Shown: positions 1 to 64,000, numbered from the stretch's first letter. The stretch is 64,000 bases of DNA from Chitinophaga pinensis (GCA_945897725.1 CAMDFR010000006.1:1-64000); one strand, 5' to 3'. Notes: generated from the sequence alone by a model not told the origin. Numbers and translations: made by a program.

Positions 1-1
1 T

Positions 2-763
2 TTTGGAGGGACCAGTGCAGGATGTATACTAGCCCTTCATTTAGCCTATATGAATGATTCGGATCCCTTACCAGCAAATTGGGTGACCTGGGCAAATGGA
101 ATTGGAGGCATAGAAGGGACGAGTGGTAATCCTGGCCATTCATCAGATGTTAAAGCTATCGTAACATTCGCGGGTGGTATTGGTGATACAAATTGGATGA
201 ATCCTGGCAATGTGCCTTGGATAGATTTTCACAGTGTGAATGATGCAACGGTACCAGATGGAACTGGTTATCCACTAGGTATACCGACATTACCACTTAT
301 CAGTGGAGGAAGAGATATGAACCTACGCGCGATTCATAATAATCAGAACCATCAATATTTTCAATTTCCGGGTACGGCGCATCCCCCTTTTGCAGATGGC
401 GTTTCAGCTACATGGGATACCATTGAAAACAGAACAGCTCGATTCCTTTATAAAAATTTAGAATGCAATCCTGACAAATATGTAGGCATCAGTAATACAC
501 CCAATGATCAGTTATTGGTTCAAGTTTCCATTTTCCCCAACCCAGTTTCTAATGTAATTCAATTGGATATGCCAGTTACTTCTAGTAGCTACCAAATCAA
601 CATCAGCAATAGTGTTGGCAGTACAGTCTACACTTCAAAAACGTTGGATGGTGAGCATCAAGAAATTGATCTTAACGCTATTCAGAGCGGCATGTATTTC
701 GTGACGATTGAATTCACGAATAAGAAATATGCCAATAGAAGCATAAAAATTATTGTAGAGTAA
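2..763 (+). CDS. Secreted alpha/beta hydrolase (esterase-like), 5' truncated by window edge, C-terminal T9SS sorting domain
   Basis: Frame 2 is open from base 2 (FGGTSAGCILALHLAYMNDSD...), giving a GTSAG nucleophile-elbow motif before the ATG at 50. The C-terminus VSIFPNPVSNVIQLD...GMYFVTIEF...SIKIIVE is a type A T9SS domain. Confidence 0.8.
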   Translation, partial: FGGTSAGCILALHLAYMNDSDPLPANWVTWANGIGGIEGTSGNPGHSSDVKAIVTFAGGIGDTNWMNPGNVPWIDFHSVNDATVPDGTGYPLGIPTLPLISGGRDMNLRAIHNNQNHQYFQFPGTAHPPFADGVSATWDTIENRTARFLYKNLECNPDKYVGISNTPNDQLLVQVSIFPNPVSNVIQLDMPVTSSSYQINISNSVGSTVYTSKTLDGEHQEIDLNAIQSGMYFVTIEFTNKKYANRSIKIIVE

Positions 764-783
764 TCCTCGATAAACAAAAAAAA

Positions 784-812
784 AGCAGACAATGATTGTC
801 TGCTTTTTTTGT
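784..812. terminator. Bidirectional intrinsic terminator between convergent genes
   Basis: AGCAGACAAT-G-ATTGTCTGCT inverted repeat flanked by an A-run on the left and a T-run on the right. Confidence 0.85.
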
Positions 813-827
813 TTAAAAACAATATTG

Positions 828-1238
828 CTATCTCGTTAATGTAAACTCAGCTACAATACCACTAGCAATGGTATCTGAATAAATTAACTCATTTTTGTTG
901 ACAGACTTGATATTGTAATTATGAATGATTTCATTATTGTTATACAAATTAATGGTTGCGCCTTTGTTGGTAATGTCATATTGAAAATTAGAAACCATAC
1001 CATTTAGACTCTGACTGGCGGTACATCTAGCTGCAGCATCATCGCACAAATCGAAATGTAGTGTAGCATCTTTGTAATTAAGAGCGACTAAATCAAGTTG
1101 TATCCCGAATACCGCTATTTTACTGTAGGTCCAGTCGCCCGCTAACCTATTGAGTGTGATTTGTTCCTTTGAACAATTCGTAAAAAGTAATAAGGAGAAC
1201 AGAATTGCTCCCATGAGTTGCAGATTCTTTTTTTTCAT
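828..1238 (-). CDS. Lipocalin-like putative lipoprotein
   Basis: 136 aa; SPII signal MKKKNLQLMGAILFSLLLFTNCSKEQ; body resembles small Bacteroidota lipocalin-like proteins. Confidence 0.55.
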   Translation of the reverse strand: MKKKNLQLMGAILFSLLLFTNCSKEQITLNRLAGDWTYSKIAVFGIQLDLVALNYKDATLHFDLCDDAAARCTASQSLNGMVSNFQYDITNKGATINLYNNNEIIHNYNIKSVNKNELIYSDTIASGIVAEFTLTR

Positions 1239-1271
1239 AAGATTGTATTTTGGTATGAATGAATGAATAAA

Positions 1272-2069
1272 TTATTTTTTCTTTTTTTTGATTGCTTTCT
1301 TTGGTTTCTTTTCTTCGGAGATAGAAGTATTTGTTTTGATCTGATCCTCCTTATTATAATCGATAGTTCCACCTTGGTGACCCATTTGAGATAGCACCCA
1401 ATTTTTTCTTTTAAGCATATAGGAGGTAGGTTTAGCAATGTTAAACTTCAAAGGATTAGGCAGCACAATGGCCATCAATGCGGCTTGCGAAGGATTAATA
1501 TTTTTTGAAGTGGTGTGGAAATAAAATTGAGCCGCCGCTTCTGTTCCATAAATTCCATCACCAAGTTCAATCACATTTAGATAGACTTCCATGATGCGCT
1601 CCTTGCTCCAAATTTTTTCAATCAAGAATGTAAAATACACTTCAAAACCTTTTCGTATCCAACTTCTACCTGGCCATAAGAAAACATTTTTTGCTGTTTG
1701 TTGAGAGATGGTACTGGCCCCTCGCAATTTTGGATGCAGCTTTCCATTTTGTTTCTCATTATATTCTAGTGCTTTATCGATGGCTTCAAAATCAAAGCCT
1801 TCATGTTCCAAAAACTTTTGATCCTCGGCGCAAAACACTGCCAATTCAAGGTTTGGACTCATATTCTGTTTAGATACCCAGTCTTTCTTAAGTCGCATGG
1901 GCTTGCCATCGATTTTCTGTTCGATGCAACGTTGTAACATCAAGATGGTAAATGGTACTGGAATAAAATCTAATAGAATAACAGATAATATAGAAACAAC
2001 AAAAAAAGCCGTGACTCCTTTTAGTAGCCAAGTCAAATACTTTTTCATCTTTTTTTTCATAGCACTCAA
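1272..2069 (-). CDS. mtgA: Monofunctional biosynthetic peptidoglycan transglycosylase
   Basis: GT51 motifs EDQKFLEHEGFDFEAI, RGASTISQQTAKNVFLWPGRSWIRKG, EVYLNVIELGDGIYGTEAAA. Confidence 0.92.
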   Translation of the reverse strand: MSAMKKKMKKYLTWLLKGVTAFFVVSILSVILLDFIPVPFTILMLQRCIEQKIDGKPMRLKKDWVSKQNMSPNLELAVFCAEDQKFLEHEGFDFEAIDKALEYNEKQNGKLHPKLRGASTISQQTAKNVFLWPGRSWIRKGFEVYFTFLIEKIWSKERIMEVYLNVIELGDGIYGTEAAAQFYFHTTSKNINPSQAALMAIVLPNPLKFNIAKPTSYMLKRKNWVLSQMGHQGGTIDYNKEDQIKTNTSISEEKKPKKAIKKKKK

Positions 2070-2070
2070 T

Positions 2071-3297
2071 TTAAACTTCTAGGTAATCCAATTCTTTTGC
2101 AAATGTTTCCTTTAACTTATACATTGAAAACACTGCCAATACTATACAAATACCACCAACAATTAAACTACTATTGATGACACCCCAACTATTCGCCATA
2201 TTTTTAAAAATAAGGGTGATGGGCACAACTGCACCCCTTACGAAATTTGGTGCGGTGGTCGTAACTGTGCTTCGAATATTTGTTCCAAACTGTTCTGATG
2301 CAATGGTTACAAACAATGCCCAATAACCAGTTCCCGCACCCAACAACATACAGCTTAAGTAAAAAAGGCTAGGATTGTTTCTGCTACCGAAGAGGTAGAG
2401 CAATATGACAATGGCGGAAGTAAGTAAGAAAATGAATACCACTTTTTTTCTACTTCTTAGCAATTGACTTAAGAAGCCACTCACGAGATCTCCCACAGAA
2501 AGCCCGAGATAACAGTAAAAAACACATTTGCCAGTTTCAATTTGTCCACCCATTCCAAGCACTTCAGAGAAATGTGATTCAGAAAGATTAATCAGTACAC
2601 CTACAATAAACCATACAGGCAGGCCAATCATTATACAATACAAATATTTAAAAAAGGTGTTTCGAGATTGGAATAACATAAAAAAGTTACCTCTTGGAAT
2701 CTTATCAGCCAATAAATTCTTAAACATTCCGGACTCATAGGTACCGACTCTTAGCAACAATAAAACCAGCCCCATGCCTCCGCCAACTAGGTATGCCTCT
2801 TTCCAACCAAACTTTCCAATATAGTAGGCGAATAAAGCACCTAATGCTCCAAAAGTGACGATGATCATTGTACCATAGCCGCGTTTTTCTTTGTGCATAG
2901 ACTCGCTCACCAATGTGATACCAGCCCCTAGTTCACCAGCAAGACCAATGCCTGCAATAAATCTTACAATGGCATACCAAGTGATATCAGGCACATAAGC
3001 ATTGGCGATATTTGCAATAGAATAAAGCAAAATAGAACCGAACAATACTTTTATTCTTCCTATTTTATCTCCCATAATTCCCCATATCATCCCTCCTACC
3101 AACATACCTGCCATCTGCCAATTAAAAAGCGACAAGCCAACCTCTTTAATGGCATCACCTGTCAATCCTAATGCCTTCAGACTATCTACCTTCACTACAT
3201 TGAATAATACCAAATCATAGATATCTACAAAGTAGCCCAGAGATGCCACTATAATTAATACATAGGGAATAGAAGAAGGCGATTTTTTTTCGTTCAT
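2071..3297 (-). CDS. MFS transporter
   Basis: About 12 hydrophobic segments; MFS motif GGMIWGIMGDKIGRIKVLFGS. Confidence 0.85.
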   Translation of the reverse strand: MNEKKSPSSIPYVLIIVASLGYFVDIYDLVLFNVVKVDSLKALGLTGDAIKEVGLSLFNWQMAGMLVGGMIWGIMGDKIGRIKVLFGSILLYSIANIANAYVPDITWYAIVRFIAGIGLAGELGAGITLVSESMHKEKRGYGTMIIVTFGALGALFAYYIGKFGWKEAYLVGGGMGLVLLLLRVGTYESGMFKNLLADKIPRGNFFMLFQSRNTFFKYLYCIMIGLPVWFIVGVLINLSESHFSEVLGMGGQIETGKCVFYCYLGLSVGDLVSGFLSQLLRSRKKVVFIFLLTSAIVILLYLFGSRNNPSLFYLSCMLLGAGTGYWALFVTIASEQFGTNIRSTVTTTAPNFVRGAVVPITLIFKNMANSWGVINSSLIVGGICIVLAVFSMYKLKETFAKELDYLEV

Positions 3298-3438
3298 TTT
3301 AGAATGTCGAGCTGTTTTACTTTAAAGTATTTTTTTTCATTTTAATCCATTGCAAATTAAAGGTTAGCATTCAATCAGCAATTTCGTATGTTCAAATTTA
3401 TACAATAAATTAGTTAATTAGAGCAGAATTGTTTGACA

Positions 3439-3446
3439 TATCTTTA
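3439..3446 (+). promoter_or_regulatory. Putative Bacteroidota -7 element (TATCTTTA)
   Basis: Matches TAnnTTTR about 16 nt upstream of the 3462 start. Confidence 0.4.
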
Positions 3447-3461
3447 TCTTCTAAAATTTGA

Positions 3462-4469
3462 ATGATGGCAGGTAAATTTCCGAAAATAGAAACCGCATTA
3501 ACTAGAATGTTGAAGATTGACTATCCAATGATTATGGCACCGATGTTTTTGGTGAGTAATGATAAGATGATGATAGCCGCTTTAAATGCTGGAATAGCTG
3601 GTGCCATGCCTGCCTTGAACTATAGAACGGATAAGGAATTCAGAAGTGCCATCAATAATATTAGAACCCATGCCAATGGACCTATTGGAGTGAATTTGAT
3701 TGTCAATAAATCGAACATCAAATATCCAGAGCAGTTAGAAACATGTATTGAAATGAAGGTTGACTTTATTATTACCTCCTTGGGTAGTCCTGAAACCGTT
3801 ATTAATGCTTGCAGAAATACCGGTATCAAAGTCTTTTGTGATGTGATAGATGAAGTACAGGGTAAAAAAGTTGAGTTGCTTGGTGCAGATGCGATCATTG
3901 CTGTTGGAAAAGAAGCTGGAGGCCATTGTGGTCCTCATCCAATAAAGGACTTAGTTCATAAACTAAGAGAAGTCTGCAAGATTCCTATCATCGCCGCTGG
4001 TGCGGTTGGTAATGGACAGCAAATGTTTGACAGAATTGAGTTTGATCGTGCAGATGGGGTTTCTGTTGGAAGTCCTTTTATTGCAAGCGTAGAAAGTCCA
4101 GTCAGTATGGAGTACAAAAACGCATGTGTAGACTATGGGGCGAAAGACATTGTCTTATCTACAAAAATTTCTGGCTCACCTTGTACAGTCATCAATACAC
4201 CCTATGTTCAAAAAATTGGCACCAAACAAAATTGGTTTGAAAACCTGCTAAGCAAGAATAAATCGCTCAAGAAATACATCAAAATGTTTACCTTTTTTAA
4301 GGGAATGAAAGCCGTTGAAAATGCAGCTTTTGCAGCGACCTATAAAACAGTATGGGTGGCAGGTCCAAGTATTGAATATGTGAAGGAAATAAGACCAGTG
4401 AATGATATTATTGAAAGCTATATTGACACTTACTACGAACAACTAGGCAATAGCTATCGTAAGCGTTGA
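3462..4469 (+). CDS. Nitronate monooxygenase family flavoprotein
   Basis: IMAPMFLVSN, GAMPALNYR, GKEAGGHCG, IPIIAAGAVGNGQQM motifs of the NMO/2-nitropropane dioxygenase family. Confidence 0.88.
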   Translation: MMAGKFPKIETALTRMLKIDYPMIMAPMFLVSNDKMMIAALNAGIAGAMPALNYRTDKEFRSAINNIRTHANGPIGVNLIVNKSNIKYPEQLETCIEMKVDFIITSLGSPETVINACRNTGIKVFCDVIDEVQGKKVELLGADAIIAVGKEAGGHCGPHPIKDLVHKLREVCKIPIIAAGAVGNGQQMFDRIEFDRADGVSVGSPFIASVESPVSMEYKNACVDYGAKDIVLSTKISGSPCTVINTPYVQKIGTKQNWFENLLSKNKSLKKYIKMFTFFKGMKAVENAAFAATYKTVWVAGPSIEYVKEIRPVNDIIESYIDTYYEQLGNSYRKR

Positions 4470-4548
4470 TATAGATATTTAATTCTATCTTCGAAGTAAA
4501 GAAATAAAAATCTTATCAAAAGGATATAACGAATGGGTCCTTATTCAC

Positions 4549-4767
4549 TTATAAATCCCAAACAGCAGTACGTTCGGAGTTGACATACTCGCGTAATTTG
4601 ACCCAAAAAGCTAGTATTAAATAAGGAACAATGGTAGAGCCAGCCGTAGCGAAAGAGAGATAGATAAAAAACAATCTAATATTTTTTTTAGGCATATGCA
4701 ATCGCTCGCCTAAGTATGAACAAACACCAAATGCTTTTGACTCGACAAAATATTTTAAGTTATTCAT
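4549..4767 (-). CDS. PspC domain protein
   Basis: 72 aa; AFGVCSYLGERLHMPKKNIRLFFIYLSFATAGSTIVPYLILAFWVKL is a typical PspC pattern. Confidence 0.75.
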   Translation of the reverse strand: MNNLKYFVESKAFGVCSYLGERLHMPKKNIRLFFIYLSFATAGSTIVPYLILAFWVKLREYVNSERTAVWDL

Positions 4768-5002
4768 TTTGTAAATTTAACTTATTTAGTCGAATGAAGC
4801 AATAGTCTTCAACAAAATGTATAACAAAAGTAAGAAACTACGTCTAGAAATAATACGATAAGAATATACAAATCAGTATAATCTACTGGTGCTTTTTCTT
4901 TTGTTTGCTTGTTGGTGAATAACACCAACAAGGGCGAGAATATTTTAATTTCTTGTGATTGAATGATAGTTTTGAGTCCGAAGTTTCAAACTTCTATTAT
5001 TT

Positions 5003-5039
5003 GCTATCACAAGTCACGCTTCGCTATACTTGCGATAGC
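5003..5039. repeat. Intergenic hairpin GCTATC-A-CAAGT / ACTTG-C-GATAGC
   Basis: Two-segment inverted repeat read directly; next to a second inverted repeat GAAGTTT-C-AAACTTC at 4980-4994. Confidence 0.65.
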
Positions 5040-5120
5040 AAGAGCTATGAATTGATTTCTTTCCTCATGTCGAAAAAAAATTACGCATCATTGGACTGTT
5101 TTATAAACCCAGTTGATAGT

Positions 5121-5210
5121 GTGCGTGACGGATAGGAACAAGTGCCGTGCACTGTGGATATCCCGATGTTAATCGGGACGACCATGCGTTTTTTTTGCAT
5201 GGGCACGCCC
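5121..5210 (-). repeat. Dispersed structured intergenic repeat, subfamily A, copy 1
   Basis: Reverse strand: GGGCGTGCCCATGC-aaaaaaaac-GCATGGTCGTCCC...AGTGC-acg-GCACTTGTTCCTATCCGTCACGC. Confidence 0.7.
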
Positions 5211-5229
5211 ATTTGTATAGACATAAAAA

Positions 5230-5260
5230 AAGACTCAATAAACTAGGTTTATTGAGTCTT
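5230..5260 (-). terminator. Intrinsic terminator of the glutamate dehydrogenase gene
   Basis: 14-bp perfect stem AAGACTCAATAAAC-TAG-GTTTATTGAGTCTT; T-run follows on the minus strand. Confidence 0.9.
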
Positions 5261-5297
5261 GGAGTATAGATTCTTTTAGGGAAAGACCCTGTGCTCC

Positions 5298-6731
5298 TTA
5301 TGGGAACACACCCATTGAATAATAAGAGTTACCAATTTTGTTGATAGCCACCGCAAATGCTGCTTCACGAAGACTTTCGCACTTCTTGGTATCTTTCCAA
5401 AACTTACGAATTTCTTTGTAAGCCTCAATCATGGTTTGTTCTAATCCGCTATTCACGATATCGATTTCATCGCCACCATGGATCACTCTACCTTTCTCTT
5501 TATCACTTAATTTTTTACCAGTCATTTCTTCGATAAGGTTCACAAGCGCTTCTTGATTTTTTTCTTCGAAACGTTTGTTCATACGACCGAAACGCACGTG
5601 ACTTAAGTTTTTGAGCCATTCGAAATAACTTACCGTAACACCACCAGCATTGATATAAATATCAGGAACGATCATCACTCCTTTCTTTATTAATATTTTT
5701 TCGGCCTCTGGTGTGGTTGGACCATTTGCAGCCTCGGCGATAATTTTAGCTTTGATATTAGGCGCATTGGTCGCCGTGATTTGATTTTCTAATGCAGCAG
5801 GAATCAAGATATCACAATCCACTTCCATACCAGCAAGATTCGTTTTTAAATTTTTAGCTCCTGGGAAATCTTTAAGAGAACCCGTTGCTTTTCTGTGATT
5901 GAAAACAGCCTGTACATCTAGACCTTTAGGATTATGAATAGAGCCTTCTTGTTCACAGATAGCCACTACAATAGCACCATATTCTTGAATGATATTTGCC
6001 GCATGAAAACCAACATTACCAAGACCTTGAACAGCAACTGTTTTTCCTTTTAAACCAGTGGTTAATCCTAATTTTTTCATATCATCTGCATAACTACAGA
6101 TTTCGTTTAGCGCATATACAACACCACGACCAGTAGCTTCTGTCCTACCACGAATACCATTTTGAGAAACTGGTTTACCAGTAATACAACCATATCCATC
6201 AATTTCGCCTGGTTTGAATGTCATATATGTATCAAGGATCCAAGCCATTTCTCGCTCACCAGTTCCATAATCAGGAGCCGGCACATCGATACCAGGACCG
6301 ATAAAGTTTTTCTTAATTAACTCAGAGGTATATCTTCTTGTAATATTTTCTAAAACCGCTTCGGATGTATTTCTAGGAGATATTTTGATACCACCTTTTG
6401 CACCACCAAAAGGCACATCTACGATAGCACATTTGTATGTCATCAAAGCCGCTAGAGCCATTACTTCATTTTGGTCAACCGCAAGACTATAACGAATACC
6501 ACCTTTGGTAGGCATTCTATGGTGTGAATGCTGCACTCTATATGCTTCAATTACTTGGTATTCGTTTCCAATTTTTACTGGAAAGCGCATTTGGTAAACA
6601 CTGTTACAAGCTTTTATTTGGTCTAATAACCCTTTGGGGAAACTTAGATGTCTAGCCGCCTTTTCAAAATTATCTTCAACTGCTTGGAAGAAATCGAATT
6701 CTTGGTGTTTTTCTGTTTTTTTAACTGCCAT
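5298..6731 (-). CDS. gdhA: Glu/Leu/Phe/Val dehydrogenase (glutamate dehydrogenase)
   Basis: YRVQHSHHRMPTKGGIRYS, PFGGAKGGIKISP, PAPDYGTGEREMAWI, VAVQGLGNVGFHAA, EAANGPTTPEA. Confidence 0.95.
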   Translation of the reverse strand: MAVKKTEKHQEFDFFQAVEDNFEKAARHLSFPKGLLDQIKACNSVYQMRFPVKIGNEYQVIEAYRVQHSHHRMPTKGGIRYSLAVDQNEVMALAALMTYKCAIVDVPFGGAKGGIKISPRNTSEAVLENITRRYTSELIKKNFIGPGIDVPAPDYGTGEREMAWILDTYMTFKPGEIDGYGCITGKPVSQNGIRGRTEATGRGVVYALNEICSYADDMKKLGLTTGLKGKTVAVQGLGNVGFHAANIIQEYGAIVVAICEQEGSIHNPKGLDVQAVFNHRKATGSLKDFPGAKNLKTNLAGMEVDCDILIPAALENQITATNAPNIKAKIIAEAANGPTTPEAEKILIKKGVMIVPDIYINAGGVTVSYFEWLKNLSHVRFGRMNKRFEEKNQEALVNLIEEMTGKKLSDKEKGRVIHGGDEIDIVNSGLEQTMIEAYKEIRKFWKDTKKCESLREAAFAVAINKIGNSYYSMGVFP

Positions 6732-6770
6732 ATTTTTACTAATTAATAAATAATTGGTTTATGAAATAAA

Positions 6771-6977
6771 TTATTTTTTTATATTTTTTTCGAGCTTAGA
6801 AATTTTTCTTTCCAAGTATATTAAAAAAATGAAGATGCCTATTAAGATGATAAAAAGCACTCCAATAGAGACATAGTACTTATGACTCTGACGAACGATC
6901 TCACTGAAAGAATTGCCAGCAAATGTTGGTAAAAAAAGGAATAAGGAAAATGCTATCGTTGAATATCTTTTTAACAT
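6771..6977 (-). CDS. CcmD-like small membrane protein
   Basis: Start moved to the internal ATG at 6977 (MLKRYSTIAFSLFLFLPTFAG signal). Single TM followed by IYLERKISKLEKNIKK, directly after a CcsA-type gene. Confidence 0.6.
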   Translation of the reverse strand: MLKRYSTIAFSLFLFLPTFAGNSFSEIVRQSHKYYVSIGVLFIILIGIFIFLIYLERKISKLEKNIKK

Positions 6978-6978
6978 A

Positions 6979-8043
6979 CTAATTTTCAGATTCTTCAAAA
7001 TTTTGAAGGGCAAATTTATATCTAATTTTCAAGGAAACAAGCCAAAAACCTAAAATAGTCCAAGCGATGACCGCAGGATAGAAGAATAAACGCATTGAAC
7101 TGTCTAAGTCATAATTGCTGAAAGCAGGATTTCCGCCATTTCCAGGATGCAAGCTATCTGTTAATCTTGGATATACAAATATGAAAGCGATATAAATGAC
7201 ATAGGCGAAAATATTGTACACAGCAGAGATTTTTGCTTTTCTGATGGGATCATTGACTGAACCACGAAGAATGGCATAGGCAATATAAATCATCATGGCA
7301 ATAGCTGCACCGTTCAATTTAGGATCATTAGGCCATGGAGCTCCCCAAGTATAGTTGGCCCATAACATGCCTGTTAAAATACCTAAAGTACCAAATAAAA
7401 GTCCTGCTTGCGCTGCAGCAGATGAATAGATATCATATTTTATATCTCCCTTCATCAAGTACATTATCGCAGCAATAAAAGAGAACATTAAAAGAGAGAC
7501 CATACAAAACCACATAGGTACATGGAAGAAAAGATTTCGAATAGACTCATTGAGTATCTCTCTGTAGGGGAAACCAAACAATGTAGATTTTTGAATGATC
7601 GGTGGATTGCAAGCTTTTTCTTTAATATCTAAAGGCTCTCTGTTGTTGACACCAATCACCAAGGCGTTTCGTTGAGAGATTGTCCCATTGCAATCATCGG
7701 AGACCACTATATCCATTGTTTGATTGGATAAATCTTCTTCACCGAGAGTATAAGGCAAAAGGACTGTTGCCTGAAGATGTTGATTATCGAGCACTTTGAC
7801 ATCATCTGCCAAAATGTAATGATCTTTCCATTTAAGCCAGACTTTGATGTCATCTGTGGCTTTTAAGAATTCTGTGTTATAGCCTTCAATGTTGAGTAAC
7901 TCTTGTTGACCAACTTGAGCAGTATCTGGATTTACCGTGAGAATACCGGGGCTCAGTGGTAAGAGCAAGCCGCCTAGAAATACACAGCATAATAAGACCA
8001 TGCCGAGAATCTTCCACCAATATTGAGCAAAAATTTTATTCAT
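6979..8043 (-). CDS. ccsA: Cytochrome c biogenesis protein of the CcmC/CcsA type
   Basis: Multi-TM protein with FFHVPMWFCM and GMLWANYTWGAPWPNDPKLNGA (WGxxWxxD haem-handling motif). Confidence 0.88.
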   Translation of the reverse strand: MNKIFAQYWWKILGMVLLCCVFLGGLLLPLSPGILTVNPDTAQVGQQELLNIEGYNTEFLKATDDIKVWLKWKDHYILADDVKVLDNQHLQATVLLPYTLGEEDLSNQTMDIVVSDDCNGTISQRNALVIGVNNREPLDIKEKACNPPIIQKSTLFGFPYREILNESIRNLFFHVPMWFCMVSLLMFSFIAAIMYLMKGDIKYDIYSSAAAQAGLLFGTLGILTGMLWANYTWGAPWPNDPKLNGAAIAMMIYIAYAILRGSVNDPIRKAKISAVYNIFAYVIYIAFIFVYPRLTDSLHPGNGGNPAFSNYDLDSSMRLFFYPAVIAWTILGFWLVSLKIRYKFALQNFEESEN

Positions 8044-8089
8044 AGAGATAGTTATCTAAATGCCAAAATAGACTGAATCAACTCATGAT

Positions 8090-8839
8090 TTAGTCGCGCC
8101 AAAGGTACGGAAATAAGATGAGAGAGAGCACAAATAAAACAAAATTAAATAAGCATAATATTGAAAGATTGATCCATAAATTTTCGCTATGTTCTAGAAA
8201 AAAACATTCTCTAGAAAGCCTCATCAAATACATGATTAAAATCACCATCAAAGGCAATCCCAAGATGGCCGTAAGTGATGCGTTACCTGCTTTTGATGCA
8301 ATGGAGGACAAAAGTGTGAATAGGAAAGAAAAGGCAATAGAGCCCAGCAACATCACAACAAAAAACAATGGGAAATTTTTAATTGGTGTGCCTAAGACCA
8401 CTGCGAATAATGTAACACTCAGAATACTGATGACAAGCATGAGCAATACATTATATATCAATTTGGATGTAATGATAAGTACCGGTGAAATCAACGAATA
8501 GTAATATAAATATCTATTACTGTTTTCGTGGACAAAGCTCTTAGTGATGGTATTGATGGAGGCGAATAAAATGACAATCCAAAACAAGACATTCCAATAT
8601 TTTACTTCTATATTTTTTGCAGCACCTTGGTTACTTAGTGCAAGGTATAGCACAAAAATGGTGGAGAAAACATAAAGTAACAAACCAGCCAAGGCATACT
8701 TATTTCTAAGTTCCATTAAAGCTTCCTTCTTGATGAGGGTATATGTTTTATTGATGAGTGACAAATGAGTTGATTTTAAATTGTATATTTTAAATGCGTC
8801 TTTTCTTTTAAAGCTTGTGAATGCTTCTATATTCGACAT
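8090..8839 (-). CDS. ccmB: Haem exporter protein CcmB
   Basis: LIKKEALMELRNKYALAGLLLYVFSTIFVLYLAL and later hydrophobic segments; upstream of ccsA. Start codon uncertain. Confidence 0.85.
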   Translation of the reverse strand: MSNIEAFTSFKRKDAFKIYNLKSTHLSLINKTYTLIKKEALMELRNKYALAGLLLYVFSTIFVLYLALSNQGAAKNIEVKYWNVLFWIVILFASINTITKSFVHENSNRYLYYYSLISPVLIITSKLIYNVLLMLVISILSVTLFAVVLGTPIKNFPLFFVVMLLGSIAFSFLFTLLSSIASKAGNASLTAILGLPLMVILIMYLMRLSRECFFLEHSENLWINLSILCLFNFVLFVLSLILFPYLWRD

Positions 8840-8893
8840 TTTGTTTGAGAATTAAACCTCAAAAATAACATTTTAGAGGCAGTATAATTAAAT

Positions 8894-8901
8894 TATCTTT
8901 G
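8894..8901 (+). promoter_or_regulatory. Putative Bacteroidota -7 element TATCTTTG
   Basis: Exact TATCTTTG 24 nt upstream of the 8925 ATG. Confidence 0.5.
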
Positions 8902-8924
8902 CATATCAAAAAGCCAAATTAGTT

Positions 8925-10271
8925 ATGAAAAACATTCGACTTAGTTTATTGATAATACTCTTCAGCAGTCAATTTATTTTTGCACGAACCTATCACGTTC
9001 TATACCTCGGCAATAGTTTGACCTATGTCAATAATGTACCTGATTTAGTTGCACAAATTGCGATGAGTCATGGGGATACCATCATTTGGGATTCGAATAC
9101 ACCCGGCGGACATAAGATTCTACAACATTCGACCAATCCAGTATCTCTAACAAAAATCAGTGATCAAAAATGGGATATCGTTATTATCCAAGCTCAAAGT
9201 CAAGAGACCGCTTTTCCAGATGGACAATTAGACGTCGAAATTTACCCGCCTGCCGAATTTTTAACCGATAGCATCCATAGAAACAATACCTGCACGCGTG
9301 TCCTTTTTTACATGCCTGCAGGCTGGAAATATGGTGATAATTTAAATTGTAGTGCGCTTCCAGAAATTTGTACTTATGAAGGACAATTTGCTAGAATTCG
9401 ACAAACGCATTTGAATATTTCAGATAGTATGAATGCAGGGATTATTCCATCAGGCATCAGTTATTATCGTTCTCGAGCTATTGATAGCACGATTAATTTA
9501 TGGTCATCGGATAATGTACATCCGAGCATTAAAGGCTCTTATTTGACAGCTTTAAATGTCTATGCAAGCATCACAAAAAAAGCAACAGTAGGTACTACTT
9601 ATATGCCGAGTGGGGTAAGTTCCATTGAAGCAAGTTATCTGCAGAACATCACGGATACTGTGGTTTTTGATAGTCTTTCGGAATGGAAATTGGACAGAGG
9701 ATTTGTGAATGACTCGGTTGATTTCAACATTACCTTTAATTATACTTCTTCTGTTTTCTCTGATGGATTTGTAATTAATAACAATAGCTTAAGCAATGAT
9801 TCAGTATTTTACATCATTCATTTAGATAATGAGAGTGATTATAATCTAGATACAATTATTGGAATGCCCGCGGATAGCATTGCCATCAACTTTTTATTTA
9901 ATGACACCATTTCTTTCTGCGGTAAACATTATGTTATTAAACAAGTGCACTTGAGTGATTGTGGCATAGATACCATTACAAAAGCAAGAGATGAGTATTG
10001 TTCAGGTGTTGAAGGAATCAAATCTAAAACAGCATTTAACATCTACCCCAACCCATGCAATCATTATTTCACAATAGCACAACTAGACCTGAGCAATCAA
10101 TCTTATATTGTAGATATGCAAAATATGAAGGGTGAAGTGATTCTAGAAACAAGGTTATTAGGCCATGAGTTAAAAAAAGAAATCAATATCAAATCATTAT
10201 CTGCTGGGGTTTATCTGCTTCGAATTTTTAATGAAAAAGAAATCATCACAAAAAAAATCATCGTCAACTAA
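8925..10271 (+). CDS. SGNH/GDSL-like secreted hydrolase with T9SS sorting domain
   Basis: Signal peptide; YLGNSLTYVNNVP (block I GNS), DNVHPSIKGSYLTAL (D-x-x-H block V); C-terminal FNIYPNPCNHYF...GVYLLRIFNEKEIITKKIIVN. Confidence 0.82.
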   Translation: MKNIRLSLLIILFSSQFIFARTYHVLYLGNSLTYVNNVPDLVAQIAMSHGDTIIWDSNTPGGHKILQHSTNPVSLTKISDQKWDIVIIQAQSQETAFPDGQLDVEIYPPAEFLTDSIHRNNTCTRVLFYMPAGWKYGDNLNCSALPEICTYEGQFARIRQTHLNISDSMNAGIIPSGISYYRSRAIDSTINLWSSDNVHPSIKGSYLTALNVYASITKKATVGTTYMPSGVSSIEASYLQNITDTVVFDSLSEWKLDRGFVNDSVDFNITFNYTSSVFSDGFVINNNSLSNDSVFYIIHLDNESDYNLDTIIGMPADSIAINFLFNDTISFCGKHYVIKQVHLSDCGIDTITKARDEYCSGVEGIKSKTAFNIYPNPCNHYFTIAQLDLSNQSYIVDMQNMKGEVILETRLLGHELKKEINIKSLSAGVYLLRIFNEKEIITKKIIVN

Positions 10272-10301
10272 AAATATTTAAATAAAAATATCCATCCGTT
10301 T

Positions 10302-11672
10302 ATGCAAGCATTACAACCTAAATTAGAAGAAAAAAAAGAGCTTTTTTTAAGTGAACTTATCGAGCTATTAAGAATTCCAAGTGTTAGTGCCGATCCGAAA
10401 TTTGCTGCCGATGTTGTGAAGGCTGCTGAGTATACGGCAAATAAACTAAAAGAAGCTGGTGCAGATAAAGTAGAATTGTGTCAAACCAAAGGCTACCCGA
10501 TTGTCTATGGCGAAAAGATTGTTGATGCAAGTTTACCCACTGTATTGGTCTATGGTCATTATGATGTACAGCCTGCAGATCCTTATGAATTGTGGACTTC
10601 TCCCCCATTTGAACCCGTGGTGAAAGATGGTAATATTTATGCAAGAGGTGCCTGTGATGACAAAGGTCAATTTTATATGCATGTGAAAGCCTTTCAATTG
10701 ATGATGGAAAATGATGCTTTGCCATGCAATGTTAAATTCATGATAGAAGGTGAAGAGGAAGTTGGTTCAGCGAATCTTGAAACATTTGTCAGAGAAAATA
10801 TAGAAAGATTAAAAAGTGATGTGGTACTGATTTCTGACACAGGTATCATTGCCAATGATGTGCCTTCTATAACGGTTGGCTTACGTGGACTTTCCTACAT
10901 GGAAGTAGAAGTAACAGGACCTAATCGTGATTTACATAGTGGCATTTATGGCGGTGCTGTTGCAAATCCAATCAACATATTATGTGACATGATTGCCTCT
11001 TTACATGATGATAAAAGAAGGGTAACGGTAAAAGGTTTTTATGATGAGGTAGATGAGGTAAGCAATGAAGAGAGAGCCATGATGAATTCAGCGCCATTTA
11101 GTATAGATGATTATAAGGCTCATCTGGATATTAACGATGTGTTGGGTGAAGAAGGATATACCACATTAGAGAGAACATCCATTCGTCCAACCCTAGATGT
11201 GAATGGAATTTGGGGTGGTTATATTGGAGAAGGAGCAAAGACTGTTTTACCTTCCAAAGCTTATGCAAAAATATCTATGCGACTAGTTCCAAATCAAGAT
11301 TCAAAAAAAATAAGTAAATTGTTTCAAACCCATTTTGAAGCACTTGCTCCTGCTTCTGTGAAAGTAAAAGTAACTGATCATCATGGTGGAGAAGCTGCAG
11401 TGACACCTACGGATTCAATTGCCTACAAAGCAGCTGCCAAAGCAATGAAAGCAACTTTTGGTAAAGAACCCTTACCGATGAGAAGTGGTGGTTCGATTCC
11501 AATTGTAACCATGTTTGAGAAAGTGTTACAGACAAAATCTGTTTTGATGGGATTTGGCTTAGATAGTGATGCGATACATTCGCCGAATGAGCACTACGGA
11601 TTATTTAATTACTATAAAGGCATTGAAACCATTCCATTTTTCTTTCAGTACTTTGCTGAAATGAGTGCATAG
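10302..11672 (+). CDS. M20 family dipeptidase
   Basis: VLVYGHYDVQPADP, YARGACDDKGQ, MIEGEEEVGS, DLHSGIYGG, RSGGSIPIV. Confidence 0.92.
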   Translation: MQALQPKLEEKKELFLSELIELLRIPSVSADPKFAADVVKAAEYTANKLKEAGADKVELCQTKGYPIVYGEKIVDASLPTVLVYGHYDVQPADPYELWTSPPFEPVVKDGNIYARGACDDKGQFYMHVKAFQLMMENDALPCNVKFMIEGEEEVGSANLETFVRENIERLKSDVVLISDTGIIANDVPSITVGLRGLSYMEVEVTGPNRDLHSGIYGGAVANPINILCDMIASLHDDKRRVTVKGFYDEVDEVSNEERAMMNSAPFSIDDYKAHLDINDVLGEEGYTTLERTSIRPTLDVNGIWGGYIGEGAKTVLPSKAYAKISMRLVPNQDSKKISKLFQTHFEALAPASVKVKVTDHHGGEAAVTPTDSIAYKAAAKAMKATFGKEPLPMRSGGSIPIVTMFEKVLQTKSVLMGFGLDSDAIHSPNEHYGLFNYYKGIETIPFFFQYFAEMSA

Positions 11673-11820
11673 TGTGTTTTAAGATTTTAAATTGGTGACA
11701 AGTTTTTTAGGTTCTTTAAAAGAAGATCGTTATATTCGTTATGAAATAAAATGCTCTGAACAAAAAGCTAGATTTGGCACATATTTGGATGTAAGTTTAT
11801 TATATTAAAAAAAGATAGAA

Positions 11821-12204
11821 ATGTATAAGAAGATTATGAGCCTTATGGTTATTAGCTTGATGAGCCTGAGCTATCTCTTTGCTCAAAATAGCGTTATTTC
11901 GAATGCGTTAACTACGGGGAATATAGCATCCATTTCAGCCTATATCGACGTACATGTTAGTATCACTGTTTTGGATAATGAGAATACTTATACAAAGCAA
12001 CAAGCTGAGATGATCTTAAAAGATTTTTTCGCGAAACATCCACCTAAATCATATGCTACAGTGCATGAGGGTACTTCACCGGAGGGCTCAAAATTTACTG
12101 TTGGAAATCTAATTACTACAAGTGGAAATTTCCGAACATTCTTTCTGATCAAGCAAAAAGGGAGCTCTTTCATCATACAAGAAATAAGATTCGAAGCGCA
12201 GTAA
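11821..12204 (+). CDS. DUF4783-like secreted protein
   Basis: Signal peptide ending LFAQ; SVISNALTTGNIASISAYIDVHVSITV...EQAEM-like...FFLIKQKGSSFIIQEIRFE resembles DUF4783. Confidence 0.65.
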   Translation: MYKKIMSLMVISLMSLSYLFAQNSVISNALTTGNIASISAYIDVHVSITVLDNENTYTKQQAEMILKDFFAKHPPKSYATVHEGTSPEGSKFTVGNLITTSGNFRTFFLIKQKGSSFIIQEIRFEAQ

Positions 12205-12206
12205 TG

Positions 12207-13064
12207 CTATGATGCTCGCCATTTGGCCCTCATCATTCTTTGTTTCCCGAATAAGTCCTTTTTAATGACAATATCTCTATAGCCTTTTTGAGCAAGCATG
12301 TCTTTTAACAGTGCACCCAGTGCTTCATTCATCTCCATATATAGGATCACATCCTTGCTATTTTGTATTGCAAATTCAGCAATGGCTTCGTAGAAACGTA
12401 AGGGATTTTCATCCTCCACAAACAAGGCGAGATGAGGCTCAAAATCAAGCACATTTTTATGCATGTCCACTGCTTCGCTTTTTCTAATGTATGGCGGATT
12501 GCTCACAATAATATCAAAAGGGCCATGAAGTTTATCTTGTGGCTGATGAAGTATGTCACTTTCAATAAAAGTGATATCTAATTTATTTAAGGTGGCATTT
12601 TTTTCGGCGATGGCAATAGCCTTTTGACTAATGTCAGAAGCTGTAATAGCATGGAATGGTAGAAACTTTTTAAGCGCAAGCGCAATGCAACCACTACCAG
12701 TGCCAATATCCAAGATACGCATGTCGTCTCTATTCAAGTTTTCTTCGACCACCCAATTCACTAATTCTTCCGTCTCAGGACGAGGGATAAGTGTTGACTC
12801 ATTGACTAAAATATGAAGGTCGAAAAACCATGCCTTCCCCAATACATATTGAATAGGCATGCCATGTTTCATTTTTTCTAGTGCAACAAAAAGATAATCC
12901 TGTTCCTTAGAATCCAGCATTCTAGACCTTTGTGCATGAAGCATTGCTGCGGAATAAGACAAGTATTCTTCCAACAAAATATCAATCATTCTATATGCCT
13001 CAGCACTTTCATATAAAACGTGTAACTGTTGTTGAGCAAGCTTTCTAAATTCGAAAATAGTCAT
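12207..13064 (-). CDS. prmC: Peptide chain release factor N(5)-glutamine methyltransferase
   Basis: LIPRPETEELVNWV, ILDIGTGSGCIALALKK, IVSNPPYI. Start set at ATG 13064; the ORF could begin at 13088. Confidence 0.92.
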   Translation of the reverse strand: MTIFEFRKLAQQQLHVLYESAEAYRMIDILLEEYLSYSAAMLHAQRSRMLDSKEQDYLFVALEKMKHGMPIQYVLGKAWFFDLHILVNESTLIPRPETEELVNWVVEENLNRDDMRILDIGTGSGCIALALKKFLPFHAITASDISQKAIAIAEKNATLNKLDITFIESDILHQPQDKLHGPFDIIVSNPPYIRKSEAVDMHKNVLDFEPHLALFVEDENPLRFYEAIAEFAIQNSKDVILYMEMNEALGALLKDMLAQKGYRDIVIKKDLFGKQRMMRAKWRAS

Positions 13065-13169
13065 CTCTTGTGAAAATAAATGGAACAAGTAAATGTAATG
13101 TATTCTCCAGAATTAGAACAAAGAATAGTCAATTCCTTTGTATAAATATTAGTCGACTGCATTTATTCA

Positions 13170-13177
13170 TACCTTTG
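13170..13177 (+). promoter_or_regulatory. Putative Bacteroidota -7 element TACCTTTG
   Basis: TAnnTTTG 23 nt upstream of the 13201 start. Confidence 0.45.
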
Positions 13178-13200
13178 CGCTTCATTATTTTCAGGAAATT

Positions 13201-14430
13201 ATGGACAAGATTCTCTTTGCATTGATCATCGCCTTTATCATTTTTGAGTTTATTTTTAATCGACTACTCGATACCCTCAATAAAAGAGGTTGGGAACTCC
13301 AATTACCAGCGAGTCTACAAAACTTATATGACAAAGAAAAGTATGAAAAAGCGAAAGCATATGATCTTGAGAAGGACAAGCTGAGTTTGATTTCAGCATT
13401 TTTTTCTACTAGTATCACGATTCTATTTTTATTGTTTGGAGGCTTTGCCATGTTAGATCAATATGTTCGAAGCTTCGCACAACATAAGATTTTAATTTCC
13501 TTGCTTTATTTTGGCATATTGGGTTTCGCTTCCTCTATGCTTTCCTTGCCATTTTCGATATATGGAACATTTCGTATAGAAGAAAAGTATGGATTTAACA
13601 AAACGACAATGAGTACGTTTTTGATAGATCTGATGAAAAGTCTATTATTGACAATTGTGTTAGGGGGCTTACTACTCACGCTTATTATTTTTGTGCAAGA
13701 AAAAACAGGCAGTTGGTTCTGGCTTATAGCATGGGCAATTGTTACAGGATTTTCGCTCTTCATCGCTGCTTTTTATACGTCACTATTACTGCCTCTCTTT
13801 AATAAACTTTCGCCACTCGAGCCTGGATCACTTAGAAGTAAAATTGAAGATTACGCAGCTGTAGTAGATTTTCCATTAAAAAATATTATGCTCATGGATG
13901 GATCCAAACGTTCCTCAAAGGCAAATGCTTTTTTTAGTGGCATTGGAAAGTCCAAGAGCATTGTATTATATGATACGCTGGTAAATGAATTGAGTGAAGA
14001 AGAAATCGTTGCTGTGCTTGCCCATGAGGTTGGCCATTACAAGAAGAAGCATATTTATCAGAGCATGGCGATCTCCTTTATCACTACTGCAATTACATTT
14101 TTTATTTTTGGTCGAATGATGAATAGCGATATCCTACCAAGTATTTTAGGCACTGAAAAAAGCTTTCACATATCTGTTATTGTCTTTGGTATGCTCTACA
14201 GTCCCATTTCACTTCTCACAGGACCCATGATGAATTATCTATCACGAAAAAATGAATATGAGGCGGATGCTTATGCCAAGGAGACTTATGGGAGTTCCGC
14301 TTTGGCATCCTCACTTAAAAAAATGTCTATCAATCATTTAAGCAATCTTCAACCCCATCCCTGGTATATATTTTTTCACTATTCACATCCAACGCTCCTA
14401 CAACGTTTAAAGGCTATGAACGAAATATAG
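13201..14430 (+). CDS. M48 family metallopeptidase (Ste24/CAAX protease type)
   Basis: VLAHEVGHYKKKH zinc motif, SKANAFFSGIGKSKSIVLYDTL, NEYEADAYAKE, HYSHPTLLQRLKAM. Confidence 0.93.
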   Translation: MDKILFALIIAFIIFEFIFNRLLDTLNKRGWELQLPASLQNLYDKEKYEKAKAYDLEKDKLSLISAFFSTSITILFLLFGGFAMLDQYVRSFAQHKILISLLYFGILGFASSMLSLPFSIYGTFRIEEKYGFNKTTMSTFLIDLMKSLLLTIVLGGLLLTLIIFVQEKTGSWFWLIAWAIVTGFSLFIAAFYTSLLLPLFNKLSPLEPGSLRSKIEDYAAVVDFPLKNIMLMDGSKRSSKANAFFSGIGKSKSIVLYDTLVNELSEEEIVAVLAHEVGHYKKKHIYQSMAISFITTAITFFIFGRMMNSDILPSILGTEKSFHISVIVFGMLYSPISLLTGPMMNYLSRKNEYEADAYAKETYGSSALASSLKKMSINHLSNLQPHPWYIFFHYSHPTLLQRLKAMNEI

Positions 14431-14483
14431 GACAGTGGTCTAGAAAAAGTTGAAAATAATATTGTTTCTTGTAAAGAAAGTGG

Positions 14484-14491
14484 TATCTTTG
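14484..14491 (+). promoter_or_regulatory. Putative Bacteroidota -7 element TATCTTTG for rplU-rpmA
   Basis: Exact TATCTTTG with an upstream TTG-containing tract, 20 nt before the rplU ATG. Confidence 0.55.
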
Positions 14492-14511
14492 CACTCCAAA
14501 ATTATTTTAAA

Positions 14512-14817
14512 ATGTACGCAATAGTAAAGATAGGTGGTCACCAATATAAAGTTTCTCAAGGAGATAATTTGACCGTGAACAGAATTGAAGGAAATGAAGG
14601 TGACACGATTCAAATCGGAGAGGTTTTGATGGTTTCTGATGGTTCTACAACAGAAATTGGAACGCCTTCATTGAATAAAAAAATAAGCGCAAAAATATTA
14701 TCACATGAAAAAGGTGATAAAGTGATTGTATTTAGAAAGAAAAGAAGAAAAGGTTACGAAAAGAAAAACGGTCACCGTCAGGCTTTGACTAAAATATCAA
14801 TTGAAGCAATCGCTTAA
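14512..14817 (+). CDS. rplU: 50S ribosomal protein L21
   Basis: MYAIVKIGGHQYKVSQGD...KVIVFRKKRRKGYEKKNGHRQALTKISIEAI. Confidence 0.97.
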   Translation: MYAIVKIGGHQYKVSQGDNLTVNRIEGNEGDTIQIGEVLMVSDGSTTEIGTPSLNKKISAKILSHEKGDKVIVFRKKRRKGYEKKNGHRQALTKISIEAIA

Positions 14818-14846
14818 TTATTTAAACTAAGTAAAACAAAAATACA

Positions 14847-15203
14847 ATGGCTCATAAGAAAGGACAAGGTAGTTCGAAGAACGGTAGAGAATCGCATAGC
14901 AAAAGACTTGGCGTTAAATTATTTGGTGGTCAAGAAGCTATCGCAGGTAACATTATAGTTCGTCAAAGAGGAACTAAGTACAAAGCAGGTACAGGAGTTG
15001 GGATCGGTAGAGACCATACTTTATTTGCAACAATTGATGGCACCGTTACTTTCAAAAGAAAAGCGGATGATAAATCATTTGTTTATATTCTTCCAGCTGC
15101 TGGGGTTGAAACAGCTGCAAAAGCAGTTACCAAATCTACAGCAACAGTTAAAATCGAAAGTCCAGCTGCAGAATCACATACTGAATCTGACGCTGCAGAA
15201 TAG
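14847..15203 (+). CDS. rpmA: 50S ribosomal protein L27 with C-terminal extension
   Basis: [61 protein letters not shown]; Ala/Ser/Glu-rich tail. Confidence 0.97.
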
Positions 15204-15240
15204 ATAGTCTATCATTAGCATTTTGCTAATCTTCATACAA

Positions 15241-15280
15241 AAGCCCTTAAAAATCTAGATTTTTAAGGGCTTTTTTCATG
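15241..15280 (+). terminator. Intrinsic terminator after rpmA
   Basis: 32-nt perfect inverted repeat AAGCCCTTAAAAATCTAGATTTTTAAGGGCTT followed by T-run. Confidence 0.9.
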
Positions 15281-15446
15281 GACTAATAATAAGGAAGCTT
15301 CCTTTATCTAATTATGCAATAAAACAATCAACTTTATAATTACCAATCGCTATTACAATTATCTGAATCACTTTCAAATAACAGTTAGAAGGGGCAGCAT
15401 TTAACCTGTATGATAAAAAAGAAAAATAATATTCAAGGCACCTTTC

Positions 15447-16235
15447 TTACCAGATTATTTTTTCTTTAGCTAGAAAAGAGGCTATTCCTTTTTTGCAATC
15501 TTTGGTCATTCTTGCCTCAGCATTCATTTCTGCAGCATAATCTAAGGCAGCAAAATCGGCGATATTTTGAACAGCACTAATCATTTTTTTTGTGAAGGAT
15601 AAGGAATCTCCACTAGTTTCTGAACACAACTTTAATGCAAAATCACGAACTTCTGCTTTCACAGTTTCTTTACTACAAACCCGATTGATGAGATGAAAGT
15701 TCAGAGCTTCCTTTGCAGAGATGAGCTTTCCCGTTAGCAATAATTCTTTAGCAATCGTTTCTCCGACTTTTCTAAGTAAAAAAACCATTACAATGGCAGG
15801 TATAAAGCCAATCTTCACTTCAGTATAACCAAAATTTGCTTCAGGAACTGCAAATGTAAAATCTGTAACTGTTGCCAATCCACAACCTCCAGCAATGGCA
15901 TGGCCCTCTACCTGAGCAATAACGATTTTTTTATGGTAATAGATAGCGGCATATAATTCTTTCAGATGATTTGAATCAGCAAGATTTTCTTCGATAGAAT
16001 TATTTTGAAGCGATTGTAAATACTGTAAATCAGCACCTGCACTAAAGACATCACCAGTAGCGTTTAGAATGATTACTTTGGTATTTTCGTCCTCCTCTGC
16101 AACATGAAAAGCATGTTTTAACTCAGTGACTAATTGAAAGTTAAAGGCATTTCTTTTCTCTGCACGATTTAGTGTAATATATCTAATACGATCTTGAACT
16201 GATGTAGAAATGTATTCGTAATGCATTGTATACAA
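15447..16235 (-). CDS. Enoyl-CoA hydratase/isomerase family protein
   Basis: NRAEKRNAFNFQLVTEL, FSAGADLQYLQ, AIAGGCGLATVTDFTFAVPEANFGYTEVKIGFIPA. Confidence 0.92.
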   Translation of the reverse strand: MYTMHYEYISTSVQDRIRYITLNRAEKRNAFNFQLVTELKHAFHVAEEDENTKVIILNATGDVFSAGADLQYLQSLQNNSIEENLADSNHLKELYAAIYYHKKIVIAQVEGHAIAGGCGLATVTDFTFAVPEANFGYTEVKIGFIPAIVMVFLLRKVGETIAKELLLTGKLISAKEALNFHLINRVCSKETVKAEVRDFALKLCSETSGDSLSFTKKMISAVQNIADFAALDYAAEMNAEARMTKDCKKGIASFLAKEKIIW

Positions 16236-16263
16236 TGGTTAGTGAAAAGAAATAAGCTAAAAA

Positions 16264-17421
16264 TTACTTCGCCAATAACTCCGCTACTTTTTGTTCTAGT
16301 TGTTCACCTCTTAAATTGGTCGCCACAATTCTTCCTTCTTTATCAAGAATAAAGGCACGTGGAATGGAATTGATACCATACAAAATTGCTGCTGAACTGC
16401 CCCATCCTTTTAAATCACTCACATGATTAGGCCAAATCAATCCATCGGCAGCAATAGCCGCTTTCCAAGGTGTTGCATCTTTGTCTAAGGAAACTGAAAA
16501 CACAGTAAAACCTGCATCTTTATATTTGTTGTATACACTCACCACATTTGGATTCTCTCTGCGGCAAGGTCCACACCAGCTCGCCCAAAAATCTAGTAAA
16601 ACAATTTTACCTCTTAAAGAAGAAAGTGATAAGTCCTTTCCTTCTGGTGTTTTTAAAGTAATCTCAGGAGCCATAGAGCCAACATCAGTACTTTTGGCCT
16701 GTGTTTCTTGTGACTTTACCTGTGAGGCAACTTTTTTAGAATCTTCTATTTTTGAAATGAATTGCTTTGAATAAATAGATTCAGGTGCTATTTTTTTAAG
16801 TTTTGCTTCAATTCTATTTCTGAAATTCGTATCTGCTTCCATATTCACAAAGCTAGCTGTGTACAATACTAGAATATGATTTTTAGCAGAGTCAGCATAA
16901 GCTTTATAAGTTCTTTCAAATTTTGCGATTTCTACATTGATAGAATCCTTGATCTTATTTACCGCTATTGGATCTCCGCCTCCTTGATAAGCGGTGAGGT
17001 ATCGTTGATTGATTCCCTGAACAAGCTCTTGTTCTGAATTCATAAAATCAGTATACATCTTAAATTTTGCATTATCTATGCCACCTGTCACCACATATTT
17101 ACTTATATTTTTGCTGTCACCCGAAAAGGTGATTTTGTCTTTATTCGCAACAAGGACCAACCAACCAGTCTTTTCATCAATACGAATCCTACAAATACCA
17201 TATTCTTTGGTCGTCGCATTCATTACGAATTTACCATTCGCATCTGTGGTCACTGTATCTATTGTTTGCGCATCCAGCATTGTCAGGAAATCGAGATATA
17301 CCGTTTGATTTGGGGCATTCAGTATGGTACCATTAATTTGAAAGCCCTGCGACATCAAATCACTTTTACAAGAGATACTAAGAAGACAAAACAAACAAAA
17401 CACTAAAATTGGATTTTTCAT
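16264..17421 (-). CDS. TlpA-family thioredoxin-like lipoprotein with DUF4369-like N-terminal domain
   Basis: SPII signal MKNPILVFCLFCLLSISCKSD (start at 17421); FWASWCGPCRRENPNVV catalytic motif; GFQINGTILNAPNQTVYLDFL N-terminal domain. Confidence 0.88.
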   Translation of the reverse strand: MKNPILVFCLFCLLSISCKSDLMSQGFQINGTILNAPNQTVYLDFLTMLDAQTIDTVTTDANGKFVMNATTKEYGICRIRIDEKTGWLVLVANKDKITFSGDSKNISKYVVTGGIDNAKFKMYTDFMNSEQELVQGINQRYLTAYQGGGDPIAVNKIKDSINVEIAKFERTYKAYADSAKNHILVLYTASFVNMEADTNFRNRIEAKLKKIAPESIYSKQFISKIEDSKKVASQVKSQETQAKSTDVGSMAPEITLKTPEGKDLSLSSLRGKIVLLDFWASWCGPCRRENPNVVSVYNKYKDAGFTVFSVSLDKDATPWKAAIAADGLIWPNHVSDLKGWGSSAAILYGINSIPRAFILDKEGRIVATNLRGEQLEQKVAELLAK

Positions 17422-17467
17422 TATATTAAAGATTGATTTTAAAATTTTATGGACAAACATTTGAAGT

Positions 17468-18916
17468 TTATGATAATTTTTCGTTTAATAATTTAGTTGT
17501 TATTTTAGGATCTGATTTTCCGCCACTCTTCTTCATCACCTCGCCCACGAATAATCCCATTAATCCTTTCTTACCACTTTTATATTCAAGTACTTTTTCT
17601 GGATATTCTTGTAAGACTAGGTCGATATACTTTTCAATTTCATCGCTATTGGAACTTTGAACCAAATTCAATTCCTCCGCCAATTGCATGGCTGACTTAT
17701 CCATATTAGCTAGTAGAGCAGGCAATAATTTATTGGAAGCTACTGAGAAATTAGTAATTCCCTTTTCAATTAAAACAATCAATTCAGCAATTTTATCTGC
17801 CTTCAATGGGAAGCTTTCAAAAGCAATTGCATGCTCATTCACATAAGACTTTATAGGTCCTATAATCCAATTCGCAGCAGCTTTATAATCACTTGTATGT
17901 GCAATAATTTGTGCAAAGTAATCAGAAACATACTTATCCTCGGTTAGTATTGAGGCATCATATTCACTTAAACCAAATTCAATATGAAACTTATGTTTTA
18001 GCTCGTTAGGTAAAGCAGGCATTTCACTCCTTATCTTTTCAATCAATGCTTCACTAACGATCACAGGTAATAAATCTGGTTCTGGAAAATACCTGTAATC
18101 ATGCGCCATCTCCTTGCTTCTCATGGAAGAAGTGGTTCCGGTAACAGCATCAAAATTTCTTGTCTCCATCAGAATCTTTTCGCCTTTTTCGACGGCATCA
18201 ACTTGTCGACTAAATTCATATTCGATTGCCCGTTTTACATTTCGAATGGAGTTCATATTTTTTACCTCAACGCGTTGATTTAAAACGTCAGCACCCTTTA
18301 AACGTATAGAAATATTGGCATCACAGCGCAAACTACCTTCCTCCATATTTCCATCACAGATATCCAGATAACGAACCAGTTTACGTATCTCTGTGAGATA
18401 AGCATAAGCCTCATCACTACTTCGTAAATCAGGTTTAGAAACGATTTCAATCAATGGAACGCCTGCACGATTTAAATCTACTAATGTAAAAAATGGATCA
18501 ATATCATGAATACTTTTCCCAGCATCCTCTTCTAAATGTATTCTTTCGAGTCGAATCGTTTTTCTTCCCTCTGGCATTTGTATCACTACAAACCCATCAC
18601 TACAAATAGGAGTGTCGAACTGAGTGATTTGATAACCTTTCGGTAGATCGGCATAAAAATAATTCTTCCTACTGAACTCATTGTATTCTCTAATATCGCA
18701 ATCTAAGGCCAATCCAATCTTAACAGCTAACTCAATAGATTTCTTATTCAATGTTGGAAGTGCACCAGGCATACCCAAGGTAACAGGACTTAATAAGGAA
18801 TTAGGTGAGGCACCAAATTCATTGGCATCTGAACTATAGGCCTTACTTTTGGTCAATAACTGAGCATGCACCTCTAACCCAACCACTACTTCATATTTGT
18901 CGTAAACACTCATCAA
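17468..18916 (-). CDS. gatB: Asp/Glu-tRNA amidotransferase subunit B
   Basis: VVGLEVHAQLLTKSKAYSSDANEFGASPNS, RKNYFYADLPKGYQITQ, LRCDANISIR, YRYFPEPDLLP. Confidence 0.96.
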   Translation of the reverse strand: MMSVYDKYEVVVGLEVHAQLLTKSKAYSSDANEFGASPNSLLSPVTLGMPGALPTLNKKSIELAVKIGLALDCDIREYNEFSRKNYFYADLPKGYQITQFDTPICSDGFVVIQMPEGRKTIRLERIHLEEDAGKSIHDIDPFFTLVDLNRAGVPLIEIVSKPDLRSSDEAYAYLTEIRKLVRYLDICDGNMEEGSLRCDANISIRLKGADVLNQRVEVKNMNSIRNVKRAIEYEFSRQVDAVEKGEKILMETRNFDAVTGTTSSMRSKEMAHDYRYFPEPDLLPVIVSEALIEKIRSEMPALPNELKHKFHIEFGLSEYDASILTEDKYVSDYFAQIIAHTSDYKAAANWIIGPIKSYVNEHAIAFESFPLKADKIAELIVLIEKGITNFSVASNKLLPALLANMDKSAMQLAEELNLVQSSNSDEIEKYIDLVLQEYPEKVLEYKSGKKGLMGLFVGEVMKKSGGKSDPKITTKLLNEKLS

Positions 18917-19009
18917 GAAAATCTGCTTAAAAGTTTAAGATATAAAAATACAATATTTGAAAATAAGAATTGATGAATTATGATTTTTTAAGGGATTGCC
19001 TCTATCAGC

Positions 19010-21625
19010 TTATAGAATCAATGATTTCACTCTTACCAGGGCATCTTGTATCCCGTTTACATTAGTACCTCCAGCGGTTGCATAAAAGGCTTGTCCTCCT
19101 CCTCCCCCCTTGATAAGGCCAGAAATTTCTTTGATTAAATGGGTGGCACTATAACCCTTTTCCTCCACCAATTTTTCGTTTACAACAATAGAAACCATGG
19201 CTTTTTCATTGATGACTGTTCCAAGTATCATCACTAAATTTGGTACTTCATTTTTCAATTGAAAACAAAGATTTTTAATTTGCTCTCCATTATTCAAATC
19301 AATCATTTCACCAATAAAATGAACGCCATTGATTGACTCCATCTTACTCAATAACGTCGACTTAATCAACTGAGATTTTTCTATATCAATGATCTCGATT
19401 TGTTTCTTCAATTTCAGATTTTCTTCCTTCATGGTGAGGAGACTAGACTTCAAATCTTTTGCATTACCAAGCATTTCGCCCAACTCACCAAGCAGTACTT
19501 CTTGACTATTGAAATAGCTAAGCACATGATTAGCAGTAATGGCTTCAATTCTTCTGATACCTGCTGCCACACTACTTTCAGCGATTATTTTGAACGAACC
19601 TATCTCACCTGTCGCCTGAACGTGTGTGCCACCGCACAATTCAACAGAGCTTCCAAATTGGATCACTCTTACATGATCTCCATATTTCTCACCAAACAAA
19701 GCCATCGCGCCTAAATTCTTTGCTTCAGAGATGGGTGTATTTCTTCTTTCGAGTAAGGAAAAATTTTGTTGAATATGATTATTCACAATTTGTTCAATGC
19801 TGCTGAGTTCCTCTTTTGTAATCTTTTGAAAATGGGAAAAATCAAATCTAAGATATTCGCTATTCACCAAAGATCCTCTTTGTTCAACATGCGTACCTAA
19901 AACAGTTCGCAATGCCTCATGCAATAAGTGTGTAGCAGAATGATTTCTTTGAGTATCTTTTCTTTTAGTAACATCAACATTAGCGACAAATACAGATGAC
20001 ATGTTTTCTGGAAGCTTATCTACATAATGAATGATTAATTCATTTTCCTTTTTGGTGTCTTTGATAAAAACTTTTTCATTGGCACTTTCTATAGAACCGC
20101 TATCACCAACCTGACCACCACCTTCGGCATAAAAAGGTGTTTTATCAAATACAAGATGAAATAATTCGCGTTCTTTAAAGCTCACTTTTCTGTACTTTGT
20201 GATGCGTATTTCTGCCGATAGCAAATCATATCCAACAAATTCTGTCAAATTGTTTGGCAGTAATTCAATCCAATCACCTTGATCCATTTCAGCCGCTTTT
20301 CGACTCCTTTCTTTTTGTTTCGTCAATTCCTCTTCAAATCCCTTTTCATCAATCTGTATGCTTTTTTCTGAAGCCATCAACCTGGTTAAATCTATTGGGA
20401 AACCATAAGTATCATATAATTCAAATGCCTGCACACCAGTGATTAAATTATTTTTAATATCTCCTTCCTCTTCCAATGCATTAAATTTTTTGATGCCAGT
20501 TCCTAAAGTTCTTAAAAAGGAATGCTCCTCTTCGTACACTACTTTGCTTACAAACGTGAGTTGCGTTTTCAACTCAGGAAATACGCCATCAAATTGTTCT
20601 ACTAAAGTTGGAATCAGTTTATAAATAAAGGGTTGGTCTTGATTTAAATAGGTGTACCCATAACGTACAGCCCTTCTTAAAATACGTCTGATGACATATC
20701 CTGCTCCATTATTTGAAGGCAATTGACCATCAGCAATACTGAAACAAATCGCTCGGAGATGGTCTACAATTACTCTGCAGGCAATATCCGTTTTCTCATC
20801 TTTGCCATAGGTATAATGATTCTGTGTGCATAGAACCGTGATTAGATCTAGAAATATATCTGTATCATAATTCGATTGCTTGTTTAGAATACATCTTACC
20901 AACCTTTCAAAGCCCATTCCTGTGTCTACATGTCTTTCTGGTAAGGCTTCTAATGAGTTATCTTTTTTTCTATTGTACTGAATAAAAACATTGTTCCATA
21001 TTTCTATTACTTGAGGATGGTCATGATTGACCAAGGTGCTACCATCAACTAATTTTCTTTCTTCATCACTTCTTAAATCAACATGTATTTCTGTGCAGGG
21101 GCCGCATGGACCTGTGTCGCCCATTTCCCAAAAATTATCTTTCTTATTAAACTCTAGAATTCTGTTTTTATCAATCCATTTCGTCCACATTTCTAAGGCT
21201 TCTTCGTCCTTAGGTAATCCTTCCGCAGCATCGCCTTCAAAGATGGTCACATACAAACGAGATTTATCCAATTTATATACCTCTGTCAATAATTCCCAAC
21301 TCCAAGCAATAGCTTCTTCTTTGAAATAATCGCCAAAACTCCAGTTACCGAGCATTTCAAACATCGTGTGATGATAAGTATCTATGCCTACCTCTTCAAG
21401 GTCATTGTGTTTTCCAGAAACACGCAGGCATTTTTGAGTGTCTGCAATCCTGGTAAATTCAGGTTTTTTATTGCCCAAAAAATAATCTTTGAACTGATTC
21501 ATGCCCGCATTTGTAAAAAGTAAAGTGGGGTCATCTTTTACTACAATGGGGGCCGAAGCAACAATTTTATGTCCTTTGGATGCAAAAAAATCTAAAAACT
21601 GTTTTCTTATCTCTCTCGATGTCAT
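19010..21625 (-). CDS. alaS: Alanyl-tRNA synthetase
   Basis: FFASKGHKIVASAP, LLFTNAGMNQFKDYFLG, NHSATHLLHEALR, GGTHVQATGEIGSF, GGGGGQAFYATAGG. Confidence 0.97.
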   Translation of the reverse strand: MTSREIRKQFLDFFASKGHKIVASAPIVVKDDPTLLFTNAGMNQFKDYFLGNKKPEFTRIADTQKCLRVSGKHNDLEEVGIDTYHHTMFEMLGNWSFGDYFKEEAIAWSWELLTEVYKLDKSRLYVTIFEGDAAEGLPKDEEALEMWTKWIDKNRILEFNKKDNFWEMGDTGPCGPCTEIHVDLRSDEERKLVDGSTLVNHDHPQVIEIWNNVFIQYNRKKDNSLEALPERHVDTGMGFERLVRCILNKQSNYDTDIFLDLITVLCTQNHYTYGKDEKTDIACRVIVDHLRAICFSIADGQLPSNNGAGYVIRRILRRAVRYGYTYLNQDQPFIYKLIPTLVEQFDGVFPELKTQLTFVSKVVYEEEHSFLRTLGTGIKKFNALEEEGDIKNNLITGVQAFELYDTYGFPIDLTRLMASEKSIQIDEKGFEEELTKQKERSRKAAEMDQGDWIELLPNNLTEFVGYDLLSAEIRITKYRKVSFKERELFHLVFDKTPFYAEGGGQVGDSGSIESANEKVFIKDTKKENELIIHYVDKLPENMSSVFVANVDVTKRKDTQRNHSATHLLHEALRTVLGTHVEQRGSLVNSEYLRFDFSHFQKITKEELSSIEQIVNNHIQQNFSLLERRNTPISEAKNLGAMALFGEKYGDHVRVIQFGSSVELCGGTHVQATGEIGSFKIIAESSVAAGIRRIEAITANHVLSYFNSQEVLLGELGEMLGNAKDLKSSLLTMKEENLKLKKQIEIIDIEKSQLIKSTLLSKMESINGVHFIGEMIDLNNGEQIKNLCFQLKNEVPNLVMILGTVINEKAMVSIVVNEKLVEEKGYSATHLIKEISGLIKGGGGGQAFYATAGGTNVNGIQDALVRVKSLIL

Positions 21626-21825
21626 ATGTTTGCGTAGAAATATTGTGACTAATGAATGAATGTTCTATTTTTGTTCATCCTCCTCTTTAAAAAGGTGGTC
21701 AAAAGTACAAAAAAGTATTTAACATTAAGGTGTTTTGAATGAACATTTAGCTCTGCCAAGAATCTAACTCAGAGATAAACCACTACTTGTCGCATTCATA
21801 TAAAAGCATCTAGCAATTGCAAAAA

Positions 21826-22797
21826 ATGGCTAAACAAAAGTATTATTATAATATTTCTTCACTCAGATATGAAAAGGTAAAAGTATCTTGGACTAGAAGA
21901 TTGATGACTGTTTTTACCATCATCTGCACTTCTTTGGTATTTGCAGTGGCCATTGTCTACCTGATTCAGAAATTTATCCCTTCTGCTAATGAAAAAAGAT
22001 TGCAGAATGAATTGGCTAAAATGGAAGAACAGTACGATTATTCCTTGAAAGACCTCAACAGAATGCATTTGGTACTTGAATCACTCAGAAAAAGAGATAT
22101 CAATATTTACAGAGTGCTGTATGAAAGTGAACCCTTACCAGATGAGGTGTGGCAAGCTGGATATGGAGGCTCTGAAAGATATAAAGAACTAGAAGGTTTT
22201 AGCAATAGTGACTTAATGAAAGATTTAAATGCGAAAATCGATAAATTGAAGAATCAACTTGTACTTCAATCAAAATCCTATGACACTATTGCTAAACTTG
22301 CCAGAAATAAAGAGGATATGCTGGCATCTATTCCTGCCATTCAACCTGTGTCAAATGCTGATTTAACAAGGATTGCTTCGGGATTTGGTATGCGAATAGA
22401 CCCCATTTATAGAACACCCAGAATGCATACAGGACTTGATTTTACCGCTCCTATCGGAACAGACATTCACGTCACAGGTAAAGGAATAGTAGTAGAAGTG
22501 GAGTACAATAGTGCTGGCTATGGCAATCATGTGATTGTTGATCATGGATTTGGTTACCAAAGCCATTATGCACACATGTCAAGATTCAATTGCAAGGTTG
22601 GAGAAAAAGTAAATCGAGGAGATTTGATTGGCTTCGTGGGTAGCACAGGAAAGAGCACAGGACCGCATTTGCACTATGAGATTATTTATAATGGAGAAAA
22701 AATTGATCCCGTTCACTTTTTCTTTAATGACTTAACGAACGATCAATATTTAAAAATACTGGATGTAGCAGAAAATGCTGCTAAAACACTCGATTAG
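21826..22797 (+). CDS. M23 family metallopeptidase
   Basis: MHTGLDFTAPIGTDIHVTGKG, GYGNHVIVDHGFGYQSHYAHMS, GSTGKSTGPHLHYEI. Confidence 0.93.
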   Translation: MAKQKYYYNISSLRYEKVKVSWTRRLMTVFTIICTSLVFAVAIVYLIQKFIPSANEKRLQNELAKMEEQYDYSLKDLNRMHLVLESLRKRDINIYRVLYESEPLPDEVWQAGYGGSERYKELEGFSNSDLMKDLNAKIDKLKNQLVLQSKSYDTIAKLARNKEDMLASIPAIQPVSNADLTRIASGFGMRIDPIYRTPRMHTGLDFTAPIGTDIHVTGKGIVVEVEYNSAGYGNHVIVDHGFGYQSHYAHMSRFNCKVGEKVNRGDLIGFVGSTGKSTGPHLHYEIIYNGEKIDPVHFFFNDLTNDQYLKILDVAENAAKTLD

Positions 22798-22834
22798 TCC
22801 TTTGTTTCAAAGTACAACCCTATAATAATGAACA

Positions 22835-23170
22835 ATGGCTTTTAAAGAATTTGAATTAAAAAAAATATATTTTTCAATTGGTGAAGTGGCAGAAATGTTT
22901 CAGGTCAATACTTCCTTGATTCGATTCTGGGAAACTGAATTCGATATTTTACAACCCAAAAAAAAGGCTACTGGTGCTAGAAGATATACAGCAGATGACA
23001 TAGACAATTTAAAGCTGATTTATCATTTAGTAAAAGAAAAAGGCTTTACACTTGATGGTGCTAAAACGAAGATCAAAGAAGAAAAAGATGACATTATTAA
23101 AAGGCAAAAAATGATTGTAACGCTAGACAAACTAAAATCTTTTCTAGAAAATCTAAAAGAAAATATGTAA
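22835..23170 (+). CDS. MerR family transcriptional regulator
   Basis: YFSIGEVAEMFQVNTSLIRFWETEFDILQPKKKATGARRYTADDIDNLKLIYHLVKEKGFTLDGAK. Confidence 0.9.
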   Translation: MAFKEFELKKIYFSIGEVAEMFQVNTSLIRFWETEFDILQPKKKATGARRYTADDIDNLKLIYHLVKEKGFTLDGAKTKIKEEKDDIIKRQKMIVTLDKLKSFLENLKENM

Positions 23171-23242
23171 TGCATTCTTAAAAATTCAAGTAAGATTTGA
23201 TTTTAGGAATATTAATGAATATCTTTATTAAAAAATAAGAAC

Positions 23243-23563
23243 ATGAAAACATTAATCATCGCTTTTTTAAGCTTTAGCTCTTTGCTTCTGATGAATACCA
23301 ACAATGCAGAAGCCCGAACGAACTATAATATGGTGAGCGGTAACGAGGTTCAATGCAAGATTATCAATGATCTCGGTCATGATTTCACCTATATGAATGG
23401 TGCTGCTTCATTTACTATTCTAAAAGATGGTGGTGCTGGCCTTAGTTTTCCTATTGGAACCATTTTAACCACCACAAATAGCAAGGGCAAAGTGGTTACT
23501 TTCGTAAAGATATCGACAGAGATGAATGGTAAATCAATACAATTATCGACCTTGATAAAATAA
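23243..23563 (+). CDS. Hypothetical secreted protein
   Basis: 106 aa with signal peptide (MKTLIIAFLSFSSLLLMNTNNAEA); no family recognised. Confidence 0.6.
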   Translation: MKTLIIAFLSFSSLLLMNTNNAEARTNYNMVSGNEVQCKIINDLGHDFTYMNGAASFTILKDGGAGLSFPIGTILTTTNSKGKVVTFVKISTEMNGKSIQLSTLIK

Positions 23564-23584
23564 ATTTCTCTACTACCTAACTTA

Positions 23585-23620
23585 AATGCCCGGAAATACT
23601 CATTTCGGGCATTTTTTTTA
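23585..23620. terminator. Intrinsic terminator between convergent genes
   Basis: AAATGCCCGGAAAT-actc-ATTTCGGGCATTT followed by T-run. Confidence 0.8.
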
Positions 23621-23974
23621 TCCCCAAAAAGCATCTTGTACATGTTCGATAGTACCGGTCTCATTTTCAAAAAGGATAAATAGGATATCAAAACGAGGCT
23701 CTAGGGTCATTTCATTTTGTTCCATAAAGTTCGCTGCTGCCTCTTTTAGCAGTTCTTGTTTCTTTTCACCGACCGTATCGTGAGCCGATTGGTAGTATTT
23801 ACTACTTCTGGTTTTTACTTCCACAAATACTAAATCTGTTTGGTTGCGACAAATAATATCTACCTCGGCTTTTTTGAACCTATAATTTTGAGCTAAAATA
23901 GTGAAGCCATGCTGCTGAAGATATTTCAATGCAAGACTTTCTCCTAACTTACCCAAGTCGTTATGTGTGGCCAT
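23618..23974 (-). CDS. yraN: YraN family (UPF0102) endonuclease-like protein
   Basis: LGKLGESLALKYLQQHGFTILAQNYRFKKAEVDIICRNQTDLVFVEVKTRS. Confidence 0.92.
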   Translation of the reverse strand: MATHNDLGKLGESLALKYLQQHGFTILAQNYRFKKAEVDIICRNQTDLVFVEVKTRSSKYYQSAHDTVGEKKQELLKEAAANFMEQNEMTLEPRFDILFILFENETGTIEHVQDAFWG

Positions 23975-24023
23975 AATGAATAATTAACATCAAAAATCTT
24001 AAAATTTTTCGTAAAATTGCATC

Positions 24024-25007
24024 ATGTTTCAACTTATTAAAAATTTTGACAAGGAATTAACACATGCTATTGAGATAGCAAAAGGCTCAGCCATTTCAGC
24101 ACCAAAAGCTCCAATACACAATATTGTGGTTTCTGGGATGGGAGGTTCAGGAATCGGTGGTAGTTTCATTCATAACCTTGTAGCGTCAGAACTTAGAGTA
24201 CCTTATATAGTAAACAAAGGCTATTTTTTGCCTAAGTATGTAAATGAACATAGCTTGGTAATCATTTGCTCTTATTCTGGAAATACCGAAGAATCAGTAA
24301 ACGCCATTTCGGAAGCACAGGAGGCAAATGCTCAAATCGTGGTCATCACTTCTGGTGGTCAATTATTAAGCATGTCTCAAGAACTTCAAATCGAACATGT
24401 CATTATTCCAGATGGCCGGCCACCGCGTGCTTCTATGGGGTACTCAATGGTTCAAATTCTTTCTGTCCTCATCAAAAAAGCACTTGTTTCAGATACTGCA
24501 CTAAATGAAATGTCGAATGCTATTGAATTTATTCAATCTGAGCAAGAAACGATTATTTTGGAGTCCATGCACTTAGCAGCACAAATAGGTAAAAAATTTC
24601 CAATTATCTATTGCGAAGAAAACATTGAATCCGTTGCTGTTAGATGGAAACAGCAATTTAATGAAAATGCGAAAATGCTCTGCTTACACAATATTTATCC
24701 AGAGTTAAATCACAATGAATTAGTAGGATGGAGAGAAAAAAATGAAGACATCGCATTATTGATTCTTAAAACTGGCGAAGAATATAAAAGAAACCAGTAT
24801 AGAATGCAATTGAACTTGCCAATATTCAAAGCAATAACTCCTACCTTACATGAAATTATTGCGAAAGGAAATAACAAGACCGAAAAACTTTTATACCTCA
24901 TTCATTTCGGCGATTGGTTATCTTATCATTTGGCAGAAATCAGAGGATATGATGCAATGGAGATAGATGTGCTCATACAACTTAAAAATGACCTTGCCAC
25001 GATGTAA
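24024..25007 (+). CDS. Bifunctional phosphoglucose/phosphomannose isomerase
   Basis: VVSGMGGSGIGGSFIHNL, ICSYSGNTEESVNA, VAVRWKQQFNENAKMLC, ELNHNELVGW. Confidence 0.9.
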   Translation: MFQLIKNFDKELTHAIEIAKGSAISAPKAPIHNIVVSGMGGSGIGGSFIHNLVASELRVPYIVNKGYFLPKYVNEHSLVIICSYSGNTEESVNAISEAQEANAQIVVITSGGQLLSMSQELQIEHVIIPDGRPPRASMGYSMVQILSVLIKKALVSDTALNEMSNAIEFIQSEQETIILESMHLAAQIGKKFPIIYCEENIESVAVRWKQQFNENAKMLCLHNIYPELNHNELVGWREKNEDIALLILKTGEEYKRNQYRMQLNLPIFKAITPTLHEIIAKGNNKTEKLLYLIHFGDWLSYHLAEIRGYDAMEIDVLIQLKNDLATM

Positions 25008-25081
25008 TGACATTGAGTTGATTTCTTAGAAATCATACATAGATCAGCTGCACTTTTGCAATTCTCAAATCAGTAAATAAA

Positions 25082-26140
25082 ATGATAGAAAACGAAGAAG
25101 ACTACGAGTTACCCGTAGTGCCTGAAGAGGATGATGAAGACCTTATAGATAAACATGAATTTATAGTCGATAAAGGCCAAGAACCTTATCGTATTGATAA
25201 ATTTATGACTGATAGAATTGAACGAATTTCTCGTACTAAACTACAAGCTGCAGCAAATGCTGGAACGCTCACGGTCAATGATAAAATAGTAAAGTCTAAT
25301 TATAAAATTCGACCTGGTGATAAAATCAGCTTAATCATTACAAAGCCTGTTGGCTATGTAAAAATGGAGCCTGAAAATATTCCATTAAAAATATTATACG
25401 AAGATGAGGATGTTGTAGTCATTGACAAACAAGCTGGACTAGTCGTTCATCCTGGAGTAGGCAATTTTTCGGGAACGCTTGTCAATGCTTTGATGTACCA
25501 TTTTAAATCTTTACCAAACAACGGGGACGAAACACGTCCTGGATTGGTACATCGATTGGATAAAAATACCTCTGGCGTAATGGTGATCGCAAAAAATGAA
25601 TTTGCGATGAGCCATTTGGCTAAACAATTTTTTGAAAGAACGATTGATAGAAACTATGTTGCCTTGGTATGGGGCGACTTTGATGAAGAAAAAGGAGTGG
25701 TAGACGTAAATATTGGTAGAAGCCACAGACAACGTCAACAACAAGAGGTTTTCCCGAATGGTGATGAAGGAAAACATGCCGTGACACATTACGAGGTGCT
25801 AGAACGATTTGGATACTCAAGCTTGGTGAGATGTAAGCTCGAAACGGGTAGAACGCATCAGATTCGTGTGCATATGAAATATATTGGGCATACTGTTTTT
25901 AGTGATGAGCGATATGGTGGGGATAAAATTTTGACCGGTACTATCTATAGCAAATACAAACAGTTTGTAGATAATTGCTTTTCTATTTGCAGAAGACAAG
26001 CTTTACATGCGCGCTCTTTAGGGTTCACACATCCACAAACGGGTAAAAGACTTTCCTTCGAAACTCCGATGCCAACAGATATGGAGGACGTCGTAGAAAA
26101 ATGGAGAAAATATGCAAAATTATTAGAAATACAGAAGTAA
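25082..26140 (+). CDS. rluD: RluA family pseudouridine synthase
   Basis: S4-like N-terminus (YRIDKFMTDRIERISRTKLQ); catalytic GLVHRLDKNTSGVMVIAKN; ETGRTHQIRVHMKYIGH. Confidence 0.93.
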   Translation: MIENEEDYELPVVPEEDDEDLIDKHEFIVDKGQEPYRIDKFMTDRIERISRTKLQAAANAGTLTVNDKIVKSNYKIRPGDKISLIITKPVGYVKMEPENIPLKILYEDEDVVVIDKQAGLVVHPGVGNFSGTLVNALMYHFKSLPNNGDETRPGLVHRLDKNTSGVMVIAKNEFAMSHLAKQFFERTIDRNYVALVWGDFDEEKGVVDVNIGRSHRQRQQQEVFPNGDEGKHAVTHYEVLERFGYSSLVRCKLETGRTHQIRVHMKYIGHTVFSDERYGGDKILTGTIYSKYKQFVDNCFSICRRQALHARSLGFTHPQTGKRLSFETPMPTDMEDVVEKWRKYAKLLEIQK

Positions 26141-26155
26141 GGAGAGAACGCTTTT

Positions 26156-27415
26156 TTATGCTTGCTTAAGCATGCCTTTCGCCTTCCAACCATACCATAA
26201 AATAAATAGATAGCAAGGAATCATTAGTAGATAAGCCATTTGTTTGTCCTGCAATAATTCTCCAAATTTGCCATAGAGCGGAGGTAAAATAGCGCCTCCA
26301 ACAATGCCCATAATCAAAAGTGCTGAGCCAATTTTTGTAAATTTACCAAGACCATTGATCGCTAAAGGCCATACGGCAGGCCAAATCAAGGCATTGGATA
26401 AACCTAATAACGCAAAGCATGCAACGGCCATATTTCCAGTAGTGAAACAAGCTAGACTAACAAACAAGATGCTTAGAATACAACTCAAACGTAAGGCGGT
26501 GGATTGATTGAGATACTTTGGGATGGCAAAAATACCAATCACATAGCCGACTAATAATGCATAACCTGTATAAGTAGCAAAGGTTTTAGCCACTTCCAAG
26601 GAAAAACCTAAATGTTCTCCAAAAGCGGTGAAGGTATCGTAGCTAATCACTTCCACACCTACATACAAAAAGATGGCTACGACTCCAAAAATCAAATTTG
26701 GAAATTGAAAAACAGAAGTTTGTGATGTCGGTTGCACAGCTTCTTCAGTACTTGACGCCTCTTCACTAATTTCTGGTAAATGAATAAAGTAGATGATTGA
26801 TCCTAGCAATGCCAAGCATATAGCAATGATGATGTAAGGCAATACTACCCTTTGCGAAAGCAAATCTAACTCCGCCGCTTTGGCAATAGGATCTAAGGTC
26901 AGTAGCCTTGCCTTTACGCCGTCTACATCTTTTAAAGCAATAGAACCTAAAATAAAAATAGCAGCTATACCAGCCACCTTATTGCAGATACCCATGATGC
27001 TTATTCTTTTGGCTGCACTTTCGATAGGACCAAGAATGGTGACATAAGGATTGGAAGCTGTTTGCAATAAAGCCAAGCCAGTTCCAATGATGAAAAGTCC
27101 AATCAGAAATAAAGAGAAGGTCCTACTATAGGCCGCTGGAATAAATAGTAAAGCACCTATGGACATGGTAAATAAGCCAATCGACATTCCGACTTTAAAG
27201 CCCGTTTTTCTCAAGATCATAGAGGAAGGAATGGCCATAAAAAAATAGGCAGAAAAGAAAGCACTCGCCACAAAAAAAGATTGAGTATCAGTAAGTTGAC
27301 ATGCTATCTTTAAATAGGTAATTAAAGTATTATTAGCCCAGGTGATAAACCCGAAAACAAAAAATAAAGCACCAAGAATAAGAATGGCAAATCGTTGATT
27401 TGATTGTTGTGTCAT
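26156..27415 (-). CDS. Sugar MFS transporter (FucP / glucose-galactose type)
   Basis: FFVFGFITWANNTLITYLKIACQLTDTQSFFVASAFFSAYFFMAIPSSMILRKTGFK. Start placed at ATG 27415 because the longer ORF runs through an intergenic repeat. Confidence 0.87.
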   Translation of the reverse strand: MTQQSNQRFAILILGALFFVFGFITWANNTLITYLKIACQLTDTQSFFVASAFFSAYFFMAIPSSMILRKTGFKVGMSIGLFTMSIGALLFIPAAYSRTFSLFLIGLFIIGTGLALLQTASNPYVTILGPIESAAKRISIMGICNKVAGIAAIFILGSIALKDVDGVKARLLTLDPIAKAAELDLLSQRVVLPYIIIAICLALLGSIIYFIHLPEISEEASSTEEAVQPTSQTSVFQFPNLIFGVVAIFLYVGVEVISYDTFTAFGEHLGFSLEVAKTFATYTGYALLVGYVIGIFAIPKYLNQSTALRLSCILSILFVSLACFTTGNMAVACFALLGLSNALIWPAVWPLAINGLGKFTKIGSALLIMGIVGGAILPPLYGKFGELLQDKQMAYLLMIPCYLFILWYGWKAKGMLKQA

Positions 27416-27580
27416 TGTAGCGAGTTTAGATGATTGTTGGATGCAAGTTATTGAAAGTGTGCCTGAATGTAAAACAGGTTTGTTCACATGAAGGATGTGG
27501 AATTCCATAAGGATAGATGAACGCTGTAAGATTAAAAAATAAAGCAAGCTGAAAATAATAGCATTAGAAGTTGTATGTAT

Positions 27581-27691
27581 GCATGATAGCAAAGACTGCA
27601 GCACTGGGTGCAGCGATAGCTCCACTTGGCTCTGTGGACTATAAGCGAAACACAGGATGCCATGCGGATTTTTAATGCATGGCAGCTGCCC
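27581..27691 (-). repeat. Dispersed structured intergenic repeat, subfamily B, copy 1
   Basis: Reverse strand: GGGCAGC-TGCCATGC-attaaaaatcc-GCATGGCA-TCCTGTGTTTCGCTT-ATAGTCCAC...GTGGAGCTAT-CGCTGCACCCAGTGCTGCAG. Confidence 0.65.
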
Positions 27692-27765
27692 AAGCATTTG
27701 GCATCTCCCATTCGAGCATACAACAATTGAGATATTATCACTAAGTTTGTTGTATAAATACAATT

Positions 27766-29880
27766 ATGAAAAAGCTTTTTTTAGTGTGCTTATTGTTTTC
27801 ATTGGCACTAGTGTGTGATGCTCAATCGAACTACTGTGCTGCTATGGATGAATTAAAAACCCAAATAGCCAACGATAGTGGTTTGCTGCATCGGCTGCGT
27901 ATGGCCGAAATAGACATTCAGACCGAAATGCATAGCGGTAGAAGAGCAAGTATTTTGCATATTCCTGTCTTGTTTCACGTCATTCATAATGGCGACGCTT
28001 ATGGGGTGAATGAAAATATTACTGATGAACAAATTCTCTCTCAAATTGATGCCCTTAATCGCGATTTCAGAAAGCATAACTTCGACACAAGCAAAGTGCC
28101 TGCAGAGTTTATGTCTTTGTTGGGAGACATGCAAATCGAATTTTGCTTGGCTCGATTCGATACGGTTGGCGGTATTACCTCTGGTATTATACGTCAAAAT
28201 TTAGGGGTGCCTGCGTGGGACAGACCACAGATTGAAGGCATCATGAAACCTACCACCATCTGGGATCCTAATCAATATTTTAATATTTGGACTTGTCAGT
28301 TTACAGGCAGTTTAGATTTAGTATTAGGCTATGCTCAGTTTCCTGGATTATATAAGTATACCGATGGAGTGGTGCTTAGATATGATTGTGTTGGCACTAC
28401 TGGCAATATTCGTACAGGTAATGAACTCGGAAGGGTGGCGACACATGAGGCTGGACACTGGATAGGATTGTATCATACCTGGGGCGATGACAATGGTATG
28501 CCAGACGAATGCGCTGGCTCTGATTCGGTGGCAGACACTCCTAATGAAAGAGTAGAGTATTATGGTCGTCCAAGCTTTCCACAAACAAGTTGTGGCTCAC
28601 ATGATATGTTTATGAACTACATGGATTATGTAGATGATTCTGCAAAGTTTATGTTCACTGCGGGCCAAGTGGCACGTGCTCGGGCAAGTCTCTTGTCGCA
28701 GAGAGGCATACTTCTTGCTTCTATCAATTGTAATTTGACTATCGATGCACAATTTTTAAATTTTATTTCACCCTCCGATTCTGTGTGCACCAATAATTTA
28801 ATGAGCACCTTCAAATTCAGAAATAATGCCTTAGAAAATATTTCCTATCTAGAAGCCTTATATAGCATTGATGGAGGCTCGCTTCAATTGGCGACCTGGA
28901 CTGGTTTTCTACATTATCGGGAAGAAGGATATTTTTCTCTACCTGTTGTTGTGGTGGGTGATGGTACACATACCATTTCCGTTACTTTGTTCAATCCAAA
29001 TCATGTGGGCAATGATGATTTCGGTGGCAATGATATTGGTACACGTACCTTTTATGTTACAGGTACCTCAACAGGACTCAACACCCCTATCAGCGAAGGA
29101 TTTGAAGGTTCTACCCTTCCTGTGAATTGGAGTATTCAAAATCCGAATGGGGATATTACCTGGCAATTGTTCACTAGTGGTGGTGCTTTTGGCACCAGTG
29201 CCCAATGTATGATGATGGATAATTATACGCCACCTCTTTCTGTCATGAACAAAAAAGATGGGTTGATTACTGAAGATTATAATTTATTAAATCCGAACAC
29301 GCCTCACTTAACTTTTGATGTTGCCTATGCACGTCGCAGTCCATCGCGCGGAGATACATTGAGTGTCTTTGCATCGCTTGATTGTGGACATACATGGACA
29401 TTGATTTGGAAAAGAGGATCGGCGCAATTGGCGACTACCACAGATGATTTGACAACTATTTTCTATCCAACCAATACCCAATGGCAAAACTATCTTATCA
29501 ATTTATCTCCCTTTGGTAATGCGGATAAAATTCGTTTTAAGTTCGAGAATTTCTCGCAGGTGGGCAATCGACTCTTTTTAGATAATGTGAATCTAAAATC
29601 CTATGGTGTTTCTATTCAAAATTTAAGCGAGACACATCAGGTCAATATCTTCCCAAATCCAGTAGATGAAAGCGTTCATTTAGAACTTTCTGATTATTTC
29701 AAATTGCCTGTTCAATACAGCATCAAGAATGTGTTGGGACAACAATTACAGGAGGGCAGTATCCATTCGAACATCAGTGCTGTAGCCACAGATCATTTGT
29801 TGGATGGATTGTATTTTATCAATATCGAAAGTGCCAATCACAAGTTTTACGCACAAAAAATATTGGTAAAACATCAATAG
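27766..29880 (+). CDS. M43-type (pappalysin-like) secreted zinc metalloprotease with T9SS domain
   Basis: Signal peptide; VATHEAGHWIGLYHTWGDD (HExxHxxGxxH), later FMNYMDYVDD Met-turn; C-terminus VNIFPNPVDESVHLEL...GLYFINIES. Confidence 0.9.
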   Translation: MKKLFLVCLLFSLALVCDAQSNYCAAMDELKTQIANDSGLLHRLRMAEIDIQTEMHSGRRASILHIPVLFHVIHNGDAYGVNENITDEQILSQIDALNRDFRKHNFDTSKVPAEFMSLLGDMQIEFCLARFDTVGGITSGIIRQNLGVPAWDRPQIEGIMKPTTIWDPNQYFNIWTCQFTGSLDLVLGYAQFPGLYKYTDGVVLRYDCVGTTGNIRTGNELGRVATHEAGHWIGLYHTWGDDNGMPDECAGSDSVADTPNERVEYYGRPSFPQTSCGSHDMFMNYMDYVDDSAKFMFTAGQVARARASLLSQRGILLASINCNLTIDAQFLNFISPSDSVCTNNLMSTFKFRNNALENISYLEALYSIDGGSLQLATWTGFLHYREEGYFSLPVVVVGDGTHTISVTLFNPNHVGNDDFGGNDIGTRTFYVTGTSTGLNTPISEGFEGSTLPVNWSIQNPNGDITWQLFTSGGAFGTSAQCMMMDNYTPPLSVMNKKDGLITEDYNLLNPNTPHLTFDVAYARRSPSRGDTLSVFASLDCGHTWTLIWKRGSAQLATTTDDLTTIFYPTNTQWQNYLINLSPFGNADKIRFKFENFSQVGNRLFLDNVNLKSYGVSIQNLSETHQVNIFPNPVDESVHLELSDYFKLPVQYSIKNVLGQQLQEGSIHSNISAVATDHLLDGLYFINIESANHKFYAQKILVKHQ

Positions 29881-29919
29881 AATCGGATAGCGCTGCCCTT
29901 TTATTGCTCAGCAAGTTTT

Positions 29920-30068
29920 GGGCGTGCCGCTGTTGATGATAGCCTTAGCATGATTAGGACTTTCATTGCATTTCTCTTGTCACTTATGAAATACCTGAAT
30001 AAACAGCGTCGTGCTGTTCACTCATAGTTAGGTGCAAGCCCCTAAGCTATCGTTGCCATCACTCACGC
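29920..30068 (+). repeat. Dispersed structured intergenic repeat, subfamily A, copy 2 (long loop)
   Basis: GGGCGTGC-CGCTGTT ... AACAGCG-TCGTGCTGTTCACTC-ATAGTTAGG...CCTAAGCTAT-CGTTGCCATCACTCACGC; the stem 1 arms are separated by about 67 nt. Confidence 0.65.
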
Positions 30069-30164
30069 AACATTATGCTCATGAGTACATCTAAGGCAAC
30101 AAGCAAATGACGATTTAACTATAGGCTGAAAGGGTTCAATAATAAAAGATTCAACTGAAGTCTC

Positions 30165-30536
30165 TTAGGATGTTTTGAATAGATAAAGACCTAAATAGGT
30201 AGCAAAAAGACCCAATAAAATACTACTTGTCACATATAAGGCAGCGTAGGTTAGCTTTCCATTTTGTATCAAAAAAATGGTTTGATAAGAGAAAGCGGAG
30301 AAGGTAGTAAATCCACCCAAGAGACCGGTAGCTAGAAAGTAACGACCTTCTTGTCCTAACAATGCTCGATCAGATAAGGCGAAGACCACTCCGATTAAAA
30401 AGCAACCAATAACATTGACCGCTAAGGTGCCCAGTGTAAAGGAGTTTCCCCACTTTTCGTCGATGAGTTGAGATAAGAAGTAACGAGATATACCACCAAT
30501 AAAACTGCCAGCACCAATTAATAAAACGATTCTCAT
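30165..30536 (-). CDS. crcB: Fluoride efflux transporter CrcB
   Basis: GAGSFIGGISRYFLSQLI, GTLAVNVIGCFLIGVVFAL, GLLGGFTTFSAFSYQ. Confidence 0.95.
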   Translation of the reverse strand: MRIVLLIGAGSFIGGISRYFLSQLIDEKWGNSFTLGTLAVNVIGCFLIGVVFALSDRALLGQEGRYFLATGLLGGFTTFSAFSYQTIFLIQNGKLTYAALYVTSSILLGLFATYLGLYLFKTS

Positions 30537-30760
30537 AACTAAAATCTGTAGACTATATAAATAAAAAGAAAATTGACGGAAACACTACCATGTACATTAG
30601 ATTTTAATGTAGGAATGAACGCTAATATAACAAAGAAATAAAGGACTTACAAAGTAATTTAATTAAAAGGTAATAAAGCTGACATCTATCATAAAATCTT
30701 GTCATAGAATAATGGATTTGAAAATATAAAAATGCAGGTAGTAATCTTCGAATACTCTTA

Positions 30761-30768
30761 TATCTTTG
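30761..30768 (+). promoter_or_regulatory. Putative Bacteroidota -7 element TATCTTTG
   Basis: Exact TATCTTTG upstream of the DUF349 gene. Confidence 0.45.
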
Positions 30769-30817
30769 TTAAGATGAAAAACTATTGCAATTCGCGATAT
30801 TATTCACATTTTTGTAC

Positions 30818-32506
30818 ATGAATTATGACACAATGAATAAGTTAGAAGAAATTATTGAAAAGTTGGAAGCGCTAGTGCAGCATGATTTAAATGATCAAGT
30901 AGTAACGAGCTTGGATAAAATCAAAATCTGGTTCAACGAAACCTATGCCGCAGTGGAAGAAAAGGAAGCTGATATGGAAGAGGCTTTGCTTGAAAAATAT
31001 CATGAGCTTGTAGCAAAGGTGCAACAAAGAATCGAAAGCTCTAAAAACCAGAAAGCAAGTGAGGAGAGTAATAATCTTACATTAAAAAGAGAAATTATTG
31101 AAGCCTTAAAAAAATTAAGTGAAGAGGTGAATTCCTTAGGCGAGTCGTATAATTTGTTTAATGCTTTAAAAGATAAATGGAAAAGTATTGGCAATGTACC
31201 TGAGAAACAATATTTGAATCTTCAAAGAGATTATAGATTCTACAACGAAAAGTTTCATTACAATATTGGCTTGTACAAAGAATCTAAGGAAGTGGATTTA
31301 AAGAAAAATCTTCAACTAAAGGAAGAATTGTTAGAACGATTGAAGCAAATAAGTGAAAAAGTAAATATCAAAGAGATAGAAAATCAAGTACGCACTTTAC
31401 AGAACGAGTGGGATGAAATTGGTCCTACTTTTAATGAAGAGTGGGAAAGATTACGCGATTTATTCAAAGAATATTTAAATACTGCTTATCAAAAAATACA
31501 AGAGCATCATCATGTTATTTTTGAAAGCATGATGGCTAACATGAAGCTAAAAATAGCCTTGGCAGAGAAGGTAGAGGCCATTGATATCAGCGCTTATAAT
31601 AATCCTAAAAAATGGGAAGATGCCACAAAAGAAATACTAGCGATTCAAGAGGAATACAAAAAAATCGGTTTTGCTAGAAAACAAGACAATGAAAAAATTT
31701 GGGAAAGATTTAGAAAAGCATGCAATCATTTCTTTGACTCTAAAAAGACTTATTACGATTCTTTAAAGGAAAAAAATCAAGTTGGAAGATCTGAAAAGGA
31801 ATCCTTGATAGAAAAGGTACAGAAATTTAAAGATAGTAATGATTGGGCTTATGCAACGGATGCCATTATTAAGCTTCAACAGTCGTGGAAACAAACTGCT
31901 ACCGCTGGTCATCAAATGGACAATAAGCTATGGGAAACATTTCGCAATCATTGTGATGATTTTTTTAATGCCAAAAAACACTATTACGAAACTTTAGATG
32001 AAAGACAGGCAGATAATTTATCAAAAAAACAAGCAGTCATCGTTAAGATTCAAAACTTTAACGCTAGTGGTAATATAGAGCAAGACCTTACACAAATTGA
32101 TGCCTTAAAACTTGAATTTGAAGCCATTGATTTTGTCCCTAAAAAAGACAAAGAAAAAATTAGTGCTTTATATAAAGACGCCATTGGGTCGATTTATAGC
32201 AAACTAAATATTGGAAAGGATGAGCTAGAGAACATGCGTTTTAATAGCAAATTAGAAGCCTTAAGAAACGCACCTAATGCCATCACAGAGATCAGAAATG
32301 AGATTCAATATTGGAGAGAAAGACAGCAAAAGATGGAGAATAGCATTAGTCAGAAAGAAAACAATATGGCTTTTTTCTCGAAGAATAAAAATACCTCCGA
32401 TTTGTTGAGTGGTGTGCAAGAAGAGATAAACAGCGAAAAAGAAGCCCTTGTGATTGTGAAAGAAAAAATTAAAAAACTACGAGGCATTCTTCCTTCCAAT
32501 GGTTGA
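30818..32506 (+). CDS. DUF349 domain-containing protein
   Basis: Repeated W-x-x-F-R-x-x-C-x-x-F-F-x-x-K/Y-Y-x-x-L modules (WERFRKACNHFFDSKKTYYDSL; WETFRNHCDDFFNAKKHYYETL). Start could be ATG 30818 or 30833. Confidence 0.85.
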   Translation: MNYDTMNKLEEIIEKLEALVQHDLNDQVVTSLDKIKIWFNETYAAVEEKEADMEEALLEKYHELVAKVQQRIESSKNQKASEESNNLTLKREIIEALKKLSEEVNSLGESYNLFNALKDKWKSIGNVPEKQYLNLQRDYRFYNEKFHYNIGLYKESKEVDLKKNLQLKEELLERLKQISEKVNIKEIENQVRTLQNEWDEIGPTFNEEWERLRDLFKEYLNTAYQKIQEHHHVIFESMMANMKLKIALAEKVEAIDISAYNNPKKWEDATKEILAIQEEYKKIGFARKQDNEKIWERFRKACNHFFDSKKTYYDSLKEKNQVGRSEKESLIEKVQKFKDSNDWAYATDAIIKLQQSWKQTATAGHQMDNKLWETFRNHCDDFFNAKKHYYETLDERQADNLSKKQAVIVKIQNFNASGNIEQDLTQIDALKLEFEAIDFVPKKDKEKISALYKDAIGSIYSKLNIGKDELENMRFNSKLEALRNAPNAITEIRNEIQYWRERQQKMENSISQKENNMAFFSKNKNTSDLLSGVQEEINSEKEALVIVKEKIKKLRGILPSNG

Positions 32507-32516
32507 TCGTAAAATA

Positions 32517-33296
32517 CTAAAGCCTTACAGCTACGGCATCTCTACCAATATCAGATACGTTATATCCCTTCTGAATAAGGAATATTTTACATTCATTAAA
32601 TGCTGTGGTAGATAATCTCTCCGATTCAAAAGAAATAATCTTGGGTTTCATCAATTCAAAGGGAAACATTTTGATGACCTCAAAGTCAAAACCTTCTGTA
32701 TCTATTTGTAATAAATCGATTTTCTGTATTTGATATTGCTGTATGATTTCTGAAAATGTGATGCAATTGACTTGTTGTGTATTTATGTAATCTGCTTTGC
32801 TCGATGGTGCTGTAGATTCATATTTTTTAATGCACTTGTCTATATATCCTTCGTTAATTTGAGCTTCTAATGATTCTTTCACAAATGTGGCAAGACCAGT
32901 AGCCCATCGCTCTGCAGAGAAGGAGATGGTATATAAGTCGCGCTTCTCAGACTTTGTACCAATAGCTGCATTCACTAGATGAATATCTTTATAGTGACTA
33001 TACAAGGGCGTCAAATATTGATCAAAAACGAGTTTCTGTGGCTCTAAGAGCACTCCTTTCCATTTTCCCTTGCGAATCAATTTCACCAATGGGTCATTGA
33101 TATATCCATCATTAGCACCGATTTGAAGGACAAAAAAATCTTTCATTTCGTCTGCCGTATCCCATAAGAATTCTTCTATAGAATTCGCTTTAGGTGTCCA
33201 GAATTCAATATATTTTTGAATCAAAAAAGAGTTCGAAGCATACATACTTCGGATCGTATCGTGCTTCAATTTTCTAAATCTATTACTGAGTTTCAA
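32517..33296 (-). CDS. FkbM family methyltransferase
   Basis: VLQIGANDGYINDPLVKLIRKGKWKGVLLEPQ; IDLLQIDTEGFDFEVIKMF. Confidence 0.87.
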   Translation of the reverse strand: MKLSNRFRKLKHDTIRSMYASNSFLIQKYIEFWTPKANSIEEFLWDTADEMKDFFVLQIGANDGYINDPLVKLIRKGKWKGVLLEPQKLVFDQYLTPLYSHYKDIHLVNAAIGTKSEKRDLYTISFSAERWATGLATFVKESLEAQINEGYIDKCIKKYESTAPSSKADYINTQQVNCITFSEIIQQYQIQKIDLLQIDTEGFDFEVIKMFPFELMKPKIISFESERLSTTAFNECKIFLIQKGYNVSDIGRDAVAVRL

Positions 33297-33334
33297 ATTA
33301 TTAGTTGTATTTAAATATGAAGATGCTTGACGTA

Positions 33335-35092
33335 TTATTCAATTTCCATGATATAAGGCATACGGGCTTGAATAGATCTTGTTTGAATCAAATCTTTCAA
33401 TTGCATCACTTGTTTGTATTGAGTGCCAAACTCTTTTTCTAAAATTTTGGTTTCCTGATTCTCATTAAATCCATCGAGCACGCGATCTATCAGAGCCTTT
33501 TCCTTTGGATATTCTGATACTTTATAATCTTTTATATTGGCCTTAGTTGCGGCGTAGTTGATTGCATCATTTAAGCCTCCAATTTGATCCACCAATCCTA
33601 TTTTTATCGCTTGCACTCCACTCCAAACCCTTCCCTCCGCTTTGTTTTCAATATCTTCAAAACTTTGGTGACGACCAGTAGCCACTCTGGTTAAAAATGT
33701 TTCATAAGTAGAATCAATATTTCTTTGAATCACTTTACTTTCAAAATCATCCAATGGTTTCACCCCTAGATTGGTTACAGAATGTTTAGTGATTTTCACT
33801 TCATCAAAAGTAATTCCCAGTTTATCTGCAAACAGTCCTTGCGCATTAGGAATCAATCCAAAGACACCTATAGAGCCTGTGATAGTATTGGGTTGAGCAA
33901 AAATTCGATCCCCTGGACTTGCAATATAATAACCACCTGAAGCGGCTACATCTCCGAAGGAAATAATAAATGGTTTTTTCTTTTTGGCCAATGCTACTTC
34001 TCTCCAAATAATTTCAGAAGCAAGTGCAGAACCACCACCACTATTGATTCTCAATACAATTGCTTTCACGTCATCATCGACTCTTAGCTTTCTGATAATA
34101 GCAGCATATTTATCGCCGCCAATATTCTCATCATCACCTTGACCGTCTACAATGTTACCTTGAGCATAAATCACTGCGATCTGTGAACCAGAAAGTATTT
34201 CCATACTAGGTGTTGCTGTTTCAATATAATCTTTCATTTTCACAAAATTCACTTTAGCATCTTTGGCAATGCCCGATTTTTCGGCAAGTTCCGCTAATAC
34301 CTCATCATAGTATTTAAGGCCGTCAATCATTTTATAATTATATGCATCACGAGGATTTTGAATCATCAAACTATCAATATACATGTTCAAGCTTGATGGA
34401 TCAATATTTCTACTTTTACTGACTTCAGTCAAAAAATGCGCATACACATCGCTGAGCAATTCGGTGATTTGCTGTCTATTTGACTCGCTGATATCTGTCC
34501 TAACAAATGGATCAAAAGCACTTTTAAATTTACCTCTATGAAATGCTTGCACCTCAATGCCAATCTTATCTAATAATCCTTTGTAAAAAGTGAGCCGTGT
34601 GCCAAAGCCAGCTAACTCAATAAAGCCTTTCGGATTCATATAAATTTTATCTGACACGGATCCTAAATAATAACTTTTTTGTGTCGCAACATCCCCATAA
34701 CTCAATACAAATTTTCCTGATTTTTTAAAGTCAATCAAGGCATCTCTCAATACCTCCGTGCTTGCCATCCCATTGCTGTATGACCCTAATGGAATATAAA
34801 TCCCTTTTATATTATTATCTGTTTTTGCTTTGGCGATTGCTTTGGTTAGATCAGTTAGACCAAATGATTTTTTTGTAATAGAAGTCAAATCCATATAATC
34901 TAATGCTCCTTCTTTTGTCTGTTCCATGATCTCATAATTTAGATCAAGAAATAAAATGGAGTTGGATGCAATCTCTACTTTCTTTTCCTTGCTTGCCGTG
35001 GCAACCACACCTATCAACATAAAAAAACCAATGAATGTAAATAGTAAGAGACCAAGGATAACGGCTAGCACTGTCTTAAAAAACTGACCCAT
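33335..35092 (-). CDS. sppA: Signal peptide peptidase SppA, 67K type
   Basis: LRINSGGGSALASEIIWREV, SFGDVAASGGYYIA, GSIGVFGLIPN; duplicated N-terminal domain. Confidence 0.93.
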   Translation of the reverse strand: MGQFFKTVLAVILGLLLFTFIGFFMLIGVVATASKEKKVEIASNSILFLDLNYEIMEQTKEGALDYMDLTSITKKSFGLTDLTKAIAKAKTDNNIKGIYIPLGSYSNGMASTEVLRDALIDFKKSGKFVLSYGDVATQKSYYLGSVSDKIYMNPKGFIELAGFGTRLTFYKGLLDKIGIEVQAFHRGKFKSAFDPFVRTDISESNRQQITELLSDVYAHFLTEVSKSRNIDPSSLNMYIDSLMIQNPRDAYNYKMIDGLKYYDEVLAELAEKSGIAKDAKVNFVKMKDYIETATPSMEILSGSQIAVIYAQGNIVDGQGDDENIGGDKYAAIIRKLRVDDDVKAIVLRINSGGGSALASEIIWREVALAKKKKPFIISFGDVAASGGYYIASPGDRIFAQPNTITGSIGVFGLIPNAQGLFADKLGITFDEVKITKHSVTNLGVKPLDDFESKVIQRNIDSTYETFLTRVATGRHQSFEDIENKAEGRVWSGVQAIKIGLVDQIGGLNDAINYAATKANIKDYKVSEYPKEKALIDRVLDGFNENQETKILEKEFGTQYKQVMQLKDLIQTRSIQARMPYIMEIE

Positions 35093-35261
35093 TTGTTAAA
35101 ATTTTAATTGAGTTGCAAATCTACATAGAATAAGCAGAGAGATGAACTGTATATTAATTTTATGTATCATTTAATAACTTTTTAGCAAAAAATAACGTAG
35201 AACACAGTAGAGTTCATATGTTATATAATAATAATGACTAGCATCTCAGATTAAAAATTGT

Positions 35262-35269
35262 TATCTTTA
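35262..35269 (+). promoter_or_regulatory. Putative -7 element (TATCTTTA) for the six-gene operon
   Basis: TAnnTTTA directly upstream (5 nt) of the ATG at 35275. Confidence 0.4.
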
Positions 35270-35274
35270 CAATA

Positions 35275-36189
35275 ATGCGAAAATATTCTTCTTTTCTTTT
35301 ATTTGTGCTCCTATTGATTATGGCGTCTTCTTGTAAAAAAGACCCTTTCATCGACGATAATTTTCCACCTGACTATCACAATGTCAGTACAGCAAAGATT
35401 AAAAATTACATCAATCGAATCTATATCGATTTATTGGGCAGAGAACCTTTAAAAGTAGAAATGGAAAGAGATTTAGATATGCTACAAACAGATAGCTTGT
35501 CCATAGACTCAAGACGCCTATTAATACAAACCTTACAAACAGATACTACTTTTCGTGACGGAGATACCAGTTATCAATATGCCTATTATAATCGCCTATA
35601 TGAAACGCTGAAAGCACGATTGATCGAAGGAGTGGAAGATGACTATATCTATGAACAATTAGGACTTTCCCAAACTGGATTAGCCGCTGCACAATCTGCT
35701 GGAGATTCCTTTCAAATTGCATTGATCAGTGATGATATTGAAGAATTTCTTCGCGTGTTAAGCCTAAAAAATGAATTGAGATTAAAAAATATTGATTTTG
35801 CTATTGCACATAAAATACTCCTAGATAATTATATCTACGAAACCATCAACATGAATACATTCAATTTTGTGAACTCAACCTTCGACAATCTTTTATTCAG
35901 GTTTCCAACTGCTCAAGAAGCTACAGCAGGTTATAATATGATCGAATACAACATGAGTGGCAATATACTTGGCATGAATGGGAACTCAAGAGAAGATTAC
36001 CTGAATATTCTTACGCAGTCGCCTGCCTTTAGAGAGGGACTCATCATTTGGACTTTTAGATCCTTATTACAAAGGGATCCTACAGATGCAGAAGTCTCCA
36101 CCTTTATGAATGAATATGGCGCTAACATTGATTATGAATCGTTGCAAAAAACAATAATGTCAGGAGATGAATATGCACAATTTAATTAA
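35275..36189 (+). CDS. Lipoprotein with three LGRxP-like helical modules (DUF4214/DUF1549-like)
   Basis: SPII signal LLLIMASSCKKDP; YINRIYIDLLGREPLKVEMERDL, FVNSTFDNLLFRFPTAQEATAGY, IIWTFRSLLQRDPTDAEVSTFM...MSGDEYAQFN. Confidence 0.6.
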   Translation: MRKYSSFLLFVLLLIMASSCKKDPFIDDNFPPDYHNVSTAKIKNYINRIYIDLLGREPLKVEMERDLDMLQTDSLSIDSRRLLIQTLQTDTTFRDGDTSYQYAYYNRLYETLKARLIEGVEDDYIYEQLGLSQTGLAAAQSAGDSFQIALISDDIEEFLRVLSLKNELRLKNIDFAIAHKILLDNYIYETINMNTFNFVNSTFDNLLFRFPTAQEATAGYNMIEYNMSGNILGMNGNSREDYLNILTQSPAFREGLIIWTFRSLLQRDPTDAEVSTFMNEYGANIDYESLQKTIMSGDEYAQFN

Positions 36190-36198
36190 ATCATACAG

Positions 36199-36690
36199 AT
36201 GAAAAGATTAGTCTACCCAATGATGTTGATGTCTTTTTGTTTCTTTTTTGTGGCTTGCAACAAAGAAAACAAAACTCAATATGGCATCACACAACAAAAT
36301 ATTTATAACAGCGCGCACGAAAAAACGAAACTAAAAACGGATCAACAGTTTATATCCATTCTTTATTCGAATCTGTTTCAGAAAAATATTTCACAAGCCA
36401 AAGCGAATGCGGTTGAACAGTTGGTGCGATCTATTGGTGACAAAACACTTGCCTATGAATTGGTGGTAAGCGATTTTATGAATAGTCCAGATATTCTCAT
36501 CCCAGATCCAGCAACGATGCGCGCAGATATTCCGACTTTTGTTGACAATACCTATAGCCGCTTTTACCTGCGTCAACCGTCAGAAGCAGAAAGACAGTAC
36601 TTTATTAATTTTATCGAAACCAATCCAAATATCACCCCAGAGCTCATTTATATTTCTTTTGCTACTTCGGATGAGTATTTTTATTATTAA
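36199..36690 (+). CDS. Lipoprotein with two divergent modules of the same type
   Basis: SPII signal SFCFFFVACNKEN; FISILYSNLFQKNISQAKANAVEQLV and FVDNTYSRFYLRQPSEAERQYFINFI...SDEYFYY. Confidence 0.6.
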   Translation: MKRLVYPMMLMSFCFFFVACNKENKTQYGITQQNIYNSAHEKTKLKTDQQFISILYSNLFQKNISQAKANAVEQLVRSIGDKTLAYELVVSDFMNSPDILIPDPATMRADIPTFVDNTYSRFYLRQPSEAERQYFINFIETNPNITPELIYISFATSDEYFYY

Positions 36691-36709
36691 ACGAACTTAA
36701 TGATCAATC

Positions 36710-38062
36710 ATGGAAAGAAGAGAGTTTATTAAAAAAGCAGGTATAGTAGCAGCTGGCTCCATTGTGGCGCCCTATATCCTTCCGAGTGGAAGTTTATTTG
36801 CGAAAACGACGGCAGGAGCAGCAGAACATGTTGTCTTTGTTTTATTTGCAGGCGGTGTACGTCAACAGGAATCGGTGCTTCAAAGATATCTTTCAGATAG
36901 TCAAGGATTGGTTGGAAGCGCCTATGAAGGCAATATCATGTTCAATATGCTTAATGGCGGTTCACCGTCAGATAAAATAGTCTTTGGGACAGATCCTAGC
37001 ATTGGTCTACCGGGCACAGTACCCATACCTAAAATATTGAGCAGCACTTTGCAATCGCAAGGTACTTTTTTCCCAGAGGTTGCAGCACAGGGCGTAGGTC
37101 ACTATACTGGTTTAAATACGCTACTAACAGGGGTTAGTACCATAACACAAGGCTTAAGACAGAAGCCAATGTATCCGACCATTTTTGAATATGCCAGAAA
37201 ATATCTTGATCTACCAGCCACTAAAACATGGTTTGTTGGTAATGGCATTGGCAATTCTATTCCTTTACTAAATTATTCTGATCATCCAGATTTTGGTGCA
37301 AAGTATGGAGCGAATTTTTTCGCCCCTAGTGTCACTTTTGGTGCTCAAGGTGAAACCTATATTCGCGATGCGAAACCTTATCATCCAGAAGAAGAATTAA
37401 GTCCGATGTATAAGTTACAAGGATTCTTAAACAATACTTTTGCATTAGAGCAAGGCATCATTGGTGGTGTACATAATACTGAAGAGGAAAAATATCTGAT
37501 AAAGCTTTTCATAAAAGATATGTTTGCAAAAAAGGATGCCGGTACTATCGCCTTTCCTTCGGTAAATGATAATGGAGATTTAACTACGGTAGGTTATGGA
37601 TGTGAGGTGATGAAGGCCTTCACTCCCACTCTCACTGTTATCAATCTAAGCGCGGTAGATGGTTGTCATTCTAATTTTACAGGATATCTTAAATCATTGC
37701 ATAGAGCAGATCATGCCGTGGGACATATCTGGAATTATATTCAAACTCAAATTCCTACCATGAGCGGCAAAACAGCCATTATTGCTTGTCCAGAGCACGG
37801 TAGAAATTTGATGGGAAATAGTATTTTAGATCAGAATGATTGGAAAGCCTATGACCACAGTGATGTGAATTCTACTAGAGTTTTCAGCATGATGGCAGGA
37901 CCGTCCATTCCTTCAAATTTAAGTGTTGGTTCGGCTGGTACTCCTATTGGAGACATCAGAGATTGTGTGTTAACGGTTGCTGAATTACTTGGCATCAAGA
38001 GTCAAATACAGGCAGCAGGGTATATTCCTTCAGGTATCGTTTCATTATTCGACAGAATTTAA
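36710..38062 (+). CDS. DUF1501-like protein with Tat-like signal
   Basis: MERREFIKKAGIVAAGSIVAPYILPSG twin-Arg leader; HVVFVLFAGGVRQQESV; late IACPEHGRNLMGN and DHSDVNSTRVFSMMAGPSIP resemble the alkaline-phosphatase-like DUF1501 family. Confidence 0.75.
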   Translation: MERREFIKKAGIVAAGSIVAPYILPSGSLFAKTTAGAAEHVVFVLFAGGVRQQESVLQRYLSDSQGLVGSAYEGNIMFNMLNGGSPSDKIVFGTDPSIGLPGTVPIPKILSSTLQSQGTFFPEVAAQGVGHYTGLNTLLTGVSTITQGLRQKPMYPTIFEYARKYLDLPATKTWFVGNGIGNSIPLLNYSDHPDFGAKYGANFFAPSVTFGAQGETYIRDAKPYHPEEELSPMYKLQGFLNNTFALEQGIIGGVHNTEEEKYLIKLFIKDMFAKKDAGTIAFPSVNDNGDLTTVGYGCEVMKAFTPTLTVINLSAVDGCHSNFTGYLKSLHRADHAVGHIWNYIQTQIPTMSGKTAIIACPEHGRNLMGNSILDQNDWKAYDHSDVNSTRVFSMMAGPSIPSNLSVGSAGTPIGDIRDCVLTVAELLGIKSQIQAAGYIPSGIVSLFDRI

Positions 38063-38066
38063 ATGT

Positions 38067-39020
38067 ATGAAGAAGATTTTTCATCTAACTTTAATGATCT
38101 CTTTCGTTGCAATAGGCTTTGTGATGCAGTCTTGTAAAAAAGATCCTGTCATCAATCCATATGATCAATACAAGCCAAAGCCTGATAGCCTTGCGGGTGA
38201 TAGTTTGGATCCAGCAAGTATTCAAGGTTTGCACAAAAATATTTTCAAGCCAACTTGTGCCAACTCAGGATGTCACGATGGTACCTTCGAACCAGATTAT
38301 CGAACCATTGAAAGTACTTATAACTCTTTGGTATATCAAGGCATCATCAAAAACTATGTCAGCGCTCCACTTCAATATCGGGTAAAACCAGGTGATGCAG
38401 CCAATTCAATGTTGATGAAGAGAATCACAGAAGACATTGATGGGATCTCTGGCGTGATGCCACTTGTGATTGATCCCAAAAGTGACTGGCCAACAAAGAA
38501 AGAACAGTATATAGCTAATCTTAGCACATGGATCAATAATGGAGCAAAAGATGTCATGGGCAATGCGCCTAGCAATTTAAATTTACTTCCACAAATGAGT
38601 GGCTTTTATGTGGCCTCTATGGGCAGTACTACTTCTTTTTCTAGAAATACGAATGGTGTCTGTTTGATTCCTTCTTCATCAGATAATATCGACTTATACT
38701 TTAGTTTTTTAGATGATCAAACTAGTGCATCATCACTTACTGTAAATGAAATTTCATTTTCTTTATCAGCGAATCATTTTGCTGCTTCTACTCCATTTTC
38801 CTTAACAATAGTGACTCCATTTTCTGATAATGGCTTTTCAGGTATGCCAGTAAATTATACCCACAAATATAGTTTTTCAAATCTTAGAAGTACCTATCCA
38901 ACTGGATCACAAGTATTTGTTAGAGTAAAAATTAAAGACGATGTTAACCCCGCTGTGAGTATTCCATCTGGAGAATCTCTGCCAGTGATTATTCAATACT
39001 TTTCATTTATTGTAGGATGA
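38067..39020 (+). CDS. Cytochrome c-like (PSCyt-type) lipoprotein
   Basis: Start reset to ATG 38067 (MKKIFHLTLMISFVAIGFVMQSCKKDP). NIFKPTCANSGCHDGTFEPD (CX4CH), VKPGDAANSMLMKRI, GVMPLV, LSTWINNGAKD. Confidence 0.7.
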   Translation: MKKIFHLTLMISFVAIGFVMQSCKKDPVINPYDQYKPKPDSLAGDSLDPASIQGLHKNIFKPTCANSGCHDGTFEPDYRTIESTYNSLVYQGIIKNYVSAPLQYRVKPGDAANSMLMKRITEDIDGISGVMPLVIDPKSDWPTKKEQYIANLSTWINNGAKDVMGNAPSNLNLLPQMSGFYVASMGSTTSFSRNTNGVCLIPSSSDNIDLYFSFLDDQTSASSLTVNEISFSLSANHFAASTPFSLTIVTPFSDNGFSGMPVNYTHKYSFSNLRSTYPTGSQVFVRVKIKDDVNPAVSIPSGESLPVIIQYFSFIVG

Positions 39021-39469
39021 AAAAAAGAACGATTATTTATCTGCTAAGCATGCTCACGAGTATCATCCTTGTTTCATCAGCTTGTAAAAAAAAGGATGAA
39101 AACATTGGTACACCAGCACTCACTTTTAAAACACTTTCTTCCAACGATCTATTGGAGTTTTCTGATTCTCTGAACGTCACTTTTAGTTATGAAGATAGTG
39201 ATGGTGACATAGGTTTTTATGAAGCAGATTCTTCTTCCGTATATATCCAGGATAAACGTCTTAGCAAGCCAGATTTATATTATATCAAACCTCTGAACCC
39301 TCCGAATGTACAGCCTTTCATTAAAGGTGATATTCAACTTGGATTAAAAAACATGTTTATGTTGGGAAGCGGTACCACAGAAAAAACGTCGTTTACCATT
39401 TGGTTGAAAGATAGAAAAGGACATATTAGTAACTCAATTGTGACACCAGAAATAACTATTCATCGTTGA
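39017..39469 (+). CDS. Small lipoprotein, function unknown
   Basis: SPII signal SIILVSSACKKKDE; Ig-like body FSDSLNVTFSYEDSDGDIGFYEADSSS. Overlaps the previous stop by 4 nt. Confidence 0.7.
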   Translation: MKKRTIIYLLSMLTSIILVSSACKKKDENIGTPALTFKTLSSNDLLEFSDSLNVTFSYEDSDGDIGFYEADSSSVYIQDKRLSKPDLYYIKPLNPPNVQPFIKGDIQLGLKNMFMLGSGTTEKTSFTIWLKDRKGHISNSIVTPEITIHR

Positions 39470-42400
39470 TAAAAAAACTACATATACTTTTCTTTTTAGG
39501 AATGACTTTTTCTGTGGTGTTACAAGCACAGACTACTTATAATATGTCGAATAATTCTATTGGCGATTGCAATGGAATCTTACTCGATAGCGATGGAAAC
39601 CCTATCACAGCAGGCGACTACGGACATAACGAAAATTTTACTTTTACCATTTGTGTGCCAGGAGCAGATTCAATTATCATGAATTTTAGTTCCTTTTGTA
39701 CAGAGTCGGGCCGAGATGTGATCACATTTTATGACGGTCCGGATACCTTGTCTCCCATGATAGGAATCCCGGTTTCTGGACCTTCTGCCATGCCTGGTAC
39801 CATTATTGCCAGCAGTGGATGTTTAACCGTTCACTTTATTACTGATGCTTCGGTGAGTTGTACGGGATGGATGGCTAGTTGGCAAAGTGTCATTCATACA
39901 CCTGCTACGCCTATCATTGCACCCATTGTTGTACCACCTTGTGGAGCGACTTCCATCACCATCACCTTAGATCAAGATTTGATTTGTGATTCTGTGGATG
40001 CATCTGACTTTGGCATCAGTGGTCCCATGTCACCTGCCATCATTTCTGCCATTCCGATTGGATGTGTTGGTGGTAAAACAAGAACAGTACAATTAAATTT
40101 TTCAACAGCCCTTAACGTCAATGGTACCTATTTCCTTGGCGTCAATGCTGTCTTTGTGGATGCTTGTGGAAATGTATGGAACCTTTCTACAGGGATTTCT
40201 TTTGTGATGAATACTTGTCCATTAAGTGTGGTCATTTCTGCAACAGATACTAACATATGCAGAGGTACCTGCACCTCACTTACGGCAAACATTTTAGGAA
40301 GTGTCACTGGAGTGGTTAATTATGCTTGGTCTGGCGGCATCCCTGCTTCTGCTGGTCCACACGTGGTTTGTCCCATGGTGACAACAACCTATTATGTAAC
40401 AGTGACCAATGCCTTTGCTCCTCCAGGTTACGACACTTTTACCGTCGTAGTAACACCCCGCCCTGTGCTACCCAACGACACGGCACTTTGTCAATCGCAT
40501 TATGCAGGTATTCCTTTGGTGGCGTCACCTGCTGGAGGGTTTTGGGGAGGCTATGGAATACCAGGAAGTGGCGTTGGATGGTTCTATCCCTCATGGGTAT
40601 GGCCGAGTGTACAGCCCATCTGGTATACTGTTAATGGCTGTTCAGATACCATGCTCATCACTGTAAACGCTGCCTCCGCCGGCTCTGATATAGCAGCATG
40701 TCCTGGCGTTCCCCCTTTTATTTTAAGCGGTCAAAACCCTCTAGGTGGGCATTGGCGTGGATTAGGGGTGATTGATTCTATAACGGGATTGTTTAGTCCC
40801 GTGGTAGCGGGTATTGGAACGCATACGTTGTATTATACCATACCTGGTTGTCCTGATGCTCGAAGGAATATAAATATTGATACCTTAACAATACCAAAGG
40901 ATACTTCTGTCTGTGACAATGCAGGTGTTTTTAATTTACAATTTTCTCCATATGCAGGAGTTTGGACAGGCCCTGGGATTGTGAATTGGTATTGGGGGAC
41001 CTTTGATCCACTGCTTGCCGGACCTGGTAGACATAGATTACTTTTCACCATGAATGGTTGTGCAGACTCAATGTTCATCACGGTGAATGATGTTTGGGCA
41101 GGATGGGATAGAACGGCTTGTCCGACCATGAATGATGATACTTTGGCCTTACATACTGGTGCAAGTCCATTGGGAGGTGCATGGCGTGGTGTAGGGATTA
41201 TTGATAGTGTGAGAGGGATTTTTGATCCACAATTTATGAGTGGTGCAAACTTTACGAGCAGCATTTATTATGTTTATCAAGGTTGCACTGATACGCTCAA
41301 TATTTATAATTATTATACTGACATAGGTATAGAACCATTACCAGCCGAATGTCCTAATGATACAGCACTCTTATTGAGTTGGGAAACTACACAAAGAAAT
41401 TTATGGGGAGGCATCTGGAATGGGCCTGGAATAACAGATTCAACAGACTATGGTGTATTCGATCCTACGGTAGCTGGCAGTGGCATACATTCACTTGTTT
41501 ATTCATTGAATGGTTGTAAGGATACTGTCTTGGTTGAAGTATATGCGAATGCAAGTTTAAGAGATACTGATGTATGCCTGTTACAATCGCCATTTAATAT
41601 ACCTTCTAATGCGGTTGTTGGTCGATGGTCAGGTCCTGGAATCATCAATCCAGCTACAGGATTATTTAATGCATCTATTGCTGGAGTAGGGACACATAAT
41701 ATTGTTTTTGTGTCAGCTAACGGTTGTAAAGACACGATGTCATTGACCGTGAATCCTATGCCAGTGATCAATATTGCTGGACTTGCGACTAATTATTGTT
41801 TTAACGATAGTACAGTGATATTGACAGCAACGCCTACAGGTGGTGTATGGAGTGGCTTTCCATTAATCAACGATTCTATTTTTAATCCAATGCTTGCAGG
41901 GCCAGGTTTGCATTTCTTCACGTATACTTATGGAAGTGGCGATTGCATTGTAAGAAAAACAGTAAGCACCAATGTATATCCTCCTTTAAATATACGCACC
42001 ACATTTGCTGATACAACGATGTGTTATAATACACAAGTTAGAATTGGTGCCTCTGGCTCAGGTGGTCCATCAGGCTTATATAATTTTAGTTGGGACCATG
42101 CTTTAGGAAATGGAAGTAGTCATGTCGTGAATAATTTAAGCAGCACTGTCTATTCAGTAGTATTATCTGACGGATGTAGTATGCCAGTATCAGGTACAGT
42201 GCAGGTTTTTGTTGTGCCGCCCTTTACATTTACAGTGGCAACAGATACGATGAAGTGCTATGATAAAGGTTCTTATGCTACAGTTCAAATTTTACCTGAT
42301 TCAGGAAACTATGAGGTGATATGGGGCAAGACCACCATACATCATACTTTTTCTGAAGACTTATTTTATGGCAATGCTGGCAGATATTATAGTTTATCGA

Positions 42401-42999
42401 TGAAAGATTTAAATTCAGGTTGCTTTGAAGACACTTCTATTTGGATGCCTGCTTTTGATGAAGTCATTGCGCACTTCACTCCTTCTCCTAATGAACAATG
42501 TTCAGATCCCAATGATCCAACTTTTGAGTTCTTAGATCAAAGTCAGGGTGGTACCAAAGGTATATGGAGCTTTGGTGATGGCTCTACCAGTGATTATTTA
42601 ATATCGCAAAATAAAACACATACCTATCCTCGACCAGGATATTATCAAGTGATTTTGTCAATTAAAAATGAAGGAGAATGTGCAGACTTTATGGTGGACA
42701 CTGTTTGTGTAGAGATTGCCCCTTTGATAACAGTACCAACGGCCTTTAGTCCGAACCAAGATGGGGTGAATGATAGATTTGGAATTCTGCGAACAAGAAA
42801 TATTCAATTGATAAATGAGTTTGCCATCTTCGATAGATTTGGTGTAAAGGTATTTAGTACGAATGATATCAATCAAAGGTGGGACGGCACCTACAAAGGA
42901 AGAAATCAACCATTAGGGGCTTATGTTTGGATCGTAAAAGCCACTTCTTATGATGGGATTTTGGTGGAAGAGAAAGGACAATTTACTTTGTTGAGATAA
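39466..42999 (+). CDS. Large secreted CUB / Trp-Gly repeat / PKD protein with gliding-motility (CHU_C, T9SS type B) C-terminus; TTG start
   Basis: Signal peptide MIKKLHILFFLGMTFSVVLQAQ from TTG; CUB-like DGPDTLSPMIG...; seven GG-W-x-G-x-GI repeats; PKD GIWSFGDGSTSDY; VPTAFSPNQDGVNDRF...GAYVWIVKATSYDG. Confidence 0.88.
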   Translation: MIKKLHILFFLGMTFSVVLQAQTTYNMSNNSIGDCNGILLDSDGNPITAGDYGHNENFTFTICVPGADSIIMNFSSFCTESGRDVITFYDGPDTLSPMIGIPVSGPSAMPGTIIASSGCLTVHFITDASVSCTGWMASWQSVIHTPATPIIAPIVVPPCGATSITITLDQDLICDSVDASDFGISGPMSPAIISAIPIGCVGGKTRTVQLNFSTALNVNGTYFLGVNAVFVDACGNVWNLSTGISFVMNTCPLSVVISATDTNICRGTCTSLTANILGSVTGVVNYAWSGGIPASAGPHVVCPMVTTTYYVTVTNAFAPPGYDTFTVVVTPRPVLPNDTALCQSHYAGIPLVASPAGGFWGGYGIPGSGVGWFYPSWVWPSVQPIWYTVNGCSDTMLITVNAASAGSDIAACPGVPPFILSGQNPLGGHWRGLGVIDSITGLFSPVVAGIGTHTLYYTIPGCPDARRNINIDTLTIPKDTSVCDNAGVFNLQFSPYAGVWTGPGIVNWYWGTFDPLLAGPGRHRLLFTMNGCADSMFITVNDVWAGWDRTACPTMNDDTLALHTGASPLGGAWRGVGIIDSVRGIFDPQFMSGANFTSSIYYVYQGCTDTLNIYNYYTDIGIEPLPAECPNDTALLLSWETTQRNLWGGIWNGPGITDSTDYGVFDPTVAGSGIHSLVYSLNGCKDTVLVEVYANASLRDTDVCLLQSPFNIPSNAVVGRWSGPGIINPATGLFNASIAGVGTHNIVFVSANGCKDTMSLTVNPMPVINIAGLATNYCFNDSTVILTATPTGGVWSGFPLINDSIFNPMLAGPGLHFFTYTYGSGDCIVRKTVSTNVYPPLNIRTTFADTTMCYNTQVRIGASGSGGPSGLYNFSWDHALGNGSSHVVNNLSSTVYSVVLSDGCSMPVSGTVQVFVVPPFTFTVATDTMKCYDKGSYATVQILPDSGNYEVIWGKTTIHHTFSEDLFYGNAGRYYSLSMKDLNSGCFEDTSIWMPAFDEVIAHFTPSPNEQCSDPNDPTFEFLDQSQGGTKGIWSFGDGSTSDYLISQNKTHTYPRPGYYQVILSIKNEGECADFMVDTVCVEIAPLITVPTAFSPNQDGVNDRFGILRTRNIQLINEFAIFDRFGVKVFSTNDINQRWDGTYKGRNQPLGAYVWIVKATSYDGILVEEKGQFTLLR
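40534..41940 (+). repeat. Seven degenerate protein-level repeats (GGxWxGxGI...GxFxPxxAGxGxHxxxYxxxGCxDT)
   Basis: GGFWGGYGI, GGHWRGLGVI, AGVWTGPGI, GGAWRGVGI, GGIWNGPGI, VGRWSGPGI, GGVWSGFPL in order within the 1177-aa protein. Confidence 0.8.
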
Positions 43000-43089
43000 G
43001 GATTAGTACTGATAAAAAACATTCACTCCTAATAAGCTGAATCCTGTTTAATATTTAGTTTTTCATTTACACTCTTTCACGATTTGTTA

Positions 43090-44628
43090 TCATTCGGCTT
43101 TGATGAATCTTGAGGTAGCAATTAGTTTATTATTTTTATTGACAAGCTTGATAAAATACATGCCACTATTGAGTGAATTTACATCTACTGAATACATGTC
43201 TTCATTGACAAAGCAATTCTTACTTACATTAAAATCTTGCTCCATCAAAACACTTCCAATTTCATCATAAATAATTGCATGAGATACTTTATCAAATTGC
43301 GAATTAGTTTGCTCGAATGATATGTAAAGTGTCTCCTTTACAGGATTAGGAAATAAAACTATATTTGATTTTACATCCTTCACAATGTCCAAACCAACTG
43401 TACTGATTGTATCACAGCCAAAGGCGGTGGTATCTGCACCTAAAGTAAAACAAGGCATATTAGGGAAACAGTATGCCCCACATGCAGAACCAAGTTCAAC
43501 ACTGTTAATCCTATATCCACATGCTAAGCCAACACTATCAGGATGTTCTATGGTTGATAAATTATGCCCAATCCAAGAAGGCGTAATATAAATTTTACCA
43601 TCTGGTGCTAAACGCATATCGCCAACATAACTATTAAAAGCAGCAGTATCAATAAAAATTCGAGAACTGTCTAAATTTGTTGCCCATAAATCATATTGAA
43701 ATAACTTTCGAGTAAGACCCACATATAGATATCTATTATTTGGACTAATTGCTACTCCTTGAACTCTGGCGGCATAAGGATCAATTATATTTATCTTTCT
43801 TTGATTACTAAAAGTGCCGCTACATCTATCGAAGTCAAATACATCAAAATACCAAGGGGGTATATCAAATCTATTTCCCAAGCTAACACCAAATACAAAG
43901 GTTTTACCATCGTTGCTAAACATTGATTTGCCTGCTACGCCATATATCAAAGGAAGATTTAAACCAATTACTTGCTCCTTGACAGAATATCCATTTGGGG
44001 TTACTAGGATAATGAAAAATTTATTGCTTCTAAATTTACGTATAACAATCCACCAATCACTTCCGTTTGCATGTCTACATGCGGCTACTGGCAAACATAA
44101 AGTATCATCAACAACTTGGATTAATTCTTTGCCTGGTACAGCCTGTCCCAAACCTAAATTTTCATATTTATCAATGTAGGTGAGATAGGCTTTTGTTTGA
44201 AAATAATCTCCACCAAATGGAGGCATGGCACCTATATTCTCCATGAGAGTTCTAACACAAACCACTTTATCACTATTTGGAAAATCTAAGATGATATGGC
44301 CGTTCCAAGTTACTGGTGCTGAAATATCTGTGTTAATATCGGTAGTATTTTGAACTCTTATAAATGAGCTATCAGTTAATGAGAAATTATTATTTAAGAA
44401 ACTCACTTTCCCTGTTGAATCACAAATAGAAGAGTAAGTATATGTAGGAGTAGGATAATGAGGTTTTGTAACTATCCTCAATGAGTCATTATTATAATCC
44501 ATGACAACTGTATTAAGACCATCATATAAATACCATTGCCTGTCTTGATACTGAGACTTGGCTGTGGACAAAATTAACATAAAGAGAAAAAAAATAATTT
44601 TTCTGACCAATCTGAATTTTATCATCAT
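43090..44628 (-). CDS. Secreted protein, probable beta-propeller-like body, T9SS domain
   Basis: Signal peptide; GVAISPNNRYLYVGLTRKLFQYD and DMRLAPDGKIYITPSW propeller-like blades; SNIVLFPNPVKETLYISF...SGMYFIKLVNKNNKLIATSRF. Confidence 0.75.
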   Translation of the reverse strand: MMIKFRLVRKIIFFLFMLILSTAKSQYQDRQWYLYDGLNTVVMDYNNDSLRIVTKPHYPTPTYTYSSICDSTGKVSFLNNNFSLTDSSFIRVQNTTDINTDISAPVTWNGHIILDFPNSDKVVCVRTLMENIGAMPPFGGDYFQTKAYLTYIDKYENLGLGQAVPGKELIQVVDDTLCLPVAACRHANGSDWWIVIRKFRSNKFFIILVTPNGYSVKEQVIGLNLPLIYGVAGKSMFSNDGKTFVFGVSLGNRFDIPPWYFDVFDFDRCSGTFSNQRKINIIDPYAARVQGVAISPNNRYLYVGLTRKLFQYDLWATNLDSSRIFIDTAAFNSYVGDMRLAPDGKIYITPSWIGHNLSTIEHPDSVGLACGYRINSVELGSACGAYCFPNMPCFTLGADTTAFGCDTISTVGLDIVKDVKSNIVLFPNPVKETLYISFEQTNSQFDKVSHAIIYDEIGSVLMEQDFNVSKNCFVNEDMYSVDVNSLNSGMYFIKLVNKNNKLIATSRFIKAE

Positions 44629-44629
44629 C

Positions 44630-47600
44630 TTATCTTGCTATGTTAAACTTATATTGATGTTTTTGATTTGAGATACTAATCTCAATTATATAAATTCCTG
44701 CAGCAAAAAGACTAACATCAATTCTATCAGGCAATATAATGTTAGGAAGGCTTTTAAACACTATCTTTCCAAATATATCTCTGATAATATATTGACATCT
44801 TGAATCCGATTTATCCTGTACAATGAATAAAACATTATTAGTAGGATTTGGAAAGATACTAATGTGACTGTCAAAAGGTGCTTCTAGTGCATTGAGAGGA
44901 TTCGATTTTCTGTAATCAATTCCCAAAACACATCTTTCATCATCATCCCAAAAGGCATTCAGGTCAAGGCTTGAGATGAATGATCGACAAGTAAACACTG
45001 ATTTCCCTCCGCTAATCGGGCATTGATCTGCAATTGCATAAAGTTGATCCATTATGCCTTCAGTAAAACCAGTGAGTCCAAGATTTAACACAATTTCATT
45101 AATGATTTTTTCATTATTTTCAATATTATTATGTGGTATCACAGCACTATTTTTTATACGAGCATCAACACTTAAATCGTTCTCAATAGAAGTTCGTACC
45201 TCATAAAGTTTGCCGATATTATTTTCTTTCGCCGCAAGGTAAAAACTATCAATTGTATAGCTACTATCTCTCAAATTACTATCAATGTTTAGATCATAAT
45301 AAAGTTCTTTTTTCAACCCCAGTTGATAATCTTCTTCATAAATATCACTTGCTATCAATTCGTGAATGATCTCTTCAGCAACAACTTTTTCATCACCACT
45401 TCCTTCTCCTCCGCCAGCCATTAAACCAGAACCCCCACCAGATCCTCCGTGTATATATGGATCACACTGATAGTTAGGTGTTGTAGAAGGTAATGGTGAC
45501 AATGTAGATCCTACTCCAACCAAGACATTGATGAAAGGATAGAATGGTGCTATATTTTTCGCATAATAGAGATTTGCTCCAGCATAAGAATTGAATGCAC
45601 ATGTATTTGAGTTGAGATATGCCGATGAAGTAAATTCATTTGCCATTAACTTTGTTCCAACCAGTGGTGGGAAGACTCTACCAGTTTGAGATCCGATAAT
45701 ACCAGATGTTCGTAATGTCATCTGATCATAATGTCTCTTCATGGTATTTCCCGCAATATTGTTTGTACTTAAACAATTTCCCATAAATTCTAAACCCCAG
45801 GTCATTGTATCTGTTGTATTGCAATATACAGTATCATTGTGACTCATACTGAAATAAATAGCCTTGCTATTGGCATAGGTGCTACCTACTACTCCACCAC
45901 TAGTATTATCACCTACGACAGAATTATCACTGTATAAGGTTCTTGTTGTATTGCTACTGCTAATTCCCATAATGGAGAAGCCAGTTGTACTATTCATTCT
46001 AATACTATTTCCTCTCACAATACTTTGCACTACATTATTCAAGCTGATACCCAATCTACCACTCACGATTTCATTATCAATAATTTCATAAATGGATGGA
46101 TATAAACTTTGATTCACTAAGATACCTGTAATAACTGGTGTAAAGATTGATGGTGGGTTAGTTTGAAGTTTATTTCTTAGCATTTGAATCTTACTTCTTG
46201 TATTAAAATCCGCTTCAATTCCTCTGGTGTAATTTTTAATGACATTATCTTTTACAATACATAGTGATGGTTGATTTCCGAGTGGCGTAAAGGTGCTGTC
46301 TACCATAATTCCTGTAACACAATTATCCAAAGTATTATTCTGAATGGTACTTAAAACATTTCTACTAATGATGCCATAGCGACTATTGGTAAAATAATTG
46401 TTCTGAGAAATTAAATATCCACCTACTATCGTAGAATATGTAAGCATTGGGTCGGTTCCAAATGACTTATCCAACAAAATTCCTGCACCTGTATATGTTA
46501 GATTTGGTGCCATATTTGTAAATTCATTGTTAAAGATAGATATGTTTGTATTCATTGCATGAATTCCTGTGTAAGCATTATCAAAATAATTGGTGCAGGA
46601 TATACATGGAGAGCCAATAGCAACAGATTGAACATGATCTAAAAAGATACATTCATGAGGTTTTAAAGCCCAATATGGATTGATTAATAAACCCAAATTA
46701 TCTAATGGATCTGGGAAACTAAGGTAAGCACGCAATCCTAAATCTTTACAAATAAAACTACTTTTTATTACTTGTAATGGACTATAAAATCCAGCAAATG
46801 GTTTTACCACTATATCCTTTCTATTTTTATTAAAGGTATCTGCAATGCAATGTGTATAGGAGCCATTTAAAACAGTGATACCCGCAATAGCATCTTCGAT
46901 AATACAATTTTTTGCAATAATGGTACCGTTGCCCCAAGCCAATGTGCCATTATTAATACCCTGCCACATAATGTTAGTACAAGCCGTCAAATAACAGCTA
47001 TCAAGTCGTAAGGTATCACCATCTGTCACATCAATTTTTGCATAAGGTTGCATGTAGATGGCTGTATTTTTAAAAGTAAGATTCTGATCAATCAGCAATG
47101 TGCCATCAAAACTAACATCATTGCAGAACTGACAAGCCGATGAACCAAATATACCACTACTAAAATCAATATCATAAGAAATTAAAACTGCACTTCTTTG
47201 GTCACTGTAGATTTTTAACTTGTCTCTTCGACAACATTGATAAATAGTGATAGCCGTATCAAAAATACATGGAGATTTGCTGTCTGTTATATGTAAGGTA
47301 ACTACATGAGATAAGGCAGCAGCATCAAGAATTGTTGTGAAGTAGGTTCCTGTATAAGTGCTAGGATAACCAGTCAATACATTGCTAACAGTCCAACTAT
47401 ATGTAAGATTTGATTTCGGATTAAGAATACTTAGAATTAGATTGGTATCGCAATTTGTATATGGCAAGGCGAGCATTTGCACATTAGCAGGACTATCATA
47501 GATAGTGGTTGAAGAAGTATAGGTTAGACCTGGAATTAGAGTACTTGTGACAATAAATGAATACACACCAATACTAGAAGGTGTATAAAATCGTAAAGTG

Positions 47601-48544
47601 CCAATAGGTCCTGGGATGGCAATTCCATCTTTATACCATTGAATAGTACCAAGGCTTCCTGCACCTGCATCCAGAGTAGGATAATTACTATTACAAAGTG
47701 AATAAAATTGTTGAAGATTACCACGGGGCATACTATCTGTTTTTATTAGTGAGACATCATCAATGTAGTAATACGCTAAATTCGAAATTGTATTAACAGT
47801 TGTGGAGACGAGTAAAGGCTTAAATGCAGTAACTTGGATGAGCGAAGTATCTGTAAAATTTCCAATTGTTAGAAAATTCAAGGTTGGATCTGTGCAAATA
47901 AATTCATGTGAAATTAAATTCCAATCTGGTGTGCTGGTAATATTTGATGGAGAATTATAAAATATAGAACCTGCTGGAGGAGGAATTGTGGTAGAATTAT
48001 ATGACATGGGGATAGCTCCGGTGGACAAAATAAAACCAATATGACAATAGATTCTACTAGAATCAGACAAAGAGGCATAATAAGAAAGTTTATACTTATC
48101 GCCAAGTATCATCGGATTTATTGAACTGCCAACATATTCTCTCCACTTTTCATTAACTCCACCATAAACACAATTACCTGTACTCAGGGAATATGCAATT
48201 ATTCCAGAATAACCGCTTTGAGAACTATGATCATTTTGGAATCCTCCAAAATTCAAGGGGACATCAACAGGGGAAGTTGAAGTAGCACAAGAATTAAAAT
48301 AATCTGATGTACATTGAGTATAACCGAAAGAACAAGGACCTTCATTTAGAAAAAATCTACTAACATTCAGCCATCCATTGCACATATATAGTTGGGAAAA
48401 TGTAGTGGGGCAGGTCGAATAATTTTCAAAATTGCCATTTGTAACTAAATTGATCTGCGTAAATGCATCTAACGAAATAGTAAATAGCAAAACGTATATG
48501 CAAGCTAATAGTTTCGTCATTTTAGTTTTAGTTAAGGATTTCAT
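44630..48544 (-). CDS. Large secreted right-handed beta-helix-like protein with T9SS domain
   Basis: Start at ATG 48544. NGTIIAKNCIIEDAIAGITVLNG, TGIHAMNTNISIFNNEFTNM, NSRYGIISRNVLSTIQNNTLDNCVTGIMV parallel-beta repeats; HISIFPNPTNNVLFIVQ...GIYIIEISISNQKHQYKFNI. Confidence 0.8.
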   Translation of the reverse strand: MKSLTKTKMTKLLACIYVLLFTISLDAFTQINLVTNGNFENYSTCPTTFSQLYMCNGWLNVSRFFLNEGPCSFGYTQCTSDYFNSCATSTSPVDVPLNFGGFQNDHSSQSGYSGIIAYSLSTGNCVYGGVNEKWREYVGSSINPMILGDKYKLSYYASLSDSSRIYCHIGFILSTGAIPMSYNSTTIPPPAGSIFYNSPSNITSTPDWNLISHEFICTDPTLNFLTIGNFTDTSLIQVTAFKPLLVSTTVNTISNLAYYYIDDVSLIKTDSMPRGNLQQFYSLCNSNYPTLDAGAGSLGTIQWYKDGIAIPGPIGTLRFYTPSSIGVYSFIVTSTLIPGLTYTSSTTIYDSPANVQMLALPYTNCDTNLILSILNPKSNLTYSWTVSNVLTGYPSTYTGTYFTTILDAAALSHVVTLHITDSKSPCIFDTAITIYQCCRRDKLKIYSDQRSAVLISYDIDFSSGIFGSSACQFCNDVSFDGTLLIDQNLTFKNTAIYMQPYAKIDVTDGDTLRLDSCYLTACTNIMWQGINNGTLAWGNGTIIAKNCIIEDAIAGITVLNGSYTHCIADTFNKNRKDIVVKPFAGFYSPLQVIKSSFICKDLGLRAYLSFPDPLDNLGLLINPYWALKPHECIFLDHVQSVAIGSPCISCTNYFDNAYTGIHAMNTNISIFNNEFTNMAPNLTYTGAGILLDKSFGTDPMLTYSTIVGGYLISQNNYFTNSRYGIISRNVLSTIQNNTLDNCVTGIMVDSTFTPLGNQPSLCIVKDNVIKNYTRGIEADFNTRSKIQMLRNKLQTNPPSIFTPVITGILVNQSLYPSIYEIIDNEIVSGRLGISLNNVVQSIVRGNSIRMNSTTGFSIMGISSSNTTRTLYSDNSVVGDNTSGGVVGSTYANSKAIYFSMSHNDTVYCNTTDTMTWGLEFMGNCLSTNNIAGNTMKRHYDQMTLRTSGIIGSQTGRVFPPLVGTKLMANEFTSSAYLNSNTCAFNSYAGANLYYAKNIAPFYPFINVLVGVGSTLSPLPSTTPNYQCDPYIHGGSGGGSGLMAGGGEGSGDEKVVAEEIIHELIASDIYEEDYQLGLKKELYYDLNIDSNLRDSSYTIDSFYLAAKENNIGKLYEVRTSIENDLSVDARIKNSAVIPHNNIENNEKIINEIVLNLGLTGFTEGIMDQLYAIADQCPISGGKSVFTCRSFISSLDLNAFWDDDERCVLGIDYRKSNPLNALEAPFDSHISIFPNPTNNVLFIVQDKSDSRCQYIIRDIFGKIVFKSLPNIILPDRIDVSLFAAGIYIIEISISNQKHQYKFNIAR

Positions 48545-48613
48545 ACGAATATATTTTTTATACAATATAAACTAAAAAAAATAATATCAACGGATTCGTT
48601 TATTGTTTTTTTA

Positions 48614-48854
48614 ATGAAGAACGATTCTGTTGGTTATTGCCAATGGATAAGTCTCCTTAAAATTATTTTACAAATAGGGACTTGGAGTAAAGGAATGTAG
48701 AAATAATAGAGGCCTCACTCTACGAAAGTTAGCCTATTCTATTGGCATGGATCCGCAATATATACATAGATTAGAGGTTGGTGGTGTAAATCCTTCCTTC
48801 ATTTATCTTTCAGAGATATGCAAAGGTCTTGACATTGAGTTAAAAGAATTATAA
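48614..48854 (+). pseudogene. XRE-family HTH regulator remnant with frameshift
   Basis: Frame 3 (48678-48854) reads GLGVKECRNNRGLTLRKLAYSIGMDPQYIHRLEVGGVNPSFIYLSEICKGLDIELKEL*. The N-terminal part (MKNDSVGYCQWISLLKIILQIGTWSK) lies in another frame from ATG 48614. Confidence 0.6.
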
Positions 48855-49000
48855 GAAGACTTACCGGGATAGATTATTCAGTCATACATAGCTTCGTTTG
48901 AAAATTCATCTTCATTTATACACGATTAACTAAATGAGTTAAAAAAGAGAGCCACATACAAAATATATTTTTAATTTAAAACATCCATTCAATCGCAAAC

Positions 49001-49078
49001 CCCGCATGAGGGACAGACAGCAGTAGCGCCTACTGCAGATGGCCCGACCCTGTCTGGCTTTTTGACAGGGGCATGCCC
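49001..49078 (-). repeat. Dispersed structured intergenic repeat, subfamily A, copy 3
   Basis: Reverse strand: GGGCATGCCC-CTGTC-aaaaagcca-GACAG-GGTCGGGCCATCT-GCAGTAG-gcg-CTACTGC-TGTCTGTCCCTCATGCGGG. Confidence 0.7.
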
Positions 49079-49155
49079 AAAAAAGATTTAAATTTTTAGG
49101 ACAAAAAAATAATGAAAATTGGACGAAAAAAATGAAGTAAAATTTTGTTGCTACG

Positions 49156-50100
49156 CTAATCGATATTAGAATCTTTGGCACTGAAAACAGGAATTTTATG
49201 CGACTTACTTCCTTTATGATATTCTTTGTAGGCGTATCGCGCTATTCCGTCAGAAAGTCCTATTTTAGGGACATAGACGTTGTCAACTTTAGACCATTTC
49301 ATCACATTAAGATAAATTTCTAATGCTGGAACAATCACGTCTGCTCTATCTGGGTTTAAGTCGAGATCCAACATTCTATCTTCATAACTTAAGGCACTAA
49401 TATCTTTATACTGTTTGGCAAGATATTTATAATTCAAAGGTTTGCCGAGTTCTTTCATACTCATCTTGAACATTTTGTTGATGTTCCCTCCAGAGCCAAT
49501 AATTGACAAATCTTTATAATCCGCGGCTATTTCTGCCAGCCAGATTTCCATTTTAAGCCAATCCTTTTCCGTAACCGTTTCTTCCAAAACACGTAAGGTA
49601 CCGATGTTAAAAGACTTTGATTTTTTGGAAACACCTTTGTCAAACAAGGTTATTTCTGTGCTCCCTCCCCCGACATCAACATATAAAAAGTTATCTAAGC
49701 CAGTGAACAAGGCTTCCATGTGCGTGGAGAAAATAATCTCTGCTTCCAGTTTACCGCTAATCACTTCAATGTCAATTCCAGCTTCTTTTTTGATGCGCCG
49801 AATAAGTTCTTGACTATTGCTTGCGTCACGCATAGCAGAGGTGGCACAACCCTTGTAATGTACCACCTGATTTGCTTTCATCAAATGATAAAAAGCTTTC
49901 ATCGACTCTACCAATCGATCAGATGTTTCCTCACCGATGCTCCCATGCATAAATGATTCAATCCCTAATCTCACGGGTACTCTAATCAAAGATGATTTCT
50001 TGTAGAAGACTTCTGTTTCTGTTTCCATAACATTCGATATGAGTAATCGAACGGCATTGGAACCGATATCTATAGCGGCGTAGCGAGTTATATTCATCAT
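49156..50100 (-). CDS. ppx: Ppx/GppA family phosphatase (exopolyphosphatase)
   Basis: YAAIDIGSNAVRLLI, GCATSAMRDASNS, LYVDVGGGSTEITLF, IIGSGGNINKM. Confidence 0.92.
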   Translation of the reverse strand: MMNITRYAAIDIGSNAVRLLISNVMETETEVFYKKSSLIRVPVRLGIESFMHGSIGEETSDRLVESMKAFYHLMKANQVVHYKGCATSAMRDASNSQELIRRIKKEAGIDIEVISGKLEAEIIFSTHMEALFTGLDNFLYVDVGGGSTEITLFDKGVSKKSKSFNIGTLRVLEETVTEKDWLKMEIWLAEIAADYKDLSIIGSGGNINKMFKMSMKELGKPLNYKYLAKQYKDISALSYEDRMLDLDLNPDRADVIVPALEIYLNVMKWSKVDNVYVPKIGLSDGIARYAYKEYHKGSKSHKIPVFSAKDSNID

Positions 50101-50193
50101 CTTCTATTGGTTAATTTCAAAGGTACTTTAGTATGTCAGATTCCATGTTAAGTAAAAATTAATATTCAGTTCAACTTCCAATGCACAACAGTA

Positions 50194-52248
50194 CTATTTG
50201 GTCAATTTATTGGAAAGATTTTCATAGGTTGCATATTGAGATCGGAAAGCCTTACCATCTCTAATTTTCTTATGGTCATTCGCCAAGTTTTCGTCATGTA
50301 TTCTTGCTTTTACATTGTCGCGCCATTGAATTTCAAGAATATCCCGCATCTCTTGTTTTACTTTTTGATCATAGATGGGACAGCTGACTTCCACTCTAAA
50401 ATCGAGGTTTCTGGTCATCCAATCTGCCGAAGAGATATAGCAAATTTCTTCACCTCCATTCTCGAATATATAGACACGAGCATGTTCTAAAAATCTATCT
50501 ACTACACCAATCGCCTTGATGTTTTCACTCAGTCCTTTTACACCAGGCTTCAAACAACAAATGCCTCTCACAATAAGTCTAATCTTGACGCCTGCCCTAC
50601 TTGCTTCATACAATTTATTGATGAGTTGTTTGTCGGCAAGATTGTTCATCTTTAAAAAGATGCTTGCAGAACGGCCTCTTTTTGCATGCTTGATTTCATT
50701 ATCAATAAGTCTTGTGAATGTTGTTCTGGTTCCTGTTGGGGAAACCAACAAGTGTTTGTATTGAAATTTCCTTTCATTGTCTTCAAAGAAGTTAAAGACC
50801 TGTTTTACTTCGTATGCAATCTTTTGATTGGTGGTAAAAAAGCTTTTATCGGTATAAATTTCAGCGGTCTTTTCATTAAAATTACCAGTCCCTACATTGG
50901 CATAGTAAAATGATTTACCATTTTCTTTTCTGGTGATTAAACATAACTTGCTATGCACCTTAAAGCCTTTGACACCATATATTACATTGACCCCATCTTC
51001 TTGCATTTTCTTTGCCCAATAGATATTATTTTCTTCATCAAAGCGCGCTTGTAATTCTATAATCACCACCACATTTTTTCCATTTTTGGCCGCATTGATT
51101 AGGGCATTTGTCACCTTAGAATTGACAGCCACTCTATAGAGTGTGATTCGAATAGAAGATACCAAAGGATCAATCGCAGCTTCGCGCAATAAATCGATAA
51201 AATAACTAAAGGATTGATAGGGATAATGCACCATGAAATCGCCTTCCCTCATTCGTTTCATAATACTCCCTGCAGAATCAATTTCCGGATGACTCAATGG
51301 CTTTTTAGAAGGATAGACCAAGTCTTTTCGACCAAAATCTGGTATGCCAATAAAATCTTTAAAATTATGATATCGGCCACCCGCAATGAGATTATCATCC
51401 TTCAATAAATGCATTCCTCTTTTTACCTTATTGTATAAATCGAGCGGTATGTCCTTATCATAGATAAAACGTACAGGATCGCCCGATTTTCTGTTCTTCA
51501 CGCTCTTAGAAATTTTGTCTACAAAAGAATCAGCGATTTCTTCCCCAAGGTCCAACTCCGCATCCCTGGTGATTTTGATGGTATAAGCTTCGATATTTCT
51601 TGCATCCAAGGTTCTAAATAACTCGCTCAAATTATGTCGAATGATGTCATCTAGCATCATTACAAATAGCCTATCATCTTTACTTGGTACCTGTACAAAT
51701 CTGGGCATCTTGTTTGGAATCTCTATGATCGCATACTTTGTAATATTGGCACCTGCCAACATTTTCACAGCAAAATAGATCGAATGCTCTTTCATCGCAG
51801 GAAATTGCTTCGCCTGATTGAGCATGATGGGAATGATATTGGAACGTACCGACTCAGCAAAATATTCTTTCACAAAAAGCGACTGCTCCTTGCTCAACTG
51901 ATGTTCATTCAAAAAAAACACCTTTTGCTTTCGAAGTTCTGCAATGATTGAATTATACGTTGATTCAAAATCATTCTGCAGCTCTATGACTCGGTGATGG
52001 ATTTCTTCTAACAATTGCTTAGGCGTATAACCAGCCAACTCTTGAATGAGCGATCTTCCTAGCGGCAACATTCTTTTTACAGAAGCCACGCGCACTCTAA
52101 AAAACTCATCCAAATTATTACTAAAAATACCTAAGAAACGCAGGCGCTCGAACAATGGATTATGCTTGTCCATCGCCTCTTGCATCACCCGGTGGTTGAA
52201 GGATAGCCAACTAAGTTCGCGATTTATATAATCAGACTTTTGGGGCAT
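50194..52248 (-). CDS. ppk1: Polyphosphate kinase 1
   Basis: YINRELSWLSFNHRVMQEA, PLFERLRFLGIFSNNLDEFFRVRVA, GFKVHSKLCLI, YANVGTGNFNEKTAEIYTD. Confidence 0.96.
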   Translation of the reverse strand: MPQKSDYINRELSWLSFNHRVMQEAMDKHNPLFERLRFLGIFSNNLDEFFRVRVASVKRMLPLGRSLIQELAGYTPKQLLEEIHHRVIELQNDFESTYNSIIAELRKQKVFFLNEHQLSKEQSLFVKEYFAESVRSNIIPIMLNQAKQFPAMKEHSIYFAVKMLAGANITKYAIIEIPNKMPRFVQVPSKDDRLFVMMLDDIIRHNLSELFRTLDARNIEAYTIKITRDAELDLGEEIADSFVDKISKSVKNRKSGDPVRFIYDKDIPLDLYNKVKRGMHLLKDDNLIAGGRYHNFKDFIGIPDFGRKDLVYPSKKPLSHPEIDSAGSIMKRMREGDFMVHYPYQSFSYFIDLLREAAIDPLVSSIRITLYRVAVNSKVTNALINAAKNGKNVVVIIELQARFDEENNIYWAKKMQEDGVNVIYGVKGFKVHSKLCLITRKENGKSFYYANVGTGNFNEKTAEIYTDKSFFTTNQKIAYEVKQVFNFFEDNERKFQYKHLLVSPTGTRTTFTRLIDNEIKHAKRGRSASIFLKMNNLADKQLINKLYEASRAGVKIRLIVRGICCLKPGVKGLSENIKAIGVVDRFLEHARVYIFENGGEEICYISSADWMTRNLDFRVEVSCPIYDQKVKQEMRDILEIQWRDNVKARIHDENLANDHKKIRDGKAFRSQYATYENLSNKLTK

Positions 52249-52798
52249 CGTCGATCGGTTTATCTGGAGAAATTTTTAATTGCTTCTCTTCTGTGATTTT
52301 GTCCATTACCTTTTTTAATGGAAAGATAAAGTAAGCGAGTTGATGCTTATTTTGAGCCAATTTTTTCCATGAATCAACATTGAGATGCACGCAAACAATA
52401 CCACAGGTGGGTATTTCATTGGTATGAGAATCTAACAAATAATTGGCTAAATGTGTCATGGATGGATTATGTCCCACCAAAAAAACTTTCTGCACATCAT
52501 CATTCACCTCTTCTAATACGGCCAATAAATTTTCTACATAAGCCTCATACACCGATTTGTTCAGTTGAATTTTTTCGAGGGGATAGCCAAGATTGGCTGC
52601 AAAAATATGAGCCGTTTGCAAGGCTCTAGCTGCTGGTGAGGCAATGATCAAATCTGGCAGCACCTTCTTCTCCTTCAAATCGCTCGAAACTTTATGTGCT
52701 TGTAAAACGCCTCTTGACTTTAATGGTCTATCGTAATCCTGTATGGTGATATAGTCTTCGCTTGCTTTCGCATGCCTTATAATATATAGTTCTTTCAT
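52232..52798 (-). CDS. sixA: SixA-like histidine phosphatase family protein
   Basis: LYIIRHAKASEDYI (RHG-type), ASPAARALQTA, VFLVGHNPSMTHLANYL. Overlaps ppk1 by 17 nt. Confidence 0.9.
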   Translation of the reverse strand: MKELYIIRHAKASEDYITIQDYDRPLKSRGVLQAHKVSSDLKEKKVLPDLIIASPAARALQTAHIFAANLGYPLEKIQLNKSVYEAYVENLLAVLEEVNDDVQKVFLVGHNPSMTHLANYLLDSHTNEIPTCGIVCVHLNVDSWKKLAQNKHQLAYFIFPLKKVMDKITEEKQLKISPDKPIDDAPKV

Positions 52799-52848
52799 AG
52801 TTGAATCATCTCATTTTTCTCTAACAACAAGATTACTAAAAAAAACAA

Positions 52849-52882
52849 AACAGTCTCATACAATTTATGCATAAGACTGTTG
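52849..52882 (-). terminator. Intrinsic terminator of the DUF2147 gene
   Basis: AACAGTCTCATA...ATAAGACTGTT imperfect stem; T-run on the minus strand. Confidence 0.65.
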
Positions 52883-52902
52883 ATAATTAAATTGATAAAA
52901 AT

Positions 52903-53358
52903 TTACTTGGTGGTTCTCACCCATTTCGCCGTTCTACCGAAGGCTGGTAGGCCAACATAACCTCGAACATCTAAATTGTTTTTATCTAGAAGAGTCATCT
53001 TACAACTATAATCTTTTCCATTTTTAGGATCATACACATTACCATCCTGGTAATTTTTATCGTCTTCATCATAGATAAAGTTTCTCAAGATCACCAACAT
53101 CATCACTTTGGTGCTTCTTTTAGAAGCATCTGGATTGTTTTTATCCACCTTTTCTTTACCTTCTTCATTCAAGGGCTCCTTCAACCAAACGATACGACCA
53201 TAATACTTCTGGCCATTTTTAAAAATTTCAATTTTTGCTGACTTATCATCATTAAACCAAATACCCATGATATCATCCGCCCCTGCAAAGCTTAGCTTTG
53301 ATAGAAATAACAAGCCCATTAACAGAAAGCTTGCATATAATTTTGATTGCTTTTTCAT
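52903..53358 (-). CDS. DUF2147 family secreted protein
   Basis: Start at ATG 53358 (MKKQSKLYASFLLMGLLFLSKLSFAGADD). GIWFNDDKSAKIEIFKNGQKYYGRIVWLKEP...GKDYSCKMTLLDKNNLDVRGYVGLPAFGRTAKWVR. Confidence 0.88.
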   Translation of the reverse strand: MKKQSKLYASFLLMGLLFLSKLSFAGADDIMGIWFNDDKSAKIEIFKNGQKYYGRIVWLKEPLNEEGKEKVDKNNPDASKRSTKVMMLVILRNFIYDEDDKNYQDGNVYDPKNGKDYSCKMTLLDKNNLDVRGYVGLPAFGRTAKWVRTTK

Positions 53359-53422
53359 ACTTAAATGTAGTTTTTTCAAAGATATAAAATTTAAAATACT
53401 TTGCTGAAATTTCCTTTACTTG

Positions 53423-54064
53423 TTACGTGATAGCCTGCTTAAGTAAGCCTAAATAATCTGCTCTATCGATCATCTCTGCACCCAAACTTTCTAAGTGTTC
53501 GGTGTAGACCTGACAGTCAATCAACCTCAATTGATATTGCTCTAGCAAGCAGATCAAGGCCCATTTAGAACAATTTGGCTCCTTGCTAAACATGGATTCA
53601 CCGGCAAAAAAATGATGCAATAAAACACCATATAAGCCCCCTACCAACTCATTGCTTTCGTTCCATACTTCTACAGAGATGGCTACACCCTTTTCATGTA
53701 AAGAAATATAGGCTTCTTTCATCTCATCCACGATCCAAGTTCCATCCTGGTCTTTTCTTTCGATGGCACTGCAATGTTCAATCACTTCTTTAAAAGCATG
53801 ATTAAAGGTAACATGATGCTTCTTCTTTTTTATCCACTGATGCATGCTCTTCGAAACCTTCAAATGATGGGGAAATAAAACAAAACGCGGATCAGGAGAG
53901 TGCCAAAGAATAGGCTCGCCTGCTGAATACCAAGGAAAAATACCTGAACGATAGGCCAATAATAATCTTTCTACAGACAAATCTCCACCGATGGCCAATA
54001 GTCCATCCTCTTCTGCCAAATGCACAGGAGGAAACTCAATAGTATGATTTAACCGAAAAATCAA
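53423..54064 (-). CDS. aat: Leucyl/phenylalanyl-tRNA--protein transferase
   Basis: GLLAIGGDLSVERLLLAYRSGIFPWYSAGEPILWHSPDPRFVLFP; GGLYGVLLHHFFAGESMFS. Confidence 0.96.
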   Translation of the reverse strand: MIFRLNHTIEFPPVHLAEEDGLLAIGGDLSVERLLLAYRSGIFPWYSAGEPILWHSPDPRFVLFPHHLKVSKSMHQWIKKKKHHVTFNHAFKEVIEHCSAIERKDQDGTWIVDEMKEAYISLHEKGVAISVEVWNESNELVGGLYGVLLHHFFAGESMFSKEPNCSKWALICLLEQYQLRLIDCQVYTEHLESLGAEMIDRADYLGLLKQAIT

Positions 54065-54131
54065 AAGCTTTAAAATGAGGGCGTAAGAAATGTCTTGAGC
54101 AATGATAGCTCAAGGGTTTGATAGTGCAAGG

Positions 54132-54413
54132 CTACTCGATCGTAGCATTGATACCTCTTTCGCAGATGGCATCTTTATAAGGTTTTAGTTCCTCTAAAGA
54201 ACCATTTTTTACGGCTGCTTTTCCTTTATAATGCACCAACATAGAGCATTGTTCTGCTTGTTCAAAGGTATGTTTACAAACCGATACCAAGGTTTCAATC
54301 ACCCAGTCAAAGGTATTTACCTCATCATTATGTACAATCAGATTGCTTGTCTCTAAAATTTCTTCGAGTGTAAGTGTTTCTTCTTTTACAATTGTTTCAG
54401 TACTGTTTATCAT
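54132..54413 (-). CDS. clpS: ATP-dependent Clp protease adaptor ClpS
   Basis: LIVHNDEVNTFDWVIETLVSVCKHTFEQAEQCSMLVHYKGKAAVKNG. Confidence 0.92.
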   Translation of the reverse strand: MINSTETIVKEETLTLEEILETSNLIVHNDEVNTFDWVIETLVSVCKHTFEQAEQCSMLVHYKGKAAVKNGSLEELKPYKDAICERGINATIE

Positions 54414-54445
54414 CCGTGTTCTTTAATAATTTAATACAAAATTAA

Positions 54446-55330
54446 CTAAAATATTTTAATAGTATAAGTACTTTTCTTTGTGGCGCCGGATTCTAAAGCA
54501 ATAATCGCTTCTTTTTGCTGAATATCAACATATTGTCCTGTTGTATCGGCACAACCCAACCATGGTTCTACACATACATATTTCGCGGCAGGAATGGCCC
54601 AGATGCCGAGATAATCAAAATCTTTAAAATCTACTTGAACAAATTTATCGTGCGTTCTGGATTTTAAATACACAGTTCGGCTCTTCAATTCTTTTAAAAT
54701 GATGGCATCTTCCTTAAACAAAGACTCTGTGATGGGAATGATATTTTGATTATTTAATAAGGCTGTTTGCACCCCATTGAACATACCCGTAGCTTTATCA
54801 ATTCGATGCTGCGCAATGGTTTCCATTTCCTCAAATTCTATATAATAATCTTCTATGGTTTCGCCTGCTCTATAGGCAATCGCCAAAGCAGGATGCCCAC
54901 CGACACTATAAAACATGGTGTCTTCACCCGTATTTTGCACGGTATAGGTGATATGTAACTCGTTATTTTCCACTTTGTACTTGATCCATAAATCAAAAGC
55001 ATAAGGATAAATTTTAAGTGAGTCTATACTCGATGAAAGCATAAACTCTACCGATGTTTTCTCTTGTCTTAGAATATTGAACTCTGTTCGACGGGCAAAG
55101 CCATGCTTGGGCATCATGTATTTTTTACCATCGATACGCAATTCATCGTTTTCGCTCACACCAACAATTGGGAATAAAAGAGGTGCATGCCATGGCCAAA
55201 CCAATGGATCTGCTTGCCACAAATGTTCTGTATGGTCTGTTAAATCATATATGCTGCACAATTCTGCCCCTAATGATTTTATCTTTATCTGTAAGGTATC
55301 GTTCCCTATTTTGATGGTATTTAATGACAT
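54446..55330 (-). CDS. Aldose 1-epimerase family protein
   Basis: Start at ATG 55330 (MSLNTIKIGNDTLQ). ELCSIYDLTDHTEHLWQADPLVWPWHAPLLFPIVG, MPKHGFARRTEF, VGGHPALA, CVEPWLGCADT. Confidence 0.88.
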   Translation of the reverse strand: MSLNTIKIGNDTLQIKIKSLGAELCSIYDLTDHTEHLWQADPLVWPWHAPLLFPIVGVSENDELRIDGKKYMMPKHGFARRTEFNILRQEKTSVEFMLSSSIDSLKIYPYAFDLWIKYKVENNELHITYTVQNTGEDTMFYSVGGHPALAIAYRAGETIEDYYIEFEEMETIAQHRIDKATGMFNGVQTALLNNQNIIPITESLFKEDAIILKELKSRTVYLKSRTHDKFVQVDFKDFDYLGIWAIPAAKYVCVEPWLGCADTTGQYVDIQQKEAIIALESGATKKSTYTIKIF

Positions 55331-55392
55331 TGTTTTCCTCCTTTTATTTGACAAATGTATAGTATCTTTGTATTATAACAACACCCATAAAA

Positions 55393-55980
55393 ATGAAAAA
55401 AATATTAATTGCATTGCTTTCTGTCTTGATTTTCAATCAGACGATATCAGCGGCTACTACTGAACTATCCAAAGAAGAGAAAAAAGAGATTAAAACAAAG
55501 TTAAAGACCTTCAAGAAGGAGCCAGAAAAATATAAAAGTATGGTGAACAACTATACTAAATCTATTAAAGATAGAGACGTTGAATTAGAAAATACCAAAG
55601 CAGAACTTGCTCAATTAAAAGCCAGTACTGATAAAAAAATGCAAGAATGTAACGACTCATTAGCAGCGTTGCAAAACAGGTTAGCAGAAGCTTTGAAAAA
55701 CGGATCAGGCATGGCAAAATTACCAGCAGGTGAATCTTATGGCGTTCAAATTGGCAATTATAAATTCTTTGATATCACCAAATATTTTGGCTCAGATAAA
55801 TATTTAGGCAATATCGAAGCAGATGGTTCACATCAATATGTAGTGATGTATTTTACAGATCCTAGAAGCGCAGAGGCTTGTACCATGGACATTAAAAAAC
55901 TAGGTGTTAAAGATGCATTTGTGACTAAATATGTAGATGGCAAGAGAGTTCCTTTCGATATCAATAGCCTTCCTAAATAG
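55393..55980 (+). CDS. Secreted coiled-coil protein with SPOR-like C-terminal region
   Basis: Signal peptide; Lys/Glu-rich coiled coil; SYGVQIGNYKFFDITKYFG...GSHQYVVMYFTDPRSAEACTMDIKKLGVKDAFVTKYVDGKRV resembles a SPOR-type fold. Confidence 0.6.
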   Translation: MKKILIALLSVLIFNQTISAATTELSKEEKKEIKTKLKTFKKEPEKYKSMVNNYTKSIKDRDVELENTKAELAQLKASTDKKMQECNDSLAALQNRLAEALKNGSGMAKLPAGESYGVQIGNYKFFDITKYFGSDKYLGNIEADGSHQYVVMYFTDPRSAEACTMDIKKLGVKDAFVTKYVDGKRVPFDINSLPK

Positions 55981-56001
55981 GCAACCAAAAAATAAATCTG
56001 T

Positions 56002-56036
56002 AAACCCATGGTAGCTTTTATCATGGGTTTTCTTTT
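56002..56036 (+). terminator. Intrinsic terminator
   Basis: AAACCCATG-gtagcttttat-CATGGGTTT followed by TCTTTTT. Confidence 0.75.
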
Positions 56037-56045
56037 TGCAATCTT

Positions 56046-56053
56046 TATCTTTG
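56046..56053 (+). promoter_or_regulatory. Putative Bacteroidota -7 element TATCTTTG
   Basis: TATCTTTG ends 4 nt before the ATG at 56057. Confidence 0.5.
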
Positions 56054-56056
56054 AAT

Positions 56057-57067
56057 ATGTTTTATTCTATCATCATTCCTACTTTTAAACGTGCCGACGA
56101 AGTCATCGAATGCCTCGAAAGCCTAACGCATCAAAGCTTCAAAGACTTCGAAATTATTTTAGCGGATGGTACACCTGGTGAAAGTCTCGAAAAATATGTC
56201 AAAGAATATTACACTAAATTAGACTTACATTTTTTATACGAAGAATATTTAGGCGTTAGCGAGGCTCGAAATCTCGGTGCCACAAAGGCTAAAGGCGAAT
56301 ACTTTATTTTCTTAGACAGCGATTGTATCTTCCCTCCTGATTATCTTAGCAAAGTAGATGCTGCACTCAAAAGCAATCATTTAGATGCTTATGGTGGCCC
56401 CGACGCTGCACATGCCTCTTTTACTGTTTTGCAAAAAGCCATTTCTTATACCATGACTTCTATCCTCACCACTGGTGGCATTCGTGGACAGAAAAAACAT
56501 GTTGGTCAATTTCATCCACGTGGTTTTAATATGGGTATTTCTCGCAAAGCATTTGAAAAAGTGGGTGGCTACAGTACATTTAAATGTGGCGAAGATATTG
56601 AGTTGAGTATTCGTATTATCAAAGCCGGATTCAAAGTCGATCTTATTCCAGAAGCCTTTGTTTATCATAAACGCCGAAGTACCTTCAAACAATTTTACAA
56701 ACAAGTGTTTCGTTTTGGAGCGGCACGCATCAATATTTGGAGCAGACATAAAGAAGAACTTAAACTCACGCATCTCTTTCCATCTCTGTTTATCATCGGT
56801 TTTATCAAATCATTTTTTTTGGCAATCATCGCTTTGTATTTTTGTTTTACCTGTTGTTGCCCTTGGTATTTGTTCATCCCCATTGCACTCTATAAAATTT
56901 ATTTGATTGCCATTTTTGTCGATTCATCCATACAAAACAAAAGTATAAAAGTCGGAATCTATAGCATCGGTACTTGCCTTACACAGATGGCTGGCTATGG
57001 TTTTGGCTTCATCGCCAATGCCTTTGAAGTGATTGTAAAGGGCAATAAAAACGGTTTAAAATTATAA
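56057..57067 (+). CDS. Glycosyltransferase family 2
   Basis: Start reset to ATG 56057. MFYSIIIPTFKRADEVIECLESL, LGVSEARNLGATKAKGEYFIFLDSDCIFPPDYL, GGYSTFKCGEDIELSIRI; C-terminal TM segments. Confidence 0.9.
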   Translation: MFYSIIIPTFKRADEVIECLESLTHQSFKDFEIILADGTPGESLEKYVKEYYTKLDLHFLYEEYLGVSEARNLGATKAKGEYFIFLDSDCIFPPDYLSKVDAALKSNHLDAYGGPDAAHASFTVLQKAISYTMTSILTTGGIRGQKKHVGQFHPRGFNMGISRKAFEKVGGYSTFKCGEDIELSIRIIKAGFKVDLIPEAFVYHKRRSTFKQFYKQVFRFGAARINIWSRHKEELKLTHLFPSLFIIGFIKSFFLAIIALYFCFTCCCPWYLFIPIALYKIYLIAIFVDSSIQNKSIKVGIYSIGTCLTQMAGYGFGFIANAFEVIVKGNKNGLKL

Positions 57068-57167
57068 GCATTACAAATGCAAAATCTACGCTTTTTAGTT
57101 TTGGTTTTCACTATATCCGCATTTGCAACGCGGATGCTTTTAAATACAAAAAAATAGACATCCCCTT

Positions 57168-59507
57168 ATGAATAAAATAATGATAAAAATTAGCTTCCTC
57201 TTTCTTTTATGTTTCTCGAGTACAAACCTAAATGCACAATGCTGCACCTATAGATTGTTTCTGCACGACAGTTATGGTGATGGATGGGATGGTGCCACCC
57301 TTCAATTGTTCATCAATAATGTTTCTGCTGGAACCTACAGCGCAAGCGGTTTTGGAAGTTCTGCTACTTTTTCGGTCTGTAACGGAGATAGTTTGGATCT
57401 AATTTATACGGCTGGTTCATATGAAAATGAGCATTCTTATGAGTTGCAGGATTCGTCATGGAATTTGGTTTTCCAAGATGGTCCTAATCCAGATACTGGT
57501 AACGTTTTCTCGTCACTAGGAGACTGTAATACGCCTTTACTGCCTGGAAGTCATCCATGCACTGCCATTCCTATTGATACAAATGGATGTATTTTTACAA
57601 ACAATATAGGCTTCCCAGGCGCTGGACTTATTCCCAATTGCTCAGTTTATGCAGGTGGGGATATTTGGTTTACAATGCAGGTTCCTCCTTCTGGCAATTT
57701 AAGTTTTGAAACCGACAGCGGAGATATAAATGATACCGGCTTGGCAATCTGGACAGACAGTTCTTGCACCAATGCTCGTATTGTAGGATGTGATGATGAT
57801 GGTGGTATGGGCTATTATTCTTTTCTGTTGCTCTATGACCTTACTCCTGGTGAAAACATTTACATACAAGTTTTTGGATATGGTGGTGCCAGAGGTAGCT
57901 TTCAAATTTGTGTAAAAGACATGGGAACAGTAACACTTGATAGCTCTGAATTGCCTATCGTAATGATTAACACACTAGGTCAAACCATTATCGAAGATAC
58001 AAAAGTGAATTGCTTGATGGATATTAAATACAATGGTCCGGACAGCATTACACATGTAAGCGATAGTGCAAATATCTACAGTGGGAATATAGGAATTGAA
58101 ATTCGTGGACTTACATCTGCTAGCTATCCACAGACTCCGTATGGAATTGAAACACGCGATTCCACTGGAGCCAATAACAATGTTTCCATTTTAGGAATGC
58201 CTTCCGAAAACGACTGGGTATTATTATCAAATTATAATGACCGTTCACTTCTCAAAAATCTAATGTCCTTCAAACTTTTTGGAGAAATGGGAAACTATAG
58301 TATACGAGCGCAACTTTGTGAGGTACTTGTCGACAGCTCTTATAAAGGTATTTATGTAATTGGAGAAAAAATAAAAAGGGATGCTAACCGTGTTGATATA
58401 GCAAAATTAACAGCAGCTGACACACTTGCCAACGACTTAACAGGTGGCTATATCCTTCAACAGAACTATTGGAATACTAACAACAGTTTTCAATCCAATT
58501 ATTCACCCATTGACCATCCTGGTTTTGACGTTCATTTTATATATGAATATCCTGATGAGTTTACCATTCAACCCACTCAAAAAACCTATATAGCCTCTTA
58601 TATAGATAGCCTAGAAACGGCACTTTATAGCCCCAATTTTTCTGATCCTATAACAGGATACCGAAATTTTATGGACGTTAAATCCTTCATAGATTATTTT
58701 ATTGTCAACGAAGTAGCAAGAAGTGCCGATGGATTTAAAAAGAGTGTATTTTTTAATAAAGATAAATACTCAAATGGGGGTAAACTAAACGCAGGACCAG
58801 TTTGGGATTTCGACTGGGCTTGGAAAAGCATCGATATGTGTCCCATCTTTGGTGGCTATGACGGCGCTGGATGGGCGCATCATATTAATGATTGCTTTAC
58901 CGATAATTATTCTACGGGTTGGTATATTCGTCTTTTACAAGATAGCAATTTCACAAACGAACTACGTTGCACCTACGAAGATTATAGACAATCCATTCTT
59001 GATACCGCAAATCTTTTTGCATACATTGATAGCATGGGTGCTCTTGTTCAAAATGCGCAAGAAAGACATTTCAAAAAGTGGCCTATTCTTGGCATTAGTG
59101 GGCCAGCACCTGATTATGGACCTGTTGCAACCTCCTATTATGCAGAATTAGATTCACTCAAGAATTGGATTGGCATCAGATTGCAATGGCTTGATGCAAA
59201 TATTCCCGGACTTTGCATTCCATCAAGTTCAAGTGTTGAAGAATTTAATCCTTTGGTCAACATCCATTGTTATCCCAATCCTGCCAAGGACTATTTTATG
59301 ATTGATTATTCCTTACCATCACAAATGAATATAGATTTTCGCCTTTATGATTATCTAGGTACAGAGGTGCTATCAAACCCACAAGAATCTAAGAGCTCCG
59401 GACAACATTCCAGCAAAATAGAAACATCAAATCTTTCAAATGGAATTTATATTCTAAAATTTAAAATAGGAACCACTATTATCTCTAAAAAAATAGTGAT
59501 TCTATAA
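57168..59507 (+). CDS. Secreted CotH-like kinase family protein with T9SS domain
   Basis: N-terminal LFLHDSYGDGWDGATLQLFINN module; GNIGIEIRGLTSASYPQTPYGIETRD, DWVLLSNYNDRSLLKN, KGIYVIGEKIKRDANRVDI, NAGPVWDFDWAWKS (CotH-like); C-terminus VNIHCYPNPAKDYFMIDY...NGIYILKFKIG. Confidence 0.88.
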   Translation: MNKIMIKISFLFLLCFSSTNLNAQCCTYRLFLHDSYGDGWDGATLQLFINNVSAGTYSASGFGSSATFSVCNGDSLDLIYTAGSYENEHSYELQDSSWNLVFQDGPNPDTGNVFSSLGDCNTPLLPGSHPCTAIPIDTNGCIFTNNIGFPGAGLIPNCSVYAGGDIWFTMQVPPSGNLSFETDSGDINDTGLAIWTDSSCTNARIVGCDDDGGMGYYSFLLLYDLTPGENIYIQVFGYGGARGSFQICVKDMGTVTLDSSELPIVMINTLGQTIIEDTKVNCLMDIKYNGPDSITHVSDSANIYSGNIGIEIRGLTSASYPQTPYGIETRDSTGANNNVSILGMPSENDWVLLSNYNDRSLLKNLMSFKLFGEMGNYSIRAQLCEVLVDSSYKGIYVIGEKIKRDANRVDIAKLTAADTLANDLTGGYILQQNYWNTNNSFQSNYSPIDHPGFDVHFIYEYPDEFTIQPTQKTYIASYIDSLETALYSPNFSDPITGYRNFMDVKSFIDYFIVNEVARSADGFKKSVFFNKDKYSNGGKLNAGPVWDFDWAWKSIDMCPIFGGYDGAGWAHHINDCFTDNYSTGWYIRLLQDSNFTNELRCTYEDYRQSILDTANLFAYIDSMGALVQNAQERHFKKWPILGISGPAPDYGPVATSYYAELDSLKNWIGIRLQWLDANIPGLCIPSSSSVEEFNPLVNIHCYPNPAKDYFMIDYSLPSQMNIDFRLYDYLGTEVLSNPQESKSSGQHSSKIETSNLSNGIYILKFKIGTTIISKKIVIL

Positions 59508-59715
59508 TAATTTTATTTCCCCATGATGTGCGTAGTCTCCTGACTAATGTTTGTGTGGTATCAAATCTTCAGATTTGAATAATAAAAATATTTTACTACA
59601 GTAGTAGGTGTTTGAATTTTTACCTACCACATAGATTTTTGAGTTAAGTTAGATACTTCAATGCTATATCCTCATCACAACAAATTCTAGAATTATTCGC
59701 ACACACGCTACTGAA

Positions 59716-59805
59716 CGAAATGCCCGCAGCACCGGGTGAAAGCAGTACCTTGTACTGCAAAACACGGGATAGCTATGTAGGTTTTCTTTGCATAGCTAGC
59801 TGCCC
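59716..59805 (-). repeat. Dispersed structured intergenic repeat, subfamily B, copy 2
   Basis: Reverse strand: GGGCAGCT-AGCTATG-caaagaaaacctа-CATAGCT-ATCCCGTGTTTT-GCAGTAC-aag-GTACTGC-TTTCACCCGGTGCTGCGGGCATTTCG. Confidence 0.7.
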
Positions 59806-59819
59806 AAAAAAATCAAGAA

Positions 59820-60251
59820 TTATTCGCCCAAGCTATTGCTCAAAACTGCCAAGGTAATTCGGCTGATGCATACCAATTTGCCTTCTTCATTCTTGATATG
59901 TATGCTCCAGATATGTGTTTTTTTGCCGAGATGCACTGACGTACAAGTGCCGTAAACAAAGCCTTTGGTAGCTGAACGAATATGATTGGCATTGATTTCT
60001 AAACCAACCACGCGATGTGTTGACCTATCGATGCAAAGCACCCCAGCCACTGAACCAAGGGTCTCTGCCAATGCCACCGAAGCGCCACCATGCAAGATAC
60101 CGAATGGCTGTGTTGTTCTTTTATCCACGGGCATTCTAGCCATTAGAAAATCCTCGCCCACCTCCATAAATTCGATGCCTAAATGTGTCGACATATTTTC
60201 TGGTGTATGCTCATTTAATTGCTCGGGTGTTGGTTTTGTTTTCCAAATCAT
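59820..60251 (-). CDS. PaaI/YdiI-type hotdog-fold thioesterase
   Basis: PVDKRTTQPFGILHGGASVALAETLGSVAGVLCID; GLEINANHIRSATKGFV. Confidence 0.92.
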   Translation of the reverse strand: MIWKTKPTPEQLNEHTPENMSTHLGIEFMEVGEDFLMARMPVDKRTTQPFGILHGGASVALAETLGSVAGVLCIDRSTHRVVGLEINANHIRSATKGFVYGTCTSVHLGKKTHIWSIHIKNEEGKLVCISRITLAVLSNSLGE

Positions 60252-60274
60252 GGTTCCAAATTTTATTTTTTAAT

Positions 60275-62917
60275 CTACCAAGGTAATTTAATATTCTTTT
60301 TAATTTCGTTCTTTGCCTTATTCAACTGATCATTCACCGCTTTGGCGGCATCGGCTTTTGATTTATCTATTTGTTTTTGTGCTTCTATTTTTGCAGCGTC
60401 AATTTGTTTTTGCGCTTCTAGTTGCGCTTTCTCTTTCGCATCATCCACAATCTTAGTTACTTCTTGTTTGATGGTTTCAGTGGCCTGTTGTTGTATTGAT
60501 TTTCCATTGGTACCTGCTGTCATTTTACCTAAGGTGACGGTTGGTTTTTCCATGGTGCCACCAATCTTCAAATTAAAAGTCAATACCTCTGGCAATAAGC
60601 CGTTAAGTCCGGGAATCGGTACTTTGGCAAGCAAACCTTGTGCTACTGATTTTGCATTTCCTAACTTATCTGCAGGTACATCGATAGACACATTGTAATC
60701 TATGGTTTTATCAAATCCGTTAGAGCCTGTAATGGTCATTGCATAATCTTGCACTTTAATCACATAAGGTTTTTCAATGTGCACTCTACCATTCTCAAAC
60801 TTCAATTCTGTCCATGCATTTTTTACTTCCAATGGATTGAGCATTTGCAATTTGGTGACTTCTGCAATCTTCTGAATTGCCGGTAAATTAACGACCTTAG
60901 CATAATCAATCTTTACTTTCGCACTGCCTGTTAAGGTATTATAATTGGGCGTTAAATCTGGATTTAATTTGGTTGTTAAGTTCATATTTGTAGTCAACAA
61001 ACCATTCAAATATTTAGCAATGGGTGCTAATTTTTGCATGCTTGGTACAGCCGCAAATGTTTTCTGAAAATCGATCCTGGTGATATCATAACTGAAGTTA
61101 ATAGCAGGATCATTTATGTCTTTGGTGTCATACTTACCAGACAGTCGCAAAGAGCCACCTAATAAATCTGTTGTAAGATTTGAGATATCCAGACTCTTAT
61201 CTTTAACAATAATGTTTCCAGACATATTGCTCATCACAATATCTTTAAAGGTAATTTTTGCAATATTTGAATTTAAGTTGAAATCTATATTGCCAGGAAT
61301 TTCAATCACACTAGTCGCTGAACTCGCTGCAGCATCTGCCTTTGCTGGTGCGGCATCGGTACCCATGATTTCATTCAAATCAATATTTGCAGAGGTCAGG
61401 GTTAGATTTCCTTTGATGACATCATTGCTAAAAATATAAGGTAAAAAATTAGATAAACTACCTGTTGCATGAAAATCACTCTTCCCAATATTGCCATTAA
61501 AACCAGTCATCTCAACAGTCTTAGGATTAAATTTCAAATTCATATTCGCAACATGTACTGGCCAATCTAAATCCGTCGATTCATATATCAAGTTGGTGAT
61601 ATCAGCTGTTCCAGCCGCATACACATTTTGGTAATCTTCTTTTTGAATCTGACTCATCCTTGCCTTTGCTTGTACATCCACCAGCATCATTCCTTCTAGC
61701 TTTTTCAAACCTTCGATAGGATAAAATTCTGGTACTTTTTTGAGATTGATTTTACCTTTTAATGTACCATCGATATATGGATCACTCATCGGTGTACTGA
61801 CAAATAAAACCATATCCACAGGTTCGTTGTCGATGGCTACATGCAGCTTTGGTATATTGATGGTCGTATTGTCTAAGCTTCCACCCTTCGCATTATTGAC
61901 ATCAACCAAAGCATTGATATTGCTCACTTTGGTAGGCAAGTCAGGATACTGAAACATCGCTTCATTGATCTTTGCATGCAATTTAAAAGAGGGATAAGAA
62001 GTCTCGGTATATTTTCCTTTTACCATCCCATTTAATTCTATCTTACCTGCCGTTTTTACTTTATCAAAGTCTTTTGCATAAATAGAAGGCACCAAAGAAA
62101 GTAAATTTTTAAAATCCGTTTTCTCAGCAGCAAATGTCAGATCCAAGTCTGTAGCATCCTCCAACAACTTTACATAACCATCAAAGTTGAGCATCAGATC
62201 ATTGATGCTTAACTGACTTTTTTCGAAACTATATTTATCTTGAATTTGATCTACTTTAAAATCAGATTTTAAGGAAACTTTTGCCCTTTTAAGATAAGCT
62301 ACATTAGCAGATTGATAGCTCAGTTCATCAATACTTGTATTGGTTACAAACTTGAAAACATCCTGACCAAAATCACCACCCCCTTCGAAGTTCAAGTGAT
62401 TCAAGACAACAAACATATCACTTTGCAAATCTGAGTAGGCAATTTTTGCGTCTTTTAGTTGGATATTTTTTAAGGATAGTTTGAGAGGCTGACTTTCTGT
62501 CGGCTTGTTTTCAGCAGGCTTCAGAATATCCCAATTGGTTTTACCATCTGGCAGTACAATCGCATTTAGCTTCATTTCATTAATAGACACACCAAGCACT
62601 TTCATCACTTGTCCTGATTTTAGAATGGACATAATATCTACAGCAAGGTCCAATTCCTTGATAGAGGTCAAAGTATCATTTGCAAAATCTGCTTTCCCTA
62701 CGATGGTAACATCATCAATGCTGAGCGAGAGTTTGGGGAAGGATCTAAAGATTGAAATACCGACATCCCCATAGAATACAGTCGCATTCAATTGTTCGTT
62801 AATGCTTGCTTTCACTGCTTTTTCTATTTTAGACTTAAATAAAAAAGGCAATGAAACCAGTGCGATTAATAATACAAGAATAAAGATGGCGATTCCTTTG
62901 ATGACTTTTTTAAACAT
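60275..62917 (-). CDS. AsmA-family outer-membrane biogenesis/transport protein
   Basis: N-terminal TM; ATVFYGDVGISIFRSFPKLSLSIDDVTI; large beta-rich body; GSAKVKIDYAKVVNLPAIQKI; Lys/Ala/Gln-rich C-terminal coil. Confidence 0.85.
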   Translation of the reverse strand: MFKKVIKGIAIFILVLLIALVSLPFLFKSKIEKAVKASINEQLNATVFYGDVGISIFRSFPKLSLSIDDVTIVGKADFANDTLTSIKELDLAVDIMSILKSGQVMKVLGVSINEMKLNAIVLPDGKTNWDILKPAENKPTESQPLKLSLKNIQLKDAKIAYSDLQSDMFVVLNHLNFEGGGDFGQDVFKFVTNTSIDELSYQSANVAYLKRAKVSLKSDFKVDQIQDKYSFEKSQLSINDLMLNFDGYVKLLEDATDLDLTFAAEKTDFKNLLSLVPSIYAKDFDKVKTAGKIELNGMVKGKYTETSYPSFKLHAKINEAMFQYPDLPTKVSNINALVDVNNAKGGSLDNTTINIPKLHVAIDNEPVDMVLFVSTPMSDPYIDGTLKGKINLKKVPEFYPIEGLKKLEGMMLVDVQAKARMSQIQKEDYQNVYAAGTADITNLIYESTDLDWPVHVANMNLKFNPKTVEMTGFNGNIGKSDFHATGSLSNFLPYIFSNDVIKGNLTLTSANIDLNEIMGTDAAPAKADAAASSATSVIEIPGNIDFNLNSNIAKITFKDIVMSNMSGNIIVKDKSLDISNLTTDLLGGSLRLSGKYDTKDINDPAINFSYDITRIDFQKTFAAVPSMQKLAPIAKYLNGLLTTNMNLTTKLNPDLTPNYNTLTGSAKVKIDYAKVVNLPAIQKIAEVTKLQMLNPLEVKNAWTELKFENGRVHIEKPYVIKVQDYAMTITGSNGFDKTIDYNVSIDVPADKLGNAKSVAQGLLAKVPIPGLNGLLPEVLTFNLKIGGTMEKPTVTLGKMTAGTNGKSIQQQATETIKQEVTKIVDDAKEKAQLEAQKQIDAAKIEAQKQIDKSKADAAKAVNDQLNKAKNEIKKNIKLPW

Positions 62918-63051
62918 GCTGAATATTTTATGTAGAAAGACAAAAATAATGATTGTGTTGTAATATAAACGTTATTAAACTATAATTAATTCTATCCAAG
63001 AATGCCTCAAATCAATTATTTTTGTGATTAAGAGTTAAAATACCTATTCCA

Positions 63052-64000
63052 ATGGCACAAACAAAAAAGACAGTTTCGAATCCAGTAGAAGTGAAAGCTG
63101 CTAGCATCGCTGCACCAACAACGCCACCCTTTGACTTTAAAAATATGGACTTTAAGAAAGATGCAAGGGTGCATTTTATGTTGGCGAGTGTCATCATCTT
63201 TCTCTTTTTATTGGTATTGGCAAAGAATACAGGTATCAATGCCGATGATAGATATCATGTGCCTTATACCAAAACCTTTGTTGATTACTATACCTCTTTT
63301 GGCAAGGACACCACCTATAGACAAATTCCAATGGATGAGTTCTGGAAAGCTCGTAATATGTTTGATATGGTGAATTATGGGGTGGCAAAGATATTAGGCG
63401 CTGACCCAGGAACGCCTAACAAAATTGGCAGCAAATATAATCCTGATTATATCTATGCAGACCTTTCCTATCATCATATTCGTCACTATTTATTAGCGAT
63501 ATTATCGTTTATTGGCATTGTCTTCGCGGGACTCACTGGAGCCAAGATGAGGAATTATCATTTTGGCATTGGCGTGATGGCATTGCTATGTATATCGCCT
63601 TGTTTTATTGGACATGCAGCCATGAATCCTAGAGATATTCCCTTCTTTGTCTATAGCACTATCGCGATTTATTTTATGTTTTTATTCTTGATGGAGTATC
63701 CAAAAATACGGTGGAGCAATATTATTGGAATCATGATTGGTGTTGGACTAGCACTCAATGTGCGTAATGGTGGCTTCTTAACTTTTGCTTATTTCGGCGC
63801 TTTTTCTTTTTCTGTTTGGTTCTATCACCTATTCTTTCTTAAAGACAAAAATGTTAATACTTGGGACCTTGTCATTAAAGGTTGTGTGGCCTTTTTTGGC
63901 GCCTATATCATCGGTTTATTCTTCTGGCCATATGGACAAACGGATCCTGTGTATGTGCCTATTTTTGAAGATTTATTACAAACATCTAAATTCCCTATCA
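63052..64000 (+). CDS. Polytopic membrane protein, probable GT-C type glycosyltransferase, 3' truncated by window edge
   Basis: Open from ATG 63052 to the window end: MAQTKKTVSNPVEVKAAS...HVPYTKTFVDYYTSFGKD...SPCFIGHAAMNPRDIPFFVYSTIAIYFMFLFLMEYP...LNVRNGGFLTFAYFGA. Absent from the ORF track. Confidence 0.65.
   Translation, partial: MAQTKKTVSNPVEVKAASIAAPTTPPFDFKNMDFKKDARVHFMLASVIIFLFLLVLAKNTGINADDRYHVPYTKTFVDYYTSFGKDTTYRQIPMDEFWKARNMFDMVNYGVAKILGADPGTPNKIGSKYNPDYIYADLSYHHIRHYLLAILSFIGIVFAGLTGAKMRNYHFGIGVMALLCISPCFIGHAAMNPRDIPFFVYSTIAIYFMFLFLMEYPKIRWSNIIGIMIGVGLALNVRNGGFLTFAYFGAFSFSVWFYHLFFLKDKNVNTWDLVIKGCVAFFGAYIIGLFFWPYGQTDPVYVPIFEDLLQTSKFPI

Follow-up and report, generated by a model that had tools for sequence, protein, structure and literature searches.

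Proteins with DUF1501, DUF1549, DUF1553 or DUF1800 domains are widespread, and their function is not known. Two pairings recur among them: PSCyt1-PSCyt2 (DUF1549)-PSD1 (DUF1553) proteins with DUF1501 proteins in Planctomycetes and Verrucomicrobia, as well as in some Bacteroidota, and DUF1800 with DUF1501 proteins in Proteobacteria, as well as in Bacteroidota. Verrucomicrobial PSCyt genes have sulfatases as neighbors and bear carbohydrate-binding modules (PMC5615132), and DUF1501/DUF1800 genes adjoin chitin synthase in some Proteobacteria (PMC5122149); these wider families point, by analogy, to envelope or extracellular polysaccharides.

In a stretch of 64,000 nucleotides from Chitinophaga pinensis (hereafter the window), the same ingredients are split into small single genes that are strictly linked and mostly present once in a genome, so that testing the parts one by one becomes easier. 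The locus consists of six ORFs on one strand between 35275 and 42999 (Table 1), with successive gaps of 9, 19, 4, -4 and -4 nt. This is the layout given in an earlier note on this DNA, whose further assignments (four lipoprotein signals, a twin-arginine leader in gene 3 and a T9SS type B C-terminus in gene 6) we confirm, the lipobox cysteines being those of genes 1, 2, 4 and 5. Gene 6 begins with a TTG codon. The mechanical ORF of gene 4 also begins at a TTG (37977), and its start is most likely the internal ATG at 38067. The single candidate promoter proposed in the earlier note fared less well in a weak check: the strict pattern TTG-N17-23-TAnnTTTG is absent upstream, and a partial version, TATCTTTA, is present at 35262.

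Table 1. Genes of the cassette in the window
Gene	Coordinates	Strand	Product
gene 1	35275..36189	+	304-aa lipoprotein; helical DUF4214/phycobilisome-linker-like modules; weak PSCyt2/PSD1 likeness
gene 2	36199..36690	+	163-aa lipoprotein; DUF4214 match 8.6e-6; related to C-terminal half of gene 1
gene 3	36710..38062	+	Tat-exported, predicted alkaline-phosphatase-superfamily protein, DUF1501-like; D317, H320 and H383 kept; N-terminal Asp absent
gene 4	38067..39020	+	monoheme c-type cytochrome lipoprotein (motif-based), PSCyt1-like, with a C-terminal domain absent from some relatives
gene 5	39017..39469	+	150-aa lipoprotein, unnamed family, perhaps Ig-like (from motifs)
gene 6	39466..42999	+	1177-aa T9SS type B protein; CUB, six W-x-G-x-G-[IV] motifs, PKD, CHU_C

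The six genes are a real, conserved operon. Gene 3, used as the query, hit 129 of 299 genomes from the same order, 71 of them strongly; the weak remainder are other alkaline-phosphatase-fold enzymes. Re-prediction of genes around 60 strong matches yielded 27 loci of the close clade, from the same order of bacteria, and 33 of a second clade. The order 1-2-3-4-5-6 occurs in 21 of the 27, and a sister form that lacks the giant gene 6, with the order 1-2-3-4-5, in 23 of the 33. A wider scan with one genome per species recovered at least 427 relatives, and among the best 80 of their loci, which carry labels including Flavobacteriales, Chitinophagales and Saprospiraceae, 54 have the full six-gene order; many of the other 26 are broken by contig ends or have a gene-3 ORF that our simple script missed. 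Gene 3 is present in 71 genomes and gene 4 in 72, and 70 have both (Fisher p 7e-65, uncorrected for relatedness). Hence, the co-occurrence in other genomes that the earlier note had set as a test of its proposal is strongly borne out, and the persistence of the same gene order across deep divergence marks an operon rather than chance; the recurrence among the 80 wider loci rules out a chance neighborhood. PADLOC gave no match, and we reject a defence system. A sample of the whole phylum, consisting mostly of complete genomes, contained a strong cassette protein in only 3 of 396 genomes, one of them that of the window, so the cassette is concentrated in the lineages reached by the same-order and one-per-species scans.

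In the gene-3 tree, the six-gene and five-gene forms fall into separate groups (support 96/85 and 93/62). The cassette is mostly single-copy, and several genomes hold one of each form. Where a genome has both clades, each of the five shared genes sides with its own clade by score, which indicates that the whole block evolves together. The cassette is almost certainly one functional unit.

Genes 1 and 2 specify related lipoproteins, gene 2 aligning with the C-terminal half of gene 1. The AlphaFold model of gene 1 is all helical (pLDDT 93.8), and its best PDB matches are phycobilisome-linker domains, modules of ~100 residues with probabilities near 1 and E >0.001; among these PDB matches there is no solved fold that covers all of gene 1. 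The cysteine of its lipobox (SSC20) is invariant in A3 and A4. Among 36 relatives of gene 1, Pfam matches were to DUF4214 in 24 (best 2.1e-10), PBS_linker_poly in 15 (best 1.6e-7), PSCyt2 in 6 (best 3.5e-4) and PSD1 in 6 (best 2.3e-3), and DUF4214 was also matched by 20 of 32 relatives of gene 2. The window's gene 1 itself has no Pfam match to PSCyt2 or PSD1 (DUF1549/DUF1553). In profile comparison, its C-terminal part shows a weak similarity to DUF1800 (78%, E 1.9e-5). The Pfam matches of these relatives make the LGRxP modules of both lipoproteins DUF4214-like, with the link to the Planctomycete domains being the weaker one. Likeness to PSCyt2/PSD1 is secondary and confined to gene 1, the primary likeness of both genes being to DUF4214 and phycobilisome-linker proteins. 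The cassette versions differ from the latter in being lipoproteins, in a conserved heme/phosphatase-fold operon without phycobilisomes.

The model of gene 3 (pLDDT 83.5) shows the common fold of the alkaline phosphatase superfamily. It has 373 PDB matches at E<=0.001, the best 50 of which are all sulfatases, alkaline phosphatases, phosphodiesterases or LTA (lipoteichoic acid) synthases (Foldseek best E 3.3e-10, probability 1.00, TM-scores about 0.35-0.49), and the C-terminal third of the protein aligns with a type I phosphodiesterase that this genome also encodes (3.5e-6). A search by sequence found no close solved relative, merely two chance antibody light chains. In the twin-arginine leader, R3 is invariant and R4 is present in 126 of 135 homologues. 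The residues D317, H320 and H383, corresponding to the D-H...DH motif of DUF1501 references, are invariant in all 135 homologues, in every one of which the usual N-terminal Asp is replaced by A, G or S and no conserved nucleophile occupies the usual place. E362 stands in for an Asp in 128/135, and position 363, the His of the second site, is H in 81/135 and C in 50/135. By this alignment-based assignment of sites, gene 3 lacks the full two-metal site and nucleophile of the superfamily; it keeps one putative metal half-site, which we take, by analogy with nucleotide pyrophosphatases, to be one of the two metal sites retained. With both the N-terminal Asp and a conserved nucleophile missing, the protein may bind rather than catalyse.

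The earlier note had called gene 3 DUF1501-like, and this holds for its motifs and predicted fold, with the restriction that PF07394 (DUF1501) matches neither gene 3 nor any other protein of the genome (assembly 84.7% complete). Its conserved columns reproduce the DUF1501 pattern (GG near the N-terminus, D-x-H, E-x-G-R, N and D-H), the D-x-x-H spacing of gene 3 being one residue off the D-x-H of DUF1501, and among 21 relatives 2 match DUF1501 (best 1.9e-4); the best Sulfatase match is 3.6e-5. We do not rely on the hhalign comparison of gene 3 with DUF1501, which gave 86% when the references were uncleaned and the signal region was included, and 16% (DUF1800-type) or 58% (Planctomycete-type) after cleaning; at the profile level, the connections to DUF1501 and PSCyt2 are borderline and depend on the alignment. 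The shared motif pattern and the matches of its relatives, together with the lack of a PF07394 match of its own, place gene 3 close to DUF1501 and outside the Pfam family.

The lipoprotein encoded by gene 4 contains a CX4CH motif (C64-x4-C69-H70) in place of CXXCH and a later MP (M131-P132), and both are invariant in 114/114 relatives. Such an attachment motif and axial ligand would be typical of a c-type cytochrome with one heme, apart from the unusual spacer. A profile comparison relates the N-terminal half of the mature protein to the PSCyt1 region found in proteins of the PSCyt2 type (95%, E 4.4e-8). The Pfam model PF07635 (PSCyt1) has no match in the window's gene 4 and one among 30 relatives (0.032). 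Short versions of 156-181 aa without the C-terminal domain occur in several lineages. The invariant CX4CH and MP, combined with the lipoprotein signals, would also suit an electron-transfer module, with the heme lipoprotein relaying electrons at the cell surface and the remaining proteins keeping it in place. We regard this as very improbable: there is a single heme, the cassette has no multiheme or porin partner, and the phosphatase-fold partner would be left without a reason.

No family was found for gene 5, which is perhaps Ig-like judging from its motifs. Gene 6, with 34 cysteines, matches TIGR04131 at its C-terminus (1.8e-13, 50.5 bits against a cut-off of 35) as well as CHU_C (4.4e-16), and with the T9SS translocon SprA encoded in the same genome it qualifies as a T9SS type B cargo. 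The whole cassette could be read as a module for this cargo, with genes 1-5 as accessory lipoproteins that fold, modify or retain the giant, which would serve in gliding or adhesion; the protein with the phosphatase fold would change how the giant is attached. In line with this, a 4-nt overlap joins genes 5 and 6 in 22 of the 54 complete loci, the giant is 1154-1207 aa long in 63 relatives (preselected at 1100-1300 aa), SprA is available, and in many Flavobacteriales loci a gene closely follows the giant, three of the four tested belonging to the PorP/SprF family above the cut-off. The five-gene clade does without the giant, however, which therefore cannot be what genes 1-5 primarily exist for, and a heme protein is not known to have a role in T9SS cargo anchoring. 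We therefore judge such a cargo module unlikely. The coupling to a T9SS giant claimed in the earlier note applies to the six-gene clade and fails in the five-gene clade.

Downstream of the lipidated cysteine, the cassette lipoprotein families are rich in K-K-[DE]. A K(x)[DE] start is found in 66/89, 64/83, 46/78 and 50/82 members (59-77%), as against 23% of 83 other lipoproteins from the same loci. This enrichment resembles the Capnocytophaga LES, a surface-export signal with the consensus C-X-K-(D/E)2 (PMC5080379). Window genes 1, 2 and 4 miss the strict form by carrying a single acidic residue, and that consensus may not be the one of this lineage; surface exposure of the cassette lipoproteins is hence a lead rather than a result. 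It would also raise a topological problem. A Tat substrate remains periplasmic unless transported further; outward-facing lipoproteins and Tat-exported gene 3 would lie on opposite sides of the membrane unless gene 3 is moved as well.

We tentatively propose, without giving it an even chance, that the operon serves one envelope assembly combining scaffolding, a phosphatase-fold protein with a single metal site, heme redox chemistry and a surface client. Genes 1 and 2 would scaffold the assembly at the outer membrane. Gene 3 would be folded before export, and the one metal site that it retains would act on an anionic ester of a polymer in the envelope or outside the cell, either binding or cleaving it. 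The heme of gene 4 might supply one-electron redox chemistry, and gene 6 might be a surface client or attachment part. The chemistry of this scheme, metal-site ester recognition plus heme redox, is doubtful. The most far-reaching version, an undescribed envelope machine of uncultured Bacteroidota in which a one-metal phosphatase-fold protein and a c-type heme lipoprotein act on a surface polymer, with free-standing five-gene and T9SS-linked six-gene forms, is unlikely to hold. Alternatively, the components could let the cell feed on polysaccharides bearing sulfate or phosphate groups, by oxidation or hydrolysis, a role that has been proposed for the PSCyt proteins of Verrucomicrobia. The fold and heme kinship to the PSCyt/DUF1501/sulfatase families favors this reading, as do the sulfatase neighbors and carbohydrate-binding modules of PSCyt genes (PMC5615132). 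Among the annotated flanking genes, however, we noticed no recurrent glycoside hydrolase, SusCD or sulfatase, and the cassette is mostly single, whereas PSCyt2/DUF1501 pairs reach 7-10 copies in one Bacteroidota genome. We consider a nutritional role decidedly unlikely and retain the envelope assembly as our working proposal.

Compared with described systems, the cassette is probably the distant equivalent, in Bacteroidota, of the PSCyt1/PSCyt2/PSD1 plus DUF1501 system of the Planctomycete type, each link of this reading being weakly to moderately supported. Common to both are a PSCyt1-like, presumably heme-binding domain, an alkaline-phosphatase-fold DUF1501-like partner, and a helical partner (in the cassette with weak PSCyt2/PSD1 likeness) whose gene lies just upstream of the DUF1501-type gene. 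The cassette differs in distributing the domains over separate lipoproteins and in a gene 3 that PF07394 does not recognise, and it adds two DUF4214-like lipoproteins, a small lipoprotein and, in one clade, the T9SS giant. The earlier idea of a counterpart split over lipoproteins and coupled to a surface protein is thus partly supported: gene 4 has a PSCyt1 match in profile comparison and gene 3 the fold of its model, the PSCyt2/PSD1 links of gene 1 are weak, and the giant is confined to one clade. With the DUF1800-DUF1501 pair, the cassette shares a Tat-exported DUF1501-type protein, a helical partner encoded upstream, and the motif pattern D-H, E-x-G-R, N, D-H; it differs in its heme lipoprotein and in the weak similarity of gene 1 to DUF1800. 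The genome (assembly 84.7% complete) has no match to PF07394, PSCyt2 or DUF1800, and a standard DUF1800/DUF1501 cluster, the outcome that the earlier note had named as refuting its proposal, is rejected. We found no published description of the cassette in the open-access papers searched, including ones that mention DUF1501. It appears to be an undescribed relative, present in many uncultured Bacteroidota, of the poorly understood heme/DUF1501 systems known best in Planctomycetes, bringing a heme protein and a T9SS client into their picture and suggesting which parts form their shared core.

Gene 3 of the cassette, the Tat-exported DUF1501-like protein with an alkaline phosphatase fold, is a distant relative of a type I phosphodiesterase coded elsewhere in the same genome (see table). 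On the 3' side of the cassette, one of the two flanking T9SS cargo proteins is 1311 aa long and displays weak pectate-lyase-like similarity. At the other end, upstream of the gene 1 lipoprotein, several Flavobacteriales loci (L106, L109, L119, L138 and L149) code for large secreted proteins of 847-1095 aa, which share similar N-termini.

Features flanking the cassette and elsewhere in the window's genome (locus L032)
Feature	Location	Strand	Context
Pair of Por_Secre_tail (T9SS type A) cargo proteins	window 43090-48565	-	immediately 3' of cassette, opposite strand
Type I phosphodiesterase, alkaline-phosphatase superfamily	L032:103-942		same genome as window
REP-associated transposase-like protein	L032:7279-7833		same genome as window; look by eye

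The two parts of the gene 4 heme lipoprotein also occur singly. At seven loci (L047, L048, L050, L051, L053, L058 and L059) it is a short protein of 163-175 aa comprising the heme region alone, and short ORFs of ~127-144 aa in four genomes (G037, G007, G011 and G178) match just its C-terminal domain. In family f17 (loci L061 and L063 of genomes G078 and G031, respectively; also G016, G057 and G044), genes 3 and 4 lie on separate contigs, and in L061 and L063, the usual neighbors of gene 3 are missing, which suggests either a split cassette or assembly breaks.
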